NCBI RefSeq assembly: GCF_030165005.1
Contig: NZ_JASNNW010000011.1
Coordinates: 124,001 to 188,000, forward strand
Reading direction: 5' to 3'
DNA from: Blastococcus capsensis
GTDB taxonomy: Bacteria > Actinomycetota > Actinomycetes > Mycobacteriales > Geodermatophilaceae
DNA length: 64,000 nucleotides
Under the pieces are notes generated by a model. That model ran no database searches, had not been told where the DNA came from, and was given only the letters and a program-made list of their open reading frames with translations. A program made the translations under genes and the position numbers. Positions within the stretch are counted from its first letter, which is position 1. Every line of letters begins with the position of its first letter. Shown one piece after another: positions 1 through 64,000 of this stretch.

Positions 1-459
1 CCCCGCTACCGCGCCGGCGCAGCGGGTGCCGAGCTCAGCGTGGCCCTGTGCCACGGCCTCTGGCGGTACGCCCGCAACTGCGACGTCCCCGGCCTGGTCA
101 CCATCGTCGACGACCGGGTGCGCCGGTTGCTGCGCGCGATGGGCGTGCCCTGGTACCCGATGACGGGGGCGGCGTCCCGGCCGTACCTGGGCTCGCCCGC
201 CAGCACCCCGTGCGTCCTCGTCGCGCAGACGGCGGAGGAGAAGATGTCCCGGGCACGCCCGGACCTCGCGCCGGCCCTGGTCCACGGGCGGTTCCGGTCG
301 ATCACCGTCGACCCGGCCGACCTGGCGCCGAGCCGCGGCGCCGTCGTACAGCAGGCCGCACCGGCCGACCGGCCGCTGCCACCCCGCCGCGACACCACGG
401 GGTGGCGACCGCCGGCGTCCCGCCGCGAGAGCGCGTCCGCGAACCCGCCCGTCGCGTAG
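1..459 (+). CDS. LuxI-like / GNAT-fold acyltransferase, C-terminal part (5' end outside window)
   Basis: The reading frame is open from the first base of the window and stops at TAG 457-459, so the true start lies upstream. The visible 152 residues contain a helix followed by RNCDVPGLVTIVDDRVRRLL and then RAMGVPWYPM. This resembles the C-terminal half of acyl-homoserine-lactone or N-acyl-amino-acid synthases, where an alternating 'A-R-G-ϕ-T-V-T-D-x-R-M-E-R-ϕ-L-R-R-A-G' block is followed by a proline/glycine-rich strand. That family transfers an acyl chain to an amino acid derivative and adopts a GNAT fold. The N-terminal catalytic residues are not in view. The last 40 residues are low-complexity Arg/Pro/Ala and probably disordered. 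The family call is an inference from pattern only; a generic GNAT protein is the alternative. Confidence 0.45.
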   Translation, partial: PRYRAGAAGAELSVALCHGLWRYARNCDVPGLVTIVDDRVRRLLRAMGVPWYPMTGAASRPYLGSPASTPCVLVAQTAEEKMSRARPDLAPALVHGRFRSITVDPADLAPSRGAVVQQAAPADRPLPPRRDTTGWRPPASRRESASANPPVA

Positions 460-692
460 CCCTGAGCAATCGCTGCCCGCAGTGGCGGAGCGCAGGCCGC
501 GCGGGCCGACCGGGAGACGGAAGTTCCGGCCGGCGCCGACATCCGGCCGCCGACCGGCACGCCTTCGGCTTCCTCGCCCGAGTACCGGGTGAGCAGGACC
601 AGCGTGCGGGAGCAGGCGGCGAACGCGTCGCCGCCGCGGGCCGGCGGCCCAGCGGTAGGTGGAAGGGTAGATGCACCGGGCAGACTTCCACC

Positions 693-956
693 ATGGGTCT
701 CAACATCAAGAACCCGGAAACCGAGGAGCTCGCCCGCCAACTCGCCGACGCAACCGGCGAGAACCTCACGCGGGCCATCACCGTGGCGGTGCGCGAACGT
801 CTCGATCGGGTTCGGCGCCGGGGCTCCGCCGCGGCATCCGATCGCACCGCCCTGCTCCAGAGGATCGCCGGGGACGCAGCCGATCGGTGGGTCGAGCCCT
901 ATCGCAGTAGCGACCACGGCGACCTCCTCTACGACGAGACAGGCCTGCCCCGATGA
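693..956 (+). CDS. vapB: VapB-type antitoxin (Rv0623-like)
   Basis: An 87-residue protein beginning [18 protein letters not shown]. This is the standard opening of the Rv0623/PSK-operon antitoxin family: a short strand followed by a helix, forming a DNA-binding ribbon-helix-helix domain. The C-terminal third, ending YDETGLPR, is the usual toxin-binding tail. Its stop overlaps the start of the downstream PIN-domain gene by four bases (ATGA at 953-956), the classic antitoxin-toxin coupling. In the family the antitoxin neutralises VapC and, with it, represses the operon. I see no strong Shine-Dalgarno sequence; ATG 693 is chosen because homology starts there. Confidence 0.85.
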
Positions 957-1363
957 TCGTCGACACGTCTGCTCTCATCGCGATCCTGCGCGGAGAACCG
1001 GACGCCGATCGCTACATCCAGGCGCTGGCCACCGCAGACGAGGCTCGCACCTCGGCCGCGACCTACCTGGAGACCGCCGTCGTGGTGGACGCCAACCGTG
1101 ACCCGGTGCTCAGCGGCCGCTTCGACGACCTCCTGGCCGCGGTGCCCGTTACCGTCGAACCGGTCACGCGGTCGCAGGCGGACATCGCCCGCCGGGCCTA
1201 CCGCGACTTCGGCAAGGGCAGCGGCCATCCCGCCCGCTTGAACTTCGGTGACTGCTTCACCTATGCGCTGGCCCGCGCCACCGGTGAACCACTGCTCTTC
1301 AAGGGCACCGGCTTCTCGGCGACCGATGTCACCCCGGCCCTCGATCCGGTGGATCCTGCCTGA
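953..1363 (+). CDS. vapC: VapC-type PIN-domain ribonuclease toxin, one acidic residue missing
   Basis: A 136-residue PIN-domain protein. The PIN acidic residues visible are D4 (MIVDTSALI), E40 (TYLETAVV) and D100 ([11 protein letters not shown]). The usual fourth acidic residue lies in a motif of the form LLFKGxDF; here it reads [13 protein letters not shown], with Gly at position 120. Members of the family are Mg2+-dependent endoribonucleases that cut tRNA or rRNA. Loss of the fourth acid may weaken the active site or be compensated by D125. The gene is translationally coupled to the antitoxin upstream by a 4-base overlap. Confidence 0.88.
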
Positions 1364-1495
1364 GCAGGCCGCCGGCGACATCACGGGATGCCGTGTGGCG
1401 GGCGGTCGCCGCCAACGTCGACCTCGCCGTCGCCCAGTTACCGGAGGAACTTCTGATCTGGTACCGAACTGCGCTGGAGCGGTACCATCGCTTCC

Positions 1496-1762
1496 ATGGC
1501 CACCAACCTGCGGTTGAGCGACGCGGCAGCGAAGGCCCTGCGCCAGGCCGCGGCGGCCACTGGGCGGCCGCAGCAGCAACTCATCCGCGAGGCCCTCGAC
1601 CGGTACCTCGGCCTGGAGCCCGGCGAATCGGATCGTGCACGCGCCCGTGCGGCCGGATCGGTCCGACCCGGCACGCCGTTCCGTGACGTGGCGCCCACGG
1701 TGCACCTGCCACCGGGCGCGACCACCCGAGACCTGCTCGAGCCCGACGCCGACCCCCGGTGA
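1496..1762 (+). CDS. Ribbon-helix-helix antitoxin of second TA pair
   Basis: An 88-residue protein beginning MATNLRLSDAAAKALRQAAA. A strand is followed by helices containing TGRPQQQLIREALDRYL, the typical RHH (CopG/MetJ-like) DNA-binding fold. The C-terminal half is charged and proline-rich, suited to binding a toxin. The last four bases (GTGA, 1759-1762) overlap the GTG start of a PIN-domain toxin. It is presumed to autoregulate the pair, as in other VapB-like antitoxins. Confidence 0.8.
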   Translation: MATNLRLSDAAAKALRQAAAATGRPQQQLIREALDRYLGLEPGESDRARARAAGSVRPGTPFRDVAPTVHLPPGATTRDLLEPDADPR

Positions 1763-2160
1763 TCGTCTACCTCGACACCAGCGCCCTGCTCAAGCGGGTC
1801 ATCGTCGAGCCAGAGTCGGCAGCTGTACGGGCACTGCTCAGCCGGTTGTCGGCAGCCGGCGATCTGCTCACCTCCTCGGCGCTCACCTGGATGGAGGTCG
1901 AACGCGCTCTGCGCCGCGCCGACGTTCCCGACCTCGGCCGGCTGACCGAAGCCGCTCTCTCCGGTATCGACGAGTTCCCGCTGCGACCCGTCGTCCTCGA
2001 CCAGGCCAGGACCATCGGCCCGGCCACGCTGCGATCCCTGGACGCCATCCATCTGGCTTCCGCCATCGGCATCCGTGCCACGCAGCTGGTCACCTTCGAC
2101 GAACGGTTGGCGGCCGCGGCCCGCGACGAGGGGATCGACGTGCTGGCGCCTGCGAGCTGA
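1759..2160 (+). CDS. vapC: VapC-type PIN-domain toxin of second TA pair
   Basis: A 133-residue PIN-domain protein with all four acidic residues: D6 (VYLDTSALLK), E46 (LTWMEVERAL), D95 (RSLDAIHLASA) and D114 (LVTFDERL). The spacing is canonical for active VapC ribonucleases. The GTG start overlaps the antitoxin stop by four bases. Its sequence differs strongly from the VapC at 953-1363, so the two modules are not a recent tandem duplication. Confidence 0.88.
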   Translation: MIVYLDTSALLKRVIVEPESAAVRALLSRLSAAGDLLTSSALTWMEVERALRRADVPDLGRLTEAALSGIDEFPLRPVVLDQARTIGPATLRSLDAIHLASAIGIRATQLVTFDERLAAAARDEGIDVLAPAS

Positions 2161-2344
2161 GACGGTGGAGTCGGCAGCCGGACGCACGCCGCCACACTCC
2201 GCTACCGCACAGTGCGCACGTCGGTGACCGGCAACCGGGAACCGGGGCACCGGCCCTCCATCACCCGCTCGCCGGCGCTCAGCCCTTGCCTTCGTCCGTC
2301 ACTGTGATGCGAGAAGGTCGCACGTCGCATCACGACGCTAGGCT

Positions 2345-2578
2345 GTGTCGGTGCGCACCACCATCGACCTCCCCGAGGACATCCACCGGGTGGCAGCCGC
2401 CATCGCCCGCGACTCCAACAGCTCGTTGAGCGACACGGTCACCCGGCTGCTCCGCGCCGCCCTGGCTGCACCCGGACCGGTAAGGGTCAGCACGAGCCGC
2501 CGCACCGGCTTGCAGGTCGCCTCGCTCGGCCGAGTGGTCACCAGCGACGAGGTGCGCTCGCTGGACGACGACGGATGA
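2345..2578 (+). CDS. vapB: Ribbon-helix-helix antitoxin of third TA pair
   Basis: A 77-residue protein beginning MSVRTTIDLPEDIHRVAAAI. The RTTIDLPEDIH strand and following helices (DSNSSLSDTVTRLLRAAL) are the signature of RHH antitoxins. Two GTG codons (2345 and 2351) could start it; the first is given. The stop overlaps the downstream toxin (ATGA, 2575-2578). The 184 bases upstream (2161-2344) hold no gene and presumably contain the promoter/operator of this pair. Confidence 0.83.
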   Translation: MSVRTTIDLPEDIHRVAAAIARDSNSSLSDTVTRLLRAALAAPGPVRVSTSRRTGLQVASLGRVVTSDEVRSLDDDG

Positions 2579-2976
2579 CGGTCCTGCTCGACGCCAATGC
2601 ACTGATCGCGCTCACCGTCACCGACCACGTCCACCACGACCTCACGGAGGCGTGGTTCACGCAGCGCTCGGAACCCTTCGCGACCTGCCCCGTCACCCAA
2701 GGGGCACTCGTCCGATTCCTCCTCCGCGGCGGCGCGACCGCGCGGCAGGCCCTGGATCTGGTGCGCGCCCTCCGAGCGGCGGATGGACACGAGTTCTGGC
2801 CCGACGAACTCGGCTACGACGTCATCGACATGCGCGGGGTCGTCGGGCACAGGCAGGTGACCGACGCCTACCTGGCCGGGCTGACCCGCTCGCGAAACGG
2901 TCGACTGGCCACCTTCGACCGCGCCCTCGCAGCCCTCCACGACGACGTGGCGATGCTCCTCGACGGTGGCGACTGA
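2575..2976 (+). CDS. vapC: VapC-type PIN-domain toxin of third TA pair
   Basis: A 133-residue PIN protein with D6 (VLLDANALIAL) and the motifs FATCPVTQGALVR, HEFWPDEL, GHRQVTDAYLAGL and LATFDRALAAL. These blocks are shared with the large mycobacterial VapC subgroup, in which the second acidic position is often replaced near TQGxLVR. The acidic residues in VTDAY and TFDRA supply the rest of the metal site. It is coupled to the antitoxin by ATGA and probably acts as a tRNA/rRNA-cutting toxin. Confidence 0.88.
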   Translation: MTVLLDANALIALTVTDHVHHDLTEAWFTQRSEPFATCPVTQGALVRFLLRGGATARQALDLVRALRAADGHEFWPDELGYDVIDMRGVVGHRQVTDAYLAGLTRSRNGRLATFDRALAALHDDVAMLLDGGD

Positions 2977-3039
2977 TGGTCCACCGGCCTGCGGCCGTCG
3001 GTCGCAGCAGAGTCGATGTCGGCCGGTCGCGTTCTGCCG

Positions 3040-3134
3040 GTGACGACCACCATCGACGGCCCCGGCCGCATCGTCGTCCCGAAGGCTCTGGCACGCACGC
3101 AGCCCACGGCGTCGAGATCATCGGCCCGAGCTGA
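3040..3134 (+). pseudogene. Remnant of an AbrB/SpoVT-type antitoxin gene
   Basis: In one frame from GTG 3040 the translation gives VTTTIDGPGRIVVPKAL, the unmistakable N-terminus of an AbrB-like (MazE/VapB) swapped-hairpin antitoxin. After about 17 codons the homology stops. In another frame the DNA then gives HGVEIIGPS and a TGA at 3132-3134, which looks like the second hairpin of the same domain (…VEI…). The frame change and missing middle imply a small deletion or frameshift. No toxin gene follows; the next gene is on the other strand. Confidence 0.6.
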
Positions 3135-3162
3135 ACCGACGACGCCCGGAAGCGCCGCCGGG

Positions 3163-4215
3163 TCAGCGGGTGATCGTCGAGGCGTGCTCGTTCTCGCGGG
3201 CCGCCAGCCGCTCGCGCTGCGGGACGACGACGTACTTCGGGTCCTTCGTGCTGGCGATGCCGGCCTCGAAGACGCCGAACCGGGTGAGCAGCGACCCGGC
3301 AGCCAGCAACGTCCCCGACGCGACGGCCCCCAGCCGCGTCCGCCCGGCGATCGCGGTCAGCCCGGCGCCTGCGGCGGTGCACGTCTTGGCCGCCTGCATC
3401 AGCTTCCCGGGCCGGCCCTCGTGGTAGGGCTCGCTCTCGATGCCGTGGTCGTTCTCCACCTTGTGCATCGCGGCCAGCTCGACCACGGCACCGGTGATCG
3501 CCATCTTCCGCGCCGGCCCGGCCTCGGCCACCGGCGTGAACATCATCGTGATGCCACCACCTGCGGCCATCGCCGAGCCGCCGAACACGAACGGCAGCTG
3601 CGTGTGCGCCGCGTGCCACGACGGCACCGCGGTGTTGGCCAGCAGCACCCCGGTGTAGGTGGCCAGCGGCCCACCGAACAGCGCCGCCACCACCCCGCCG
3701 AAGCGCTTCAGCCGCGGGAACCAGCCCAGCAGCTCCACCGCCGCCGTCGCACCGGCCGCCGCGCTGAACGGTGCCAGGATGTAGGTGCCCACCGACAGCG
3801 GCGAGGTCACCTTGAGCACCCGCAGCATGTGCAGGAACCGCTCCGGCCGCCCCAGGTCGTGGATCAGGAACACCACCGACAGGATCGAGCCGCCACCGGC
3901 GGTCAGCCGGCCCACCCTCGTCAGCGCCGGCCGGTCGGTCACGTCGGCCAGCGCTGCCAGGATCGCCGACGAGCCGGCCGCCCCACCCAGGAACAGGTAC
4001 AGCGGCACGTCCGGGCTCTTCCACACCGGCGTCTTCACGATCTGCCGGCCGTAGTACGACGTGAACTCGACGTCCTCGACCATCGCGACCTCGCCGCGAC
4101 CCCGCCATCCGCCGCCCCGACGGCGCTTCTTGCCGCCGCCGCCGCGGCGCTGCGTCGCCGGGCCGGAGTCGGCCTGACGCCACCCCGAACCCGGACTGGT
4201 GATCCCGCCGGTCAT
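3163..4215 (-). CDS. nrfD: NrfD/PsrC-family membrane subunit of formate dehydrogenase
   Basis: A 350-residue membrane protein forming the quinone-reducing anchor of the formate dehydrogenase complex. After an Arg/Lys-rich cytoplasmic N-terminus it shows the NrfD pattern: PLYLFLGGAAGSSAILAALA, IHDLGRPERFLHMLRV, SPLSVGTYIL and further hydrophobic helices. LGRP…R is the conserved family motif. The ATG at 4215 is preceded by GGAGG four bases away and lies one base after the stop of the iron-sulfur subunit gene, so the two are translationally linked. A second possible start is the ATG at 4083. It takes the place of the cytochrome b subunit used by the enterobacterial enzyme. Confidence 0.88.
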   Translation of the reverse strand: MTGGITSPGSGWRQADSGPATQRRGGGGKKRRRGGGWRGRGEVAMVEDVEFTSYYGRQIVKTPVWKSPDVPLYLFLGGAAGSSAILAALADVTDRPALTRVGRLTAGGGSILSVVFLIHDLGRPERFLHMLRVLKVTSPLSVGTYILAPFSAAAGATAAVELLGWFPRLKRFGGVVAALFGGPLATYTGVLLANTAVPSWHAAHTQLPFVFGGSAMAAGGGITMMFTPVAEAGPARKMAITGAVVELAAMHKVENDHGIESEPYHEGRPGKLMQAAKTCTAAGAGLTAIAGRTRLGAVASGTLLAAGSLLTRFGVFEAGIASTKDPKYVVVPQRERLAARENEHASTITR

Positions 4216-4216
4216 G

Positions 4217-5278
4217 TCACCTCCGCCGCGAGCCGGCGATCGCCGCGACGGCGACCCCGACCATCATCGCCGCGGCCTTGCCGGCCGCCTTCCACATCGC
4301 CGGCAGGTCCCGCGTCGTGACGATCGGGTCCGGCGGCAGGCCGTAGACCTCCGGCTCGTCGAGCAGCAGGAAGAACGCCCCGTCTCCCCCGACGCCGTCG
4401 TCCTCGTCCCGCCCGTACAGCCGCGCGGTCTCCACGCCCTGCGCCTTGAGCGTCACCAGCCGCGCGTCCGCCCGCTCCTGCAGCTCGTCCAGGTCGCCGA
4501 ACTGGATCGACTGCGTCGGGCACGCCGTGGCGCACGCCGGCTGCAACCCGTCGGTCAGCCGGTCGTAGCACATCGTGCACTTGAAGACCCGGCCGTCGTC
4601 CTTGCGCTGGTCGATGACGCCGTAGGGGCACGCCGCCACGCAGTAGCCGCAGCCGTTGCAGATGTCGTCCTGCACGACCACGGTGCCGTACTCGGTGCGG
4701 AACAGCGCACCGGTCGGGCAGACGTCCAGGCAGCCCGCGTGCGTGCAGTGCTTGCAGACGTCGGAGCTCATCAGCCAGCGGATCTGCTTGTCCGCCCCGG
4801 TCTGCCCGGTCTGCGGGTCGAACTCGCTGAGCGCCTCGGCGTTGAGCACGCTCTGCTGGGCGTTCGCCAGGCTCACGGAGTCCCCGGCTCCCGCCGGCGA
4901 CGGGCCGCTGCCCTGCCGGTCGTCACCCGGCCGCCCGAACGTCGGCATCGGCAGGTCGACAGCGCGGCTCTGCTCGATGAACGCGACGTGCCGCCACGAG
5001 TTCGCGCCCAGCTGGCCGGTGTTGTCGTAGGACATCCCCGACATCCCGATGACGTCCCGCACGCCGTGCGAGTCGTCCATCGGGAGGGTGTTCCACTCCT
5101 TGCAGGCCACCTCGCAGGCCTTGCAGCCGATGCACACCGAGGTGTCGGTGAAGAAGCCGACCCGCTTGGGGTGGTCCGCCTCGTACCCGGACTGCCCGGT
5201 GACGTCGGGGACCGGGCCGTAGAGCCGGTTGCCGGGGTCGTTGCCGGTGAAGGCCGCGCTCGCCGAACTGATCGTCAT
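4217..5278 (-). CDS. Formate dehydrogenase iron-sulfur (beta) subunit, 4x[4Fe-4S]
   Basis: A 353-residue electron-transfer subunit. Four cysteine clusters are visible: CIGCKACEVACKEWN near residue 49, CKHCTHAGCLDVCPTGA near 175, CNGCGYCVAACPYGV near 208, and CTMCYDRLTDGLQPACATAC near 235. This matches the FdnH/FdoH/HybA type, which passes electrons from the molybdenum subunit to the membrane subunit. A short hydrophobic stretch near the C-terminus (MMVGVAVAAIAG) may be a membrane anchor. Compared with E. coli FdnH there is an extra linker of about 60 residues between the first and second clusters. It sits between the alpha-subunit gene and nrfD in the same operon. Confidence 0.92.
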   Translation of the reverse strand: MTISSASAAFTGNDPGNRLYGPVPDVTGQSGYEADHPKRVGFFTDTSVCIGCKACEVACKEWNTLPMDDSHGVRDVIGMSGMSYDNTGQLGANSWRHVAFIEQSRAVDLPMPTFGRPGDDRQGSGPSPAGAGDSVSLANAQQSVLNAEALSEFDPQTGQTGADKQIRWLMSSDVCKHCTHAGCLDVCPTGALFRTEYGTVVVQDDICNGCGYCVAACPYGVIDQRKDDGRVFKCTMCYDRLTDGLQPACATACPTQSIQFGDLDELQERADARLVTLKAQGVETARLYGRDEDDGVGGDGAFFLLLDEPEVYGLPPDPIVTTRDLPAMWKAAGKAAAMMVGVAVAAIAGSRRR

Positions 5279-5306
5279 GCCGCGCCCTTCGCTGGGTTCA
5301 CGTCGC

Positions 5307-5341
5307 CGTCCTCCCTCACCGGGAGGCGTCCTCCCTCACCG
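5307..5341 (-). repeat. Tandem direct repeat in the fdh intercistronic gap
   Basis: Between the alpha- and beta-subunit genes (5279-5420) a 15-base unit, CGGTGAGGGAGGACG on the minus strand, occurs twice (5327-5341 and 5307-5321) with a 20-base period. Each copy contains a GGGAGG Shine-Dalgarno-like core, but both lie more than 20 bases from the beta-subunit ATG. A perfect 8-base inverted repeat, GATCAGGG/CCCTGATC (about 5368-5384), lies closer to the alpha-subunit stop and could form a processing or attenuation hairpin. Confidence 0.5.
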
Positions 5342-5420
5342 CACACCGTGAGCGAGGACGCACCACGATCAGGGACCCTGATCCCAGCGGGGCTCACGAG
5401 CTTGTCTGCGTCGGCGGTCA

Positions 5421-8400
5421 TCACAGCGTCGAGCCCTCCCCCGCGTCGGCGGCGACCGGGTCGCGGCCGTTGAGGCCCACCCGCCCGGACGCCACCCCGG
5501 CCCGCCGCCGGTATTCCTCCACGAAGTCGATGAGCTCCGGCCCCCGCGGGCGCCGCCCCGGGACGATGTCGGCGGTGCTGACCTTGTCCTCCTGGATGTG
5601 CGTGTTCGGGTCCAGCGAGATGCCCAGCAGGTCGTTGGCGGAGTCTCCGGTGGAGATGCCGCTGTAGGACCAGTGGTAGGGCATGCCGATCTGGTGCACC
5701 ACCTGCCCGTCGCGCAGCCTGATCGGCCGCACCCGCTCGGTCACCAGCACCTTCGCCTCGATCGCCGTGCGGGCGCTGACCAGCGTGGCGTAGTCCCCGT
5801 GGGTCAGCCCGCGCAGCTTCGCGAGCTCTGGGCTCACCTCGACGAAGAACTCCGGCTGGAGCTCGGCCAGGTAGGGCAGCGTGCGGCTCATCCCGCCGGC
5901 GGTGTGGTGCTCGGTCAGCCGGTAGGTGGTCACCTGGAACGGGAAGACCTCGCTGCGCGAGGGGTTCTCCCGGTTCCACGGGCCGGGGATGCGCTCGACC
6001 GTCGGGTTCGCCTGCACCTTGTACAGGGCGTTCTCGACCACCGACTCCACCGGCTCGTAGTGCGTCGGAAGCGGGCCGTCGACCACACCCGCCGGCGCGT
6101 ACAGCCACGCCTTGCCGTCGCCCTGCATGACGAACGCGTCGGTGCCGGCCAGCGCGTCCTGCGCCCTGGCGCCGTCGGGCGGCACGTAGTCCGGCCGCTT
6201 GTTCTTCTCGAAGTCGGGGACGTCCGCCCCGGTCCACTCGCCGGCGGCCTCGTCCCAGTACACGTACTTCTTGCGCTCGCTCCACGGCTTCCCGTCGGGG
6301 TCGGCCGAGGCGCGGTTGTAGAGCATCCGGCGGTTCAGCGGCCAGGCCCAGCCCCACTCCGAGGCCACGACGCCCTGCTCCGTGGCGGGCTTGCGCCGGG
6401 CGGCCTGGTTGACCTCGTCGGCGTAGACGCCGCAGTAGATCCAGCAGCCACCGGTGGTCGAGCCGTCGTCCTTCATCTGCATGTAGGTCGACAGCGCCCG
6501 GCCGTCGGGGCCGGTGCCGTTGATCTCCCGCAGCACCGCATCGGCGCTCGGGTCCTGGGTCTCGCCGTGGGTCGGGTAGTCCCAGGTGAGATCCAGCAGC
6601 GGACGGTCGCGGGGGTCGTCGGAGCCCGCCAGCCGCTCCCGCAGGATCCGGCCGAGGTGGTAGAAGAACCACAGGTCGCTGCGGGCGTCGTTCGGCGGCT
6701 CGACCGCCTTGTCCCGCCACTGCAGCATCCGCTGGGTCTGGGTGAAGGTGCCTTCCTTCTCCACGTGCGTAGCCGCCGGCATGAAGAAGATTTCGGTGGC
6801 GATGGTCTCCGGGGCGAGCTCGCCGGTCTCGATCTCCGGCGACTCCTTCCAGAAGGTCGCCGACTCGATCATCTGCAGGTCCCGGACGACCAGCCAGTCG
6901 AGGTTGGCCAGGCCGAACCGGTTCATCCGGCCGTTGGGGTGCCCGACCGTCGGGTTCTCGCCGACCAGGAAGTAGCCGGAAACCTTCCCCTCGATCATGT
7001 CGGCGATCGTCCGGTAGGAGCTGTGGTCGCCGTTGATCTTCGGCAGGTAGTCGAAGGCGAAGTCGTTCTCCGCCGTCGCCGAGTCGCCCCACCAGGCCTT
7101 GAGCAGGCTCACCATGTACGAGCGCTTGTTGCCCCAGAACCCGGCCTTGCCGGCGGCGTCGGCCACGTACTCCTCGAGCGTGGAGTGCTGCAGCGCGTGC
7201 GGCATCGGGAGGTAGCCCGGGAGGATGTTGAACAGCGTCGGGATGTCGGTGGACCCCTGGATGCTGGCGTGCCCGCGCAGCGCCATGATCCCGCCGCCGG
7301 GACGACCGATGTTGCCCAGCAGCGTCTGCAGGATCGAGCAGGTGCGGATGTACTGGGCGCCGACGCTGTGCTGCGTCCAGCCGACCGAGTACACCCACGC
7401 CGTCGTCCGCTCGCGGTTGCTGTTCGACGTCACCCAGTCGGCGACCTGCGCGAACACCTCGGGCTCGATGCCGCAGACCTCGGCCACCATCTCCGGCGTG
7501 TACCGGGCGTAGTGCCGCTTGAGGATCTGGAACACCGTGCGCGGGTCCTGCAGGGTGTCATCGCGCTGGGGCTTGGCCGGGATCGGCGGCCCGCCGCTGC
7601 CGGAGGCCTGGGCCCGGTCGGCGTGCTTGACGCTCGGGTCCTCACCGGTGCGATCCAGCTCGGCCGCCTCGGCGGGGTCGTCCGACCCCGAGTGACGCGG
7701 CTCCTCCGGTTGGTACTGCCAGGACGTGTCGTCGTAGGTCCGGCTCTCCGGGTCGAAGCCGGAGAACATGCCGTCGAGGTCCTCGGAGTCGACGAAGTCC
7801 TCGCTCACCAGCGCCGCGGCGTTGGTGTAGGCGACCACGTACTCCTTGAAGTACAGGTCGTTGCTCAGCACGTGGTTGATGAGCCCGCCGAGGAACGCGA
7901 TGTCGGTGCCCATGCGCAGCGGCACGTGCAGGTCGGCGATCGCGCTGGTGCGGGTGAAGCGCGGATCGATGTGGATGATCTTGGCGCCGCGCGCCTTGGC
8001 CTCACCGACCCACTGGAAGCCCACCGGGTGGCACTCGGCCATGTTCGAACCCTCGATGACGATGCAGTCGGAGTTCGCGAGGTCTTCCAGGTAGTTCGTG
8101 GCACCGCCACGACCGAACGAGGCACCCAGACCGGGCACCGTCGCGGAGTGCTATATGCGCGCCTGGTTCTCGATCTGGATCGCGCCCAGGGCGCTGTAGA
8201 GCTTCTTCATGAGGTAGTTCTCCTCGTTGTCGAGGGTCGCCCCTCCGAGGCTCGCTATCCCCATGGTCCGGCGGAGCCGCCGGCCCTCGTCGTCGGTGTC
8301 CTGCCAGCCCTTGCGCCGGGCCTCCAGCACGCGGTCGGCGATCATCTCCATCGCCGTGTCGAGCTCGAGGTCCTCCCACTCCGTCCCGTACGGACGGCGG

Positions 8401-8723
8401 TACTTGACCGTGGTGACCCGCGTCGGGCTGGTGACCAGCTGCTTGCTCGCCGAGCCCTTCGGGCAGAGCCGGCCGCGGCTGATCGGCGAGTCCGGGTCGC
8501 CCTCGATCTGGACGACCTTCTCGTCCTTCACGTAGACGTTCTGCGCGCAGCCGACGGCGCAGAACGGGCAGACGCTCTTCACCACGCGGTCGGCGGTCGC
8601 GGTGCGCGACACCACCGCCTCGGTCGCCATGCTGCGCGCGGCCTTGCCGCGACCGAACGGGTCCGAACCGGTGAGCTGCCGGTACACCGGCCAGCTCTCG
8701 AGCCAGGTCTTCACGGCGGTCAC
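5421..8723 (-). CDS. fdh: Formate dehydrogenase alpha subunit, selenocysteine encoded by TAG
   Basis: The molybdopterin/tungstopterin catalytic subunit that oxidises formate to CO2. Reading from GTG 8723 to TGA 5421 gives 1100 residues with one in-frame TAG at 8153-8151 (residue 191). Upstream of the TAG the protein shows C52, C55, C59 and C87 (SVCPFCAVGC, GRLCPKGS), the [4Fe-4S] site of FdnG-type enzymes, and the sequence ends NQARI. Downstream it resumes HSATVPGLGASFGRGGATN. In the family the residue between ARI/RV and HxxTV is selenocysteine or cysteine. The frame is continuous on both sides, so this is recoding rather than two genes. A SECIS-like hairpin follows. UAG-Sec is known in Geodermatophilaceae. 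No Tat signal is visible. A GTG at 8714 is a possible alternative start. Confidence 0.9.
8121..8139 (-). promoter_or_regulatory. SECIS-like hairpin downstream of the TAG codon
   Basis: On the minus strand GGTGCCC pairs with GGGTGCC (7 pairs, two of them G·U) around the loop GGTCT. Counting the T of TAG as base 1, T17, G23 and T24 occupy the same positions as the functionally required U17, G23 and U24 of the E. coli fdhF SECIS, and the loop GGUCU is the same. SelB binds such a hairpin to deliver Sec-tRNA. This is the structural reason to read the TAG at 8151-8153 as selenocysteine. Confidence 0.8.
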
Positions 8724-8867
8724 TCTGCCATCCGGCTCGCGCGGTGGCGCGTCAGCGGGTCTTCCCAGTCGATCGTGTCCGTCCGACGGGGGACGCGGAC
8801 GTCGGAGCGACGCGCAAGGCCGTCCCCTGCTCCGGAAGGGGCGCGCCTGGACATAGGCTTCGGCGCG

Positions 8868-9518
8868 GTGTCCACGAATCCGCAGCAGGCGACCGCGCGG
8901 CTGCTGTTCGTCTGCACCGGCAACGTCTGCCGCTCTGCAGCAGCCGAACGACTCCTGTCCGCCTGGACGGCCGACAGCAATGAGCGTGTGGAGGTGCGCA
9001 GTGCCGGCACCCAGGCCCGTCCAGGTCGGCCGATGCATCCACGCACCGAACGCGCGTTGGCGCGACACGGCGTCGAGGCCGGCGGCTTCACCTCCCGGCG
9101 CCTGTCCGACGCCGACGTCGACTGGGCCGACCTCGTGCTGACGATGACCGGCGAGCATCGTGACGAGGTGGCGGGGATCAGTCCCCGTGGCCTGCAGAAG
9201 GTCTTCACCGTCATGGAGGCCGCTGCGCTCGGGCAGACGCTCGGCCCCGACTGGTCCCGCAACCACGCCTCCCCCGCTGGAGCTGCGCTCGCCCAGACCC
9301 TTCGGGACGCCCGCGCGCGTTTCGCACGGGCCCGCGGAACGGAGTTCGACGTGGCCGACCCCATCGAGGGCTCCTCCCGGGTGCATGCGGAGGCCGTCGA
9401 CCAGATCGCCGCAGCGCTCGAGATCGTCGTCCCGCTGCTGGTGGGATCGGGCGCCCCCGGCGACGACACGATCCGCATGCCCCGGCTGCCACCGGTCCCG
9501 CGGCCGTTCCCGCGGTAG
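8868..9518 (+). CDS. Low-molecular-weight protein tyrosine phosphatase (Wzb-like), copy 1
   Basis: A 216-residue protein with the LMW-PTP P-loop LLFVCTGNVCRSAAAE (C-x5-R-S) near the N-terminus, followed by DLVLTMTGEHRDEV and VADPIEGSS, where the DP motif supplies the general acid. Such phosphatases remove phosphate from the tyrosine-rich tail of BY-kinases that control polysaccharide chain length. It starts the polysaccharide locus and is paralogous to the phosphatase at 28183-28863, including the C-terminal tail rich in LPPVP. The GTG at 8868 is chosen because homology begins just after it; the ribosome-binding site is weak. Confidence 0.85.
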   Translation: MSTNPQQATARLLFVCTGNVCRSAAAERLLSAWTADSNERVEVRSAGTQARPGRPMHPRTERALARHGVEAGGFTSRRLSDADVDWADLVLTMTGEHRDEVAGISPRGLQKVFTVMEAAALGQTLGPDWSRNHASPAGAALAQTLRDARARFARARGTEFDVADPIEGSSRVHAEAVDQIAAALEIVVPLLVGSGAPGDDTIRMPRLPPVPRPFPR

Positions 9519-9573
9519 CCGGGCCGGCGGGTGCCGCGTCCGACAGCGTTCGCCCAGCAGGCGGTCTGTGGGA

Positions 9574-9640
9574 CACATCGTCCCGGGGACGATGTGCGCT
9601 GCGGACCAGTTCTCGGGCGAGGAACTGGTCCTGCGCGCAC
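9574..9640. terminator. Two overlapping hairpins between convergent genes
   Basis: CACATCGTCCC (9574-9584) pairs with GGGACGATGTG (9586-9596). GGACCAGTTC (9603-9612) pairs with GAACTGGTCC (9622-9631) and can extend outward through GTGCGC (9594-9599) and GCGCAC. The two structures share bases 9594-9596 and so exclude each other at full length. Both lie between the converging phosphatase and LCP genes, consistent with bidirectional termination. The rest of 9519-9766 contains no gene. Confidence 0.65.
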
Positions 9641-9766
9641 ACTGCTCGGCCGCCGGAACAGCTGCCGCGCGATGCACGCCACCGGGCCTGACCAGTCGGC
9701 CGCTCGGGGACATGCAGCCCACCCGTCCGCGCTGCTCGTACAAGGCGGACGTCGAGGGCCCCGGTA

Positions 9767-10846
9767 TCAGTTGGGGACGGCCTGGAGCGTGTCGACCGCG
9801 AACTCGGCCGTGTGGTCGCCGAGCGTGTCGCTCCGCAGGTGGGTCCACATCTGCTCGGCGCGCACCGGGTCCAGGTAGACGACGCTCTGGCTGCCCTCGC
9901 GGCCCGTTCCGGTGACCGGTGCGGTGAGGAACGTGACGGCGTCGGGCCGCAGCGACCGCAGGTCGTAGGCCACCGAGAGCAACTCGGAGTTGGACAGCCC
10001 CTCGTCGACGGCGACGGTGTCGGTGAGTGCGACCAGGAACTCGTCGAGGGCGCCGACGTCGCTGAGGACGTTCTTCTGGGCCAGGCCGCTGTACACCGAA
10101 CGCAGGTACTGCTGCTGGCGCTTGACGCGGTCGAAGTCCCCGCCGGGCAGGCCGTAACGCTGCCGCACGTAGTAGAGCGCCTCGCGGCCGTCGAGGTGGT
10201 TCACCCCGGCCTGGTAGGTGTACGGCCCGTTCGACGTCGTCTGGGCGACGTGGACCTCGACGCCGCCGAGGGCATCGGTCATCTCGACGAACCCGGCGAA
10301 GTCCACGGCCGCGTAGTGGTCGATGCGCGTGCCGGTCAACTGCTCGACGGTCTGGACGAGCAGGGTCGGACCTCCGTAGGCGTAGGCGGCGTTCAGCTTG
10401 GCCATCCCGACGCCGGGGATGGACACCCAGCTGTCCCGCGGCAGGGAGATCACCTGCGCCCGCTGCCGGTCACCCTCGAACCGGACGACCATCATGACGT
10501 CGGAACGACCGTCGGGGGTCTCGCCCGCCGGCACGTCCTCGGTGGTGTCCGAGCCCACGACCAGGAACGTCAGCGGCGTGGTCGTCGCCGGCCCGCTCGG
10601 AGCCGGCGGTCGCTGAGCCTCGTCCAACCCGGCGAAGACACCGTCGAGGCGGTCCAGGTTGCCCGCGTACCGGTGGGTCATCCACCAGGCACCGCCGGCG
10701 ACCAGGAGCAGGACGGCCACCAGTCCCAGACCCACCACGGCCAGGATCCGGCGACGACGGCCTGCGCGGCGAGGTGGTTCGTCGACGTGCTCGTCGATCG
10801 ACGCGCCCCACTCGTCCAGGTCTTCCACGGCTCGGTGCCTCGACAC
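9767..10846 (-). CDS. LytR-CpsA-Psr (LCP) family cell-wall glycopolymer ligase
   Basis: A 359-residue membrane-anchored protein. The cytoplasmic N-terminus (EPPRRAGRRRR) is followed by one transmembrane helix (ILAVVGLGLVAVLLLVAGGA) and an extracellular LCP domain: LTFLVVGSD, RSDVMMVVRFE, VISLPRDSWVSIPG, KLNAAYAYGG, DRVKRQQQYLRSV. These are the conserved Arg/Asp motifs that bind polyprenyl-phosphate-linked substrates. LCP enzymes transfer finished polymers from undecaprenyl carriers onto peptidoglycan, which fits its position in a polysaccharide locus. GTG 10846 is preceded by GAGGAG. It diverges from the flippase gene, with 230 gene-free bases between them that probably hold both promoters. 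Confidence 0.88.
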   Translation of the reverse strand: MSRHRAVEDLDEWGASIDEHVDEPPRRAGRRRRILAVVGLGLVAVLLLVAGGAWWMTHRYAGNLDRLDGVFAGLDEAQRPPAPSGPATTTPLTFLVVGSDTTEDVPAGETPDGRSDVMMVVRFEGDRQRAQVISLPRDSWVSIPGVGMAKLNAAYAYGGPTLLVQTVEQLTGTRIDHYAAVDFAGFVEMTDALGGVEVHVAQTTSNGPYTYQAGVNHLDGREALYYVRQRYGLPGGDFDRVKRQQQYLRSVYSGLAQKNVLSDVGALDEFLVALTDTVAVDEGLSNSELLSVAYDLRSLRPDAVTFLTAPVTGTGREGSQSVVYLDPVRAEQMWTHLRSDTLGDHTAEFAVDTLQAVPN

Positions 10847-11076
10847 TGCTACCCCGCTCCTCGCCGGCCAACCGGTGCAGGCTACGGGCGCCGCGACGCC
10901 GACCGGCGCATGCAGCGGTGACGCCGGGCCGCCTGGGACCCCTGCTGCCGATGTGGCCCCTGCGCCGCGCATTCGCGGATCGGACGGAACGGTTCGACCG
11001 ACTTCCGCGGAGCAACGCCGCGGGCCGTCGCGCTGCGGTTAGCGTGGGCGCAGACGCGCGAGCGGGGGACGGGCAG

Positions 11077-12450
11077 ATGTCGGAGAACAACGGGGCGCGA
11101 GCGCGTGCGCGTGCCCGCCGGCACCGCGGGCTCCTCGTGGCCGTCGGTTCCGGGCTGGGAGCCCGGCTGGTGGGCCTGCTGGCCCCGCTGCTGGTCATCC
11201 CGCTGGTGCTGGAGGACCTCGGCCCCACCCTCTTCGGCGTGTGGGCCACGGCGGTCTCCCTCACGGCGCTGGCCGCCTTCGCCGACCTCGGCCTCGGGAA
11301 CGGGTTGCTGACCAGGCTGTCCGCCTGCCTGGCGCGCGACGAGATCGACGACGTCCGTCGTTACGTCGGTGCGGCGTACGTGGTGCTGACCGGCGTCGGG
11401 ACGGCGTTGCTCCTCGTGTCCGGGACGACGCTGTTCCTCCTGGGCCGGTTCGCGCCTCCCGGCACGACGCTGGCCGATCCGGTGGCCCGCCAGGTCGTGG
11501 CGACGACGCTGGCGGTGTTCTGCCTGTCCTTGCCGCTCGTCGTGGTGCAGCGGCTGCAGTACGCGGCGCAGCGCGCATGGGCGGCGAACGCCTGGCAGGT
11601 GGCGGGCGCGTTCCTCGGTGTGCTGCTGACCTGGGCTGCCGTGACCGTCGACGTCTCCGAGCCCGCCGTCGTCCTCGCCTCGGTGGCGGGGGTCCCCGTC
11701 GCGGCACTGGTGAACACCCTCACCTACTTCCGCGGCGCAGGCCGGGACCACCGCCCGATCCTCCCGTCGGCGGTCAGGGACCGCTTCACCACGGACCTGC
11801 TCGGCCTGAGCTCGCGGTTCCTGGCGCTGGGTGTGCTGACGAGCATCGCCCTCAACGTCGACAACCTCCTCGTCGCCGGGGCGCTGGGCGTCGAGGCGGT
11901 CACGTCCTTCTCCATCGCGACCCGGCTGTTCTCGGTCCTTACCCTGGTGGCGACGATGGTCGGGCTGGCCCTGTGGCCGGCCTGCGCCGAAGCACTCGCC
12001 CGTCACGACGTGGCGTGGGTGGTTCCTCTCGTCCGCCGCGCGTGCGCTGCCTCGGTGGTGCTGGTCCTCGCTGCCGGCGCCGTCCTGCTCACGGCCCGGT
12101 CCGCGGTGCTCGAGCTGTGGCTCGACGGCGCCGTCGTCATCCCGGTGGCCCTGGGGGCCGGACTCGTCGCGTGGTCGGCGCTGCTCGCAGGCGCCGCCCC
12201 GTTCTTCTCGGTGCAGAACAGCATCGGTGCGCTGCGGTCCCAGTACACGGGGTGGGCGGCCTTCCTGGGGCTGTCGATCCCGCTGAAGGTCGTCCTCGTC
12301 CACGCGGTCGGCATCCCCGGCATCCCCGCGGCTGCCTGCGTGGCCTACCTGTGCACGCTCCTGCCCGCCGCGGTGCGCGGGGCGCGCACCGCGCTGCACA
12401 ACAGTGTCGAGACACCATCCGAGCGGCCGAGAACGAGCCATGTCGCCTGA
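11077..12450 (+). CDS. Wzx-like polysaccharide flippase (oligosaccharide repeat-unit exporter)
   Basis: A 457-residue protein of the MATE/MOP-like polysaccharide transport family with about 12-14 hydrophobic helices, beginning HRGLLVAVGSGLGARLVGLL. The motifs VLEDLGPTLFGVWATAVSL and ADLGLGNGLLTRLS near the N-terminus are typical of Wzx/RfbX proteins (…GxxxxGxW…DLGLGxGL…). It would flip undecaprenyl-linked repeat units across the membrane for the polymerase encoded at 16002-17540. ATG 11077 is preceded by GGGGGAC. The following glycosyltransferase gene overlaps its 3' end by 11 bases. Confidence 0.85.
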   Translation: MSENNGARARARARRHRGLLVAVGSGLGARLVGLLAPLLVIPLVLEDLGPTLFGVWATAVSLTALAAFADLGLGNGLLTRLSACLARDEIDDVRRYVGAAYVVLTGVGTALLLVSGTTLFLLGRFAPPGTTLADPVARQVVATTLAVFCLSLPLVVVQRLQYAAQRAWAANAWQVAGAFLGVLLTWAAVTVDVSEPAVVLASVAGVPVAALVNTLTYFRGAGRDHRPILPSAVRDRFTTDLLGLSSRFLALGVLTSIALNVDNLLVAGALGVEAVTSFSIATRLFSVLTLVATMVGLALWPACAEALARHDVAWVVPLVRRACAASVVLVLAAGAVLLTARSAVLELWLDGAVVIPVALGAGLVAWSALLAGAAPFFSVQNSIGALRSQYTGWAAFLGLSIPLKVVLVHAVGIPGIPAAACVAYLCTLLPAAVRGARTALHNSVETPSERPRTSHVA

Positions 12451-13648
12451 TCCGTCCTCCCTCCAGGTCGTGTACGTCGCACCGGTTCCCATGGCCCCGG
12501 ACAACGCCTCGAAGCTGCGCATCGAGAACATGTGCCGAGCGGTGGCCGCAGCCGGCCTGCCGCCGGTCCGCATCGGCTCGGGCGACCCGGTCGGGGTCCG
12601 CGGCGAGTTGGCGGACGGCGCCGCACGGTTCGAGGGCCTCGGGGAGATCCCGCTTCCCTCGACCCCTCGCGCCCGGCGGGTGGCCCGCGGTCTGACGTGG
12701 GGAGCGGCCACGCGGGCATGGGTGCGGGACCTGCAGCCGCGACCCGACGTGGTCGTCGTCTACGGCACCCATCTCGGCTACCTGGTCCGGCTGCGGCCCG
12801 AGGCCCGGCGGCACGGCTTCGCGCTGGTTCCCGACGTGGTCGAGTGGTACGACGCCGGGCACCTGCCGCTGGGGCGGTTCGGCCCGTTCGCGCTGGCCAA
12901 CGAGCTCGCCATGCGGGTGGTGGCGCCCAGGTCGCGGGACGTCATCGTGATCAGCTCCTACCTCGAGCGGTGGTTCGCGCGGCACGGCAGCCGGGTGCTG
13001 CGCGTGCCGCCGCTGTTCCCCGTCACCCCGACCCACCGGCCGCCGTCGGCCGACGGGAGGTTGACCCTCGCCTACGCCGGGAACTTCGCGGAGAAGGACC
13101 GGCCCACCGTCCTCAACCTGCTGCGGTTGCCCACCCTCGTCCCGGACGCCGGTGACCGGCTGCGGATCGATCTCGTGGGCTCGGACGCCACCGAGGCACG
13201 GCGGGCGCTCGGCCCCGACGCCGCCGCGGTGGCCTGGGACTCGCCGGTGTTCCGTTGGCGCGGGCGCGTGGACAACGCGGCCGCCCGGGCCCTCATCGGC
13301 TCGGCGGACTTCGTGGTGCTCCAGCGTTCCGCCATCCGGTCGAACCTCGCCGGCTACCCGTCGAAGGTCGCCGAGAGCCTCAGCCTCGGAACCCCGGTCA
13401 TGACCAATCCCACCAGCGACCTGGGCACCGACCTCACCCACGGACGCGACGCCTGGCTGCTCCGCGACGAGTCGCTGGACGCGCTGGTCGAGGCCGTCCG
13501 CGACCTCCTCGCGGCGCCACGACCGGCCGTCGACCGGGCCGCGGTCCTCCGCAGCGCCGAGCGGCTCTACTCCCCGGCCTCGCACGCCGATCGGCTCCGC
13601 GACTTCCTCGTGGACGCCGTCGCGGCGGCCCGGCCGGGGAGGACCTGA
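12440..13648 (+). CDS. Glycosyltransferase, GT-B fold (family 4-like)
   Basis: A 402-residue glycosyltransferase. The N-terminal half begins VVYVAPVPMAPDNASKLR, a Rossmann-type acceptor domain. The C-terminal half has LTLAYAGNFAEKDRP, an RGRVDNAAARALIGSADFVVLQRS block and YPSKVAESLSLGTPVMTNPTSD, the donor-binding region of GT4/GT1 enzymes. It overlaps the flippase gene by 11 bases and so belongs to the same transcript. The sugar it transfers cannot be read from the sequence. It converges on the glycosyltransferase gene at 13659. Confidence 0.82.
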   Translation: MSPDPSSLQVVYVAPVPMAPDNASKLRIENMCRAVAAAGLPPVRIGSGDPVGVRGELADGAARFEGLGEIPLPSTPRARRVARGLTWGAATRAWVRDLQPRPDVVVVYGTHLGYLVRLRPEARRHGFALVPDVVEWYDAGHLPLGRFGPFALANELAMRVVAPRSRDVIVISSYLERWFARHGSRVLRVPPLFPVTPTHRPPSADGRLTLAYAGNFAEKDRPTVLNLLRLPTLVPDAGDRLRIDLVGSDATEARRALGPDAAAVAWDSPVFRWRGRVDNAAARALIGSADFVVLQRSAIRSNLAGYPSKVAESLSLGTPVMTNPTSDLGTDLTHGRDAWLLRDESLDALVEAVRDLLAAPRPAVDRAAVLRSAERLYSPASHADRLRDFLVDAVAAARPGRT

Positions 13649-13658
13649 GCGCCTCCCG

Positions 13659-14900
13659 TCAGGGCAGCCGGGCCAGGAAGGTGAGCATGCGCCGCCCCTG
13701 GTTCTCCGCCGACCGCGTCGACAGGATGAAGGCACGTGCGCGCCCGGCCTGCGCTGCCGACCCGACCCGGTCGGCAGCGGCCCGGACGATCCCGGCCGCC
13801 AGGGCCTCGACGCTGTCGTCGTCGGTGATCCGCAGGTGCTCGACGTAGTCGGCCGGCAGCGTGGGGAGGGGTGTCGTGAGCACCGGCACCGACAGCGCCA
13901 TGTACTCCAGCAGCTTCGAGGGGAAGCTGTAGCGCACGAAGCCCGAGGACACCGGACGCGGATTGACCAGCAGGTCCGACGCGAGGAGGCGCTCCAGGAG
14001 CTCGGCGTGCGGCACCTTCCCGTGGTGGACGACCCGGTCGCCGCTCCGCTCGCGCAGCCAGTCGGCCAGCTCTCCGGCGCCGTAGAGGTCCAGCCGGACG
14101 TCGGTGCCGGGAATGGCCTCGACGGCGGCGACGAGACGGTCGACGCCGTAGTCCCGCGTCAGGCCGCCGGCGTACGCGACGCGGAACGGCGCGTTGCCCT
14201 GCCCCGGTCCGCGGTCCGGCCGGCGCGCCGCCGCCGCCGCGGCTGCTCCACCCACGATCCCCTCCATGACCAGGCGCGGTCGGTGAGGGGCGAGGTCGGC
14301 GCCGAGCGCGTCGGTCAGGCAGACGACGCCGTCGAGCCGGTCCGTGACGGCCCGGACCAGTCGACGGTCCCACGCCCGGAGCCAGGTCAGCAGCGGACCG
14401 TCCGTCGGCCGGTCCACTCCGGGCGGGTCGGTGAGCACGGCCACGATGCGCGGCGCCGAGCGACCTGCCGCCCGGGCAGCCCTGCCGCGCGAGGCGAGCG
14501 CCGCGCCCACCGCGAGGAACGGCAGGTGGACACCGTGGATGAGCACATGGTCCGGCCGCTGCCGCCGCAGTTCGCCGAGCCCGCCGAGCAGGAGGGAGAC
14601 CGTGCGCGTCAGGTGCTTGAGGACCGGGAGGTTCACGAAGGACAGGAACCGGCCCGAGCAGCCGTCGTCGTGGAAGGACCCGCCCCGGAACACCAGCTGC
14701 GGGAACGCCGGGTAGTCGGGAACCGGATGCGTCGACACCAGGCCCACGGTCGCACCGGCGCTCCGCACCGCGGTCACCAGGCTGCGGGCGAAGTTGTGCG
14801 TCTGGGTCGCGGGGACGGCGCTGGCCGCATCGATGGCGACGGCCACGTCCGGGGGAACGGTGAATCCCAGGATGACGACCCGGGGTGCCGCACCGCTCAT
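13659..14900 (-). CDS. Glycosyltransferase, GT-B fold (last gene of the polysaccharide operon)
   Basis: A 413-residue protein beginning VVILGFTVPPDVAVAID. The donor domain shows FRVAYAGGLTRDYGVDRLV, VRLDLYGAGELADWL, VPHAELLERLLASDLLVNPR and YSFPSKLLEYMALSVPVLTT, the hallmark of family 4 enzymes (F/Y-P-S-K…EYM). It probably adds one residue of the repeat unit; specificity is unknown. It lies 25 bases after the preceding glycosyltransferase and 10 bases from the convergent gene, leaving no room for a separate terminator. Confidence 0.82.
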   Translation of the reverse strand: MSGAAPRVVILGFTVPPDVAVAIDAASAVPATQTHNFARSLVTAVRSAGATVGLVSTHPVPDYPAFPQLVFRGGSFHDDGCSGRFLSFVNLPVLKHLTRTVSLLLGGLGELRRQRPDHVLIHGVHLPFLAVGAALASRGRAARAAGRSAPRIVAVLTDPPGVDRPTDGPLLTWLRAWDRRLVRAVTDRLDGVVCLTDALGADLAPHRPRLVMEGIVGGAAAAAAARRPDRGPGQGNAPFRVAYAGGLTRDYGVDRLVAAVEAIPGTDVRLDLYGAGELADWLRERSGDRVVHHGKVPHAELLERLLASDLLVNPRPVSSGFVRYSFPSKLLEYMALSVPVLTTPLPTLPADYVEHLRITDDDSVEALAAGIVRAAADRVGSAAQAGRARAFILSTRSAENQGRRMLTFLARLP

Positions 14901-14925
14901 CCGCCGGCCCCCGTCCTCGCCCGCC

Positions 14926-16005
14926 TCACGTCCGTTCCAGGATCTCGTCGTAGATCTCCCCGAGGCGCCGGCTCATGTGGTCGACGGTGTAGTGCTGCTC
15001 GGCGCGCGCCCGTGCCGCCGCCCCCACCCGCTGCCGCTCGCCGTCGGCGGCCAGGAGCCGGGCGAGCTGGGTCGCCAACGCCGCCGGGTCCTGTGGCGCG
15101 ACGAGCACGCCGGCCGATCCCACGGCCTCCGGGCTGCCCCCCACGCTGCTGGCCAGCACGGGCAGCCCCGCCGCCATGGCTTCGAGCAGCGCGTTGGACA
15201 TGTTCTCCGACCAGCTCGGCAACACGAAGACGTCGGCGGCCAGCATGAGCCGGTCGACGTCCGAGCGGGTGCCCAGCCAGTGCACCGGCACGTATGGCGC
15301 CGCCTCGAAGGCTGCCCGCAGCCGTGCCTCGTCGGGGCCCGAGCCGGCGACGACGAGCCGCCAGGCGGGCTCCGGCCCGAGCAGCGCCGCGGCCCGGGCG
15401 AGATCGCCCAGGCCCTTGTCCTCGGCCAGTCGTGCGGCACTGAGCACGACGACGTCACCGGCCGGGATACCGAGCTCGGCACGGACGTCCGCACGCACCC
15501 GTGCGCGGTCGCGCAGGTCCGGCAGCGGCACCCCGTTGGGGACGACGCCCAGGACCTTGCCCCGCACCGGATCGAGGAAGGGCCGCCGCGCCGCCGCCGC
15601 GCAGACGGTGGTGACCGAACCCGCCATGCGGAGGGTCGCCGGCTCCAGCACCCGCGTGACCACCGCCCGGCGCGCCGGGGACGGCACCGCGACGAGGTCG
15701 CGCTGCGTGCCGTGCACGGACACCAGGACCCGCCGGACCCCCGCCAGCCGCGCGGCCAGCACCCCGTGGAACCCCTCGTTGCCGAGCCCTCGGACGTGCA
15801 CCATCGCCGGGGCGTGGCCGCGTATCTCGCCCACGAAGCGCCGCAGCAGCGCGACGTCGAGACCGCCGGCGGCGGATTCCTGATGCAGGATCCGGAAATC
15901 GAAGCGCTCGGCCAGCGGGGACCGGAGCAGCCGGTCGAGCGCCATCTGCGGTCCTCCGCCATGGAGAGCGCCTGCCACGTGCTGGACGACGACCGGGCGG
16001 TTCAT
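14926..16005 (-). CDS. Glycosyltransferase family 4
   Basis: A 359-residue GT4 enzyme. The acceptor side opens VVVQHVAGALHGGGPQMALD. The donor side has VVLSAARLAEDKGLGDLARA, RLVVAGSGPDEARLRAAF, WLGTRSDVDRLMLAADVFVL and SWSENMSNALLEAMAAGLPV with the E-x7-E motif. The ATG overlaps the stop of the polymerase gene (ATGA, 16002-16005), placing it in the same translationally coupled operon. Its sugar donor is not determinable here. Confidence 0.86.
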   Translation of the reverse strand: MNRPVVVQHVAGALHGGGPQMALDRLLRSPLAERFDFRILHQESAAGGLDVALLRRFVGEIRGHAPAMVHVRGLGNEGFHGVLAARLAGVRRVLVSVHGTQRDLVAVPSPARRAVVTRVLEPATLRMAGSVTTVCAAAARRPFLDPVRGKVLGVVPNGVPLPDLRDRARVRADVRAELGIPAGDVVVLSAARLAEDKGLGDLARAAALLGPEPAWRLVVAGSGPDEARLRAAFEAAPYVPVHWLGTRSDVDRLMLAADVFVLPSWSENMSNALLEAMAAGLPVLASSVGGSPEAVGSAGVLVAPQDPAALATQLARLLAADGERQRVGAAARARAEQHYTVDHMSRRLGEIYDEILERT

Positions 16006-17540
16006 GCGGCTGCCCGGACCGACCGTGCGCGGCCGGTCGGACGGCGTCGGAACACCGGCCGCAGGAGGTAGATGCCCACCAGGGTCACCACGGCGATCGT
16101 CGCGTAACGGTTCTCGAAGAGCTGGTTGTTCGCCGGCACGTAGGCCAGCAGGACTGACAGCTGACAGAAGAGGATCAACGCCAGGTCGTCGGCTCGGCTC
16201 CGCGCCGCCCGCCACAGCCGCGCCGCCGCCCAGCCGATGACCGCCATGACGCCCAGCACCCCCGGGAACGACACGACCGAGGCCAACCAGGGGTAGACCG
16301 TCCCCCAGTACTGGCGGGCCGGCCAGCCGGTCGCCCTCTCGGTCCGGAGCGGATAAGAGCGCAGCATCGGGTCGGGGCCCCCCAGATACTGGACCTTGTA
16401 GCCGGCGATGGATGGGAAACCACTCAGCCCGCCGCCGAACTCGAATGGTTGCGCCAGGTTCTTCGACAGCCCGAGATAACCATGCGTCGGGTAGGCGATC
16501 ACCACGTTGAGGCCGGTCGCCAGGCGGGGGCCCAACACCGCGGCGGCCACGCCCGACCCCTGGTAGCGGTCGGCGACGCCCACGTGATCCACGCGCGCGC
16601 TCTGGTTGAAGGCCATGTAGAGGACGAAGACGAGCGTCGCGGCTGTGGTAGCGACCCCGGCGCGGGCGAAGGCGCTGCGCTGGGCTCTTCCCCGTGTGCT
16701 CGCCCTGCGCCGCTGCACTCCTGGCCGGCCGGACCGATCGCCCAGGTATCGGCGTCGGCGACCGCGGACGGCGTCGTCGCCGGTGTTCGACCGCATCGGT
16801 GCCAGGACGACCGCGCCCGCGGCCGCACCGAGGATCAGCAGATCGCCGAGGCCCTTGAGCGTTCCGATGTAGACGAAGTACAGGGCATAGACCGAGACCC
16901 CGAGCAGGATCCAGGCACGTAGCCACGGGCCCAGGTGGCGCCAGTACCGGATGGTCAGCGGCAGCAGCGCCGCGTACAGAGCGCCGGAGAGAACTGTCAC
17001 CTGGAGGGGCCGGTTGACCGCGCCGGTGGCCTCCTGCCGGCGGTACACCTCGAACTTGTCGAAATATCCCGAGGCAGGGTCCAGCAGCGAGGCCCAGATG
17101 TCCCGCCACGAGAGCGCGCCGTACTCGATCAGCGAGAAGGCGCCGTAGGCGAGGAACCACAGCGCCGACGCAGCGATGACGAGCCGCACCAGCTGGGACG
17201 GGGCACCGACGGCTCGGTCCGGTAGCGGTGGCGACGGCGAGAGCCGCAGGGAGGCGAGATATCCGACGGCGAACGCGGTGACGGCGGCCGCGGCGAACAG
17301 CGTCGTCTGGCCGAGGTTCTTCGCCAGCGGCGCGTACTGGCCGACGAGGAAGAGGACGTAGGTGCCGACGAGCCAGGCCACCGTCGCCTTCAACGGCAGG
17401 CGGGCGCTGCGGTCGGGCGCGGGACCCTCCACGGCCGGGACGGGCGCACCCGAGCGCCGCAACTGGTGCTGTCCTCCGCCGGCCCGGGTCACGGTCCGCC
17501 GGGTCGGCATCGTCGTGACAGCACCGGTTCGACCGTTCAC
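16002..17540 (-). CDS. Oligosaccharide repeat-unit polymerase (Wzy-like membrane protein)
   Basis: A 512-residue polytopic membrane protein with about 11 predicted helices, for example TVAWLVGTYVLFLVGQYAPL and a C-terminal ALILFCQLSVLLAYVPANNQ. A large extracellular-type loop contains YPTHGYLGLSKNLAQPF and GYKVQYLGGPDPMLRSYP. Sequence conservation in Wzy proteins is low. The topology, the loop rich in Tyr/Gly/Pro, and its position among flippase, chain-length and glycosyltransferase genes support the role. GTG 17540 overlaps the wecB stop (GTGA), and its own stop overlaps the next glycosyltransferase (ATGA). Confidence 0.75.
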   Translation of the reverse strand: MNGRTGAVTTMPTRRTVTRAGGGQHQLRRSGAPVPAVEGPAPDRSARLPLKATVAWLVGTYVLFLVGQYAPLAKNLGQTTLFAAAAVTAFAVGYLASLRLSPSPPLPDRAVGAPSQLVRLVIAASALWFLAYGAFSLIEYGALSWRDIWASLLDPASGYFDKFEVYRRQEATGAVNRPLQVTVLSGALYAALLPLTIRYWRHLGPWLRAWILLGVSVYALYFVYIGTLKGLGDLLILGAAAGAVVLAPMRSNTGDDAVRGRRRRYLGDRSGRPGVQRRRASTRGRAQRSAFARAGVATTAATLVFVLYMAFNQSARVDHVGVADRYQGSGVAAAVLGPRLATGLNVVIAYPTHGYLGLSKNLAQPFEFGGGLSGFPSIAGYKVQYLGGPDPMLRSYPLRTERATGWPARQYWGTVYPWLASVVSFPGVLGVMAVIGWAAARLWRAARSRADDLALILFCQLSVLLAYVPANNQLFENRYATIAVVTLVGIYLLRPVFRRRPTGRARSVRAAA

Positions 17541-18673
17541 GAATCCTCGTCCGCCGCGGCGCCGGTCGCCTCGACCGGCCGCAGCCCCGACCACTCCCGG
17601 TGGAAGGGCGCGGTCGAGGCGATGAGGTTCACCACCCGCGCGCTGGTGTCGGGGATGCAGTAGTCGGCCGGTGCCGCCGGGACGAACGCCGGAGCCTGCA
17701 CGGCCGCCAGGATCGCCTCGGCCGTCGGCGCGACGGTGCGCACGGACCCGGTGTCGAGGGCTTCGGGCCGCTCGATCGCCGGGCGCAGCGTCAACCCGGG
17801 GAAGCCCAGCATTGCGGCCTCCTCGCTGATCGTGCCGCTGTCGGACAGCACGCGGTCGGCGTGCATCTGCAGGTGCACGTAGTCGAGGAAGCCGAAGGGC
17901 GGCGCGAACGTCACCCCTGGGTGCGGCGACCGGGCGAGCTTCTCCATCTGCAGCCGCGTCCGGGGATGCGTCGAGACGAGGACCCGCTTGCCGGTGCTCG
18001 CGGCCAGGGCGTCGAGCCCGTCGAGCAGGCCGCTCAGCCGGCGAGGGTTGTCCACGTTCTCCTCCCGGTGGACGCTGACGACGTAGTAGGTGCCGCGCTC
18101 GCAGCCCAGCTCGGACAGCGCCGTCGACGCCTCGATCCTGGGGCGGTAGTGGTCCAGCACCTCGCGCATCGGCGAGCCGGTCACGTACACCCGCCGCGGG
18201 TGCAACCCCTCCGCGAGCAGGTTGCGTCGCGCGTGCTCGGTGTAGGCGAGGTTGAAGTCCGCGGTGTGGTCGACGATCTTGCGGTTGATCTCCTCGGGCA
18301 CGTTGGCGTCGAAGGACCGGTTGCCGGCTTCCATGTGGTAGACGGGGATCCGGTGCCGCTTGGCCATGATCGAGGTCAGCGCGCTGTTGGTGTCGCCCAG
18401 CACCAGGAAGGCGTCCGGCCGCACCCGCTGCAGGCACTCGTCGATCCGGGTGATGCTGCTGCCGAGGAAGGCGCCCAGCGACGACGTGTCCGTCGTCAGC
18501 ATGACGTCGGGGTCGCGCAGCCCGAGCTCCTCGAAGAACACCGAGGACAGCGCGCGGTCCCAGTTCTGCCCGGTGTGCACGAGGACGTGGTCGAAGGCGC
18601 CGTCGGCCCGGTCGAGGACGCGGGAGAGCCGGATGATCTCCGGGCGCGTGCCCACCACCGTCATCAGCTTCAC
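17537..18673 (-). CDS. wecB: UDP-GlcNAc-type 2-epimerase (WecB/CapG/FnlC)
   Basis: A 378-residue non-hydrolysing UDP-sugar 2-epimerase. Visible blocks are MTVVGTRPEIIRLSRVL, LVHTGQNWD, VLGDTNSALTSIMAKR, VYHMEAGNRSFD, PEEINRKIVDHTAD, YVVSVHREENVDNPRRL and LSDSGTISEEAAMLGFP, all characteristic of WecB. Placed directly after CapE- and CapF-like genes, it most likely performs the last step of UDP-L-FucNAc synthesis (conversion of UDP-2-acetamido-2,6-dideoxy-L-talose) rather than making UDP-ManNAc. Its ATG overlaps the capF stop by four bases. Confidence 0.92.
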   Translation of the reverse strand: MKLMTVVGTRPEIIRLSRVLDRADGAFDHVLVHTGQNWDRALSSVFFEELGLRDPDVMLTTDTSSLGAFLGSSITRIDECLQRVRPDAFLVLGDTNSALTSIMAKRHRIPVYHMEAGNRSFDANVPEEINRKIVDHTADFNLAYTEHARRNLLAEGLHPRRVYVTGSPMREVLDHYRPRIEASTALSELGCERGTYYVVSVHREENVDNPRRLSGLLDGLDALAASTGKRVLVSTHPRTRLQMEKLARSPHPGVTFAPPFGFLDYVHLQMHADRVLSDSGTISEEAAMLGFPGLTLRPAIERPEALDTGSVRTVAPTAEAILAAVQAPAFVPAAPADYCIPDTSARVVNLIASTAPFHREWSGLRPVEATGAAADEDS

Positions 18674-19791
18674 GACCCCACCCCCGTCCGCGTGTACACG
18701 TCGAAACGGTAGGTGTCCGGCGACGACGGGTCGAGCAGCTCGTTGGTCCAGAACACCGTGGTGGCCGGCCGGTCACCGACGTTCCTCAGCGAGTGCGCCC
18801 ACAGCGGCGGCATGTCCACCGCCACCGGCGCGTCGCCGGACACCGGGAAGGCCACCTCCTCGCCGGTGATCAGCCGGCGGAGGCGGATCTCGACCTCGCC
18901 GTCCAGCACGACGAAGCGTTCCAGCTTGCGTCGGTGGTAGTGCTGACCACGAACCGCCCCGGGGACCGTCGTCGACAGGAACGTCAGGGTGTCCGTGCTC
19001 CGGGCTCGGGACGCCTCGACCAGGGTTCCGCGCTCGTCGGAGTGCACCGTGCGGACGATCGGGAAGCGCCGGGGGAAGCAGGCGGCCTGGAACGTGGTGA
19101 ACAGCGCGACCCGGAACGGATCGGACAGGTCCGGGAAGTCGCCGGTCTCCGGGTAGTCGACCATTCCGGTGAGGAGTTCCAGGACGGCGCCCACCGAGGT
19201 GGTCCGACCGGTGGGCCGCAGCTCGCCCCCGCCGATGGCCTGGGCTGCGCCGACCAGGACGTCAGCGGCGTCCTGCGCATGCAGCAGGTCCAGCTCCCGG
19301 TCCTGGTGGACGACCGGAGCACGCCCGGCCGCGAGCTCGGCGCAGAACGTGGCGACGAAGGAGTTGTAGTGGGGGCGGCCTCCCTGGCCGAAGATGTTGG
19401 GGAGGACCACGTCGGTGTAGGCGGCGCCCGCCCGGGCGCAAGCGCCGGCCAGGCGCTCCTGGGCGTACGCCTTGCTGCGGCCGAACGCCGAGTCCGTCCC
19501 GGCATGGATCGAGTTGCCGTGGACGACCTGCCGCACCTGAGAGCCCTCGAGCGCGACGGCCAGGGCGTCGGCGAGGAGCCGGTTACCGTCCTCCACCTCC
19601 GTCTCGCTGCCCCGGTTGACCCCGGCCAGGTGGACCACGGCGTCGCAGTCGCGGACCAGACCGGCAAGGGTGGCCTCGTCGGCGAAGCCGGGCCGCCCGA
19701 TCGGGACGACGGCATGCCGGTCATCCGCCAGCAGGGCGGCGCGCAGGTGCCAGCCGAGGAAGCCGTCCGAGCCGGTGACGGCGATCCTCAC
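18670..19791 (-). CDS. capF: CapF/FnlB-like reductase-cupin in UDP-FucNAc synthesis
   Basis: A 373-residue bifunctional protein. The N-terminal SDR domain begins MRIAVTGSDGFLGWHLRAAL (GxxGFxG NAD(P)-binding) and contains VVHLAGVNRG and FGRSKAYAQE. The C-terminal cupin carries VRGQHYHRRKLERFVVLDGE with metal-binding histidines and a glutamate. This architecture is specific to CapF-type enzymes, which epimerise at C3 and reduce at C4 of UDP-4-keto-sugars on the way to UDP-L-FucNAc. Both ends overlap neighbouring genes by ATGA. Confidence 0.92.
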   Translation of the reverse strand: MRIAVTGSDGFLGWHLRAALLADDRHAVVPIGRPGFADEATLAGLVRDCDAVVHLAGVNRGSETEVEDGNRLLADALAVALEGSQVRQVVHGNSIHAGTDSAFGRSKAYAQERLAGACARAGAAYTDVVLPNIFGQGGRPHYNSFVATFCAELAAGRAPVVHQDRELDLLHAQDAADVLVGAAQAIGGGELRPTGRTTSVGAVLELLTGMVDYPETGDFPDLSDPFRVALFTTFQAACFPRRFPIVRTVHSDERGTLVEASRARSTDTLTFLSTTVPGAVRGQHYHRRKLERFVVLDGEVEIRLRRLITGEEVAFPVSGDAPVAVDMPPLWAHSLRNVGDRPATTVFWTNELLDPSSPDTYRFDVYTRTGVGS

Positions 19792-20810
19792 GCGGCCATC
19801 TCCAGCTGCCGCATCACCTCGGGGACGGTCCGCAGCAGCCGGGCCACTCCGCCACCGTCGAGCCGTTCCGTGTTGTGCGAGGTGTAGTCGTCGAGCCGGG
19901 ACTCGTCACGGCTGCCGTCTTCGAAGAAGAGCTCGTAGTTCAGCGACCGCGCGTCCAGCGGCACCCGGAAGTAGTCCCCGTGGTCCTCGGCGCGCAGGAC
20001 CTCTTCCCGGCTGAGCAGTGTCTCGAACAGCTTCTCGCCGTGCCGGGTGCCGATGACGGTCGTCCGGCTCTCGGCGCCGACCAGCTCCGCCACACCACGG
20101 GCCAGGTCGGCGACGGTGGCGGCCGGCGCCTTCCGCACGAAGATGTCCCCGGGCTCGGCGTGCAGCATGGCGTAGCGGACGAGGTCCACCGACTGCTGCA
20201 GCGACATCAGGAAGCGGGTCATCGCGGGGTCGGTCAGCGTCATGGGCGTGCCCTCCCCGAGCTGCTTGAGGAAGAGAGGCACGACGCTCCCCCGGGAATG
20301 CAGCACGTTGCCGTAGCGGACGACGGAGACCGTGGTCGGCGAGTCCGGGTTGTTGCGGGCGAAGGCCTGCGCGGTCTTCTCCATCAGTGCCTTCGTCATG
20401 CCCATGGCGTTGATCGGGTAGACGGCCTTGTCGGTGCTGAGCAGGACCACCGAGCGGACCCCGTGCGCCGCGGCGGCGTTCACCACGTTCTGGCTGCCCG
20501 TGACGTTGGTGAGCACCGCCTGGGCGGGGAAGAACTCGCACGAGGGCACCTGCTTGAGCGCCGCGGCGTGGAAGACGAAGTCCACACCACGGGCGGCATC
20601 GCTGACGCTCGCCGCATCGCGCACGTCGCCGACGTAGAAGCGCATCCGCTCGTCACCGAGCTGACGGCGCAGCTCGTCCTGCTTGGCCTCGTCCCGGCTC
20701 AGCACCCGGACCTGCCCGACACCCTCGCCCAGTAGGGCCCGGGTCATGGTTGATCCGAAGGATCCCGTCCCTCCGGTGATCAGCACTGTTGCGCCGGTCA
20801 TCTCGTGCAT
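19788..20810 (-). CDS. capE: CapE/FnlA-like UDP-GlcNAc 4,6-dehydratase/5-epimerase
   Basis: A 340-residue SDR enzyme. It opens VLITGGTGSFGSTMTRALL (GGTGSFG cofactor motif) and has VFHAAALKQVPSCEFFP, LLSTDKAVYPINAMGMTKAL and RYGNVLHSRGSVVPLF. The active site is of the S-M-K type (Met in place of the SDR tyrosine), as in CapE, FlaA1 and PglF. It would start UDP-L-FucNAc synthesis from UDP-GlcNAc. ATG 20810 has AAGGTGA about eight bases upstream and is preferred over the internal ATG at 20801. Confidence 0.92.
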   Translation of the reverse strand: MHEMTGATVLITGGTGSFGSTMTRALLGEGVGQVRVLSRDEAKQDELRRQLGDERMRFYVGDVRDAASVSDAARGVDFVFHAAALKQVPSCEFFPAQAVLTNVTGSQNVVNAAAAHGVRSVVLLSTDKAVYPINAMGMTKALMEKTAQAFARNNPDSPTTVSVVRYGNVLHSRGSVVPLFLKQLGEGTPMTLTDPAMTRFLMSLQQSVDLVRYAMLHAEPGDIFVRKAPAATVADLARGVAELVGAESRTTVIGTRHGEKLFETLLSREEVLRAEDHGDYFRVPLDARSLNYELFFEDGSRDESRLDDYTSHNTERLDGGGVARLLRTVPEVMRQLEMAA

Positions 20811-20815
20811 GCGAC

Positions 20816-22108
20816 TCACCTTTTCTCCGTGCTCTCGATCCCAGCCGCCGCTTCGAGCATCCGGCCGATTCTGCGGACCCCGGCTGCGCGGGTCATGTTC
20901 TTCTCGTAGTACGCGCGTCCGGCCTCGCCACGTCTGCGGCGCTCCTCCTCGGAGGACCCGGCGACGCGTCGGAACGCCTCCGCGAGCGCAGCGACGTCCT
21001 CGGCAGGGCAGGTCCATCCCGCGCCGGCCTGCTCGACGAGGGCGGCGGCATCGCCGTCCGCCGAGACGACGACCGGCAGTCCGGACGCCATCACGCTGCC
21101 CACCTTGCTCGGCACGGTGCCGCGGAGGAACGGCAGGCCCCGCAGGGTCACCAGCTGGGCATCGGCCGCCGCCGTGACGGCGGCCATCTCCGCGAACGGG
21201 CGGGATCCGCAGAACCTCACGTTGTCCGCCCCCAGCTCCTCGGCCAACGACTCGAGAGCCGCGCGGCCGAGCCCGTCACCCACCAGCAGGAGCCGGAAGT
21301 CCGGCAGGTCCGCCACGGCCGCGGCCGCGTGTACGGCGGTCTCGAGTCCCTGGGCGGGGCCCATGTTGCCGGCGAACATGACCGTGGTGTGACCGTCCGC
21401 TCCCAGGGACCTCGCCACGTCCGGATCCCGCTCGAGAGGCCGGAAGACCGACTCGTCGGTCCAGTTGGCCACGACCTGGAGCTGCCGGCGTGGCAGGCCC
21501 CGGTCCGCCAGCAGCCCCGCCATCCCGGGCGCGAGGCAGACGACGGCGTGCGCCCGCCCGTACACCGCCCGGCACATCCGGTCGAGAACCCGGGCGGTCA
21601 CCGAGAGCACCCGGTCGGCCAGCAGGTCCGCGGCCACCACCGAGTCCGGCCACAGGTCCTGCACGTGCAGGACGTAGGGCGCGCCTCCGGTCGCCCGGTT
21701 GAGCCACGGTCCGAGAGCCGTGGTCAGCGGGGGGTGGTACACGTACACGACATCAGCGGCTCTGAGCCGCCGCCAGCCGAACACCGTGGCGGCGACCGCG
21801 AAGCTGAGGTAGCTGAGGGCCCGCCGGATCGCGGACGCGTCATGGCTGGGGTACTGGACGACGCGCCTGATGCGGTAACCGTCGACGGCCGAATCGGCCC
21901 AGGGCCGCTGCCGCCAGCCCTCGTAGGTCCGTCCCAGGGGGTAGTTCGGGAACCCGGTCACGACCGTGACGTCGTGCCCCTGCGCGGCCAGGCCAGCGGC
22001 GATGTCCGCCGGGATCGCCGCCTTCTCCGGAGGGAACCACTGCGTGTACATGACGATCCGCAGCGGGGGTGCACCGCTCTTCGGCCCCCGCACCGACTGC
22101 GTGCTCAT
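20816..22108 (-). CDS. WbuB-like glycosyltransferase family 4 (probable FucNAc transferase)
   Basis: A 430-residue GT4 enzyme with RIVMYTQWFPPEKAAIPADI at the N-terminus, FPNYPLGRTYEGWRQRPW, YVLHVQDLWPDSVVAADLL, ANWTDESVFRPL, TVMFAGNMGPAQGLETAV and FLRGTVPSKVGSVMASGLPV. These blocks are those of WbuB/FnlD-type transferases, which commonly sit next to capE-capF-wecB and add L-FucNAc to the carrier-linked first sugar. The gene order agrees with this. Its start overlaps the acetyltransferase stop (ATGA), and it lies 5 bases before capE. Confidence 0.88.
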   Translation of the reverse strand: MSTQSVRGPKSGAPPLRIVMYTQWFPPEKAAIPADIAAGLAAQGHDVTVVTGFPNYPLGRTYEGWRQRPWADSAVDGYRIRRVVQYPSHDASAIRRALSYLSFAVAATVFGWRRLRAADVVYVYHPPLTTALGPWLNRATGGAPYVLHVQDLWPDSVVAADLLADRVLSVTARVLDRMCRAVYGRAHAVVCLAPGMAGLLADRGLPRRQLQVVANWTDESVFRPLERDPDVARSLGADGHTTVMFAGNMGPAQGLETAVHAAAAVADLPDFRLLLVGDGLGRAALESLAEELGADNVRFCGSRPFAEMAAVTAAADAQLVTLRGLPFLRGTVPSKVGSVMASGLPVVVSADGDAAALVEQAGAGWTCPAEDVAALAEAFRRVAGSSEEERRRRGEAGRAYYEKNMTRAAGVRRIGRMLEAAAGIESTEKR

Positions 22109-22764
22109 GCCTCGCGCACGCGAGCAGGGACGCCTACGGCGACCACGTCGGCCGGCAGGTCGCGGGCGACGACCGCGCCCGCCCCGACCGTGGTCCCGGC
22201 GCCCACGCGGCGGTACTGCAGGACGCTGGAACCGGTGCCCATGGACACCGCCTCGCCGAGGACTGCCCCACCGGAGACGGACACGTTCGGATTGAGCGTC
22301 ACGTAGTTCTCGAGGACGGCGTCGTGCCCGACCGTGGCACCGATGTTGACGTGCACGTGCCGCCCCAGTCGCACGTTGGTCGTGATGACGGCGGATGCGC
22401 AGACGATCGACCCCGGAGCCAGGGTCACCCGGTGCCGGCCGAGCACGGCGGCCGGGTGGACCAGCTGCGCCGCGACGCGCCCTCCGGCCGAGGCCCGGAC
22501 GTCGATGCCGCGTCGGACGGCGCCGCTGCCGATCCCGATGACGTACTGGACGTCCCCGGGCAGGTCCTCGAGCCGGTGTGCGGGTCCGAGGACCGACAGG
22601 CCCCGGTCGGACACCAGATCGTCGGTGCATGCCGTGTCGTCGAGGAAGCCGATGACGTCGAAGCCCGCGTGGGTGCCGAGGTCGTCGTTGACCGCCTCCA
22701 CCACGTCGTGGACCTCACGCCCGAAGCCGCCCGCGCCGATGATCACCAGAGGCGTGCGGCTCAT
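22105..22764 (-). CDS. PglD/NeuD-family sugar O/N-acetyltransferase
   Basis: A 219-residue two-domain protein. The N-terminal Rossmann-like part opens LVIIGAGGFGREVHDVVEAV with DVIGFLDD. The C-terminal left-handed beta-helix is made of hexapeptide repeats (NIGATVGHDAVLENYVTLNP, VSVSGGAVLGEAVSMGTGSS). The His in GATVGHDA matches the catalytic histidine of PglD-type enzymes. Next to an aminotransferase, a PglF-like dehydratase and a PglC-like transferase, it most likely acetylates the 4-amino group of UDP-4-amino-4,6-dideoxy-GlcNAc, giving UDP-diNAcBac. Confidence 0.9.
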   Translation of the reverse strand: MSRTPLVIIGAGGFGREVHDVVEAVNDDLGTHAGFDVIGFLDDTACTDDLVSDRGLSVLGPAHRLEDLPGDVQYVIGIGSGAVRRGIDVRASAGGRVAAQLVHPAAVLGRHRVTLAPGSIVCASAVITTNVRLGRHVHVNIGATVGHDAVLENYVTLNPNVSVSGGAVLGEAVSMGTGSSVLQYRRVGAGTTVGAGAVVARDLPADVVAVGVPARVREA

Positions 22765-23411
22765 CGCGGCCCTCCCTGCCGGCCTGCGCTGACCGCACCG
22801 ACGGATGCCGGCCCCGGCGTGCCGGTCCCGAGGAACTCCGACATGGTGGCGGCCCCATCGGCCGCGATGCCCGTCCGCCGCAGGACGAGCGCCACGGTCT
22901 TCAGCAGGATGGACACGTCGAGGCGGGCGCTGAGCCGCTCGACGTACTCGACGTCGGCCCGGAACCGGTCCTCCCAGGACACCGCGTTGCGGCCCCGGAC
23001 CTGGGCCAGGCCGGTGACCCCAGGCCGTACGTCGTGCCGGCGTGCCTGCTCGGGCGTGTAGCGGGACAGGTAGGCCGGCAGCAGTGGACGCGGGCCCACC
23101 AGGCTCATGTCCCCCCGGAGGACGTTCCACATCGTGGGGAGTTCGTCCAGGCTCGTGCTGCGCAGGAAGCACCCGAACCTGGTGAGCCGCTGCGCATCCC
23201 GCGCTGTCGGGTCGTCGCGCATGGTCCGGAACTTCACCAGCTCGAAGAGCTCACCGTGCCGGCCCGGCCGCTGCTGGCGGAAGAGGACGGGTGATCCGAG
23301 GTCCCTCCGGACCGCCATCGCGAGGACCGCCTGCAACGGGCCGGTCACCACCAGGACGGCCGCCGAGACCGCGATGTCCACGCCTCGCTTGACGGCCGGG
23401 TAGCCGCTCAC
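22761..23411 (-). CDS. PglC-like undecaprenyl-phosphate sugar-1-phosphate transferase
   Basis: A 216-residue monotopic phosphoglycosyl transferase. A short N-terminal membrane helix (DIAVSAAVLVVTGPLQAVLA) is followed by VLFRQQRPGRHGELFELVKF, RTMRDD, LRSTSLDELPTMWNVLRGDM, SLVGPRPLLPAY and RPGVTGLAQVRGRN. The short form without extra N-terminal helices is that of PglC rather than WcaJ/WbaP. It would load the first sugar phosphate onto undecaprenyl phosphate, and the bacillosamine genes beside it suggest diNAcBac-1-P. GTG start and ATGA/GTGA overlaps at both ends. Confidence 0.92.
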   Translation of the reverse strand: MSGYPAVKRGVDIAVSAAVLVVTGPLQAVLAMAVRRDLGSPVLFRQQRPGRHGELFELVKFRTMRDDPTARDAQRLTRFGCFLRSTSLDELPTMWNVLRGDMSLVGPRPLLPAYLSRYTPEQARRHDVRPGVTGLAQVRGRNAVSWEDRFRADVEYVERLSARLDVSILLKTVALVLRRTGIAADGAATMSEFLGTGTPGPASVGAVSAGRQGGPR

Positions 23412-24565
23412 CGGCCGCCCCGGACGAAATCGGTGACCGTCCCGATCACCCGGTCGACCTCCTCCGGCCGCAGCGCCGAGCCGCTGGGCAGCGTCACACC
23501 CGTGGCGAACAGCCCCTCCGACGCGCCGGACAGCCACGTGCGGGCTCCTGCGTGCAGCGGCTGCAGGTGCATGGGCTTCCACAAGGGGCGCGACTCGATG
23601 TCCGCCTCCGCGAGCGCGCGCCTGAGCTCGCCGGCCGACCAGCCGGCGCGGGCCTCGTCGACGAGCACCGACGTCAACCAGCAGTTGTCGGCCTCGTCCC
23701 CATCCCGCTGGAAGACCCGGACGCCCGGCAGCCCGGCGAAGCACTCGACGTAGCGTTCCCGCACGGCCCGCCTGCGGCCGATCATCGAGTCCAGCCGCTC
23801 CAGCTGCCCCAGCCCCACGGCCGCCAGGAGGTTGCTCAACCGGTAGTTGTAGCCCACCTCGGTGTGCTCGTAGTGCTCCGCTGGCTGCCGCGCCTGGCTG
23901 CTGAGGTACCGGATCCGGTCGGCCTGGACGGCGCTGTCGGTCAGTAGCATCCCGCCACCGCTCGTCGTCATGATCTTGTTGCCGTTGAACGAGAGGGCCG
24001 CCATCCGGCCGAACGATCCCGCCGGACGCTCCGCATGCCACGAGCCGACCGACTCCGCCGCATCAGCGAGCACAGGGACCTCGAACCGTTCGCAGATCGC
24101 CAGCAGGCTGGTGTAGTCGGCGCAGCGGCCGAGGAGATCCACGGGAACCACCGCCGCCACCGTCACGCCTTCGGCTCGCAGGCGGCCCAGACAGCGCTCC
24201 AGCAGTCCGGGGTCCAGGTTGCCGGTCGTACCCTCGCAGTCGACGAAGACCGGCTCCGCGCCGGTGTACACGACAGCGTTCGCGGTGGCCGCGAAGGTCA
24301 TCGTGGGCACGATGACCACGGTCCCCGGGCCGGCACCGAGCTCGAGCAGGCCCAGGTGCAACGCCGCGGTTCCCGAGGACAACGCCACCGCGTGGGTGCG
24401 CCCGCACCGTGCCGCCACGCCCTCCTCGAAGGCGTCCACCATGGGACCGAGGGGAGCGATCCAGCCGGATCGGAGCGCCTCGACGACCAGTTGCTCCTCC
24501 CGGTCCCCCACGTCCGGTGGGGACAGGAGGATCCGCTCAAGGGTGCCCGACGAGGTGGCGGTCAC
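23408..24565 (-). CDS. PLP-dependent sugar aminotransferase (DegT/PglE-like)
   Basis: A 385-residue aminotransferase of the DegT/DnrJ/EryC1/StrS family. It shows LRSGWIAPLGPMVDAFEE, HAVALSSGTAALHLGLLEL, VPTMTFAATANAVVYTGAEP, VPVLADAAESVGSWH and the Schiff-base lysine in ALSFNGNKIMTTSGGGML. The PglE branch makes the 4-amino sugar for bacillosamine, which fits its place between PglF-, PglC- and PglD-like genes. GTG 24565 overlaps the preceding gene's stop (GTGA); an upstream GTG or ATG-type start at 24589 seems less likely. Confidence 0.9.
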   Translation of the reverse strand: MTATSSGTLERILLSPPDVGDREEQLVVEALRSGWIAPLGPMVDAFEEGVAARCGRTHAVALSSGTAALHLGLLELGAGPGTVVIVPTMTFAATANAVVYTGAEPVFVDCEGTTGNLDPGLLERCLGRLRAEGVTVAAVVPVDLLGRCADYTSLLAICERFEVPVLADAAESVGSWHAERPAGSFGRMAALSFNGNKIMTTSGGGMLLTDSAVQADRIRYLSSQARQPAEHYEHTEVGYNYRLSNLLAAVGLGQLERLDSMIGRRRAVRERYVECFAGLPGVRVFQRDGDEADNCWLTSVLVDEARAGWSAGELRRALAEADIESRPLWKPMHLQPLHAGARTWLSGASEGLFATGVTLPSGSALRPEEVDRVIGTVTDFVRGGR

Positions 24566-26463
24566 CGGGCGACCGCCTGGCCGAGCCACTCAGTGCTCTC
24601 CCGCGTCGTCGAGACCGACCAGATGTCGCTGCCCCGGCGGCCGAGTCGATGGAGCGCCCACTCGTCGAGAGGCGCGACGGGGACATGGCTGATCAGCGGG
24701 TGCGCGTCCCGGGACGCCTGCTCGCCGACGCCGAAGAGCTCCTCGTGCAGCTTCTCGCCCGACCGCAGGCCGGTGAAGACGATCTCGACGTCCTGCCCGG
24801 AGAGCGCGACGAGCTGGCGGGCCACCTCGACGATGCGGACCGGCTCTCCCATGTCGAGGACGAGCGCTTCGCCGTCGCGGCCGATCGCGCCGGCCTGGAT
24901 GACCAGCTGGACCGCCTCGGGGATCGTCATGAAGAAGCGGGTCACCTCCGGATCGGTCACCGTGAGCGGCCCGCCCCGGGCGATCTGGGCGGCGAAGGTC
25001 GTCAGCACCGATCCACGGCTCCCGAGCACGTTGCCGAACCGGACGGAGAGGAAGGCGCCGGCGTTGCGCTGCGCATAGGTGGCGGTGAGCTGCTCGGCCG
25101 TGCGCTTGGTCCGGCCGAGCACGTTCACCGGATCCGCGGCCTTGTCCGTGGAGACGTTGATGAAGTGGCCGACCCCCACCGCGGTCGCCGCCTCGAGGAC
25201 GTTCCGCGTGCCGAGCACGTTGGTCTTCCAGCCCTCGTCCGGGTACTGCTCGAGCATCGTGACGTGCTTGAGCGCGGCGGCGTGGAAGACCACCTCGGGC
25301 CGGCGAGCCTCGAAGATCGTCAGCAGCGTCTCCGAATCGCGGATGTCCGCCAGCACGACATCGGGCAGGTCGAGACGGGCCTCGCCGTGGATACCGAGCT
25401 GGACGGCGTGCAGCGCCGACTCGTCACGGTCCAGCATGATCAGCTCGGCCGGTTCGTACTTGGAGATCTGCCGGCACAGCTCCGATCCGATGGACCCACC
25501 CGCGCCCGTGACCAGCACCCGCTTGCCGGTCAGGTAACCCGCGATCGCGTCGACGTTGGTGTCGATCTGACGCCGGCCCAGCAGGTCGGCGATGTCGATG
25601 TCCCGGACGTCGCGGATCCCGACGCCGTTCCCCGCGAGATCCGCCAGCCCAGGAAGAACCTTGACGGACAGACCCGCGGCGATGGCCAGACGGGAGAGCT
25701 CCCGGACGAGCGCCGACTCGGCCGACGGCAGGGCGATGACGAGGATCTCCGCCCTCGTCGCCCGGGCGACGTCCGCGATGTCCCGGCGACCACCGAGCAT
25801 GCGGACCTTGCCGATCTGGGCGTACCGCTTCTTCGGGTCGTCGTCCAGCAGAGCCACGGGGAGGAACGGGCTGTCCGGCCGGCCCAGCATGGAGCGGACC
25901 AGTTGGTGACCCGCGTCCCCGGCGCCGAACACCAGCGTGCGCCGGCCCTGCTGCGGGCGCACCGACAGCTCCCGAAGGCGTCGCACGGTGAGCCGGATGG
26001 CCAGCATGAAGACGAAGGCCATGGGGGCGGCGATCAGCGGCACCGATCGGGGCACCATGCTCGGCGCGCCGGCGGTGACGTCGGCCACGACGACGGTGAC
26101 GAGTGCTGCGGTGACGGCCAGGCCCATCGCCGTGAGCTCGTCGGCACTGCCGACCGGATGCCGTCCCTGATGCAGCCGGAGTGCGGCCGAAACCAGCGGA
26201 TAGACCGATACGGCGATGCCTGCCGCCCACACCAGCCCGGAAAGGTCGATCCGGGTGACGTCGCCGTCATATCGGGCGATGCTGGCCAGGACGAGGCCCC
26301 CGGCGATGAGCAGGACGTCGACCGTCAGCAGGCCCCAGCGCCGCAACCGCCAGCGCCACGTCGCACGTCGGTGCACCGCCCCGCTCCCGCCGGCGGATGC
26401 TGCCTGGATGCCCTGCGGGACCGCGGCCAGGTCGTCCCGATCGGCACGTCCCTTCGTCGTCAT
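24562..26463 (-). CDS. Membrane-bound PglF/CapD-like UDP-GlcNAc 4,6-dehydratase
   Basis: A 633-residue protein. Four hydrophobic helices occupy roughly residues 40-170. A CoA-binding-like Rossmann domain follows (RRTLVFGAGDAGHQLVRSML), then a C-terminal SDR dehydratase domain: VLVTGAGGSIGSELCRQISK, EVVFHAAALKHVTMLEQYP, NVSTDKAADPVNVLGRTKR and RFGNVLGSRGSVLTTFAAQI. The S-x-K active site lacking tyrosine is that of PglF/FlaA1. It performs the first step toward UDP-diNAcBac/QuiNAc4NAc. It lies 17 bases after the chain-length/kinase gene and couples by GTGA to the aminotransferase. Confidence 0.92.
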   Translation of the reverse strand: MTTKGRADRDDLAAVPQGIQAASAGGSGAVHRRATWRWRLRRWGLLTVDVLLIAGGLVLASIARYDGDVTRIDLSGLVWAAGIAVSVYPLVSAALRLHQGRHPVGSADELTAMGLAVTAALVTVVVADVTAGAPSMVPRSVPLIAAPMAFVFMLAIRLTVRRLRELSVRPQQGRRTLVFGAGDAGHQLVRSMLGRPDSPFLPVALLDDDPKKRYAQIGKVRMLGGRRDIADVARATRAEILVIALPSAESALVRELSRLAIAAGLSVKVLPGLADLAGNGVGIRDVRDIDIADLLGRRQIDTNVDAIAGYLTGKRVLVTGAGGSIGSELCRQISKYEPAELIMLDRDESALHAVQLGIHGEARLDLPDVVLADIRDSETLLTIFEARRPEVVFHAAALKHVTMLEQYPDEGWKTNVLGTRNVLEAATAVGVGHFINVSTDKAADPVNVLGRTKRTAEQLTATYAQRNAGAFLSVRFGNVLGSRGSVLTTFAAQIARGGPLTVTDPEVTRFFMTIPEAVQLVIQAGAIGRDGEALVLDMGEPVRIVEVARQLVALSGQDVEIVFTGLRSGEKLHEELFGVGEQASRDAHPLISHVPVAPLDEWALHRLGRRGSDIWSVSTTRESTEWLGQAVAR

Positions 26464-26480
26464 GGGAGGCTCTGGCCGGC

Positions 26481-27956
26481 TCAGCGACGGGACCGCACGG
26501 CGGCCACGGGACCGGTGTCATCGACCGGCTGACGACGTCGGCCACGCTCCGACCGGGCACTGGTCATGGAACGGACGACCCCGGTGGTGTCCCGGTCGGG
26601 GTCGGCCTCGTAGCTGTAGGCGTAGCCGTAGCCCCGCGCGGCGCCCGCCGACTGCGGCACCCGGTTGAGGACGACGCCGAGCAGGGTCGCGTCGATCCGC
26701 TCGAGGGATGAGGCTGCCTCCGCCAGCTCCTCCTGCCGGGTCTTGCCGTACCGGGAGGTCAGGAGGCAGCCGTCGGAGAGGGCGGTCAGCACGGCAGCGT
26801 CGGTGACCGCCAGCAGCGGCGGGGCGTCGATGAGGACGTAGTCGTAGCGCTCGCACAGGTCGTCGAGCAGCATCTTCATGTGCCGGGAGCCGAGCATCTC
26901 ACTGGGGTTCGGCGGCATGGGGCCGGCCGCCAGCACGCTGAGCCGCCCGTCGCCCCACGGTTGCGCGACCTCGTGCAGCATCGCCGTGCCGCCGAGCACG
27001 TTGGTGAGCCCCGCTCCGCTGATCAGGCCCATGTACCGCGTGACGCGGGGGCGGCGCAGGTCGGCCTCGACGAGCATGACCCGGCTGCCGGACTGGGCCA
27101 GCACCGTGGCCAGGTTGATCGCGAGCGTGGACTTGCCCTCGCCGGGGGTCGCGCTGGAGATGACGATGACCCGCGGCGGGTTGTCGACGTTGAGGAACTG
27201 CAGGTTCGTCCGGATCGACCGGTAGGCCTCGGCCGCGATCGAGTGCTGGTTCTGGTCGGTGACCACGTGGTCCTCGGCGACCCGCGGGTCCTCCAGGACG
27301 GTCCCGATGAGACCGACGCCCGTCAGGCAGGTGACGTCCTCACTGGTCTTCACGGTGTCGTCCATGCGGCTGCGCAGCAACGCCAGCCCAAGGCCCGCAA
27401 GGATCCCCAGCACCGCGCCGAGGGCGACGTTGCGGACCGCGTCCGGGCTGACCGGCGTCTCGTCGAGCGCGGCCGGCTGGACGGTGGCGACCTTCACCGT
27501 GGAGGCGTCGCTGCCGGCCGGCGTCTCGAGCTCGGTCACCTGGGCGGCGAACTGCCGGCCCAGCGAGGCCGCGATGTCCTGCGCCCGCAGCGCCGAGGTA
27601 TCGGTGACCGTGACGGTCAGGATGACGGTCTCCGGAACCGCGGTGGCCGACACCTTGGCGGCCAGCTCGTCCGGCGTCATGTCGAGCTGTAGTTCCTCGA
27701 TGACCCGGGCGGCCAGCTGGACGCCGCTGAGCAACTCGGCGTACGAGGCCACCCGCTGCTGGGAGAACAGGTTCCCCTGGTAGGCCGAGGAGGTGTCCGT
27801 CGTGGTCGACGTGGACACGAACAGCTTTGTGGTGGACGCGTACATCGGCGTCGCCGACCAGGTCAGCGCACCACCGGTAGCCACTCCCACGAGGACGGCG
27901 GCCACGACCAGCCACCATCCCGCTCGCAGGGCCTGTGCGACATCCTTCAGGTCCAC
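26481..27956 (-). CDS. Wzz-type chain-length regulator fused to BY-kinase domain
   Basis: A 491-residue protein. An N-terminal Wzz domain has two flanking membrane helices (AGWWLVVAAVLVGVATGGAL; NVALGAVLGILAGLGLALL). The cytoplasmic kinase domain has Walker A SSATPGEGKSTLAINLA, Walker A' RVMLVEADLRRP and Walker B YDYVLIDAPPLLAVTDA. The tail carries the tyrosine cluster GYGYAYSYEADPD that BY-kinases autophosphorylate. It controls polymer length and export, and the two LMW phosphatases at 8868 and 28183 are its likely partners. GTG 27956 follows GGAGAGCGGGGGG; an in-frame start at 27983 would add nine residues. It is the first gene of the 12-gene operon. Confidence 0.9.
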   Translation of the reverse strand: MDLKDVAQALRAGWWLVVAAVLVGVATGGALTWSATPMYASTTKLFVSTSTTTDTSSAYQGNLFSQQRVASYAELLSGVQLAARVIEELQLDMTPDELAAKVSATAVPETVILTVTVTDTSALRAQDIAASLGRQFAAQVTELETPAGSDASTVKVATVQPAALDETPVSPDAVRNVALGAVLGILAGLGLALLRSRMDDTVKTSEDVTCLTGVGLIGTVLEDPRVAEDHVVTDQNQHSIAAEAYRSIRTNLQFLNVDNPPRVIVISSATPGEGKSTLAINLATVLAQSGSRVMLVEADLRRPRVTRYMGLISGAGLTNVLGGTAMLHEVAQPWGDGRLSVLAAGPMPPNPSEMLGSRHMKMLLDDLCERYDYVLIDAPPLLAVTDAAVLTALSDGCLLTSRYGKTRQEELAEAASSLERIDATLLGVVLNRVPQSAGAARGYGYAYSYEADPDRDTTGVVRSMTSARSERGRRRQPVDDTGPVAAVRSRR

Positions 27957-28182
27957 GGACCCCCCGCTCTCCAGTCCGGCCAACGGCGAGTCCGCTCATG
28001 TGAGACGTCGAACCGGTTGACCGTTGGAACATAACTGTCCGGATGTCGATATCTCGCTATTCGTGTGCACGGTGGGACAGCGTGTTACGAATGTGGCAGG
28101 GGAGTCGCTGTCGCACCGACACGGCGGCCCTTCCTCCGCCGGAGTGCTGGTGTCACCGCTTCGGGCAGGTTGGATCCGGGGC
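27957..28182. promoter_or_regulatory. Divergent intergenic region, probable promoters of the polysaccharide operon
   Basis: About 226 bases separate the first gene of the large minus-strand operon from the plus-strand phosphatase. Bases roughly 28000-28110 are clearly less GC-rich than their surroundings, with runs such as GGAACATAACTGTCC and GATATCTCGCTATTC. That is where promoters for both directions would be expected. I cannot define -10/-35 boxes with certainty. Confidence 0.4.
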
Positions 28183-28863
28183 GTGCGCATCCTCTTCGTC
28201 TGCACCGGGAACATCTGCCGCTCACCCATGGGAGAGCGGCTGACCCGCACCTTCCTGGATGAGGCTCTCGGCGCCTCGGCCGCTGCTGTGGGTACGGCCA
28301 GCGCCGGTACGCACGCGGTCGTCGGCAGCGGCATGGAGCCCTCGTCGGCCCTCGCGCTGTCCGGTCTCGGTGGTGATCCGGCGGGGTTCCAGGCCCAGCA
28401 GCTCACCGGCGAGCTCATCGACGCGGCCGATCTCACGCTGACCATGACCCGGCGCCACCGGCGCGCCGCCCTCAAGCTCGCGCCGCGCGCGATGTTCCGG
28501 ACCTACACCCTGCGCGAGGCCGCGGACCTGCTGACCGGGGCCGACCTCCGCGGCCTGCCCCCGATCGGCTCCCTCGACGAGCGGGCGCGGACCCTGGTGG
28601 CCGCCCTGGGCGCGCAGCGGGCGACCCGGCGCAGCGCGGAACACGACGACGACGTCGCCGATCCGATCGGACAGAGCTCAGCCGTTCACCAGCAGGTCGG
28701 GGAGCAGATCCTCGGCGCGCTCGTCCCGCTGCTGGAGGCGTTGTGCGACGTCCCGGCGGCGCGGAAGTCGCCGGTCACCAGCCTGTCCGACACCTTCGTC
28801 GGGACGGCGAAGAACCTGCCGCCCGTCCCACCGCGCGTCCTGCCGCAGGCCGTCGGGTTCTAG
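28183..28863 (+). CDS. Low-molecular-weight protein tyrosine phosphatase (Wzb-like), copy 2
   Basis: A 226-residue LMW-PTP. The P-loop VRILFVCTGNICRSPMGERL is complete (C-x5-R-S). DLTLTMTRRHRRAAL and DVADPIGQSS (catalytic Asp) follow. The C-terminal tail (AKNLPPVPPRVLPQ) resembles that of the copy at 8868. Lying divergently beside the BY-kinase gene, it is the most likely phosphatase for that kinase. GTG 28183 is chosen because the conserved strand begins there; GTG 28150 is an alternative. Confidence 0.88.
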   Translation: MRILFVCTGNICRSPMGERLTRTFLDEALGASAAAVGTASAGTHAVVGSGMEPSSALALSGLGGDPAGFQAQQLTGELIDAADLTLTMTRRHRRAALKLAPRAMFRTYTLREAADLLTGADLRGLPPIGSLDERARTLVAALGAQRATRRSAEHDDDVADPIGQSSAVHQQVGEQILGALVPLLEALCDVPAARKSPVTSLSDTFVGTAKNLPPVPPRVLPQAVGF

Positions 28864-28900
28864 CCAGGAGACCGCCGGCCCGGCGGGCCAGCGGGCCAGC

Positions 28901-28932
28901 GGGACGTCGGGCCGGCGGGACGTCGGGCCGGC
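28901..28932 (+). repeat. Short tandem repeat, 16-base unit x2
   Basis: GGGACGTCGGGCCGGC occurs at 28901-28916 and again at 28917-28932, preceded by two copies of GGGCCAGC. It lies between the convergent phosphatase and SGNH-like genes in a 150-base gap without any other recognisable feature. Confidence 0.7.
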
Positions 28933-29013
28933 GTGGGACTTCGAGCAGCGGCGAACACCCGGAGCCACGAGCCACGTCGCGCGGCGGTCCCGTAGCCCAC
29001 GAAGGACGAGTGC

Positions 29014-29787
29014 CTACCGCAGGGCGGCGGTGACCACCGGAGCGATCAACTCGGCCAGGTGGGCGTGCCCGGCGTCCGTCGGGGAGATGCCGTCGGTTGC
29101 GATGAGGCCGGTTCCCTGGCTGAACCAGCCGTCGGTCAGCGGGTCCACGAAGACGGCGCCGACCTCCTGCGCCGCGGCCTGAACCACGTCGCGGACGGCG
29201 AGCGCACTGGCAGGCGGGTTGCCGTCGTCCCAGACGGGCCCGATCACGACGAGGGTGGCTTCGGGAGAATTCTGCTTCGCCGCCGCCAGAGCCGTGGCGG
29301 CCTGCTGCTCCACCTGGGGCAGGTCCTCATCGGCGTCGTTGCGACTGCCGAAGAGGATGATGACGTCGGCGTCCGGCGCAGGGCTCGCGGCGAGGAGCGC
29401 CGGGTAATCCTGCCCGGTGACGCCGATCGAGGCGTAGCCGGCCTGCGGAACGGCGTTGAGCGACAGCGCGGTCCCCGCCTGCTCGGCGACGAGCGCGGGC
29501 CAGCCGGTGGCGCCCTGGCCGCCCATCTCGTTGCCGGCGGCGTACCCGTCGCCGTAGACAGCCAGCACGGGGGGCTCGTCGGCCGGCGCATCCGTGGTCG
29601 GAACGGCCGGCACCGGCTCCTGCGCGAGCGGGTACTCGGCTCCCGCGGTCTCCGTTCTGCTCTCGTACGTGTCGGCCGGCGCTGAGCGGGTGCCCAGGAA
29701 CGTGAACAACGCCGCGTTGCCGAGGACGAGGAGAACCAGGGCCAAGGTTCCCCACCCCGGTGGACGCTCGAGCCGCAATCCACGCAT
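29014..29787 (-). CDS. SGNH-hydrolase-fold exported protein, catalytic residues replaced
   Basis: A 257-residue protein with an N-terminal membrane helix (GTLALVLLVLGNAALFTFLG), a linker, then an SGNH-like domain: VLAVYGDGYAAGNEMGGQGA, GWPALVAEQAG, VIILFGSRNDAD, TLVVIGPVWDDG, TDGISPTDAGHAHLAELI. In active members block I reads GDSxxxG and block V reads D-x-x-H-P. Here the nucleophile Ser is Gly (GDG) and the catalytic His is Ser (DGISP), while the block III Asn remains. It is therefore probably non-hydrolytic, perhaps glycan-binding, or uses other residues. ATG 29787 lacks a clear ribosome-binding site; an upstream GTG start is possible. Confidence 0.72.
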   Translation of the reverse strand: MRGLRLERPPGWGTLALVLLVLGNAALFTFLGTRSAPADTYESRTETAGAEYPLAQEPVPAVPTTDAPADEPPVLAVYGDGYAAGNEMGGQGATGWPALVAEQAGTALSLNAVPQAGYASIGVTGQDYPALLAASPAPDADVIILFGSRNDADEDLPQVEQQAATALAAAKQNSPEATLVVIGPVWDDGNPPASALAVRDVVQAAAQEVGAVFVDPLTDGWFSQGTGLIATDGISPTDAGHAHLAELIAPVVTAALR

Positions 29788-30030
29788 GGAAAAACTGTAA
29801 CGGTCGGACTCCACTCCGTGAGGGGATTGAGCCGGCCGTGTCAGAAGGGGCGCGTGTGAACCGAGGTGCCCAAGCGTGTTCGGCCGATGCCGGGACACAC
29901 GATCGGCTTCCCTCGCTCCAGCCAGCGCAGCCGCATCCCGCAGGAGACCACGGGGCGGACCCCACATGTCGTGCCGGTCGTCGTCCGCGACGGACCATCG
30001 TCCTCCATCGGAAGAGCCGGCGCGGCGGGG

Positions 30031-30053
30031 ACCGGGCCCCCCGTGGGCCCGGT
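30031..30053 (-). terminator. GC-rich hairpin downstream of the TasA-like gene
   Basis: ACCGGGCCC (30031-30039) and GGGCCCGGT (30045-30053) form a perfect 9-base stem with a 5-base loop, 24 bases past the stop of the minus-strand gene at 30077. The position and shape fit an intrinsic terminator of the high-GC type without a U-tract. The rest of 29788-30076 shows no gene. Confidence 0.65.
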
Positions 30054-30076
30054 ACCCGCCGCCTACCGCGCCCGCC

Positions 30077-30529
30077 TCAGCGGGCGACGCCGTCCCGCTG
30101 CGTGGCGGCGAAGGTGAAGGCGATCCGGCTGGCCTGGCCGACCAGGTCCTCGTCCGCGGTCCCGGGGAACGAGATGGTGGCCGGCAGGTGGTCGACGCCG
30201 CCGGGCGCGAGGGTCGCGGCCACGGACGAGAACGTCACCGAGGACAGCGGGGCCTCGCCGTCGTTCGCCAGGTCCAGGGGCACGCGCTCGGCGTCGCCGG
30301 GCAGCATCGACGCGCTGGAGAAGGGCACGGTCGTCCCCCCGGCCGTCACGTCCAGTTCGATGGACAGCCCGCCGGCGTCCACCCGGGCGTCCACGGGCTC
30401 GGTGGTGGTGAAGTCGCCGTAGGTGCCCAGCCCGGCGACGGTGGCCGCCGCGGCGAGGACACCCAGGGTGCCCACGAGCTTCGCGGCGGTGCCGCGTTCG
30501 GCGACGGCGGTGCTGATACGGCTGATCAC
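30077..30529 (-). CDS. TasA/camelysin-like exported protein with SipW-type signal
   Basis: A 150-residue protein. The N-terminus has a hydrophobic stretch (LVGTLGVLAAAATVAGLGTY) followed by GDFTTTEPV, which resembles the SipW-dependent signal peptides of TasA-family proteins. The mature part is beta-rich with LSIELDVTAGG, SASMLPGDAERVPLDLANDG and a C-terminal ASRIAFTFAATQ, matching the pattern 'PGD…V…LxNxG' of this family. Such proteins form extracellular fibres or are surface proteins. No SipW-type peptidase gene is visible nearby. GTG 30529 has GGGGGA about eight bases upstream. Confidence 0.65.
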   Translation of the reverse strand: MISRISTAVAERGTAAKLVGTLGVLAAAATVAGLGTYGDFTTTEPVDARVDAGGLSIELDVTAGGTTVPFSSASMLPGDAERVPLDLANDGEAPLSSVTFSSVAATLAPGGVDHLPATISFPGTADEDLVGQASRIAFTFAATQRDGVAR

Positions 30530-30689
30530 GGTGCAGTCCCCCTGCTGCTGACCGGGTGGCCGATCCACCGGGCGGCAGGGAGGAGCCTGCGCGACCGACC
30601 GCACGGTTCCGCCCAGCGATCCGCAAAAGAACCGCAAGGGTGCCCGGCGCCCGGTGGCCTGGGCAGGCCGGTGCCGCGCCGCCACCCGC

Positions 30690-30944
30690 CTACCCCGGGG
30701 CGACCTGCCGGCGGGAGTCCGGCGCGGGCGCGGGGCGGCCGGTCGCGAGGGTGGCCGCCTGCGCCCGGCGCTGCGCCGAGCGGCGCAGCAGCACCTGCGC
30801 CTGGACCCTGTCGTCGGTGCGCCGGGCCCGCTCGGCCAGGACATCGGCGGTCTCCAGCAGCAGCGCCACCCGCCGCCGCTGATCGGCCGTCGGCCGCGGG
30901 GCGGGAACTCGTCGGGGCAACTGCCCAGTGGTCATGCCGGTCAT
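30690..30944 (-). CDS. Small helical protein of unknown function
   Basis: An 84-residue predicted protein starting MTGMTTGQLPRRVPAPRPTA. Residues 25-65 (RRVALLLETADVLAERARRT and RVQAQVLLRRSAQRRAQAAT) are strongly helical and charged, and could form a helical hairpin or coiled coil. Codon use looks coding (third-position GC high). No Shine-Dalgarno sequence is evident, and I recognise no family. An Arg/Ala-rich tail follows. Confidence 0.45.
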   Translation of the reverse strand: MTGMTTGQLPRRVPAPRPTADQRRRVALLLETADVLAERARRTDDRVQAQVLLRRSAQRRAQAATLATGRPAPAPDSRRQVAPG

Positions 30945-31149
30945 CGTGGGGGCTGCCCGGGCGCGCCGCGACTCGGCCGACGTGGGCCCGCTCCGGCGCG
31001 CCACTCGTCTGACGCTGCCCTCCCGGCGGTTCGTGCACGAACCGCCGCCCCCTCCTGGGGACGTTCTGCACGGAGAGTTCCCATGACGCGGAGGTGAACA
31101 GCCCGGACCCGCCCTGGTGCCCACAGCCGGCCTGGTCGACAGTGGGGAG

Positions 31150-32115
31150 GTGAGACCCGACGCCCGCGCCTGGTTCGCCGACCGCACCACCACCGCGACC
31201 TCGCTCGACCGGATCGACGTCGCGGCCCTGCTGCACGCCAAGCGCCGCGGGGGCCACCGGATCAGCGTCGTCCTGCCCGCCCGCAACGAGGAGGCGACGG
31301 TGGGCCGGCTGGTCGCCGACCTGCGCGAGCAGTGGGTGCGCCGGACGCCGCTGGTCGACGAGCTCCTCGTCGTCGACTCCGACAGCACCGACGCCACCGC
31401 CGCCGTCGCCCGCGCCGCCGGGGCCTCCGTCGTCGCCACCACCGACGTGCTGCCCGCCCACGGCACCCGCCGCGGCAAGGGCGAGGCGCTGTGGAAGTCG
31501 CTGGCCGCCACGACCGGCGACCTCGTCGTCTTCCTCGACGCCGACCTGCTGGGCGATGTCGCCCACTACGTGCCCGGGCTGCTCGGCCCGCTGCTCACCG
31601 ACCCGCAGGTCGACTACGTGAAGGGCTGCTACACCCGGCCGCTCCAGGTCGGGGATGCGGTCGTGCCCACCGGCGGGGGACGGGTGACCGAGCTGACCGC
31701 CCGCCCGCTGCTCAACGCGCTGTGGCCGGAGCTCGCCGGGTTCGTCCAGCCCCTCGGCGGCGAGTACGCCGGCCGCCGCAGCGCCCTGGAGCAGGTGCCG
31801 TTCGTCTCCTCCTACGGCGTGGAGGTGGGTCTGCTGGTCGACCTGCTGCGGCGAGGCGGGCTGGCCTCGCTGGCCCAGGTGGACCTCGGCGAGCGGCGGC
31901 ACACCTCGCAGGACGTCGAGGCGCTCGGCGAGATGGCCGGGCAGGTGGTCGCCACCGTGCTGGCCCGGGCCGCGTCCGCGCCGGACCCCAGCGGGCTGCT
32001 CACCCAGTTCCGGCACGACGGCGCCGGTTTCGTGCCCCGCACCAGCACCGTCGCCGTCGACGAGCGGCCGCCCATGGCCACCGTTCCGGAGTACCGCGCC
32101 CGGCTGGCCGGCTGA
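31150..32115 (+). CDS. gpgS: Glucosyl-3-phosphoglycerate synthase
   Basis: A 321-residue GT81-type glycosyltransferase. Typical blocks are RISVVLPARNEEATVGRLVA, ELLVVDSDSTDATAAVARAA, GKGEALWKSL, VVFLDADL (metal-binding D-x-D), YVKGCYTRPL, GGRVTELTARPLLNALWPEL and FVQPLGGEYAGRR. The enzyme makes glucosyl-3-phosphoglycerate from an NDP-glucose and 3-phosphoglycerate, the first step to glucosylglycerate and methylglucose lipopolysaccharides. GTG 31150 is used; GTG 31117 would add 11 residues, and neither has well-spaced Shine-Dalgarno support. Confidence 0.9.
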   Translation: MRPDARAWFADRTTTATSLDRIDVAALLHAKRRGGHRISVVLPARNEEATVGRLVADLREQWVRRTPLVDELLVVDSDSTDATAAVARAAGASVVATTDVLPAHGTRRGKGEALWKSLAATTGDLVVFLDADLLGDVAHYVPGLLGPLLTDPQVDYVKGCYTRPLQVGDAVVPTGGGRVTELTARPLLNALWPELAGFVQPLGGEYAGRRSALEQVPFVSSYGVEVGLLVDLLRRGGLASLAQVDLGERRHTSQDVEALGEMAGQVVATVLARAASAPDPSGLLTQFRHDGAGFVPRTSTVAVDERPPMATVPEYRARLAG

Positions 32116-32202
32116 GGCCACCCCCACGGTCGCAGGCTCCACCGCGGGAGGGCAGGATCGCCGCGTGCCGGTAGGTCTTCCCGTCCTGTCCCCCTCGCGC
32201 AG

Positions 32203-33039
32203 GTGAGCGCCCCCGAGATCGTCGCCCACCGCGGGGCCACCGCGGAGGCGCCGGAGCACACGCTGGCCGCCTTCCGGAACGCGGCCGTGCTCGGCGCCGA
32301 CGCCGTCGAGTGCGACGTCCGGATGACCCGCGACGGCGTGCTCGTCTGCGTCCACGACCGGAGGATCCAGCGCACCTCCAACGGCCGCGGCGTCGTCTCC
32401 GCGCTGCACCTGGCCGAGCTCGAGCAGTTCCGGTTCGGCGCCCGCCGGAGCCGGTTCGACCGGTGGAAGGACGACGAGATCATCGCCGTCACCGACGAGC
32501 CCGACGTCGAGAACGGCCTCGTGCTCACCCTCGACCGGCTGCTCGAGTACGTGACCGCCACGCCCGGCACCGTGCGGCTGGCCATCGAGACCAAGCACCC
32601 CACCCGGCACGCGTTCCGCGTGGAGGCAGAGGTCCTGCGGACGCTGCGCCGGTTCGGGGTGCTGCAGGGCGACCGGCCGGCCGAGTGGGGCGGGAAGCCG
32701 GCGTTCCGGGTGATGAGCTTCTCCCAGCTGGCGGTGCGCCGGGTGACCGCGCTGGCGCCGGGCGTGCCGACGGTGCAGCTGATCGGCAAGCGGCTGCGCC
32801 CGCTGCGCACCGACCTGCTGTCCGGGTCGATGGACGCGGTCGGCCCCGGGGTGTCGCTGGTACGCGCCGACCCCGGCTACGTCGCCCAGGCGCACGCCGC
32901 CGGCAAGGAGGTGCACGTGTGGACGGCGAACCGCCCCGCCGACATCGACTTCCTGCTCTCCCTCGGCGTCGACGCGGTCATCACCGACCGCCCCGACGAG
33001 GCGCTGCGCCGCCGCGACCGCTCCACCAGCGCCTCCTGA
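32203..33039 (+). CDS. Glycerophosphodiester phosphodiesterase
   Basis: A 278-residue TIM-barrel GDPD enzyme. The N-terminal IVAHRGATAEAPEHTLAAF gives the catalytic His-Arg-Gly and the Glu. GADAVECDVRMTRDGVLVCV and HDRRIQRTSNG supply the metal ligands and second histidine. LAIETKHP and VHVWTANRPADIDFLLSLGV are also canonical. It cleaves glycerophosphodiesters to glycerol-3-phosphate and an alcohol. No signal peptide is visible, so it is probably cytoplasmic (UgpQ-like). A GTG start is used. Confidence 0.92.
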   Translation: MSAPEIVAHRGATAEAPEHTLAAFRNAAVLGADAVECDVRMTRDGVLVCVHDRRIQRTSNGRGVVSALHLAELEQFRFGARRSRFDRWKDDEIIAVTDEPDVENGLVLTLDRLLEYVTATPGTVRLAIETKHPTRHAFRVEAEVLRTLRRFGVLQGDRPAEWGGKPAFRVMSFSQLAVRRVTALAPGVPTVQLIGKRLRPLRTDLLSGSMDAVGPGVSLVRADPGYVAQAHAAGKEVHVWTANRPADIDFLLSLGVDAVITDRPDEALRRRDRSTSAS

Positions 33040-33100
33040 CGGTCCTCATCCACCGGTCCGCCACCGTCGCCGCCCCACCACCGCCTCGTCGGGCCTTCCG

Positions 33101-33150
33101 CCGCACGCTCTGCCTCTGAGTGCGGGTGCACTCAGAGGCAGACCGTGCGG
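33101..33150. terminator. 50-base palindrome, family A copy 1
   Basis: CCGCACG-C-TCTGCCTCTGAGTGC followed by a GGGT loop and GCACTCAGAGGCAGA-C-CGTGCGG forms a 22-base stem with a single C/C mismatch. It lies midway between the convergent GDPD and HAD genes and is well placed as a bidirectional terminator. The inner CTCTGAGTGC/GCACTCAGAG core recurs at 37545 and 56914. Confidence 0.75.
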
Positions 33151-33174
33151 GAAGACCCTCCGGCGATCAGCAGC

Positions 33175-33840
33175 TCAGGCGAGGTCGAGCCGGTCCAGCG
33201 CCGCGGCGAGGTCGCCGGGCGTGTCGAAGACGTCCAGGGCCCCGGCCTCGCGCAGCTCGTCGTCCCCGAAGCCGCCGGAACGCACCACGATCGTCGGCAT
33301 CCCGGCCCTCTTCCCCGCCTCGACGTCGAAGACCGAGTCGCCGATCAGGACGCTCGGCGCGTCCGCCGGCTCGCCGAGCTTCTCCAGGGCCACCTGGAGC
33401 AGGTCGGGGGCGGGCTTGCTCGACTCGACGTCGTCGTTGGTCGTCCACGCCTCCGCCAGGTCCCGGACGCCGAGCAGGTCGAGGAAGTGGTCGACGTGCT
33501 TGGCCTTGCCCGAGCTGGCCAGCACCACCCGGTGGCCGCGCTCGCGCAGGCCCTCGATCAGCTCGCGGGCACCCGGCAGCGGCGCCACCTCGTCGATCAG
33601 CCGGTCGAACTCCGCCGTCCACCGTTCGCGGGCGTCGTCGCCGATCCGCGCCTCGACGTCGTCGCCACCCAGCGCGGCCGGCAGCCGGTCGCCGCCCATC
33701 CCGATCAGCCGGTGGATCCGCCACACCGGGTAGGTCTCCCCCAGCGACCGGAGCGCCCGGTACCAGGCCAGCGCGTGCTGGTAGTTCGTGTCGACCAGGG
33801 TGCCGTCGACGTCGAGAACGGCGATGCGGAGCTCACTCAT
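33175..33840 (-). CDS. HAD-superfamily hydrolase (phosphatase/phosphonatase-like)
   Basis: A 221-residue HAD protein. Motif I is IAVLDVDGTLVDTNYQHALA (nucleophile Asp in DVDGT), motif II is HRVVLASSGK, motif III is the lysine in SSKPAPDLL, and motif IV is VLIGDSVFDVEAGKRAGMPT. A helical C1 cap lies between motifs I and II. These features fit a phosphoglycolate/beta-phosphoglucomutase-like subfamily; the substrate is unknown. ATG 33840. Confidence 0.9.
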   Translation of the reverse strand: MSELRIAVLDVDGTLVDTNYQHALAWYRALRSLGETYPVWRIHRLIGMGGDRLPAALGGDDVEARIGDDARERWTAEFDRLIDEVAPLPGARELIEGLRERGHRVVLASSGKAKHVDHFLDLLGVRDLAEAWTTNDDVESSKPAPDLLQVALEKLGEPADAPSVLIGDSVFDVEAGKRAGMPTIVVRSGGFGDDELREAGALDVFDTPGDLAAALDRLDLA

Positions 33841-33933
33841 CCGCCGGGGCTGCCCACTCGGCGCACTCCCCAACCCGCCCCCGACACCGACCCCCTCAGG
33901 CGCAGTGCCGTGCGTGCTGACCGCCGAGGATGC

Positions 33934-34527
33934 TCAGGCGGGAACGCGCTCGTCCAGCGGGCGCACCAACGGCATCAGCACCTCGTCGACGACCACCTCG
34001 ACCTGGTCGGCGGTGAACGGCTCGGCCATCCGGTAGCGCTGCCACCAGAACGCCTCCAGGACCGAGGTCAGCAGCAGCGCCCGTTCGTGACGGACCGGTT
34101 CTCCCCGCTCGTCGGCGCGGGCGCAGATCTTCTCGACGGCGGCCGCCAGCGGCTGCACCAGGGCCTCGTCGAGCCCGGCGTGCAGCTCCTCGTCGTGCCG
34201 CGCGGCACCCACGAGGCTGGCCACAGCCCGCTCCTCACGGCTCAACGGCTGCGTCCACCGCGCGTTCAGCAGACCGAGCACGTCTTCCCGCACCGAGCCG
34301 CCGTCGTCGGGCAGCACCACCAGCTCGAACCGGCTCACGGCCGCGCGGGCGAGCGCCGCCATGGTCGGCCACCGGCGGTAGATGCCCGCCTTGCCGGCCC
34401 GGGCGCGGGCCGCGATGCGGTCGCTGTTGAGCCTCCCCCACCCCTCGTCGGCCAGGATGTCGACGGAGACGGCGAGCAACTGTTCGGACAGTTCCGCGCT
34501 CAGCGGCCGTCCAGGAGCGCCCGTCAT
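33934..34527 (-). CDS. TetR/AcrR-family transcriptional regulator
   Basis: A 197-residue repressor. The N-terminal helix-turn-helix reads AVSVDILADEGWGRLNSDRI, AARARAGKAGIYRRWPTMAA and LARAAV, the standard TetR DNA-binding pattern (…G…IYRRWP.K..L…). The C-terminal half has the WxQPLSREERAVASLVGAA ligand-domain block of the TetR_C family. Nothing in the immediate neighbourhood identifies its ligand or target. Confidence 0.9.
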   Translation of the reverse strand: MTGAPGRPLSAELSEQLLAVSVDILADEGWGRLNSDRIAARARAGKAGIYRRWPTMAALARAAVSRFELVVLPDDGGSVREDVLGLLNARWTQPLSREERAVASLVGAARHDEELHAGLDEALVQPLAAAVEKICARADERGEPVRHERALLLTSVLEAFWWQRYRMAEPFTADQVEVVVDEVLMPLVRPLDERVPA

Positions 34528-34663
34528 GACGCCGTTCCGTCACGGCTGGTCGTATGCACGGGGTCATCCTGGCGTCTCGGCGGGAGGACCACAATGATCT
34601 CGTTGTTTTCGGGGGGGGCGCCGACTTCCCGCAGGTCACAGCCGTGCGCCGGGAAGCTCGCCC

Positions 34664-34996
34664 TCAGGCGCCGGCGGCGCTCTCCACGTGCACCTGGAGG
34701 CTTGCGCCGTCCTCGGAGAGCCACCCCTTGCCGCGGGCCGCGGTGATCATCCGGTCCCACTGCCCCGACCAGCCGGCTCCTCCGGCGCGCGGCTCGGCGG
34801 CGGCCCGCAGGGCCGCCACGTCGAGGAACGCCGTCTGCGCGTCCTGCAGCCGGCCGAGCCCCGAGCGCTCCAGCGCCTCGGCGGCCTCCTCGTCGGTGAC
34901 CACGCCCAGGGCCAGGTGCAGCCGCCCCAGGTCGTCGACGTCGACCACCCGCGCCTCCGGACGCTCGTCGGCGCCCGTCACCACCTCGACGATCAC
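34664..34996 (-). CDS. Hypothetical protein downstream of menB
   Basis: A 110-residue protein starting at GTG 34996, preceded by GAAGGAGGA at good spacing. The sequence (EARVVDVDDLGRLHLALGVV, TDEEAAEALERSGLGRLQDA, WDRMITAARGKGWLSEDGAS) looks like a compact acidic cytoplasmic protein with a repeated beta/alpha pattern. No family is recognised. It follows menB after a hairpin (35017-35040), so it may have its own promoter or be read through from menB. Confidence 0.65.
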   Translation of the reverse strand: MIVEVVTGADERPEARVVDVDDLGRLHLALGVVTDEEAAEALERSGLGRLQDAQTAFLDVAALRAAAEPRAGGAGWSGQWDRMITAARGKGWLSEDGASLQVHVESAAGA

Positions 34997-35016
34997 AGTG
35001 TCCTCCTTCTCGGGTT

Positions 35017-35040
35017 GGGACCTTCTGTACCGAAGGTCCC
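35017..35040 (-). terminator. Hairpin at the end of menB, family C copy 1
   Basis: GGGACCTTC (35017-35025) pairs perfectly with GAAGGTCCC (35032-35040) around TGTACC, beginning directly at the menB stop. Related hairpins with the same GGGAC…GTACC…GTCCC design occur at 38841 and 44262. Confidence 0.7.
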
Positions 35041-35931
35041 TCAGACGTGCCAGGGGAACCGGGCGAAGTCGGGATCGCGCTTCTCCAGGAACGCGTCCCG
35101 GCCCTCGACGGCCTCCTCGGCCATGTAGGCCAGCCGGGTGGTCTCGCCGGCGAACAGCTGCTGGCCGACCAGCCCGTCGTCGATGAGGTTGAACGAGTAC
35201 TTGAGCATCCGCTGCGCCGTGGGGCTCTTGGCCACGATCTTCGTCCCCCACTCCAGCGCCGTGCGCTCCAGTTCGGCATGGGGGACGACGCGGTTGACCA
35301 TGCCCATCGCGTGGGCGTCGGCCGCGGTGTACTCGTCGCCGAGGAAGAAGATCTCGCGGGCGAACTTCTGCCCGACCTGGCGGGCCAGGTAGGCCGAGCC
35401 GAAGCCGCCGTCGAAGCTGCCGACGTCGGCGTCGGTCTGCTTGAACCGGGCGTGCTCGGCACTGGCCAGGGTCAGGTCGGCGACGACGTGCAGGCTGTGC
35501 CCGCCGCCGGCCGCCCACCCGGGGACGACGCAGATGACCACCTTCGGCATGAACCGGATCAGCCGCTGCGCCTCGAGGATGTGCAGCCGGCCGCTCGAGC
35601 GACCCTTGTCGTGCTCGTAGCCGTACTTCCCGCGCACCCGCTGGTCGCCGCCGGAGCAGAACGCCCAGCCGCCGTCCTTCGGGCTCGGGCCGTTGCCGGT
35701 GAGGATCACGCAGCCGACGTCGGTGGACAGCCGCGCGTGCTCGAGCGCGGAGATCAGCTCGTCGACCGTCTGCGGCCGGAAGGCGTTGCGCACCTCCGGC
35801 CGGTCGAAGGCGATCCGGACGACACCGGCGTCGACGGCCCGGTGGTAGGTGATGTCGGCGAAGTCGAATCCCTCGACCTGCCGCCAGGCGGAGCTGTCGA
35901 AGATCTCGGAGACGTCGTCGCGGGCGCTCAT
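35041..35931 (-). CDS. menB: 1,4-dihydroxy-2-naphthoyl-CoA synthase (MenB)
   Basis: A 296-residue crotonase-fold enzyme that closes the naphthoquinone ring in menaquinone synthesis. Diagnostic stretches are IAFDRPEVRNAFRPQTVDEL, AFCSGGDQRVRGKYGYEHD (oxyanion hole and MenB-specific loop), VPGWAAGGGHSLHVVADLTL, ARFKQTDADVGSFDGGFGSA (catalytic Asp/Ser region) and YLARQVGQKFAREIFFLGDE. The length is typical of actinobacterial MenB. No other men genes lie in the window. Confidence 0.96.
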   Translation of the reverse strand: MSARDDVSEIFDSSAWRQVEGFDFADITYHRAVDAGVVRIAFDRPEVRNAFRPQTVDELISALEHARLSTDVGCVILTGNGPSPKDGGWAFCSGGDQRVRGKYGYEHDKGRSSGRLHILEAQRLIRFMPKVVICVVPGWAAGGGHSLHVVADLTLASAEHARFKQTDADVGSFDGGFGSAYLARQVGQKFAREIFFLGDEYTAADAHAMGMVNRVVPHAELERTALEWGTKIVAKSPTAQRMLKYSFNLIDDGLVGQQLFAGETTRLAYMAEEAVEGRDAFLEKRDPDFARFPWHV

Positions 35932-36051
35932 GCGTCGAACCTAGCGAGACGGGGCCCGACCGCGACCCCAGGCCCGTGGTCGCCGCCCCCGTGCGGCACC
36001 GCTGGGGGTCGCGACCAGGAGGCTGGGATGACGATGACGGCGGCGCCGTCC

Positions 36052-37005
36052 TCAGCCGAGCAGGTCACCGGTGACGTCGTCGGTCTGCCTGGAGAGACTG
36101 ACCAGGACGCCGTTCACCACCTGGCACGGGCAGGGGATGCCGTCGGCGTCGGTCTCCGGTTCGGGCTCGGGGGACGGCGGCGGGGGCGGGGGCGGCTGCT
36201 GCGCGGGTGGCTGCTGAGGAGCCGGCTGCGGCACCGGGGCGGGCTGCTGGGGCGCGGGCTGCGGCGCCGGAGCGGGCTGCTGGGCCGGCTGGGGAGCAGG
36301 CTGCGGCCGCTGTGCCGGCTGGGGTGCCGGGGCCCCGGCGGCCGTCCCGCCGTCGAGCGCCGCAGCCGGTGCCCGGCCGCCGTTGGTGGCCCCGGTCGCG
36401 CCGCCCGCCCAGCCACCGGTCGATCCGCCGGTGGCCGGGGATCCCGCGCCGGCGGCCGCCGAACCGCCGGTTCCGCTCGCCGATGCGCCGGTCCCGCCCG
36501 TCGAGCCGCCGGTCGCGGCGCCACCACCGGCGGCGCCGGACGTGTTGCCCGCAGGGTTCACCAGCGTCCCCGCGATCGCAGGAGTCCGGGCCGTACCCGT
36601 CGTGGCGCCGGGATCGGCCCCGCCGTCGGAACCACCGCCTCCGGTGCCCGTGCCACCGACGCTGCCGCCACCGGTGCTGCCGTCGTTCCCTCCACCGGTG
36701 AACACGCCCTCGGCGTCGCGCGAGGACGACGAGCTGTCGCTGCCGGAGCCCCAGCCGACGAGGAGCACCAGCGGCACGGCGATGAGCACGCCGGCACAGG
36801 CGAGCGCCAGGGCCAGCAGCAGCCCGGCGCGGCCGGACCGGCGCTCGTGGCGGCCTGCGCCGGAGGACGATGCGCCGCGGCGCGCGGTCTGGGACGAGCG
36901 GTGGCGGGGGCGGGACAGGGCCGGCTCCTTCGTCGTGCGGAGGTTGTCCCCGATGGGGCGCGGCCGATCGGGGACGTGGGGCCGGGACTGCCCACTCCCG
37001 CGCAA
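36052..37005 (-). CDS. Membrane-anchored protein with long Gly/Thr and Pro/Gln-rich region
   Basis: Up to 317 residues. A basic N-terminus is followed by one membrane helix (AGLLLALALACAGVLIAVPL) and then about 200 residues of low complexity: Gly/Ser/Thr-rich, then Pro/Ala/Gln repeats of the form PQPAPQ, a polyproline run and an acidic stretch. The tail has GIPCPCQVVNGVLVSLSRQT with two cysteines. It looks like a cell-wall-spanning or exported protein; the function is unknown. The only in-frame standard start is TTG 37005. A CTG at 36918, six bases after AAGGAG, has better ribosome-binding geometry. Confidence 0.6.
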   Translation of the reverse strand: MRGSGQSRPHVPDRPRPIGDNLRTTKEPALSRPRHRSSQTARRGASSSGAGRHERRSGRAGLLLALALACAGVLIAVPLVLLVGWGSGSDSSSSSRDAEGVFTGGGNDGSTGGGSVGGTGTGGGGSDGGADPGATTGTARTPAIAGTLVNPAGNTSGAAGGGAATGGSTGGTGASASGTGGSAAAGAGSPATGGSTGGWAGGATGATNGGRAPAAALDGGTAAGAPAPQPAQRPQPAPQPAQQPAPAPQPAPQQPAPVPQPAPQQPPAQQPPPPPPPSPEPEPETDADGIPCPCQVVNGVLVSLSRQTDDVTGDLLG

Positions 37006-37006
37006 T

Positions 37007-37483
37007 CTACTCGCCGGCGCCGTCCAGGAGTGGCCGGAGCCGGTCCAGCGAGGCGGCGAGCCCGGGATGCAGCGGCACCTCGTGCAGGGAGACGAGCGGC
37101 ACCCACGCCACCCCGTCGCTCTCGCCGTCCAGCCGCAGCTCCGCCGCCTCGAACGGGTGCGCCGGGCGGGCCAGGACCGTCGTGTACGCCCACCCGCCGT
37201 GGTCGTCGACCGAGGAGACCCCGAGCACGACGTCGCCGGGCTGCAGGCCGAGCTCCTCCCCCACCTCCCGCAGCGCTCCGGTGGCCGGTGACTCGCCGGC
37301 GTGCAGGGCGCCGCCCGGGGTGCCCCAGGTCCCGCCGTGGTGCGACCACAGCGCGCGGTGCTGCAGCAGCACCTCGGCCCCGCCGGGGCCGTCGCGGTGG
37401 ATCAGCAGGCCGGCGGCGCCGGCCCGGCCCCAGTGCCGGTGCCCCTGGGCGCACGTGGTCCAGCCGTCGGTCGAGCTCAGCAC
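37007..37483 (-). CDS. NUDIX hydrolase
   Basis: A 158-residue protein. The Nudix box GALHAGESPATGALREVGEE-LGL (G-x5-E-x7-R-E-x2-E-E-x-G) is complete. The N-terminus CAQGHRHWGRAGAAGLLIHR and VLLQHRALWSHHGGTWGTPG are common in actinobacterial MutT-like enzymes that hydrolyse nucleoside diphosphates linked to another moiety. GTG 37483 lies in a divergent arrangement with the MaoC gene at 37637. Its stop lies next to the upstream end of the low-complexity protein gene. Confidence 0.9.
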   Translation of the reverse strand: MLSSTDGWTTCAQGHRHWGRAGAAGLLIHRDGPGGAEVLLQHRALWSHHGGTWGTPGGALHAGESPATGALREVGEELGLQPGDVVLGVSSVDDHGGWAYTTVLARPAHPFEAAELRLDGESDGVAWVPLVSLHEVPLHPGLAASLDRLRPLLDGAGE

Positions 37484-37544
37484 GCAGCCAGTCAACCCGC
37501 TGCCGGCATCCGGCCGCGACCGTAGGTGTCCTGCCGGAGCTCGG

Positions 37545-37570
37545 GCTCTGAGTGCACGTGCACTCAGAGC
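37545..37570. repeat. Palindrome, family A copy 2 (between divergent genes)
   Basis: GCTCTGAGTGC and GCACTCAGAGC are perfect inverted arms separated by ACGT. Unlike the other two copies of this family, it lies between divergent genes, upstream of both the Nudix and MaoC starts, so it cannot be a simple terminator for either. It may be an operator or a relocated repeat. Confidence 0.75.
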
Positions 37571-37636
37571 ACTAGGTTCGACGGGGACACCCGCGCCGGA
37601 CCGAAGCCCGGCGCCGACCGCTTCCGGAGGACCGCG

Positions 37637-38095
37637 ATGAGCACCACGACGACCATGGCCGAGCTGAGCGGCCTGACCGGCACCGAGATGGGCACCAGCG
37701 ACTGGTACGAGGTCACCCAGGAGCACGTGAACCTCTTCGCCGACGCCACCGGCGACCACCAGTGGATCCACATCGACGTGGAGCGGGCGACGAAGGAGAG
37801 CCCGTTCGGCGGCCCCATCGCCCACGGCTACCTCACCCTGTCGCTGCTGGTGCCGCTGCTCGGCCAGGTGATCACCGTGTCCGACACGGTCATGGGCGTG
37901 AACTACGGCCTGAACAAGGTCCGCTTCCCCTCCCCCGTGCCGGTCGGCTCGCGGGTGCGGCTGACCGCCACGCTGGCGAAGGTCGAGGACGTCGCCGGCG
38001 GCAAGCAGCTGACCTTCTCCTGCGTCGTCGAGCGCGAGGGCGGTGACAAGCCGGTCTGCATCGCCGAGCCGGTCTACCGCTACTACGGCGGCTGA
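37637..38095 (+). CDS. MaoC-family (R)-hydratase-like protein
   Basis: A 152-residue hot-dog protein. The hydratase 2 motif is visible as ADATGDHQWIHIDVERATKE and SPFGGPIAHGYLTLSLLVPL, with the catalytic Asp (D-x4-H) and His. NYGLNKVRFPSPVPVGSRVR and CIAEPVYRYYG are also typical of the single-domain MaoC group that hydrates enoyl thioesters. ATG 37637 is preceded by CGGAGG at seven bases. Confidence 0.92.
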   Translation: MSTTTTMAELSGLTGTEMGTSDWYEVTQEHVNLFADATGDHQWIHIDVERATKESPFGGPIAHGYLTLSLLVPLLGQVITVSDTVMGVNYGLNKVRFPSPVPVGSRVRLTATLAKVEDVAGGKQLTFSCVVEREGGDKPVCIAEPVYRYYGG

Positions 38096-38143
38096 GAAAG
38101 GACCCCCAGAAGGACCCCCTGAAGGGCCCCGTCCTCCCCACCG

Positions 38144-38203
38144 CTCGCAGGCTCGCGGCGGTGCCCTGGACGCGGCCGCTCGACCTCTCGCAGGCTCGCG
38201 GCG
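38144..38203 (+). repeat. Two copies of CTCGCAGGCTCGCGGCG (family D)
   Basis: The 17-base unit occurs at 38144-38160 and 38187-38203 in the gap after the MaoC gene, and a near copy forms the inner stem of the hairpin at 62364-62417. The units are themselves partly self-complementary (CCGC…GCGG). This kind of CTCGC-rich repeat is intergenic here; its function is unknown. Confidence 0.6.
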
Positions 38204-38259
38204 AGCCTCCGGACGGGGCCGAGTGCGGCCTGCGCCGGTGCCCGGCATAGCCTCCTCTG

Positions 38260-38832
38260 GTGCGGATCGCCGTCTTCACCGGGTCCCACGCCGGCCCCGC
38301 GTCGCACACCGCGGCGGCCACGGCCTTCGCCACCGCGCTGGCGGAGGCCGGCGTCGGCATCGTCTACGGCGGCGGGCACGTCGGGATGATGGGCACCGTC
38401 GCCGACGCCGCGCTGGCCGCAGGCGGCGAGGTCATCGGCGTCATGCCGCAGCATCTCGTCGACGACGAGGTGGCCCACCGGGGGCTGCCGCGCCTGGACG
38501 TCGTCGGCTCGATGCACGAGCGCAAGGCCCGGATGGCCGAGCTGGCCGACGCCTTCGTCGCCCTGCCCGGCGCCGCCGGCACCCTCGAGGAGCTGTTCGA
38601 GGCCTGGACCTGGGGAATGCTCGGGTTGCACGCCAAGCCCGCGGCACTGCTCGACGTCGACGGCTTCTGGCAGCCGCTGCTGGCCCAGCTGCGGCGGATG
38701 GTCGACGACGGCTACCTCGACGCCCGGCGGCTGGATGCCCTCGGCGCGGTCGGCGACGCCGGGGCGCTGCTGCGGTTCGTCGAGACCTACGAGCACCCGC
38801 CGCGGAAGTGGACCGCACCCCCCGCCCCCTGA
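38260..38832 (+). CDS. LOG-family (TIGR00730-type) Rossmann protein
   Basis: A 190-residue protein beginning VRIAVFTGSHAGPASHTAAA, with GIVYGGGHVGMMGTVADAAL, VIGVMPQHLVDDEVAHRGL, HERKARMAELADAFVALPGA and AGTLEELFEAWTW. The family, which includes cytokinin-activating nucleotide phosphoribohydrolases, has the motif PGGxGTxxE. Here it reads PGAAGTLEE, with Ala at the second glycine. Enzymatic activity is probable but not assured. GTG start. Confidence 0.88.
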   Translation: MRIAVFTGSHAGPASHTAAATAFATALAEAGVGIVYGGGHVGMMGTVADAALAAGGEVIGVMPQHLVDDEVAHRGLPRLDVVGSMHERKARMAELADAFVALPGAAGTLEELFEAWTWGMLGLHAKPAALLDVDGFWQPLLAQLRRMVDDGYLDARRLDALGAVGDAGALLRFVETYEHPPRKWTAPPAP

Positions 38833-38840
38833 CCGGCAGG

Positions 38841-38866
38841 GGGGACGTCCGGTACGGGAAGTCCCC
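38841..38866 (+). terminator. Hairpin after the LOG gene, family C copy 2
   Basis: GGGGAC (38841-38846) pairs with GTCCCC (38861-38866), with further pairing TCC/GGA across one mismatch and a GGTAC loop, nine bases after the gene's stop. It has the same design as the hairpin after menB. Confidence 0.55.
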
Positions 38867-38963
38867 CCGCGGCCGGACATCCGGTGCGGAAGGCCCGGCG
38901 CAGGACCGGCCGCGGAGGGGCTCCGGCGCGCGCCCGGGGACGGCGCTGCCTAGCGTCGGGTCC

Positions 38964-40079
38964 GTGGAGCACTGGGACGTGGTGGTCGTCGGCGGAGGCC
39001 CGGCCGGTGCCGCCGCCGCGCTGGCGGCCCGCCGCAGCCGTCCCTCCGCGCGCGTCCTGGTCCTGGACCGGGCCGACTTCCCCCGGGACAAGGTGTGCGG
39101 CGACGGCATCGCCGCCGAGGCCCTCGACGTCCTCGCCGGGCTGGGCATCCCCCCGGCGGCGGTCACCGAGGGCTACCCGGCCGTGCCCCGGCTGCGGCTG
39201 CGCTCGCCCGGCGGGACGACGGTGGAGCGCGCCACCGCCCGCCCCTCGTACGTGGTCCCCCGCGCGGTCCTCGACGCCCGGCTCATCGCGGCGGCCCAGG
39301 AGGCCGGCGCGGTGCTGCGCCGGTGGCAGGTGCGCGACGTGCAGGTGCGGGACGGGCACGTGCAGCTGGACCGGGCGCTCACTGCCGACGTCCTCATCGG
39401 GGCCGACGGCGCCGAATCGGTGGTCCGTCGCGCCGTCGGCGTCCGGCCCAACCTCCCCTCCCAGCTGGCGATCGCCCTGCGCGGCTACGCACCGGAGCCG
39501 CCCGGGCAGCGCGGCGTCCAGGTCATCACCACCACCGAGCAGCGCTGGCCGGCCTACGCCTGGTCCTTCCCCCTCGGCGACGGACGGGCCAACGTGGGGT
39601 ACGGCGAGCTGGTCTCCGGCGGCGCCACCCGGGCCGGCCTCGTCGACGGCCTGCACCGCCTGCTGCCCGGGGTCGAGCCCGACGGGCTGAAGGCCCACCG
39701 GCTGCCGCTGAGCACCGGCCGGCCGCGCCAGCCCGACGGGCGGGTGCTGCTCGCCGGCGACGCCGCCGCGCTGATCAACCCGCTCACCGGCGAGGGCATC
39801 TTCTACGCCGTCCTCTCCGGCGCCCTGGCCGGAGCGGCGGCCGCCTCCGGCGCGGACGCCGGCGCAGGCTACCGGCGGGCGCTGGGCCACCGTCTGGGCC
39901 GGCACCTCGGGCACTCGTCCGTCGCCTCGCGGCTCAGTCGCTGGCCGGTGCTCATGGACGCCGTCTTCCGCGCCGCCGCGGCCGAGCAGCGGGTGTTCGA
40001 CGACGTCGTCGCGCTCGGTCTCGCCGACGGGCGGCTGGGCGTGACCACCCTCGCCGCGGCCGCGCGATCCCTGCGCTGA
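38964..40079 (+). CDS. Geranylgeranyl-reductase-family FAD-dependent oxidoreductase
   Basis: A 371-residue flavoprotein. The FAD dinucleotide-binding site is DVVVVGGGPAGAAAALAARR. DRADFPRDKVCGDGIAAEAL is the characteristic 'K-x-C-G-(D/E)' motif of geranylgeranyl reductases. ADVLIGADGAESVVRRAVG and RVLLAGDAAALINPLTGEGI complete the fold. Such enzymes reduce isoprenoid chains, for example of menaquinone or carotenoid/lipid precursors; menB upstream makes menaquinone saturation one possibility. GTG 38964. Confidence 0.88.
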   Translation: MEHWDVVVVGGGPAGAAAALAARRSRPSARVLVLDRADFPRDKVCGDGIAAEALDVLAGLGIPPAAVTEGYPAVPRLRLRSPGGTTVERATARPSYVVPRAVLDARLIAAAQEAGAVLRRWQVRDVQVRDGHVQLDRALTADVLIGADGAESVVRRAVGVRPNLPSQLAIALRGYAPEPPGQRGVQVITTTEQRWPAYAWSFPLGDGRANVGYGELVSGGATRAGLVDGLHRLLPGVEPDGLKAHRLPLSTGRPRQPDGRVLLAGDAAALINPLTGEGIFYAVLSGALAGAAAASGADAGAGYRRALGHRLGRHLGHSSVASRLSRWPVLMDAVFRAAAAEQRVFDDVVALGLADGRLGVTTLAAAARSLR

Positions 40080-40190
40080 CCCGGAGGCCTGCGGTCAGCC
40101 GACCGCGGCCTCGACCCGGCCCGCCCGTCGGCACGAGCGGCCGGTAGCTGCAGGTGCTGTCGGCCAGTCCGGCGGAGATCCGTGCGGAAC

Positions 40191-41024
40191 TCAGCGCAGC
40201 GCCGTCACCAGGGAACAGCCCACCTCCCCGAACGTCTGGACGACGAAGCCCAGCTGGGCCAGCGTGCAGGCGACCGCGTCGTTCATCAGCTGCTGCACCG
40301 CGGCGTCGGCCGCCGTGCCCCGCACACCCTGCACGCTCATCCGGTCGTGCGTGCGCCAGCCGACCAGGACGCCCCCGGATGCGACGTCGGGCACCAGGCA
40401 CACCCCGCCGGCCGGGCGCCCGCCGGCTGCGTCGTGCAGCGGCAGCCCCGCCTCGACCAGCGCCGCGGCCACCTCGACCACCAGGGTGGTCAGCGGGTCG
40501 GTGTCGCTGAGCAGCGCGTCCCAGTCCTCGGGCAGCCGGTCCAGCTGATCGCCGAGCTCGGCCAGCCAGGACCGGTCCACCGGGGAGGGCCGGGGCGCGA
40601 TCGTCGCATCAGCGCGCCGGACGCCGTGGACGGCGATGGCTGCCAGCTCGCCGGCGAGGGCGGCCCACTCCGCGTCGACCTGGTCGTCGAACGGTCCGGC
40701 CAGCACCTGCGCCGCGTCGTCGACGAGCCACCAGGCCGGGCCGGTCGGGGCCTGCGGCGCGGGAGCGGGACGGACGGCGACCGCGATCGCCTGCCCCTGC
40801 CCCTGCCCGTCGGCGGCGGCGGCACCGGGCCGGGTGGCGGCGCGGCGGCCCGCGGGGTGGTTGTCCGCCCGCGGGGCGACCACCGGCCGCGGCTGCTGCG
40901 CGGCGTTGCGGGCGAACTCGTACCGAGCCGTCGACGTGGCCCCGAGCGCGACCACCACGGCGATGCACGAGAGGAAGCCCACCAGCGTCACGACCGGCCA
41001 CACCAGCATCGAACCCACGACCAC
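40191..41024 (-). CDS. Membrane-anchored protein of unknown function
   Basis: A 277-residue protein with one N-terminal transmembrane helix (VWPVVTLVGFLSCIAVVVAL), an Arg/Pro/Ala-rich linker, and a globular C-terminal domain containing PAWWLVDDAAQVLAGPFDDQ, GWRTHDRMSVQGVRGTAADA and LGFVVQTFGEVGCSLVTAL. The pattern 'V.D….GP.F.D…A…A' resembles small domains in actinobacterial hypothetical membrane proteins, but I cannot assign a family. GTG 41024 has GAGGAG seven bases upstream. Confidence 0.7.
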   Translation of the reverse strand: MVVGSMLVWPVVTLVGFLSCIAVVVALGATSTARYEFARNAAQQPRPVVAPRADNHPAGRRAATRPGAAAADGQGQGQAIAVAVRPAPAPQAPTGPAWWLVDDAAQVLAGPFDDQVDAEWAALAGELAAIAVHGVRRADATIAPRPSPVDRSWLAELGDQLDRLPEDWDALLSDTDPLTTLVVEVAAALVEAGLPLHDAAGGRPAGGVCLVPDVASGGVLVGWRTHDRMSVQGVRGTAADAAVQQLMNDAVACTLAQLGFVVQTFGEVGCSLVTALR

Positions 41025-41542
41025 GGGGCCACTCCTCAGCACGTACTGCCGCGGCTGGGAAGTGCCGCGGACAGGGCAGACGCTAGGGGCCTCCGGACTC
41101 CTCCTCGGCAGTTCCGGACCCGCCGCTGACCGCCCGTCACCGGATCGTTGTCCCAGGCCCGGCGGGCGGGCGGTGACCCGCACTCCGGCGCGCCGCCTTG
41201 TCGACATGCACCGCGCCCACCTGCGGAAACGGGGTTCCCGCGTGCCGGTCACGCCGGGGCGGCACGCCCGCCCGGCATGTCGCGGGGCTGCCCTCCGCCG
41301 AGGCGCCACGGGCCCAGGAGTGCCCTCCAGGCATAGGAAGCTATGCATGCGGTTTCGGAGCAGGATCCGTATGCATAGCTTCCTATGCCCGACCGGCCCC
41401 GGGTACGTCTCCTGGGCACGCACCTGCGGACCATCGCGTCGACCGGCTCGCTCACCCTGCCGGGGGCGACGCCATCCACCACACTCGCGGTGGAGCCGCC
41501 AGCGTCCGCCGGCCTGACGGAACCTCGAGGAATGAGGAACTC
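41025..41542. other. 518-base intergenic region with a long palindrome
   Basis: No credible gene lies between the divergent genes at 41024 (minus) and 41543 (plus). The only strong feature is the hairpin at 41331-41388, described separately. Short open frames here have atypical composition and no ribosome-binding sites. Confidence 0.6.
41331..41388. repeat. Long perfect inverted repeat
   Basis: GCATAGGAAGCTATGCAT (41331-41348) and ATGCATAGCTTCCTATGC (41371-41388) are perfect 18-base inverted arms. Four more pairs (GCGG/CCGT with one G·T) extend the stem to 22, leaving a loop of about 14 bases. The arms are far less GC-rich than the surroundings and are themselves partly palindromic (GCATA…TATGC). 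It lies between divergent genes, so it is not a simple terminator. Confidence 0.85.
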
Positions 41543-41752
41543 ATGACACTGCAACCGTCGACCCCCGGCACCACCGGACGCCGTCCCGCCCGTCTCCGCG
41601 CCACGCTGGTCGGCCTGTTGGCGGTGCTGAGCTGGCTGCTCGCCGGATGCGGCGACCCTGACGACGACGATGGCGGCGGCGGTTACGTGGCGCAGGGATC
41701 GGTCGACGCGGAGGGCGTGGGATTCGAACCCACGATGGGTTTGACCCCATAG
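41543..41752 (+). CDS. Small putative lipoprotein ORF ending antisense inside tRNA-Ser
   Basis: A 69-residue ORF: a basic N-terminus (GRRPARLRATL), a hydrophobic stretch and the lipobox VLSWLLAGC, then DPDDDDGGGGYVAQ. GAGG stands five bases before ATG 41543. The last 15 residues (…GVGFEPTMGLTP) are the translation of the tRNA-Ser gene on the opposite strand, a well-known artefact motif. The N-terminal signal looks real, but the gene has either lost its 3' part or ends by chance in the tRNA. Confidence 0.5.
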   Translation: MTLQPSTPGTTGRRPARLRATLVGLLAVLSWLLAGCGDPDDDDGGGGYVAQGSVDAEGVGFEPTMGLTP

Positions 41753-41795
41753 CGGTTTTCAAGACCGCCGCCATCGGCCACTAGGCGAGCCCTCC
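41709..41795 (-). tRNA. tRNA-Ser (anticodon UGA)
   Basis: Read on the minus strand, GGAGGGC (41795-41789) pairs with GCCCTCC (41716-41710) to form the acceptor stem, with discriminator G. The anticodon stem GCGGT/ACCGC encloses CTTGAAA, placing TGA at positions 34-36. A long variable arm follows (TATGGGGTCAAACCCAT), diagnostic of serine, and the T-arm CGTGGGTTCGAATCCCACG is complete. CCA is not encoded. It reads UCA codons. It is not the selenocysteine tRNA: the acceptor stem has 7, not 8, pairs. Confidence 0.96.
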
Positions 41796-41905
41796 TGGCG
41801 TCGTCGAGGCTAGTGCGTCGCCGGGCGCCGGGCGCGAGGGGCGTCGTCCCGGACGTCGCCGCACCCGATGCCGGCGAGCGGGAGGCGGAGGGCCAGCATG
41901 GAGCC

Positions 41906-43126
41906 ATGGCACCGGGCACCGAGGCGCACCAGGTTCCGGGCACCCGTCGCTCAGGGTGGGTACTGGCGCTCCCGGCCGTCGCACTCGTGCTCGTGGCGCT
42001 GTGCCTGCGCGCCCCGTTCGCCGCCGTCGGCCCGCTGCTCGGGGAGCTCGGCGAGGAGCTGTCGCTCTCCACCGGCGCGCTCGCCGTCGTCACCGCCCTG
42101 CCGCTGGTGTGCTTCGGGCTGGTCTCCCCGTTCGCGCCGGCGCTGGCGACCCGCTTCGGTCTGCACCGTGCGGTGCTCCTCGGCGTCATCGCCATCGCCG
42201 TCGGCGTGGCCCTGCGCCTGGCCGGCGCTCCCGGGCTCTACGTCGGCACCGTGGTGCTCACCGGCGGCATCGCCGTCGGCAACGTGCTCCTGCCCGCGGC
42301 CGCCCGCGCGGAGTACGGCAACCGGAGCGCGCTCGTCCTCGGCATGATCGTCGCCTCGATGGCGGCCTCGGCCAGCATCGGTGCCGGCCTCGCCCAGCCG
42401 CTGGCCGATGCCGCCGGCAGCGCGCTCACCGGCCTGGCGCTCTGGGGCGCGCTGGTGCTCGCGGCGCTCGTCGCCATGGCGGCGCTCACCCGCGCGCGGC
42501 GCGACGTACCGCGGCCGGCGGCCGCACCGCAGGGTGCCCGCACGGCCGTGCTGCGCGACCGCGTGGCGCTCGCCGTCACCCTGTTCTTCGGGTTCCAGTC
42601 GCTGACCTTCTACTCGATGCTGACCTGGCTGGCCGACATCCTGGAGGCCGAGGCCGGGATCTCCCCCGTCGCCGCGGGCGGCATCCTGGCGCTGGCGGTC
42701 GCGCTGGGCCTCCCGGCGTCCCTCCTGGTCCCGCCGCTCGCCGCCCGCCGGCCCGGCCAGGGCGGCTGGGTGCTCGCCGGCTGCCTGCCGGTCCTCGCCG
42801 GACTGCTCGGGCTGCTCCTCGCCCCCGCGGTCGCTCCGCTGCTGTGGGCGCTGCTCTACGGGATCGGCACCGGCACGGCGTTCCCGCTGGCCATGGCGCT
42901 GATCCTGCAGCGCACCCGGGACGTCGGCCAGACCGGCCGGCTGTCGGCGTCCGCGCAGAGCCTGGGGTACCTGCTGGCCGCGAGCGGACCGCTCGCCCTC
43001 GGCCTGCTGCACGAGGCCACCGGCGGCTGGGCGGCCGGTCTCGTGCTGCTGCTGGGAGTCGTCACCGCGCAGCTCGCCGTCGGGTTGGCCGCCGCCCGCC
43101 CCCGGCTGGTGGGCGACGCGGTCTGA
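41906..43126 (+). CDS. MFS transporter, CynX/NimT type
   Basis: A 406-residue major-facilitator protein with about 12 helices. The first helix region reads LALPAVALVLVALCLRAPFA and AVGPLLGELGEELSLSTGAL, matching the CynX/NimT (cyanate/2-nitroimidazole transporter-like) group, whose N-terminus contains 'NLRP…VGPLL..I…L'. FGFQSLTFYSMLTWLADILE is also a family signature. The substrate is unknown; drug or small-anion export is typical. ATG 41906 is given; the 5' region to the tRNA gene is only about 110 bases. Confidence 0.88.
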   Translation: MAPGTEAHQVPGTRRSGWVLALPAVALVLVALCLRAPFAAVGPLLGELGEELSLSTGALAVVTALPLVCFGLVSPFAPALATRFGLHRAVLLGVIAIAVGVALRLAGAPGLYVGTVVLTGGIAVGNVLLPAAARAEYGNRSALVLGMIVASMAASASIGAGLAQPLADAAGSALTGLALWGALVLAALVAMAALTRARRDVPRPAAAPQGARTAVLRDRVALAVTLFFGFQSLTFYSMLTWLADILEAEAGISPVAAGGILALAVALGLPASLLVPPLAARRPGQGGWVLAGCLPVLAGLLGLLLAPAVAPLLWALLYGIGTGTAFPLAMALILQRTRDVGQTGRLSASAQSLGYLLAASGPLALGLLHEATGGWAAGLVLLLGVVTAQLAVGLAAARPRLVGDAV

Positions 43127-43142
43127 GCCGCCCCGACCCTGG

Positions 43143-43205
43143 GTTGATCATCGGCAGGTGGCAGCCGCCGCCGGCGTGGCGACCAGCCATCTGCCGATGA
43201 TCAAC
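43143..43205. terminator. Long inverted repeat, family B copy 1
   Basis: GTTGATCATCGGCAGGTGG (43143-43161) and CCATCTGCCGATGATCAAC (43187-43205) form 19-base arms with one mismatch, between the convergent MFS and ABC-ATPase genes. The right arm contains the TGA stop of the minus-strand gene (43201-43203). A second copy at 50326 has the same relation to its neighbour. Confidence 0.8.
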
Positions 43206-44247
43206 GGGAGGAAGGCTCGGCGGTGACGCCCTCCGGGGTCTTCGTCACCGGGGTGCCGACGACGCCGTGCAGGTGGCACGCCGCCAGCTGGCCGGGCGCC
43301 CCGGCCGGCTGGAGCGCCGGGTCGACGTCGTCGCACGGCTCGAACACGTACGGGCAGCGGGTGCGGAACCGGCAGCCGCTGGGCACCGCCGACGGCGAGG
43401 GAACGTCGCCGGTGAGCACGATCCGCCGGCGGGCCCGCTCCTGTGCCGGGTGCGGCACAGGCACCGCCGAGAGCAGCGCCTGCGTGTAGGGCATCTGCGG
43501 ATCGCTCCCCACGGCCGCGGCGGGCCCGATCTCCACCACCCGGCCCAGGTACATGACCGCGATCCGGTCGGAGATGTGCCGGACGGCGGACAGGTCGTGC
43601 GAGATGAACAGCAGCGTGAGCCCGAGCTGCCGCTGCAGCCGGCGCAAGAGGTTGAGCACCTGGGCCTGGACGCTGACGTCGAGAGAGGCGATCGCCTCGT
43701 CGCAGACCAGGAGGTCCGGCTCCCCCGCGAGCGCACGGGCGAGGCCGACCCGCTGCCGCTGCCCGCCGGAGAACTCGTGCGGATAGCGGCCGGCCACCGC
43801 GGGGTCCAGCCCCACCAGCTCCAGCAGCTCGCCCACCCGGCCCGCCCGCTCCCGCTTGCCCGACCGCAGCCCGTGCACCTCCAGGGGCTCGCTGACCGTC
43901 TGCGCCACGGTGCGCCGCGGGTCGAGCGAGGCGAACGGGTCCTGGAACACCATCCCGGCCCGGCGGCGCATCTCCTTGAGGCCACGGCGGTCCAGCGAGG
44001 TGACGTCGGTGCCGTCGAAGGTCACCGTGCCGCCGGTGGGCGGGACCAGCCGCAGCAGCGCGTTGCCCAGCGTGGACTTCCCGCAGCCGGATTCCCCCAC
44101 CAGGCCGAGGGTCTCCCCGCGCAGGATGTCGAGGTCCACGCCGTCGACCGCCCGCAGCAGGCCGCCGGCCCTGCCGCGCAGCCCTCCGCCACCGACGGGG
44201 AAGTGCACCTCGAGCCCACGCGCGGAGACCAGGACGTCGTCGGTCAT
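43201..44247 (-). CDS. Oligopeptide/dipeptide ABC transporter ATPase (OppF/DppF type)
   Basis: A 348-residue ATPase. Walker [22 protein letters not shown]-loop [16 protein letters not shown], signature [16 protein letters not shown], Walker [21 protein letters not shown] and H-loop [20 protein letters not shown] are complete. The C-terminal oligopeptide-transporter region has [20 protein letters not shown], with the cysteines that bind an iron-sulfur cluster in this family. It pairs with the ATPase encoded directly upstream (ATGA overlap at 44244-44247) to power peptide import. Confidence 0.95.
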
Positions 44248-45392
44248 CGCGCGCCTCCCGAGGGACTTCCCGTACCGGAGGTCCCCGCCACGGCCGGGCT
44301 CCCGGTACCGGAGGTCCCCTCGGCGCACCAGGTCGCCGCCCGGTGCGGCAGGTGGGCGCGGTCGCCCTCGTGCGCGCCGGACGGGGTCGCGCCAGACACG
44401 GTCGTGCCGGACGCGGTCGCACCGGCGCCAGCCGCGGCCCGGGAGACGATCGCCAGCGGCGGCTGCTCGTCCTCGCAGCGCGGGTCCGAGCGCACCGGGC
44501 AGCGCGGCCAGAACACGCACCCCGGCGGCAGGTCGGTGGGCGGCGGCGGCAGCCCGGGCACCGCGGTGAGCTCGGGCACCTCGCCGTCGGGCCCCACCGG
44601 CGCGGCGAGGTCGGGCAACGAGCCGAGCAGGCCGCGGGTGTACGGGTGCGCCGGCCGCTCCAGGACGTCGTCGACGGTGCCGTCCTCCACGCACCGGCCG
44701 CCGTACATGACCAGCACCCGGTCGGCGATCCCGGCGACCACCCCGAGGTCGTGGGTGATCCAGATGACGCCGGTGCCGTGCTCGTCCTGAAGCTTCTCGA
44801 CCAGGTCGATGATCTGCGCCTGCACCGTCACGTCCAGCGCCGTGGTGGCCTCGTCGGCGATGAGCAGCGACGGCGAGTTCGACAGCGCGATCGCGATGAC
44901 GACCCGCTGGCGCATGCCGCCTGAGAGCTCGTGCGGATAGCGGTCCAGGGCGCGGTCGGGATCGGGCAGCCCCACCTCGCGCAGCAGGTCGGCCGCCCGG
45001 GCGCGGGCGGCGGGCTTGGAGACGTCGCCGTGCGCGCGGATGCCCTCGACCAGCTGCCGGCCAATGGTGAGCACCGGGTTCAGCGAGGTCATCGGGTCCT
45101 GGAAGACCATGCCGGCGCCCGGGCCGCGCACTTCCCGCAGCCGGTCGGGCGACATGGCCAGCAGGTCCTCGCCCTGCAGCCGCGCCGTCCCGGTGACGGT
45201 CGCGACGCGCGCCGGCAGCAGGCCCAGCAGCGCGAGCACCGACACGCTCTTGCCGCTGCCGGACTCCCCGACGACGGCGACGGTCTCCCCCGCGCCCACG
45301 GTGTAGCTCAGCCCGTTGACGACGTCGGCCGGCCCGCGCGGGGTGCGCAGCCGCACCCGCAGGTCCTCGACCGCCAGCACCGGCTGATTCAC
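44244..45392 (-). CDS. Oligopeptide/dipeptide ABC transporter ATPase (OppD/DppD type)
   Basis: A 382-residue ATPase with Walker [81 protein letters not shown] and [20 protein letters not shown]. The cysteine-containing [20 protein letters not shown] block follows. After it the C-terminus carries an unusual extension with a repeated GTSGTGSP, encoded by two copies of an intergenic-type hairpin sequence (44262-44319). GTG 45392 is the chosen start. Confidence 0.94.
44262..44319 (-). repeat. Two family C hairpin units inside the oppD 3' end
   Basis: GGGACTTCC-CGTACC-GGAGGTCCC (44262-44284) and a second unit around CCCGGTACCGGAGGTCCC (to 44319) resemble the GGGAC…GTACC…GTCCC hairpins found after menB and the LOG gene. 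Here they lie within the reading frame and encode the repeated GTSGTGSP, so the repeat appears to have been absorbed into the coding region. Confidence 0.6.
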
Positions 45393-45466
45393 CGGCTCGC
45401 TCCCGCGGGGCGCTCCGCTCCTCGCTCGTTCCTCGCTGCGATGCTCACGCCCCTGTCCGCTCGCTG

Positions 45467-46465
45467 TCACTTCCCGCCCCCGGCCATCAGCGTCCGCTGC
45501 CGCGGGTCCAGCGCGTCCCGCAACCCGTCGCCGAGCAGGTTGAAGCAGAGCACGGTCAGGAAGATCGCCATCCCGGGGAAGAAGGCCAGCCACCAGGCCA
45601 GCTCGATGTAGCCGCGCCCCTCGGCCAGCATCAGCCCCCACGACGGGTTCGGTGGCTGGGTGCCGAGGCCGAGGAACGACAGCGCCGCCTCGGCGAGCAC
45701 CGCGAAGGCCAGGCTGATGGAGGTCTGCACGATGATCGGCGGCGCGGCGTTCGGGAGGATGTGCCGGGTCAGGAGCCGCCAGTCCGAGGCCCCCACCGAC
45801 CGGGACGCCCGCACGTACACCTCCTCGCGCACGCCGAGCACGCTGGCGCGGGTGACCCGGGCGAAGATCGGCGTGTAGACGATGCCGATCGCCAGCGCGG
45901 TGTTGCCCGACCCCGGTCCGCGCACCGCCAGCACGGCGATCGCCAGCAGCACCGCGGGGAAGGCGAACAGCATGTCCATGAACCGCATGAGGACGTCGTC
46001 CACCCACTTGCCGTAGTAGCCGGCGAGCAGGCCGATCAAGGTGCCGGCGACCAGCGCGAAGCCGACGGCGAAGAAGCCGACCTTGAGCGACACCGAGGCG
46101 CCGAGGATGACCCGGCTGAGGATGTCGCGGCCGAGGTCGTCGGTGCCGAAGGGGTGCGCCCAGCTGGGCGACTGCAGCCGCTCGTCCACCGAGATGTCGT
46201 TGGCGCCCTCGGAGGCGAACGTGTCGTCGAAGACCGCCACGATCACGATGAACAGCAGCACCAGCGAGGCGATCGCCGCCGTCGGGTTGTGCGCCAGCAG
46301 GCTGAGCGTCTCCCGCCACCGGGGGCGGGCCGGGCGCAGCGACGGCGGCCCGGACTGCGTCTCCCGCTGCGGCGATCCGCCGGGAGGCTCCTCCGGCGTC
46401 TCCGGTCGGCGTGCGTCGTCCGGCTCCTGGTAGGGCGGGGGCCCGGGTGTCGGCTGGATGCTCAT
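45467..46465 (-). CDS. Oligopeptide ABC transporter permease (OppC/DppC type)
   Basis: A 332-residue permease. A proline-rich cytoplasmic N-terminus precedes the first helix (NPTAAIASLVLLFIVIVAVF). HPFGTDDLGRDILSRVILGA is the OppC-specific segment. The EAA loop is EVYVRASRSVGASDWRLLTR-HILPNAAPPI, and LSFLGLGTQPPNPSWGLML is the typical C-terminal motif. About six helices are visible. It pairs with the OppB-type permease encoded upstream. Confidence 0.94.
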   Translation of the reverse strand: MSIQPTPGPPPYQEPDDARRPETPEEPPGGSPQRETQSGPPSLRPARPRWRETLSLLAHNPTAAIASLVLLFIVIVAVFDDTFASEGANDISVDERLQSPSWAHPFGTDDLGRDILSRVILGASVSLKVGFFAVGFALVAGTLIGLLAGYYGKWVDDVLMRFMDMLFAFPAVLLAIAVLAVRGPGSGNTALAIGIVYTPIFARVTRASVLGVREEVYVRASRSVGASDWRLLTRHILPNAAPPIIVQTSISLAFAVLAEAALSFLGLGTQPPNPSWGLMLAEGRGYIELAWWLAFFPGMAIFLTVLCFNLLGDGLRDALDPRQRTLMAGGGK

Positions 46466-46487
46466 GGCAGCAGGACTCGGCTGGATG

Positions 46488-47429
46488 TCATCGCCTGATC
46501 CGCGGGTCGATGGCGGTGTAGAGCAGGTCGACGATCAGATTGATCACCAGGAACACCACCGCGAACAGCAGGATCGCCCCCTGCAGGACCGGGTAGTCGC
46601 GGGCCTCCACCGCCTGGAGCGCCAGCTGCCCGAGGCCCGGCCAGGAGAAGACGATCTCCACGACGACGACGCCGGACAGCAGGTAGGCCAGCTGCACACC
46701 GGTCACGGTGACCAGCGGCAGCAGCGCGTTGCGCAGCACGTGCCAGGTGAACACCTGCCGGGTGCCCAGCCCCTTCGCCTGTGCCGTCCGGACGTGGTCC
46801 GAGCCCAGCGCCTCCAGCATGCTGGAGCGCACGAACCGGGTGATCACCGAACCGGACACCACACCGGTGACCAGCGCCGGCATGAGCAGCCGCTGGAGCC
46901 ACGCGCCGGGGTCCTCGCTGATCGGCACGTACCCGCCGGAGGGCAACCAGCCCAGCGTCCCGGCGAAGACCAGGATGAGCACGATGCCCATCCAGAAGTC
47001 GGGCACCGAGATGCCGAACTGGCTGATCACCGTGGCCACCCGGTCGACCAGCGAGCGCGGCCTCAGCGCGGAGACCGTCCCGAGCGGGATCGCGATCAGC
47101 AGCGCCACCAGGATCGAGGCGAACGCCAGGGTCAGGGTGGCCGGCAGCCGTTCGGCGATCTGCGAGGTCACGGTCTCCCCGCTGCGGAAGCTGACCCCCA
47201 GGTCTCCGGTCAGGGCCCGGCCGAACCAGGTGAAGAACTGCTCGACCAGCGGCTGGTCGAGCCCCGACCGCTCGCGGAGGGCGTCGTAGGTCTCCTGGGA
47301 GAACCGCGTGCCCAGGGCGAGCCGCACCGGATCGCCCGGTACGAGGTGCACCAGGCCGAACACGATGACGCTCACCCCGGCGAGGACGACCAGCGACTGG
47401 CCGACCCGCCGGACCAGGTAACCGGTCAG
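46488..47429 (-). CDS. Oligopeptide ABC transporter permease (OppB/DppB type), probable CTG start
   Basis: A 313-residue permease if translation begins at CTG 47429: LTGYLVRRVGQSLVVLAGVS then VIVFGLVHLVPGDPVRLALG. This restores the complete first helix and the R-R motif of OppB proteins. No ATG, GTG or TTG occurs in frame upstream of GTG 47375, which would cut the helix in half. The CTG overlaps the stop of the binding-protein gene as CTGA, copying the ATGA/GTGA overlaps used elsewhere here. The EAA loop (VRTAQAKGLGTRQVFTWHVL) and GVVVVEIVFSWPGLGQLALQ are canonical. Confidence 0.9.
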   Translation of the reverse strand: MTGYLVRRVGQSLVVLAGVSVIVFGLVHLVPGDPVRLALGTRFSQETYDALRERSGLDQPLVEQFFTWFGRALTGDLGVSFRSGETVTSQIAERLPATLTLAFASILVALLIAIPLGTVSALRPRSLVDRVATVISQFGISVPDFWMGIVLILVFAGTLGWLPSGGYVPISEDPGAWLQRLLMPALVTGVVSGSVITRFVRSSMLEALGSDHVRTAQAKGLGTRQVFTWHVLRNALLPLVTVTGVQLAYLLSGVVVVEIVFSWPGLGQLALQAVEARDYPVLQGAILLFAVVFLVINLIVDLLYTAIDPRIRR

Positions 47430-48952
47430 GGCAGCTCCACGTCCTCGAAGTTGATCGCCCGGTCCGGCCGGATCGTGTAGCCGCTGAGCCCGGGCGCCCA
47501 GGCCTGCACGACGTTCGGGTTGTAGAGGTACAGGTACGAGACGTCGTCCACGATCATCTCGATCGCCTGGTCGTAGAGGTCCTTGCGGGTGTCGGGGTCG
47601 GTCTCGCTGGAGGCCGCCTGCAGAAGCTGGTCGACCTCCGGGTTGCTGTAGCCCTGGTAGTTGTTCACCCCGCCGGTGATGTGCTGGGAGTGGTAGTAGT
47701 CGAACGGATCCAGGTTTCCCAGCCAGCCGAGCATGAAGGCGTCGAAGTCACCCTGCGCCTGCCGGTCCAGCCAGGTCGCGAAGTCCACCGTCTGGACGTC
47801 GACGTCGATCCCGATCGGCTCGAGCTGGCTGGCGATCACCTGGGCTGCGGTCACCGTCTCGGGGAACTCGTCGGTGACCATCAGCCCCATGTCGATGGGG
47901 AGCTCGACGCCGGACTCCTCCAGCAGCTGCCGGGCCGCTTCGGCGTCGGCCTCGAACGGCGCATAGTCCGACGCGAAGAAGTTGCCCTCGGGGATGGCCG
48001 TCTGGTTGGCCTGGGCCGCACCGAAGCGGGCCGCCTCGGTGACCGCCTCCCGGTCGATCGCCGTCGCGATCGCCTGGCGGACCAGCGGGTTGTCGAACGG
48101 CGGGCGGGCGAAGTTCATCGACATGTACCAGTAGTCGACGCTCGGGATGCTCTCCAACTGGACGTCCTCGTTGCCCTGCAGGGCTTCGATCTGCTGGGGC
48201 GGCACGTTGTCGGTCCACTGCACCTCGCCGTTCTCCAGCGCGGTGAGCGCCGCGGCCGGCTCGGTGATGTAGCGGAACTCGACGCCGCCGAGCTCCGGCG
48301 CACCACCCCAGTAGTCCTCGTAGGCGGCCAGCTCGGTGCTGCTGGCGTCGGAGCTCTCCAGCGTGAACGGCCCGGTGCCCACGGCCTCGGTGGTGAGGTC
48401 GTACTCCTCCGCGGCGCCTTCGGGGATGATCGCGGTGCCCTTGAAGCCACCGATCAGCGCAGGCAGGTTCGGGGTGGGCTGGGAGAGCGTGATCTGCACC
48501 GTCTGCGGATCGACCGCCTCGACCGACTCGACGTTCTCGAACCGGTAGGCGTTCTGCAGCTCCTCGTCGATGATCCGGTTGAAGGAGTAGACGACATCGG
48601 CGGCGTCGAACTCCGTGCCGTCGTGGAAGGTGACGCCCTCGCGCAGGTTGAACGTCCAGGTGAGCCCGTCCTCGCTGATCTCCCAGTCGGTGGCCAGGCT
48701 CGGCTCCATCGTCAGGTCGTCGGGGTTCGGGACGACCAGGGTGTCGTAGACGTTCTCGAGCACCTGGAAACTGGGATAGGCACTGGTGACGTGCGGGTCG
48801 AACTGGTCGGGCTGGGCGCTGACCGCCGCCACCAGCACGTCGTCGCCGCCGCCACCGCCACCACCGGTGTCGACGCTCTCCCCACCTCCGCTGCACGCGG
48901 TGAGGCCCAGCGCTCCGACGGCGGCGAGGGACAGGAGTCGGGTCGGGCGCAC
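47426..48952 (-). CDS. Peptide ABC transporter substrate-binding lipoprotein (SBP family 5)
   Basis: A 508-residue exported lipoprotein. The signal peptide LLSLAAVGALGLTAC ends in a lipobox with Cys about residue 20, followed by a glycine-rich linker. Family-5 landmarks are QFDPHVTSAYPSFQVLENVY, LATDWEISEDGLTWTFNLRE, GVTFHDGTEFDAADVVYSFN and FDNPLVRQAIATAIDREAVT. It captures oligopeptides or related ligands for the permeases and ATPases encoded downstream. GTG 48952 has GGAGG five bases upstream. It is the first gene of the five-gene operon. Confidence 0.94.
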   Translation of the reverse strand: MRPTRLLSLAAVGALGLTACSGGGESVDTGGGGGGGDDVLVAAVSAQPDQFDPHVTSAYPSFQVLENVYDTLVVPNPDDLTMEPSLATDWEISEDGLTWTFNLREGVTFHDGTEFDAADVVYSFNRIIDEELQNAYRFENVESVEAVDPQTVQITLSQPTPNLPALIGGFKGTAIIPEGAAEEYDLTTEAVGTGPFTLESSDASSTELAAYEDYWGGAPELGGVEFRYITEPAAALTALENGEVQWTDNVPPQQIEALQGNEDVQLESIPSVDYWYMSMNFARPPFDNPLVRQAIATAIDREAVTEAARFGAAQANQTAIPEGNFFASDYAPFEADAEAARQLLEESGVELPIDMGLMVTDEFPETVTAAQVIASQLEPIGIDVDVQTVDFATWLDRQAQGDFDAFMLGWLGNLDPFDYYHSQHITGGVNNYQGYSNPEVDQLLQAASSETDPDTRKDLYDQAIEMIVDDVSYLYLYNPNVVQAWAPGLSGYTIRPDRAINFEDVELP

Positions 48953-49126
48953 GGGAACCTCCGGGGTCGGGGCAGGTCGTCCACCCCGACCTTGCTCCCG
49001 TCCTCGCAGGTTGGCGACCCGAACCGGCGTGATCGTTGCCGGTTCGAGATCCGTCGGCGAACGAGCGACGCCGGGTGACTCAGCTCACACTGGAGCCCAC
49101 CACACCGCCGTCCCGGAGAGGTCCCC

Positions 49127-50314
49127 ATGACCGACGCCCACTCCTCGCACCGTGCCCGCATCCCCCGCGACCGGGAGCACGACTACACGGACGAGATGGC
49201 GCACAAGCGGCAGGCCTTCGTCGCCGAGCAGACCGGCGCGGGGCTCGAGCACGTCGGCCGCTACTCCATCGACCCCGCCGCCCTGCCGGGGAACGTCGAG
49301 AACTTCACCGGCGTCGCCCAGGTGCCCATCGGCGTGGCCGGGCCGCTGACGGTGCGCGGCGAGCACGCCCACGGCGACTTCCTCGTGCCGCTGGCCACGA
49401 CCGAGGGCACGCTGGTGGCCAGCTACAACCGCGGCATGCGGCTGATCGGCGAGTGCGGCGGCGTGCGGACCACGGTCGTCGACGACCACATGCAGCGGGC
49501 GCCCGCCTTCATGTTCGACAACGCGCTGGAGGCCCGGGAGTTCGGCCGCTGGGTGGACGAGAACCTCGACGGCATCCGGGCGGCGGCGGAGTCGACCACC
49601 CGCTCGGGGAAGCTCACCTACATCGGCCAGCACCAGATCGGCCCGCTGCGCTACCTGCGGGTCAACTACACGACCGGGGACGCCGCCGGCCAGAACATGA
49701 CCGGCAAGGCGACGCTGGCCGCCTGCGAGTGGATCCGCGAGGACCACCCCGACCACCCGCGTTACGTGCTCTCCGGTGCGATCGACACCGACAAGAAGCA
49801 CTCGCAGATCAACATGCTGATGACCCGCGGCAAGCGCGTCGTCGCCGAGGTGACGATCCCGAACGAGGTGCTGAAGCGGGTCACCGGCGTCGACACCCGG
49901 CAGCTGTTCGAGTACCGGCAGGTCGGCATGGCCGGAGCGTTCATGTCCGGCGCGGCCTACAACGGCGCGCACGCGGCCAACGGGCTGACCGCGATGTTCA
50001 TCGCCACCGGGCAGGACGCCGCCAACGTCGCCGAGTCGCACTCCGGCGTCACCTACACCCAGCTGCTGGAGAACGGCGACTACTACTGGTCGACGACGCT
50101 GACCTCGCTCATCGTCGCCACCTACGGCGGGGGCACCGGGCTGCCGACGCAGCGGGAGTGCCTGGAGATGCTCGGCTGCTACGGCAAGGACAAGGTGCGG
50201 AAGTTCGCCGAGATCTGCGCCGGCGTCGTGCTCGCCGGCGACATCTCGCTCACCTCGGCGATCCTGGCCGGCGACTGGGTGACCAGCCACGACCAGCTGG
50301 GCCGCAACCGCTGA
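49127..50314 (+). CDS. Hydroxymethylglutaryl-CoA reductase
   Basis: A 395-residue HMG-CoA reductase. Signatures are ENFTGVAQVPIGVAGPL, PLATTEGTLVASYNRG (catalytic Glu), GDAAGQNMTGKAT, GAIDTDKKHSQIN (catalytic Lys), ATGQDAANVAESHSG (catalytic Asp), ATYGGGTGLPTQRECLEML and a C-terminal SHDQLGRNR carrying the histidine. All four catalytic residues are present. It reduces HMG-CoA to mevalonate with NAD(P)H. Class I-like features predominate, but motif details diverge from eukaryotic and archaeal enzymes. No other mevalonate-pathway gene is in the window. Confidence 0.93.
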   Translation: MTDAHSSHRARIPRDREHDYTDEMAHKRQAFVAEQTGAGLEHVGRYSIDPAALPGNVENFTGVAQVPIGVAGPLTVRGEHAHGDFLVPLATTEGTLVASYNRGMRLIGECGGVRTTVVDDHMQRAPAFMFDNALEAREFGRWVDENLDGIRAAAESTTRSGKLTYIGQHQIGPLRYLRVNYTTGDAAGQNMTGKATLAACEWIREDHPDHPRYVLSGAIDTDKKHSQINMLMTRGKRVVAEVTIPNEVLKRVTGVDTRQLFEYRQVGMAGAFMSGAAYNGAHAANGLTAMFIATGQDAANVAESHSGVTYTQLLENGDYYWSTTLTSLIVATYGGGTGLPTQRECLEMLGCYGKDKVRKFAEICAGVVLAGDISLTSAILAGDWVTSHDQLGRNR

Positions 50315-50325
50315 GCCCCTGCCCT

Positions 50326-50388
50326 GTTGATCATCGGCGGGTGGCTGACACTGACGGCGTGCCGGACGACCACCCGCCGATGATCAAC
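50326..50388. terminator. Long inverted repeat, family B copy 2
   Basis: GTTGATCATCGGCGGGTGG (50326-50344) and CCACCCGCCGATGATCAAC (50370-50388) are perfect 19-base arms around 25 bases, between the convergent HMG-CoA reductase and MaoC-like genes. As in copy 1, the right arm supplies the TGA stop (50384-50386) of the minus-strand gene. Confidence 0.82.
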
Positions 50389-51256
50389 TCGGGGAACCGC
50401 GTCCTCGGGCGCGGACCGTCCCCACGACGTGCTCGGTGCCGCTCCTGGCGTTGCGGACGGCGACGTCCCAGCCGCCGCCGGCCTGCGCCGTGGCGAGGGT
50501 GACCGTCGACGGCAGGAACAGCGGCTTGCGGAAGCCGACGTCGACGGTGAAGGCCTCCGGGAGCCGGTTGACCAGCGCCGCCAGGACCCGGGCCTTCACC
50601 CACATGCCGTGCGCGATCGCCCGTTTGAAGCCGAACGCCTTCGCCGTCAGCCCCGAGAGGTGGATCGGGTTCACGTCGCCGGAGACCGTGGCGTAGCGCC
50701 AGCCGGCGTCGTCGGGGACCCGCCAGACGGCCGCCGCCCGCCCCAGGTCGCCGACCGCCACCGTGACGTCGGACTCCGGCGCGCCCTCGGGCGCCGTGGC
50801 GCCCCGTGCCAGGTACGTCGAGCGGGCGCGCCAGACCTCCGCGCCGCCGGCGGAGACCGACGCGCAGAGGTCGACGGTCGCCCCGCTGCGGTGCGTGGCG
50901 AACCGCTCGGCCCACACCTCGAGGTCGAGGCTCTCGGTGGCGCCGATGGGGCGGACGACGTCGATCCGGTTCCGCACGTGCACCAGGCCGGGCAGGGCCA
51001 ACGGGAACGAGCGGTCGCCCATCAGCGCCATCTGCAGGGGGAAGGTCAGCAGGTGCGGATAGGTGGGCGGCAGCGAGTCGGTGAGGGGGAACCCGCAGAT
51101 GCGGGCGTAGCCGGCCAGGTTCCCGCCGTCCACGGTCACGCCGGTGCGGGCCAGGTGCGTGTCGGGCAGGTCGCCGCCCCGGCCGCGCGCCGTGAGCGCG
51201 GCCCGGGCGAACAACGCCGCCATGCTCGGCGGCCGCTCCAGCTCCGTGGGAGCCAC
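50384..51256 (-). CDS. MaoC-family 3-hydroxyacyl-thioester dehydratase (HtdX-like)
   Basis: A 290-residue double hot-dog-like protein. The C-terminal half carries the hydratase 2 motif YATVSGDVNPIHLSGLTAKA and KRAIAHGMWVKARVLAALVN, with the catalytic Asp and His. The N-terminal half (YARICGFPLTDSLPPTYPHL, LTFPLQMALM) is the partner fold. It lies one base after the FabG4-like gene and in an order (thiolase, FabG4, HtdX) like that of M. tuberculosis fadA2-fabG4-htdX. A role in fatty-acid elongation or degradation is inferred. Confidence 0.9.
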   Translation of the reverse strand: MAPTELERPPSMAALFARAALTARGRGGDLPDTHLARTGVTVDGGNLAGYARICGFPLTDSLPPTYPHLLTFPLQMALMGDRSFPLALPGLVHVRNRIDVVRPIGATESLDLEVWAERFATHRSGATVDLCASVSAGGAEVWRARSTYLARGATAPEGAPESDVTVAVGDLGRAAAVWRVPDDAGWRYATVSGDVNPIHLSGLTAKAFGFKRAIAHGMWVKARVLAALVNRLPEAFTVDVGFRKPLFLPSTVTLATAQAGGGWDVAVRNARSGTEHVVGTVRARGRGSPS

Positions 51257-51257
51257 C

Positions 51258-52625
51258 TCAGGCCCCCAGCATCGACTGGCCGCAGACCCGCACGGTCTGG
51301 CCGTTGACCCCGGCGCTGCCCGGCTGCGACAGCCAGGCGATCGTCTCGGCGACGTCGACCGGCAGCCCGCCCTGCTGCAGCGAGTTGATCCGCGAGCCGA
51401 TCTCGCGGGTGCCCACCGGCATCCTCGCCGTCATCTCGGTGACGATGAACCCCGGCGCGACGGCGTTGATCGTGGCGCCGCGCTCGGCGAACCGCGGTGC
51501 CCAGGCGCGCACCATGCCGATGACGCCGGCCTTGCTCGCCGCGTAGTTGGTCTGCCCCCGGTTGCCGGCGATGCCCGACTGCGAGGAGACGCAGACGATG
51601 CGGGCGTCGTCCTCCAGCACATCGGCGTCCAGCAGGGCCTGGGTGATGTCCAGCTGCGCCTGCAGGTTCACCGCCATCACCGAGTTCCAGCGGACGGCGT
51701 CCATGTTGACCAGCAGCTTGTCGCGCGTGATCCCGGCGTTGTGCACGACGACGTCCACGCCCTGTCGTCCGTCCGCGGCGCGCCGCTCCCGCAGGTGCTC
51801 GACCAGCCGCTGCGGGGCGTCGTCTGCGGTGATGTCGAGCTGGAACGCCGTCCCGCCGATGCCGTTGGCCACCTCCGCCAGCAGGTCGCCGGCCGCCGGG
51901 ATGTCGACGGCGACGACGTGCGCGCCGTCCCGCGCCATGACCTGCGCGATCGAGGCACCGATCCCGCGAGCGGCACCGGTGACGACTGCGACCTTGCCGG
52001 CCAGCGGCTTCTCGTCGTCCTCACGGGTCGGGACGTCGGCCGGCGAGAGCGTGAGCAGCTGCCCGTCGACGTACGCCGAGCGGCCCGAGAGGAAGAACCG
52101 CAGCGGGCCGGCCAGCGAGTCCTCGGCCCCTTCGGGGACGTAGACGGCGTTCGCCGTCGACCCGTCCAGCAGCTCCTTCGCGACGGAGCGGACCAGTCCG
52201 TCCACCGCCTGCCGGGCCGCGGCCTGCGCCGGGGAGCCGGCGTCCGAGGGCGGCTCGGCCAGGATCAGCACCCGGCCCGACGGGCGCAGTCGCTTGATCG
52301 CCGGGGCCAGGAAGCCGTGCGCGCCGGCGAGGTCGCCCGGGCCGGTGAGCCCGGTCGCGTCGAGGATGACGGCGGCGAGCTTCTCGCCGTCGGTGCCGCC
52401 GTCGGCCGTCACCGGGGACTGCACGGTCACCCCGGCGTCCCGCAGGACGGCGGTGACCGTGTTCCGGAGCCGGCCCTCACCGGCCGAGCCGACGACCGCC
52501 GGACCCGGCAGCAGCGGCTGACCGGGCTCGTAGCGGCGCAGCACCGCCGGGCGCGGCAGTCCCAGCTGCCTGGTGATCGTGGTGCCGAAGCCGGAATTGG
52601 CGAAGGTGGTGTACCAGTCGCTCAC
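51258..52625 (-). CDS. fabG4: High-molecular-weight 3-oxoacyl-thioester reductase (FabG4-like)
   Basis: A 455-residue, two-domain SDR reductase. An N-terminal flavodoxin-like domain (DWYTTFANSGFGTTITRQLG, RVLILAEPPSDAGSPAQAA) precedes a classical SDR domain: KVAVVTGAARGIGASIAQVM, VVVHNAGITRDKLLVNMD, IVCVSSQSGIAGNRGQTNYA with the Ser-Tyr-Lys triad (YAASK), and NAVAPGFIVTEMTARM. The double-domain length is diagnostic of HMwFabG (FabG4). It reduces 3-oxoacyl-CoA with NADH in related bacteria. GTG 52625 follows GGAGG. Confidence 0.93.
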   Translation of the reverse strand: MSDWYTTFANSGFGTTITRQLGLPRPAVLRRYEPGQPLLPGPAVVGSAGEGRLRNTVTAVLRDAGVTVQSPVTADGGTDGEKLAAVILDATGLTGPGDLAGAHGFLAPAIKRLRPSGRVLILAEPPSDAGSPAQAAARQAVDGLVRSVAKELLDGSTANAVYVPEGAEDSLAGPLRFFLSGRSAYVDGQLLTLSPADVPTREDDEKPLAGKVAVVTGAARGIGASIAQVMARDGAHVVAVDIPAAGDLLAEVANGIGGTAFQLDITADDAPQRLVEHLRERRAADGRQGVDVVVHNAGITRDKLLVNMDAVRWNSVMAVNLQAQLDITQALLDADVLEDDARIVCVSSQSGIAGNRGQTNYAASKAGVIGMVRAWAPRFAERGATINAVAPGFIVTEMTARMPVGTREIGSRINSLQQGGLPVDVAETIAWLSQPGSAGVNGQTVRVCGQSMLGA

Positions 52626-52681
52626 GGGAGAACCTCCAGGAAAGTGGTCGGGGTGCACGCCGCCGAGGTCGAGCCGCCCGG

Positions 52682-52721
52682 CCGGATGGGGAGCCGCGCC
52701 GTGGCGCGGCTCCCCATCCGG
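52682..52721 (-). terminator. 19-base perfect hairpin between thiolase and FabG4 genes
   Basis: CCGGATGGGGAGCCGCGCC (52682-52700) and GGCGCGGCTCCCCATCCGG (52703-52721) are perfect inverted arms. It lies in the 129-base gap between two genes of the same direction, so it would end or attenuate transcription after the thiolase gene, or protect the mRNA 3' end of the thiolase message. Confidence 0.75.
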
Positions 52722-52754
52722 TGCCGCGGCTCAGCACGACCGGCGGTGTGCGGG

Positions 52755-54050
52755 TCAGGACTCGAGGATGGCGACGACGCCCTGGCCGCCGGCCGCGCAG
52801 ATCGAGATCAGGCCGCGCTTGCCCGGGCCCGCCTCGTGCAGCGTCTTCGCCAGCTGCGCGACGATCCGGCCGCCGGTCGCGGCGAACGGGTGCCCGGCCG
52901 CCAGCGAGGAGCCGTTGACGTTGAGCTTCGCGCGGTCGATCGAGCCCAGCGGCGCGTCGAGGCCGAGCTTCTCCTTGCAGTAGCCCGGGTCCTCCCAGGC
53001 CTTCGTCGTGGCGAGCACCGTGGAGGCGAACGCCTCGTGGATCTCGTAGAAGTCGAAGTCCTGCAGCGCGAGCCCGTTGCGGACCAGCAGCACCGGGACG
53101 GCGTACACCGGCGCCATGAGCAGGCCCTCGCCGCCGTGCACGTAGTCGACGGCGGCGGTCTGCGCGTCGACCAGGTGGGCGAGCACCGGCAGCCCCTTGG
53201 CGTCGGCCCACTCGTCCGACGCCAGCAGGACCGCCGACGCGCCGTCGGTGAGCGGCGTCGAGTTGCCCGCCGTCATCGTGGCGCCCTCGCCCGTGCCGAA
53301 GACCGGCCTGAGCTTCGCGAGTTTCTCCACCGACGAATCCGGGCGCAGGTTGTTGTCCCGGGCCAGGCCGAGGAACGGCGTCACCAGGTCGTCGAAGAAG
53401 CCACGGTCGTAGGCGGCGGCCATGAGCTGGTGCGAGCGGGCGGCGAGCTCGTCCTGCTCCTCCCGGCCGATCTCCCACTCCTCGGCGGTGATCGCCGCGT
53501 GGTCACCCATCGCCAGGCCGGTGCGGGGCTCGGCGTTGCGCGGGATCTCCGGCGCGATCATGCCGGGGCGGATCCGGCCGAGGACCTTGAGCCGGTCCTG
53601 CCACGTCCTGGCGTTGTTCAGCGAGATCAGCACGCGGCGCAGGTCGTCGCTGACGGCGAGCGGGGCATCGGACGTGGTGTCCACACCGCCGGCGATGCCC
53701 GACTCGATCTGCCCGAGGGCGATCTTGTTGGCGACGAGGATCGCCGCCTCCAGCCCCGTGCCGCAGGCCTGCTGGACGTCGTAGGCCGGCGTGGTGGCCG
53801 ACAGCTTCGAGCCGAGCACCGCCTCGCGGGTGAGGTTGAAGTCGCGGGCGTGCTTCAGGACGGCGCCGGCGACGACCTCGCCCACCGACTCCCCCTGCAG
53901 GCCGAAGCGGGCGACCAGCCCGTCGAGGGTCGCGGTGAGCATGTCCTGGTTGGACGCCTGGGCGTACGCCGTGTTGGACCGCGCGAACGGGATCCGGTTC
54001 CCGCCGACGATCGCCGCCTTGCGGGTCGTGGGCTGCTGGCTCTGCGCCAT
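52755..54050 (-). CDS. Acetyl-CoA acyltransferase / thiolase (FadA2-like)
   Basis: A 431-residue thiolase. The acyl-accepting Cys is in YDVQQACGTGLEAAILVA, the active histidine in NVNGSSLAAGHPFAATGGR, and the second cysteine in LISICAAGGQGVVAILES. The insert VDTTSDAPLAVSDDLRRVL and GMIAPEIPRNAEPRTGLAMG are features of the FadA2/FadI-type long thiolases. It cleaves 3-ketoacyl-CoA or, in reverse, condenses acyl-CoAs. ATG 54050 follows GGAGG at five bases. It is divergent from the TetR gene. Confidence 0.94.
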   Translation of the reverse strand: MAQSQQPTTRKAAIVGGNRIPFARSNTAYAQASNQDMLTATLDGLVARFGLQGESVGEVVAGAVLKHARDFNLTREAVLGSKLSATTPAYDVQQACGTGLEAAILVANKIALGQIESGIAGGVDTTSDAPLAVSDDLRRVLISLNNARTWQDRLKVLGRIRPGMIAPEIPRNAEPRTGLAMGDHAAITAEEWEIGREEQDELAARSHQLMAAAYDRGFFDDLVTPFLGLARDNNLRPDSSVEKLAKLRPVFGTGEGATMTAGNSTPLTDGASAVLLASDEWADAKGLPVLAHLVDAQTAAVDYVHGGEGLLMAPVYAVPVLLVRNGLALQDFDFYEIHEAFASTVLATTKAWEDPGYCKEKLGLDAPLGSIDRAKLNVNGSSLAAGHPFAATGGRIVAQLAKTLHEAGPGKRGLISICAAGGQGVVAILES

Positions 54051-54111
54051 GGAGACCTCCGGGATTCGAGTGGGCGGGCCGGTACGCACGGTATCAGGTA
54101 CTGTCGGTTAC

Positions 54112-54816
54112 GTGAAGGCCGAGGCGGTGCGAGAGACGTCGCAGGCTGAGCGCCGCGCGCAGGAGAAGAAGGTGTCGCACCGCCGGGACCGGCGCGACTC
54201 GAGATGGGACGAGCACCGTCGCGAACGGCGGGAACAACTCGTCCAGGCGACGCTCACCGCGGTGGCCAAGCACGGCGCGGGCGTCGGCATGGAGGAGATC
54301 GCGGCCGAGGCCGGCACCAGCAAGACCGTCGTCTACCGGCACTTCGCCGACCGCGCCGACCTGCACGTCGCCGTCTGCGCGCGGGTATCCGAGCAGCTGC
54401 TGCCCACGCTGCGCGCGGCGATGGCGAGCACCGCCGAGCCCCGCGCCATGCTCGGCGCCGCGATCGAGGCCTACCTCGCCTTCCTCGAGGCCGATCCGGA
54501 GCTGTACCGGTTCGTCGTCTCCGCCCCCGGCGGTGACCGGCCGGCCGACGCCGACCCGGTCACCGGGCTGGCCGACCTCGTCGGCGACCAGGCGGCCGCG
54601 CTGCTGGCCGCCGCCCTCACCGGCGCCGGGCGTGATCCCGCGGCCGCCGCCCCCTGGGGCCACGGCGTCGTCGGTCTGGTCCGCGCCGCCGCCGACTGGT
54701 GGCTGCGCGCCGGCCGCCCCATGGCTCGCCGTGAGCTCGCGGCGCACCTCACCGAACTGGCCTGGGCCGGACTCTCCGGCGTCGCGACCACCGGAACCCG
54801 CAAGGAGGACCTGTGA
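54112..54816 (+). CDS. TetR-family regulator of the lipid gene cluster
   Basis: A 234-residue regulator. After a charged, Arg-rich extension of about 40 residues, the helix-turn-helix reads QLVQATLTAVAKHGAGVGME, EIAAEAGTSKTVVYRHFADR and ADLHVAV. The C-terminal domain (LRAAMASTAEPRAMLGAAIE) resembles fatty-acid-responsive TetR proteins. It is divergent from the thiolase gene across 61 bases that probably hold both promoters and an operator, and overlaps the acyl-CoA oxidase-like gene by GTGA. Local control of both transcripts is inferred. GTG 54112 is given; GTG 54172 is possible. Confidence 0.88.
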   Translation: MKAEAVRETSQAERRAQEKKVSHRRDRRDSRWDEHRRERREQLVQATLTAVAKHGAGVGMEEIAAEAGTSKTVVYRHFADRADLHVAVCARVSEQLLPTLRAAMASTAEPRAMLGAAIEAYLAFLEADPELYRFVVSAPGGDRPADADPVTGLADLVGDQAAALLAAALTGAGRDPAAAAPWGHGVVGLVRAAADWWLRAGRPMARRELAAHLTELAWAGLSGVATTGTRKEDL

Positions 54817-56888
54817 CGAGCACCCTGCACCCCACGGTCGACCCGGCCCACCTCCAGGAGGTGCTCGACGGCCGCTGGGCACACGTGCGCCGCGACGCCC
54901 GGGAGAACCTGCACCACCCGGAGATGCTCCCGGTCTACGGCGAGTCGATGGCCGAGGCCCGCGAGCGGGTCACCCGGATGGCCCGCACGCTCGCCGAGTC
55001 CGGCCGGGTGATCCTCGGATTCCCCAAGGAGTTCGGCGGCGAGGCCGACTCCGGCGGCTCGGTGATCTCCATCGAGATGCTCGCCTTCACCGACCTCTCG
55101 CTCATGGTCAAGGCCGGCGTCCAGTGGGGGCTGTTCGGTGGCGCCGTCCAGCTGCTGGGCACGCGCCGGCACCACGAGACCTACCTGCGCGAGATCATGA
55201 GCTTCGACCTGCCCGGCTGCTTCGCCATGACCGAGACCGGGCACGGCTCCGACGTCCAGCAGCTGCGCACCACCTGCACCTACGACCCGGCCACGCAGAC
55301 GTTCGACCTGCACACCCCGCACGAGGCCGCACGCAAGGACTACATCGGCAACGCGGCCCGGGACGGGCGCATGGCCGTCGTCTTCGCCCAGCTGATCGCC
55401 CGGGGTGAGAACCACGGCGTGCACGCCTGGCTGGTGCCGATCCGGGACGAAGAGGGCAACCCGATGCCCGGCGTCACCATCGGCGACGACGGCCCGAAGG
55501 CCGGGCTGCTGGGCGTCGACAACGGCCGGCTGACCTTCGACCATGTCAGCGTGCCGCGCGACATGCTGCTCGACCGCTACGGGCAGGTCGCCGCCGACGG
55601 CACCTACACGTCGTCGATCGAGAACGAGACCCGCCGCTTCTTCACCATGCTGGGCACGCTCGTGCGCGGCCGGGTCAGCGTCGGGGGCTCGGCCGCGTCG
55701 GCCACGAAGCTGGCCCTGGACATCGCCGTGCGCTACGGCAACGCCCGCCGCCAGTTCGCGGCCCCGGGCGAGGACCGCGAGATCGTCATCAACGACTACC
55801 TCGTGCACCAGCGCAAGCTCCTCCCCGCGCTGGCGAAGACCTACGCGCTGAACTTCGCGCAGGGTGAGCTGGTCAGCACGATGCACGACGTCCAGACGGC
55901 GGTCCACGAGCACGGCCAGGAGATCGACGAGCAGGCCCAGCGGGAGCTCGAGTCCCGCGCCGCCGGGCTGAAGGTCGCCCAGACGTGGCATGCGACGCAG
56001 ACCATCCAGATGTGCCGCGAGGCCTGCGGCGGGGCCGGCTACCTGCAGGAGAACCGGCTGCCGCACCTCAAGGCCGACACCGACGTCTTCACCACCTTCG
56101 AGGGCGACAACACCGTCCTGCTCCAGCTGGTGGCGAAGGGGCTGCTCACCGGCTACCGCGACACCTTCGGCTCGCTCGACGGCTGGGGCCGGATCGGCTT
56201 CGTCGCCGACATGGTGCGCGAGACGGTCCTGGAGCGGACGGCGGCCCGCGCGCTGATCGCCCGCCTCGTCGACGCCGTGCCCGGGCTGGAGGACGCGCCG
56301 ATGCTCGACCGCGGCTGGCAGCTGAAGATGCTCGAGTTCCGAGAGAAGCACACGCTGGAGGGGGCGATCCGGCGGCTGCGGAGGAACTCGACCACGGAGT
56401 CACATCCCACCCGTCCCATGGCCCCCTTCGACATGTTCAACGACGTCCAGGACCACGTGCTCAAGACGGCGCAGACGCACATCGACCGGATCGTCCTCGA
56501 GGCGTTCGTCGACGGCGTCGACCGCACCACCGACCCGGCCGCGAGGACGCTGCTGGACGCCGTCTGCGACCTCTACGCGCTGTCCACCATCGAGGCCGAC
56601 AAGGCCTGGTTCCTCGAGCACGGGCAGCTCACCCCCGCACGCGCCAAGACGCTGACCGCCACCGTGAACGCCCTTCTCAAGCAGCTGCGCCCGCACATGA
56701 CCACGCTGGTCGACGCCTTCGCCATCCCGGCGGGATGGAAGGCCGCGGCGATCCTCGAGGAGGAGCCCGGCCGGCAGGAGGCCATGGCCGCCCGCGACGC
56801 CGAGCTGCGCCGGGAGCAGGGTGCGGTCGGGTGGGTGGGAGGTCCCGGAGCCACCGCGACCGACCTGGACGTGCCGCCCGGCCAGTGA
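54813..56888 (+). CDS. Acyl-CoA oxidase/dehydrogenase-family flavoprotein
   Basis: A 691-residue enzyme. The middle domain has GCFAMTETGHGSDVQQLRTT, the FAD/substrate site. The C-terminal part has EACGGAGYLQENRLPHLKAD and TDVFTTFEGDNTVLLQLVAK, where the Glu in FEGDN corresponds to the catalytic base. The long C-terminal helical region and the TFEGDNTV signature point to acyl-CoA oxidases rather than short dehydrogenases, though dehydrogenase activity with an electron-transfer flavoprotein cannot be excluded. It introduces the alpha,beta-double bond in acyl-CoA. GTG start, coupled to the TetR gene. Confidence 0.9.
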   Translation: MTSTLHPTVDPAHLQEVLDGRWAHVRRDARENLHHPEMLPVYGESMAEARERVTRMARTLAESGRVILGFPKEFGGEADSGGSVISIEMLAFTDLSLMVKAGVQWGLFGGAVQLLGTRRHHETYLREIMSFDLPGCFAMTETGHGSDVQQLRTTCTYDPATQTFDLHTPHEAARKDYIGNAARDGRMAVVFAQLIARGENHGVHAWLVPIRDEEGNPMPGVTIGDDGPKAGLLGVDNGRLTFDHVSVPRDMLLDRYGQVAADGTYTSSIENETRRFFTMLGTLVRGRVSVGGSAASATKLALDIAVRYGNARRQFAAPGEDREIVINDYLVHQRKLLPALAKTYALNFAQGELVSTMHDVQTAVHEHGQEIDEQAQRELESRAAGLKVAQTWHATQTIQMCREACGGAGYLQENRLPHLKADTDVFTTFEGDNTVLLQLVAKGLLTGYRDTFGSLDGWGRIGFVADMVRETVLERTAARALIARLVDAVPGLEDAPMLDRGWQLKMLEFREKHTLEGAIRRLRRNSTTESHPTRPMAPFDMFNDVQDHVLKTAQTHIDRIVLEAFVDGVDRTTDPAARTLLDAVCDLYALSTIEADKAWFLEHGQLTPARAKTLTATVNALLKQLRPHMTTLVDAFAIPAGWKAAAILEEEPGRQEAMAARDAELRREQGAVGWVGGPGATATDLDVPPGQ

Positions 56889-56913
56889 CGCAGAGGTGTT
56901 CCACGGACAGTCC

Positions 56914-56941
56914 GACTCTGAATGCCCACGCACTCAGAGTC
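56914..56941. terminator. Hairpin, family A copy 3
   Basis: GACTCTGAATGC (56914-56925) and GCACTCAGAGTC (56930-56941) pair with one mismatch around CCAC, in the gap between convergent genes. It shares the CTCTGA(G/A)TGC…GCACTCAGAG core with the copies at 33101 and 37545. The rest of 56889-57112 holds no gene. Confidence 0.7.
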
Positions 56942-57112
56942 AGACGGTGCCGGGAACCACCTGCCGGCCGGTGGCACGGATCTGCCGCGCGCAGTCGGAC
57001 TCCGGCCGCTCCCGCGGGCCGAGTCCGGCCGGTGCGGAGAGATCGGTCCTCCGGCGGGCGGGAGCGCCGCTGGCACGGGAGGTGGTCGCGGGGGCGACTC
57101 GTCCGCCCGGCG

Positions 57113-59869
57113 TCATTCCTCCGGGCGCAGGCGGACGGCGAGGACGGCGACGTCGTCCTCCGCGTCGGGCAGGAACATCCGCTCGAGCACCCGGTCGCAC
57201 AGCTCGCCCAGCGGCAGCCCCGCGCACTCGCCGAGCACCTCGAGCAGCTGCTGGGTGCCGGCGTCGATGTCCCGGTCGCGCCGCTCGACCAGCCCGTCGG
57301 TGTAGAGCAGCACCGTGGCTCCGGGCGCGAGGACGGCCGCGTGGTCCTCGCGGTCGGTCTCCGGCGCCACCCCGAGCAGCAGATCGGCCTGCTTGCCGTC
57401 GAGCAGGACCACCGTTCCGTCCGAGGCCAGCAGCGCCGGCGGCGGATGGCCCGCGTTGGCCCAGCGCAGCCGCAGGCGGCCGGCCTCGTCGCCGGGCTCG
57501 GGCTCGAGGTGGGCGACCAGCGCGGTGGCCATCGTGTCCAGCGCCAGCCCCTGGACGGCGCGATCGAGCTCGCTGAGCACCTCCGCAGGCGAGCCGCCGC
57601 TGGAGTAGCTGATCCCGCGCAGCAGGCCGCGCACCTGGCCCATCGCCGCGGCCGCGCGGGTGTCGTGCCCGACGACGTCGCCGATGGCCAGCACCGTGGT
57701 CCCACCCCGCTGCAGGAAGGCGTCGTACCAGTCGCCGCCGATCTCGGCGCCCTCGGCCGCCGGGACGTACCGGACGACGATCTCGCAGTGCTCGGGCTGC
57801 GGCGGCTCGGTGAGCATGCTGCGCTGCAGTGCGTCGGCCAGCTCGCGCTGCTGCCCGTAGAGCCGGGCCTGGTGCAGGGCGAGGCCGGCCCGCCGGCCGA
57901 TCTCCACGGCGGTGTCCACCTCGCCGTCGCCCAGCGGGCCGCGCTCCTCCCGGGTGATCAGGCCCAGCGCCCCGAGCACCTGGCCGCGGGCCACCAGCGG
58001 GACCACCACCCCGGAGCCCGCCCCCAGCCGGGCGAACCGCTCACGAGCGGCCGGGTCGGGCAGCGCCCGGACCACGTGCTCCCACTCGATGACCGGCAGC
58101 ACCACCGGGCGGCCGGAGGCGGTGACCTGCCGCGCGGCGGACTCCTCGCTCATCGTGGCGACCATCGCGCGGACGAAGTCCTCGACCTCCGGCCGCCGCG
58201 CGCGGTCACGATGACCGCTGGCGACGTCGTGCAGCCGGCCCTGCTCGTCGGTGACCACGATCCAGCACCAGTCGGCGAGCTCCGGAACGACGAGTGCGGC
58301 CAGCTGCCCGATCTGCTGGTTGATGTCCAGCGTTCCCGACAGCACCCGGCCTGCCTCGGCGAGCAGCCGGAGCCGCTCGTTGGCCTGGGCCATGGCCGCC
58401 ACCGCGGCGGCACGCTCGGCGTCGGCCTGCAGCCGCGAGACGCTCAGCGCGATCTGCGCGGCCAGGGCCTCGAGCACCTCGACGTCGTCACCGAGGAACT
58501 CGTGGTCGACGGTCCAGACCGCGAGGAACGTGCCGAGGACCCGGCCCTCCACCCGCAGCGGCATCGCCGCCACGGCCCGCAGCCCGACCAGGTCGACGAC
58601 CGGCGCCATCGCGGGGAACCGGGCGATCGTCTCGGCGGGATCGCTGAGCATCAGGCGGCGGCCGCGCCGGGCGGCGTACTGGGCCGGCAGCGCGTCGTCC
58701 ATCGGCAGGACGACACCGTCGGCCACACCGATCCCAGGGTGGTGCTCACGGACGGTGGCCGCCAGGTTCCCGGCCATGTGCAGGCGCAGCGGACCGCCCG
58801 GTGCGTCGAAGATCGCCAGCGCACCCGTCTGGGCCCCCAGCACGTGGGCGCCGCGCAGCACGACGTCGGCGAGGTCCTCGAGGCGGGCGGCGTTGGCGAG
58901 CTCCGCGGCGACCTCTGCGATGGCAGCGGCCCGCTCCACCGCGGTGAGCCGGCGCTGGGCCTGGCCCCGTGCCTCGGTGACGTCGAGGACGGTGCCGAGC
59001 ACGCGCGCCGGTGCACCGGAGGCGTCGGCCACCACGCGGCCGCGGGCGAGCACCCAGCGGGCGACGCCGTCCTCGCGGCGCACCCGGAACTCGACGGTGT
59101 AGTGGCCCCGCTCCTCGATCGCGACCCGCATCGCCTCGTCCACGGCGGCGTGGTCCTCCGGGTGCACGTGCTGGGTCAGCACCCGGTCCAGCGACTCGTG
59201 ATCGACCGCGGAGTCCACGCCGAACAGGGCCGCGCACCGCTCGTCCCAGTGGATGGTCCCGGTGCGCAGGTCGCGCTCCCAGATGCCGACCGAGCTGGCC
59301 TCCAGGGCCACCTCCAGCCATGCGCGGGAGGTGCCGACGGCGGACTGCGCGGCGGAGAGCTCGAGCTCGGCGACGACGGAGGCCGCGAGCTGCTCCAGGA
59401 GCTGCTCGGCGTCGTCGGACCACTCGCGGGGACCGGTGTCGTAGACCGCCAGGGCGCCGACCACCTGGCCGGAGGCGGCCTGCAACGGCGCCCCGAGGTA
59501 GGACCGCACCTGCCCGGAGGTCACGGCCGGCAGGTCGGCGACCCGCTCGTCCTCGGCTGCCGAGCAGATGCGCAGCGACGAACCCTGCCGCACGGTGATC
59601 GCCGAGAGGGCGCCGGTCAGCAGGGCCGGCCCGCCCACCACGCCGGCCGGCAGCCCGTGACCGCCGACGACGACGTCGTGGTCGGTGAACAGGGTGACCT
59701 TCACGTGACCGACGCCCAGCAGCCGCGCAGCGAGCGCGGAGAGCCGGTCGAAGGCGGCCGGCCCGGGCACCTCCAGCAGCAGCCGCCGGGCCGCGGCGAC
59801 CCGCAGCGGATCGGTCAGCTGATCGCCCCCCGGCAGGCCCGGGGAGACGGTGGAGGGAGCGCCGGCCAC
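57113..59869 (-). CDS. GAF-PAS-GAF-GAF-PP2C phosphatase (RsbU-type)
   Basis: A 918-residue cytoplasmic signalling protein. Order: GAF-like domain (about 20-190), PAS/PAC (about 200-320: ASSVGIWERDLRTGTIHWDE, YTVEFRVRREDGVARWVLAR), GAF (about 335-500), GAF (about 510-680), and the PP2C/SpoIIE phosphatase (about 690-918). The metal-binding aspartates are in EIGGDWYDAFLQRGG, VLAIGDVVGHD and AEDDVAVLAVR. RsbU-like phosphatases dephosphorylate anti-anti-sigma factors; no such partner gene lies nearby. GTG 59869 follows GGAGGG. It diverges from the EAL gene. Confidence 0.9.
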   Translation of the reverse strand: MAGAPSTVSPGLPGGDQLTDPLRVAAARRLLLEVPGPAAFDRLSALAARLLGVGHVKVTLFTDHDVVVGGHGLPAGVVGGPALLTGALSAITVRQGSSLRICSAAEDERVADLPAVTSGQVRSYLGAPLQAASGQVVGALAVYDTGPREWSDDAEQLLEQLAASVVAELELSAAQSAVGTSRAWLEVALEASSVGIWERDLRTGTIHWDERCAALFGVDSAVDHESLDRVLTQHVHPEDHAAVDEAMRVAIEERGHYTVEFRVRREDGVARWVLARGRVVADASGAPARVLGTVLDVTEARGQAQRRLTAVERAAAIAEVAAELANAARLEDLADVVLRGAHVLGAQTGALAIFDAPGGPLRLHMAGNLAATVREHHPGIGVADGVVLPMDDALPAQYAARRGRRLMLSDPAETIARFPAMAPVVDLVGLRAVAAMPLRVEGRVLGTFLAVWTVDHEFLGDDVEVLEALAAQIALSVSRLQADAERAAAVAAMAQANERLRLLAEAGRVLSGTLDINQQIGQLAALVVPELADWCWIVVTDEQGRLHDVASGHRDRARRPEVEDFVRAMVATMSEESAARQVTASGRPVVLPVIEWEHVVRALPDPAARERFARLGAGSGVVVPLVARGQVLGALGLITREERGPLGDGEVDTAVEIGRRAGLALHQARLYGQQRELADALQRSMLTEPPQPEHCEIVVRYVPAAEGAEIGGDWYDAFLQRGGTTVLAIGDVVGHDTRAAAAMGQVRGLLRGISYSSGGSPAEVLSELDRAVQGLALDTMATALVAHLEPEPGDEAGRLRLRWANAGHPPPALLASDGTVVLLDGKQADLLLGVAPETDREDHAAVLAPGATVLLYTDGLVERRDRDIDAGTQQLLEVLGECAGLPLGELCDRVLERMFLPDAEDDVAVLAVRLRPEE

Positions 59870-60048
59870 ACAGCCCTCCGCCCGGTCTCGCCGCACCCGG
59901 CCGGGTGCTCCTGACAGCACATGCTGGCACGAGCGCGGAGCCGACCGGGACCGGCATGCCGGCGGCGCGGGTCCGGGCGCGTCCCCCTGCGGGGTGAGCC
60001 CCCGCACGCCCGGTCAAGGAACGGCGCGCACCGGCCGATGCCCATCCC

Positions 60049-61146
60049 ATGTTCGGCACGCGCACGGTCCGCCTCCCGGATTGCCGGCCGCTGCTCGCCG
60101 ACTCCGACGACCTCACGCTGGTCTTCCAGCCCATCGTCGACCTCGCCGCCGCCACGATCGCCGGCTACGAGGCGCTCGCCCGGTTCCCCGGCGCGGCCGG
60201 GCCGGACGTCTGGTTCGCCGCGGCCGCCGAGGCCGGCGTCGCCGCCGAACTGGAGGCGCTGGCCATCCACAAGGCGCTGGCCGCCGTCGACAGCCTGCCG
60301 CCCAACACCTTCCTGACCGTCAACGTCAGCCCGCACCTGCTGGGCGCCGTCGTCGTCCAGGAGGCGCTGGCCAGCCGGGACGATCTGCGCCGCGTCGTCG
60401 TCGAGCTCACCGAGCACACCCCCGTCGACGACCTGGCCGTCCTGCGCCGGCAGACCGACGCCCTGCGGGCACGTGGCGCGCTGATCGCCCTCGACGACGC
60501 CGGCAGCGGCTACTCCGGGCTGCAGCAGCTGGCCGCCGTCCGGCCGCAGCTGGTCAAGCTCGACCGGGCGCTGGTCGCCGACGTCGACGGCGACCCCGTG
60601 CGCATGGCGCTGGCCGAGATGATCGGCGAGTTCGCCGGCCGGATCGACGCCTGGCTGCTCGCCGAGGGCATCGAGACCCCCGGCGAGCTGGCCGCCTTCG
60701 CCCGTCTCGGCGCCCCGCTGGCCCAGGGCTGGCTGCTGGGCCGGCCGACGCCGGAGTTCCGGCCGCTGGACCCCGAGGTCGCCCGCCTGGTCCGCGCCCA
60801 GATCGCCCGTGCCCGGCTGACCGAGAGCGTGGCCAGCCTGCTGCGGCCGGTCCGGCAGTGCGTGCTGGGCGAGGAGGCCCCCGGCGTCCCCCCGGCCGTC
60901 CTGGTCGGGCCGCAGGGCGAGCCGGCGGCGCTGCTGCTCGCCGATCCCCGGACCGGGGAGATCCACACCGCGCCGGTGTCGCTGCGGGTGCACCCGTCCA
61001 CCGATGTCGGCGAGGCCCTCCAGCGGGCGCTCACCCGGCCGCCCGCCCACCGTTTCGATCCCGTCGTCTGCACCGACCCGGCCGGCTACGTGCTGGGGCT
61101 GCTGCGGATCGAGGACCTCGCGACGGCCGCCCGCAGCGCTCGCTGA
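60049..61146 (+). CDS. EAL-domain cyclic-di-GMP phosphodiesterase
   Basis: A 365-residue protein. The EAL domain (about 20-245) has FQPIVDLAAATIAGYEALAR (E-A-L), LTVNVSPHLL, VVVELTEHTP, LIALDDAGSGYSGLQQLAAV, LVKLDRALVADV, LLAEGIETPGEL and LAQGWLLGRP. All metal- and substrate-binding residues look intact, so it should hydrolyse c-di-GMP to pGpG. The C-terminal 110 residues form a CBS-like or hypothetical ligand-binding domain. It lacks an N-terminal sensor and may respond to inputs through the C-terminal domain. Confidence 0.92.
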   Translation: MFGTRTVRLPDCRPLLADSDDLTLVFQPIVDLAAATIAGYEALARFPGAAGPDVWFAAAAEAGVAAELEALAIHKALAAVDSLPPNTFLTVNVSPHLLGAVVVQEALASRDDLRRVVVELTEHTPVDDLAVLRRQTDALRARGALIALDDAGSGYSGLQQLAAVRPQLVKLDRALVADVDGDPVRMALAEMIGEFAGRIDAWLLAEGIETPGELAAFARLGAPLAQGWLLGRPTPEFRPLDPEVARLVRAQIARARLTESVASLLRPVRQCVLGEEAPGVPPAVLVGPQGEPAALLLADPRTGEIHTAPVSLRVHPSTDVGEALQRALTRPPAHRFDPVVCTDPAGYVLGLLRIEDLATAARSAR

Positions 61147-61202
61147 TCCCCAGACCCCGGCGGCCGACCGGACGCCGGCACCCCTCCCCGAGGAGAACCC
61201 CC

Positions 61203-61376
61203 ATGAAGCGCTTCACCTGCGGCGACGTGATCCCCGGCTGCGACGCAGCGTTCACCGCCGCTGACGAGGACGGCATCTTCGCCCAGGCGGTGCCGCACGG
61301 CGCCACCGCGCACGGCATCGACGAGGTGACCCCCGAGCTGGCCGCGGCGGTGCGCGCGCACATCCACACCGTCTGA
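61203..61376 (+). CDS. DUF1059 small protein
   Basis: A 57-residue protein beginning MKRFTCGDVIPGCDAAFTAA and continuing AHGIDEVTPELAAAVRAHIH. Both halves fit the DUF1059 family: a conserved Cys near residue 6, GCD near 12, and 'H-G-I-x-E-(I/V)-x-x-E-L'. The function is unknown. ATG 61203 follows GAGGAG. It lies 56 bases after the EAL gene and may be co-transcribed. Confidence 0.9.
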   Translation: MKRFTCGDVIPGCDAAFTAADEDGIFAQAVPHGATAHGIDEVTPELAAAVRAHIHTV

Positions 61377-61421
61377 GCAGCGCCTCCCCCGGGTTGCCTC
61401 GTGGGCGACCCGGAGGGGCTG

Positions 61422-62345
61422 TCAGGCCGACGCGTCGGTGAGCCGCCGCCGCTCGTCGTCGCCGAGCACGAGGTCCTGCATCGGCAGCAGGTCGGCGAGC
61501 TGCTCGACCGTGCGCCCGCTGGCGATGGGGGCGACGACGGCCGGCTGGTCGGCCAGCCAGCGCAGCGCCACCGCCGGCATCGGCACGCCGTACCCGTCGG
61601 CCACCTCGGCCAGGGCCGCAAGCACCCGGTCGCCGCGCTCCCCCAGGTAGGCCGACGCCTTCTCCGCGCGCACCGAGTCGATCTGCTGCCCCGGCCGGTA
61701 CTTGCCGGTGAGGAAGCCCTTGGCCAGCCCGTAGTACGGCAGCACGCCCAGCCCGCGGTCGAGGGCGACGCCGCGCAACTCGTCCTCGAAGACCGGCCGC
61801 TCCACGAGGTTGTAGTGGGTCTGCAGGGCGGCGTACCGCGCCGTTCCCGCCCGCTCGGCGGTGTCCAGCGCCTCGGTCAGCCGCGCCGCGGAGTAGTTCG
61901 ACGCGGCCACGTACCGCACCTTGCCGGCCTGCACGAGCTCGTCGAACGCGCGCACGGTCTCCTCCAGCGACGTCGTCTCGTCGTCGTAGTGGGCGTAGTA
62001 GACGTCGATCACGTCGGTCTGCAGGTTGCGCAGCGACCGCTCCACCGCCGCCCGGATCTCCCCGGCCGCCAGCGGGTGCTCCTTCTGCATGCGCGAGGCC
62101 TTGGTGGCGACGACGACCCGGTCGCGGGCACCCCGGTCGGCCAGCCAGGCGCCGAGGATCCGCTCGGACTCGCCGTCGCCGTAGGACCCGGCGGTGTCGA
62201 CGAACGGCTGGACCGTGCTGGGGGTGGCGTCCAGGTAGCGGTCGAGCACGGCGTAGGACGTCGCCTGGTCGGCCGTCCAGCCGAAGACGTTGCCGCCCAG
62301 GCAGAGCGGGCTCACGGTCAGATCGGTCCCTGGCAGCGTCGGCAT
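61422..62345 (-). CDS. Aldo/keto reductase
   Basis: A 307-residue AKR with the TIM-barrel signatures LTVSPLCLGGNVFGWTADQA, FVDTAGSYGDGESERILGAW (catalytic Asp and Tyr), VVVATKASRMQ (Lys), DVIDVYYAHYDDETTSLEET (His) and KVRYVAASNYSAARLTEALD. The catalytic tetrad is complete. It uses NADPH to reduce aldehydes or ketones; the substrate is unknown. Confidence 0.94.
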   Translation of the reverse strand: MPTLPGTDLTVSPLCLGGNVFGWTADQATSYAVLDRYLDATPSTVQPFVDTAGSYGDGESERILGAWLADRGARDRVVVATKASRMQKEHPLAAGEIRAAVERSLRNLQTDVIDVYYAHYDDETTSLEETVRAFDELVQAGKVRYVAASNYSAARLTEALDTAERAGTARYAALQTHYNLVERPVFEDELRGVALDRGLGVLPYYGLAKGFLTGKYRPGQQIDSVRAEKASAYLGERGDRVLAALAEVADGYGVPMPAVALRWLADQPAVVAPIASGRTVEQLADLLPMQDLVLGDDERRRLTDASA

Positions 62346-62680
62346 GGACCCACGCTAGTTGAAGGACCCTCCTGCCCCCCGTCGCTCGCACGCTCGCGAC
62401 GGGACCCTGCAGGAGGGCCAGGGGTCAGGAGTCGCGCGCTGGTGCGGGTGTGGCCGAGGGTTCTCCTGCGGGGCCTCCGGAGGCCCCCCGCTGGCGGGAC
62501 GGCGGGCCGGCATGGCACCGTGCCCCCCGGCCCGGACTTCCGCGAGACCGGGCGCCCCGTGGGCCGCGCCACCCGCGCGGATCTCGGGGAACCCCGCCGG
62601 CGCCCCGCGCGTCCAGGGTGAGGAGCCCGGCTGCGTGCCGAGCACACGGCACCCACCACCGCCTACGGAAAGGTTGCACC
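62346..62680. other. 335-base gap between divergent genes, with nested hairpin
   Basis: No gene is supported here; open frames are shadows. Near the aldo/keto reductase start lies a nested hairpin: outer arms CCCTCCTGC (62367-62375)/GCAGGAGGG (62409-62417) and inner arms CCCGTCGC (62378-62385)/GCGACGGG (62396-62403). The inner loop CTCGCACGCTC… resembles the family D repeat at 38144. The right part presumably carries the promoter of the HU gene. Confidence 0.6.
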
Positions 62681-62965
62681 ATGAACAAGGCCGAACTGGT
62701 CTCCGCCATCGCCAAGCGCGCCGACGTCCCGGCCTCGACCGTCGACTCGGTCCTCGCCGGCCTGCAGGACGAGCTCGTCGACGCCATCACCCGCGGCGAG
62801 AAGGTCGCCGTCCCGGGCCTGATCACCGTCGAGCGCACCCAGCGGTCCGCCCGCACCGGCCGCAACCCGCAGACCGGGGAGTCGATCGACATCCCGGCGG
62901 CCAACGCCGTCAAGGTGACCGCCGGATCGAACCTCAAGAAGGCCGCGAGCTCCGTCCCCGTCTGA
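62681..62965 (+). CDS. hup: HU-family DNA-binding protein
   Basis: A 94-residue histone-like protein. MNKAELVSAIAKRADVPAST, VDAITRGEKVAVPGLITVER and the arm RSARTGRNPQTGESIDIPAA are typical; the Pro in the arm intercalates into DNA. There is no Lys/Ala-rich C-terminal tail of the mycobacterial HupB kind, so it is the short bacterial form. ATG 62681 has GGAAAGG about nine bases upstream. A nucleoid-bending role is established for the family. Confidence 0.95.
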   Translation: MNKAELVSAIAKRADVPASTVDSVLAGLQDELVDAITRGEKVAVPGLITVERTQRSARTGRNPQTGESIDIPAANAVKVTAGSNLKKAASSVPV

Positions 62966-63099
62966 TCCTCTCCGGGAACCGGTGTCCGCCGCCGGGCGGA
63001 CGTCCCGACCCCGTGTGTCCCGCCTCACAACGGCGTGAGTCAGGATGCCGGTCGAGACGTCGCCCGGCGGCGGGCGGCGTCCAGGACCCGGAGGTGGGC

Positions 63100-64000
63100 G
63101 TGAGCAGTGATCTGCAGGTGCGGACGGACCCGGCCGAAGTGGGGATGGACCCGGCCAGGTTGGCACGCATCGACGGCCGGCTGAACCGCTACGTCGACGA
63201 CGGCCAGCTGCCCGGCTTCCTGGTCACGGTCGCCCGGCGCGGGAGGGTCGTGCACGTCGGCCGCTCCGGCTTCCGGAACGTCGAGGAGGGCCTCCCCGTC
63301 GAGGAGGACACCCGCTGGCGGATCTTCTCGATGACCAAGCCGATCACCTCGGTCGCGGCGATGATGCTGTACGAGGAGGGGGCTTTCCAGCTCACCGACC
63401 CGATCGCGCGCTGGCTGCCGGAGTTCGCCGAGACCCGGGTGTACGTGGCCGGGTCGGCGATGAAGCCGGTCACCAGCCCGCAGGTCGAGCCGATCCGCGT
63501 GTGGCACCTGCTCACCCACATGTCGGGGCTCACCTACGGCTTCCACCACGCGCACCCCGTCGACGCCATGTACCGCGCGATGGGCCACGAGTGGGGCACG
63601 CCCCCGGGTGCGGACTCGGCCGAGGTGTGCCGCCAGTGGGCGTCGGTGCCGCTGGTCTTCCAGCCGGGCAGCGAGTGGAACTACGGCGTCTCCACCGACG
63701 TGCTGGGCCGCCTGGTCGAGGTGGTGTCAGGCCGGCCGCTGGACGAGTTCTTCGAGCAGCGGATATTCACCCCGCTCGGCATGCGGGACACCTCGTTCGG
63801 CCTGCGGGACGGCGACGACGTCGACTCCCTGGCCCGCCTCTACTCCGCCGTCCCCGGGCAGCCCGGCGGCGCCGCGACCGGCTTCGCGCCGCTCGACGCC
63901 ATGGGGCAGGCGGCGCACCGCAAGCCCGCGTTCCTCTCCGGCGGCGGCGGGCTGGTCTCCACCGCGGGCGACTACCTGCGGTTCATCGAGGTGCTGCGCC
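63100..64000 (+). CDS. Serine hydrolase, beta-lactamase/class C-like (3' end outside window)
   Basis: The frame is open to the end of the window. Residues include VDDGQLPGFLVTVARRGRVV, WRIFSMTKPITSVAAMMLYE with the S-x-x-K motif (SMTK), IRVWHLLTHMSGLTYGF, PGSEWNYGVSTDVLGRLVEV (Tyr of the Y-x-x motif) and FTPLGMRDTSFGL. These fit the EstB/penicillin-binding-like esterase group of class C fold. Enzymes of this type are carboxylesterases or peptidases; no signal peptide is visible. GTG 63100 is preceded by GGAGG at five bases. Confidence 0.9.
   Translation, partial: MSSDLQVRTDPAEVGMDPARLARIDGRLNRYVDDGQLPGFLVTVARRGRVVHVGRSGFRNVEEGLPVEEDTRWRIFSMTKPITSVAAMMLYEEGAFQLTDPIARWLPEFAETRVYVAGSAMKPVTSPQVEPIRVWHLLTHMSGLTYGFHHAHPVDAMYRAMGHEWGTPPGADSAEVCRQWASVPLVFQPGSEWNYGVSTDVLGRLVEVVSGRPLDEFFEQRIFTPLGMRDTSFGLRDGDDVDSLARLYSAVPGQPGGAATGFAPLDAMGQAAHRKPAFLSGGGGLVSTAGDYLRFIEVLR

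Follow-up and report, generated by a model that had tools for sequence, protein, structure and literature searches.

The UAG codon at 8153-8151, which lies at the catalytic position of a formate dehydrogenase alpha-subunit gene (fdhA), is almost certainly read as selenocysteine (Sec; probability about 0.96) by means of a tRNASec with the anticodon CUA, SelA, SelD, and a SelB protein acting at a downstream hairpin. The window analyzed here, 64,000 nucleotides of DNA in all (G000:C50:124001-188000), comes from a genome of 4.39 Mb in 51 contigs that belongs to Blastococcus, one of the two genera named in the original prediction, and, following NCBI, we take Blastococcus to be a member of the Geodermatophilaceae (hereafter the family). 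The features read directly from the DNA are the position of the codon and its conservation, a set of sel genes with a CUA tRNA, a covarying hairpin, RF1, and the UAG stops of other genes. Charging, delivery, and the presence of Sec in the finished enzyme are inferred from established knowledge of bacterial Sec insertion. Under this mechanism, serine would be loaded on tRNASec(CUA), SelA and the selenophosphate made by SelD would turn the serine into Sec, and SelB, bound to the hairpin that begins eleven bases downstream of the TAG, would bring the Sec-tRNA to this UAG, while RF1 would terminate at UAGs without such a hairpin.

With TAG 8153-8151 translated, a single frame stretches from GTG 8723 to TGA 5421, as the original prediction had stated; it encodes 1100 amino acids, and the minus strand around the codon reads AAC CAG GCG CGC ATA TAG CAC TCC GCG ACG GTG. 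The match to NF041513 (cut-off 1400 bits; Table 1) spans residues 7-1074, with homology on either side of the TAG. The predicted start fared less well: although the frame is indeed open from GTG 8723, the real start is probably GTG 8714 (residue 4), three codons further in, because V-KTW at that point lines up with M-KTW of the paralogue. The residue between NQARI and HSATV, proposed earlier as the catalytic Sec/Cys, is residue 191; in the solved enzymes 1h0h and 1kqf the matching position is printed X, which we take to be Sec. A simple gene caller split the frame into 5421-8138 and 8151-9848, just as had been forecast of gene finders. Among the best 80 similar named loci listed, nearly all of the closest, at about 91% down to 69% identity, carry the names Blastococcus, Geodermatophilus, Modestobacter, Klenkia, Goekera, or Trujillonella, with a few labels that are less precise or 'unverified'; the final eleven, at 67-70%, come from other actinobacteria.

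Table 1. Features of the window, and the island in Geodermatophilus sp. LHW52908 (G058), with coordinates and supporting evidence.
Feature	Position	Strand	Evidence
NrfD-like membrane subunit, likely gamma subunit	3163..4215	-	PF03916, PF14589
Formate dehydrogenase beta-like subunit (4Fe-4S)	4217..5278	-	TIGR01582 180.3 bits, under its 334.7 cut-off; PF13247 over cut-off
fdhA, formate dehydrogenase alpha subunit, single in-frame TAG	5421..8723	-	NF041513 1930.1 bits
SECIS-like hairpin GGUGCCC-GGUCU-GGGUGCC, 7 bp, 5-nt loop at 8132-8128	8121..8139	-	Covariation and folding
UAG at catalytic Sec position, residue 191	8151..8153	-	Frame, alignment to solved enzymes, family conservation
Rare Ile codon ATA directly before UAG	8154..8156	-	ATA in 78/78 distinct TAG genes
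LMW phosphatase gene, ordinary TAG stop, start approximate	8865..9518	+	PF01451 88.7 bits
Second LMW phosphatase gene, ordinary TAG stop, start approximate	28024..28863	+	PF01451 69.4 bits
G058 island, selC(UCA) and UGA-interrupted AhpD-like gene	L145 (G058:C17:1-16000), 1173-5467		

The window genome (G000) contains one strong tRNASec gene, which scores 65.3 bits (RF01852) and carries the anticodon CUA; the next match, which at 47.5 bits barely passes the gathering score of 47, is the tRNASer of the window. This selC(CUA) sits between selD and selA, with selB behind (selD-selC-selA-selB). The original prediction had pointed to selA, selB, and selD, and all three are present, at 415.6, 285.8, and 388.6 bits against curated cut-offs of 267.9, 242.25, and 125. 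It had also pointed to a selC with a CUA anticodon and an 8-base acceptor stem, of which the anticodon was found but not the perfect stem: manual reading gives seven Watson-Crick pairs, with U.C in the eighth position, and Rfam too marks the innermost acceptor positions as non-standard. RF1 is likewise encoded (472.4 bits). The selC(CUA), the three sel genes, and the conservation of the TAG in relatives support the earlier choice of UAG-encoded Sec as the likeliest explanation. The SECIS-like hairpin, the ATA codon, the second fdhA, and the repeated recoding described below go beyond that prediction. ARAGORN calls the UAG-reading tRNASec (L022:1501-1596) tRNAPyl, and automated annotation of Geodermatophilaceae may contain false Pyl tRNAs.

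The hairpin behind the codon is SECIS-like and is a putative SelB site. Across 53 distinct TAG sequences, standard pairs fill 368 of 371 pair cells, compared to a shuffle mean of 330, and 0 of 2000 shuffles reach this value, a covariation signal that comes partly from related sequences. The fourth pair varies between C-G, G-U, G-C, and U-A. The 18 TGA sequences alone have 116 of 126 cells paired, which is attained by 752 of 2000 shuffles, and therefore they give the hairpin no independent support. The loop is GGUCU in 80 of 81 TAG loci (AGUCU in one) and in 13 of 18 out-of-family TGA genes. Local folding of the window's own RNA is only moderately favorable (z = -2.41; 4 of 200 shuffles equally good).

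Reading of this UAG as pyrrolysine by a tRNAPyl would agree with the name that ARAGORN gives the CUA tRNA, but that tRNA has its score as tRNASec and its place between selD and selA, and the site is Sec in homologues. Furthermore, a profile search of the window genome did not find PylS above the cut-off, the best match being 22.7 bits against 178.15; matches at E <= 0.001 also occur in 13 of 14 control genomes, only one of which has a match over the cut-off. Pyrrolysine is thus exceedingly improbable at this position. A point nonsense mutation disabling fdhA, or a sequencing error, would likewise present as a lone in-frame stop in an otherwise open frame. However, all 78 distinct family genes that were read have TAG at this residue, and the reading frame, the neighboring subunit genes, and the hairpin are all kept. 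Because these 78 genes and all the rows spanning the site in the family search have TAG, a chance stop or sequencing error can be dismissed as having next to no likelihood.

It could also be supposed that the UAG terminates translation and that a restart occurs at GTG 8138, from which an open reading frame does exist, or that an ordinary suppressor tRNA inserts a standard amino acid. In either case the break would fall on the catalytic residue, and a second gene family of the same genome (UGSC) also breaks at its Sec site. The restart would moreover begin within the hairpin (8139-8121), and the tRNA with the anticodon that a suppressor would need is tRNASec, which makes both options very unlikely. 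Sec insertion at the UAG is the reading that we retain.

In total, four genes of the window genome have one in-frame TAG each, two of them fdhA and two UGSC-like. The second fdhA, at 72% identity, has the TAG at the same position, and the UGSC-like genes score 139.2 bits (G000:C49) and 102.8 bits (G000:C13) with a cut-off of 125. When 22 UGSC loci (L317-L338), chosen because their rows reported one TAG, were read, the TAG was found at the Sec of the U-G-S-C motif in 22/22, including the G000:C49 gene. The UGSC table also has a number of stop-free rows, including the ones for the UCA genomes G066 and G072 (see below).

Elsewhere UAG stays a stop, and the phenomenon is recoding rather than reassignment. 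The selB gene of the window genome itself ends in TAG. The original prediction named three ordinary genes ended by TAG in the window; the stops at 9518 and 28863 were upheld by PF01451, whereas the one at 459 has no Pfam support. Poor codon bias over a 1306-aa frame had suggested that the TAG at 9518 ends a spurious antisense ORF, an idea rejected when Pfam showed the last 217 codons to be the phosphatase gene. The stops of the 47 window genes called by a simple codon-bias caller comprise 41 TGA and 5 TAG, the latter including the N-terminal piece of fdhA itself, while one gene runs off the end; TGA is therefore the common stop, as claimed.

A search of 112 family genomes at E <= 1e-60 returned FdhA matches in 101, and every row that spans residue 191 reports TAG. 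Direct reading of 101 fdhA loci, some of which repeat a gene, gave 81 TAG, 18 TGA, and 2 TGC, or 78, 18, and 2, respectively, in 98 distinct genes. All TAG genes are in the family and all others are outside it, the 20 out-of-family genes having been hand-picked from an order-wide table, two of them for reporting no stop. tRNASec was detected in 108 of the 112 genomes, and the 110 family selC genes read consist of 102 with CUA (in 101 genomes) and 8 with UCA. The UCA genes belong to seven genomes of three genera (g5, g6, and g7), with an extra copy in G058. The seven genomes with UCA only (G070, G066, G069, G072, G074, G068, and G073; L092-L097 and L099) have no FdhA match at E <= 1e-60. By an ungapped count, the selC genes of six of these share 81-90 of 97 positions with the selC of the window genome, and that of G066, whose sequence is shortened, shares 82 of 94. 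Outside the family, 32 matches were found in 31 of 35 genomes queried, and the selC genes read have UCA in 30/30. The fdhA codon and the selC anticodon thus differ together between the family and the organisms outside it.

Individual genomes in this survey have features of their own. In G079, of the Klenkia group, both fdhA copies (L061 and L062) lack the UAG and the hairpin stretch owing to two different frame-shifting deletions, which point either to decaying genes or to misassembly at a shared repeat. G036, a draft genome of 88% completeness, has two selC genes with different variable arms, both CUA (G036:C25 and G036:C168; L154 and L155), possibly from two strains in one bin. The out-of-family FdhA of G196 and G118 (L186 and L187) have Cys (TGC) at the Sec site and an altered hairpin sequence, and no tRNASec was found in these two genomes at the cut-off used. 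TGA flags that accompany the TAG in the family fdhA rows of G008, G023, G028, G107, and G098 were considered as second Sec sites and rejected, since tblastn puts the extra TGA of L057 and L059 at the C-terminal end (query position 1094) and finds none in L058, L060, and L063. The out-of-family row of G321 reports both TGA and TAG.

The codon that directly precedes the UAG is also conserved. Ile-190 is ATA in every distinct TAG fdhA gene; ATA accounts for 127 of the 3085 Ile codons in these genes, and 78 of the 127 are at Ile-190. Before the TGA of the 18 TGA genes the codon is ATT in 17 and ATC in one. The codon before the TAG in the 22 UGSC genes is GAT (13) or GAC (9), and therefore the ATA rule belongs to fdhA and not to UAG-Sec as such. 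If TAG fdhA arose several times, then ATA was acquired with it on every occasion. As to the cause, our guess is that the P-site tRNA influences termination; a literature search returned no paper on an upstream-codon effect. Avoidance of CTAG, which ATC TAG would create, was rejected as the reason: GAC stands before the TAG in those 9 of 22 UGSC genes, and ATT would avoid CTAG as well.

Phylogenies of the machinery and of its substrate genes give different pictures. A SelA tree of 61 rows unites the CUA-linked sequences in a single clade (support 100/100; one change). The in-family UCA sequences form another clade that does not group with the CUA clade, and eight out-of-family UCA rows are nearer to the latter (support 88/87). 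Therefore, the SelA tree does not show that CUA originated within a UCA locus passed down vertically in the family, and the sel locus may itself have been mobile. An FdhA tree of 68 rows, built by a quick method, does not unite the TAG genes and requires at least five TAG/TGA changes (six with TGC); constraining the TAG genes to one clade is rejected (p-AU 2.85e-135). TAG copies lie beside TGA genes of other families (L073 with L182, L188 with L174), L189-L193 fall inside a TGA clade, and L072 and L074 are placed beside the two TGC genes. Because TAG fdhA is polyphyletic while CUA-linked SelA is one clade, imported UGA fdhA genes have probably been recoded to UAG repeatedly, although parsimony alone would also allow some transfers the other way, and few genes from outside the family were sampled.

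Geodermatophilus sp. LHW52908 (G058) has both anticodons. Along with selC(CUA) in its sel locus, it has TAG in fdhA and in a UGSC gene. A second selC on contig C17, with UCA, scores 81.8 bits and looks foreign: among 73 other selC loci, the twelve that match it best all come from outside the family, and 60 of 97 positions are like those of the window genome's selC when compared without alignment. About 300 bases from selC(UCA) is an AhpD/peroxidase-related gene (TIGR01926, 112.6 bits; cut-off 81.8) with a TGA in the motif RCFY-U, behind which a small hairpin can form. In a search of the AhpD-like family, the G058 row was the only one with a stop, the other rows being open and 32-40% identical. 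G+C content is 62% at bases 1001-6000 of C17 versus 71-74% over the remainder of the first 16 kb, and the island is flanked on both sides by genes judged by eye to be transposase-like. A C17 gene taken for hemQ has one match in each of six genomes searched, with 86-92% identity to the other five. Its presence on the same contig suggests, barring misassembly, that C17 is part of the host chromosome and not a stray contaminant. A search of C17 for selA, selB, selD, and fdhA found none of them. On these grounds G058 is a candidate for a dual Sec code that uses both UAG and UGA. The island contains a second in-frame TGA (P0003, Y-TGA-MAVN) that is doubtful as Sec, having an ATG right after the TGA; P0003 has no Pfam family and no other match in 397 order genomes, and none in a plasmid collection.

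One proposal for the CUA bacteria of the family, to which we give even odds, is that the switch to CUA made them a code island, into which UGA imports are either rewritten (about five times in fdhA, always from ATTTGA to ATATAG) or bring their own decoder, as in LHW52908. If this is true, LHW52908 would read UAG and UGA as Sec with one set of SelA, SelB, and SelD. The comparison makes the family a natural experiment on changing the meaning of a codon, with one CUA clade, repeated apparent correction of imports, an identical upstream codon, and one genome that seems to have two decoders. Two questions thereby become testable, namely why ATA precedes the UAG and whether one SelB serves two tRNASec with different anticodons. 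The gene in the window is itself worth flagging, because a gene caller cuts it in two and its tRNA goes under the name Pyl in ARAGORN. Literature searches on selenocysteine and tRNASec anticodons in Geodermatophilaceae, which covered few subscription journals, listed no paper on the anticodon split, repeated recoding, the ATA codon, or a genome with two anticodons.

UGA-encoded Sec of the E. coli type is the canonical bacterial arrangement in formate dehydrogenases, and the 18 out-of-family TGA genes have it. The enzyme described here shares with the canonical bacterial ones its family, Sec site, downstream hairpin, and dependence on sel genes, but it uses UAG and CUA, and thus competes with RF1 instead of RF2. 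UAG-Sec in the Geodermatophilaceae was reportedly described by Mukai and colleagues in 2016. As the original prediction said for Blastococcus and Geodermatophilus, the system is on record for this family, formate dehydrogenases included: the accessible part of a later article, citing Mukai 2016, lists three Geodermatophilaceae genomes with CUA tRNASec, UAG formate dehydrogenases, and UGSC proteins, and adds an AhpC gene of Blastococcus saxobsidens DD2 to the UAG-Sec set (PMC5330540). The window differs from that system in nothing of kind, having the same family, tRNASec(CUA), UAG formate dehydrogenases, and UGSC-motif selenoproteins; the surveys differ in scale, with three such tRNAs in the genome set of that article, as far as its accessible part goes, compared to 112 family genomes here. 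The article also counts 18 genomes, eight of them bacterial, with two tRNASec genes (PMC5330540). G058 likewise has two, whereas two different Sec anticodons are unmentioned for those genomes in the portion available. In E. coli, a UAG codon with tRNASec(CUA) and a SECIS element makes a selenoprotein, according to the available section of the report (PMC3834832); tRNASec(CUA), SECIS, and SelB act at UAG as they would here, although the E. coli system was designed and is not natural. Ultimately, the core UAG-Sec system is already known and the gene in the window is one more instance of it; the comparative pattern around the known system is the part worth following.
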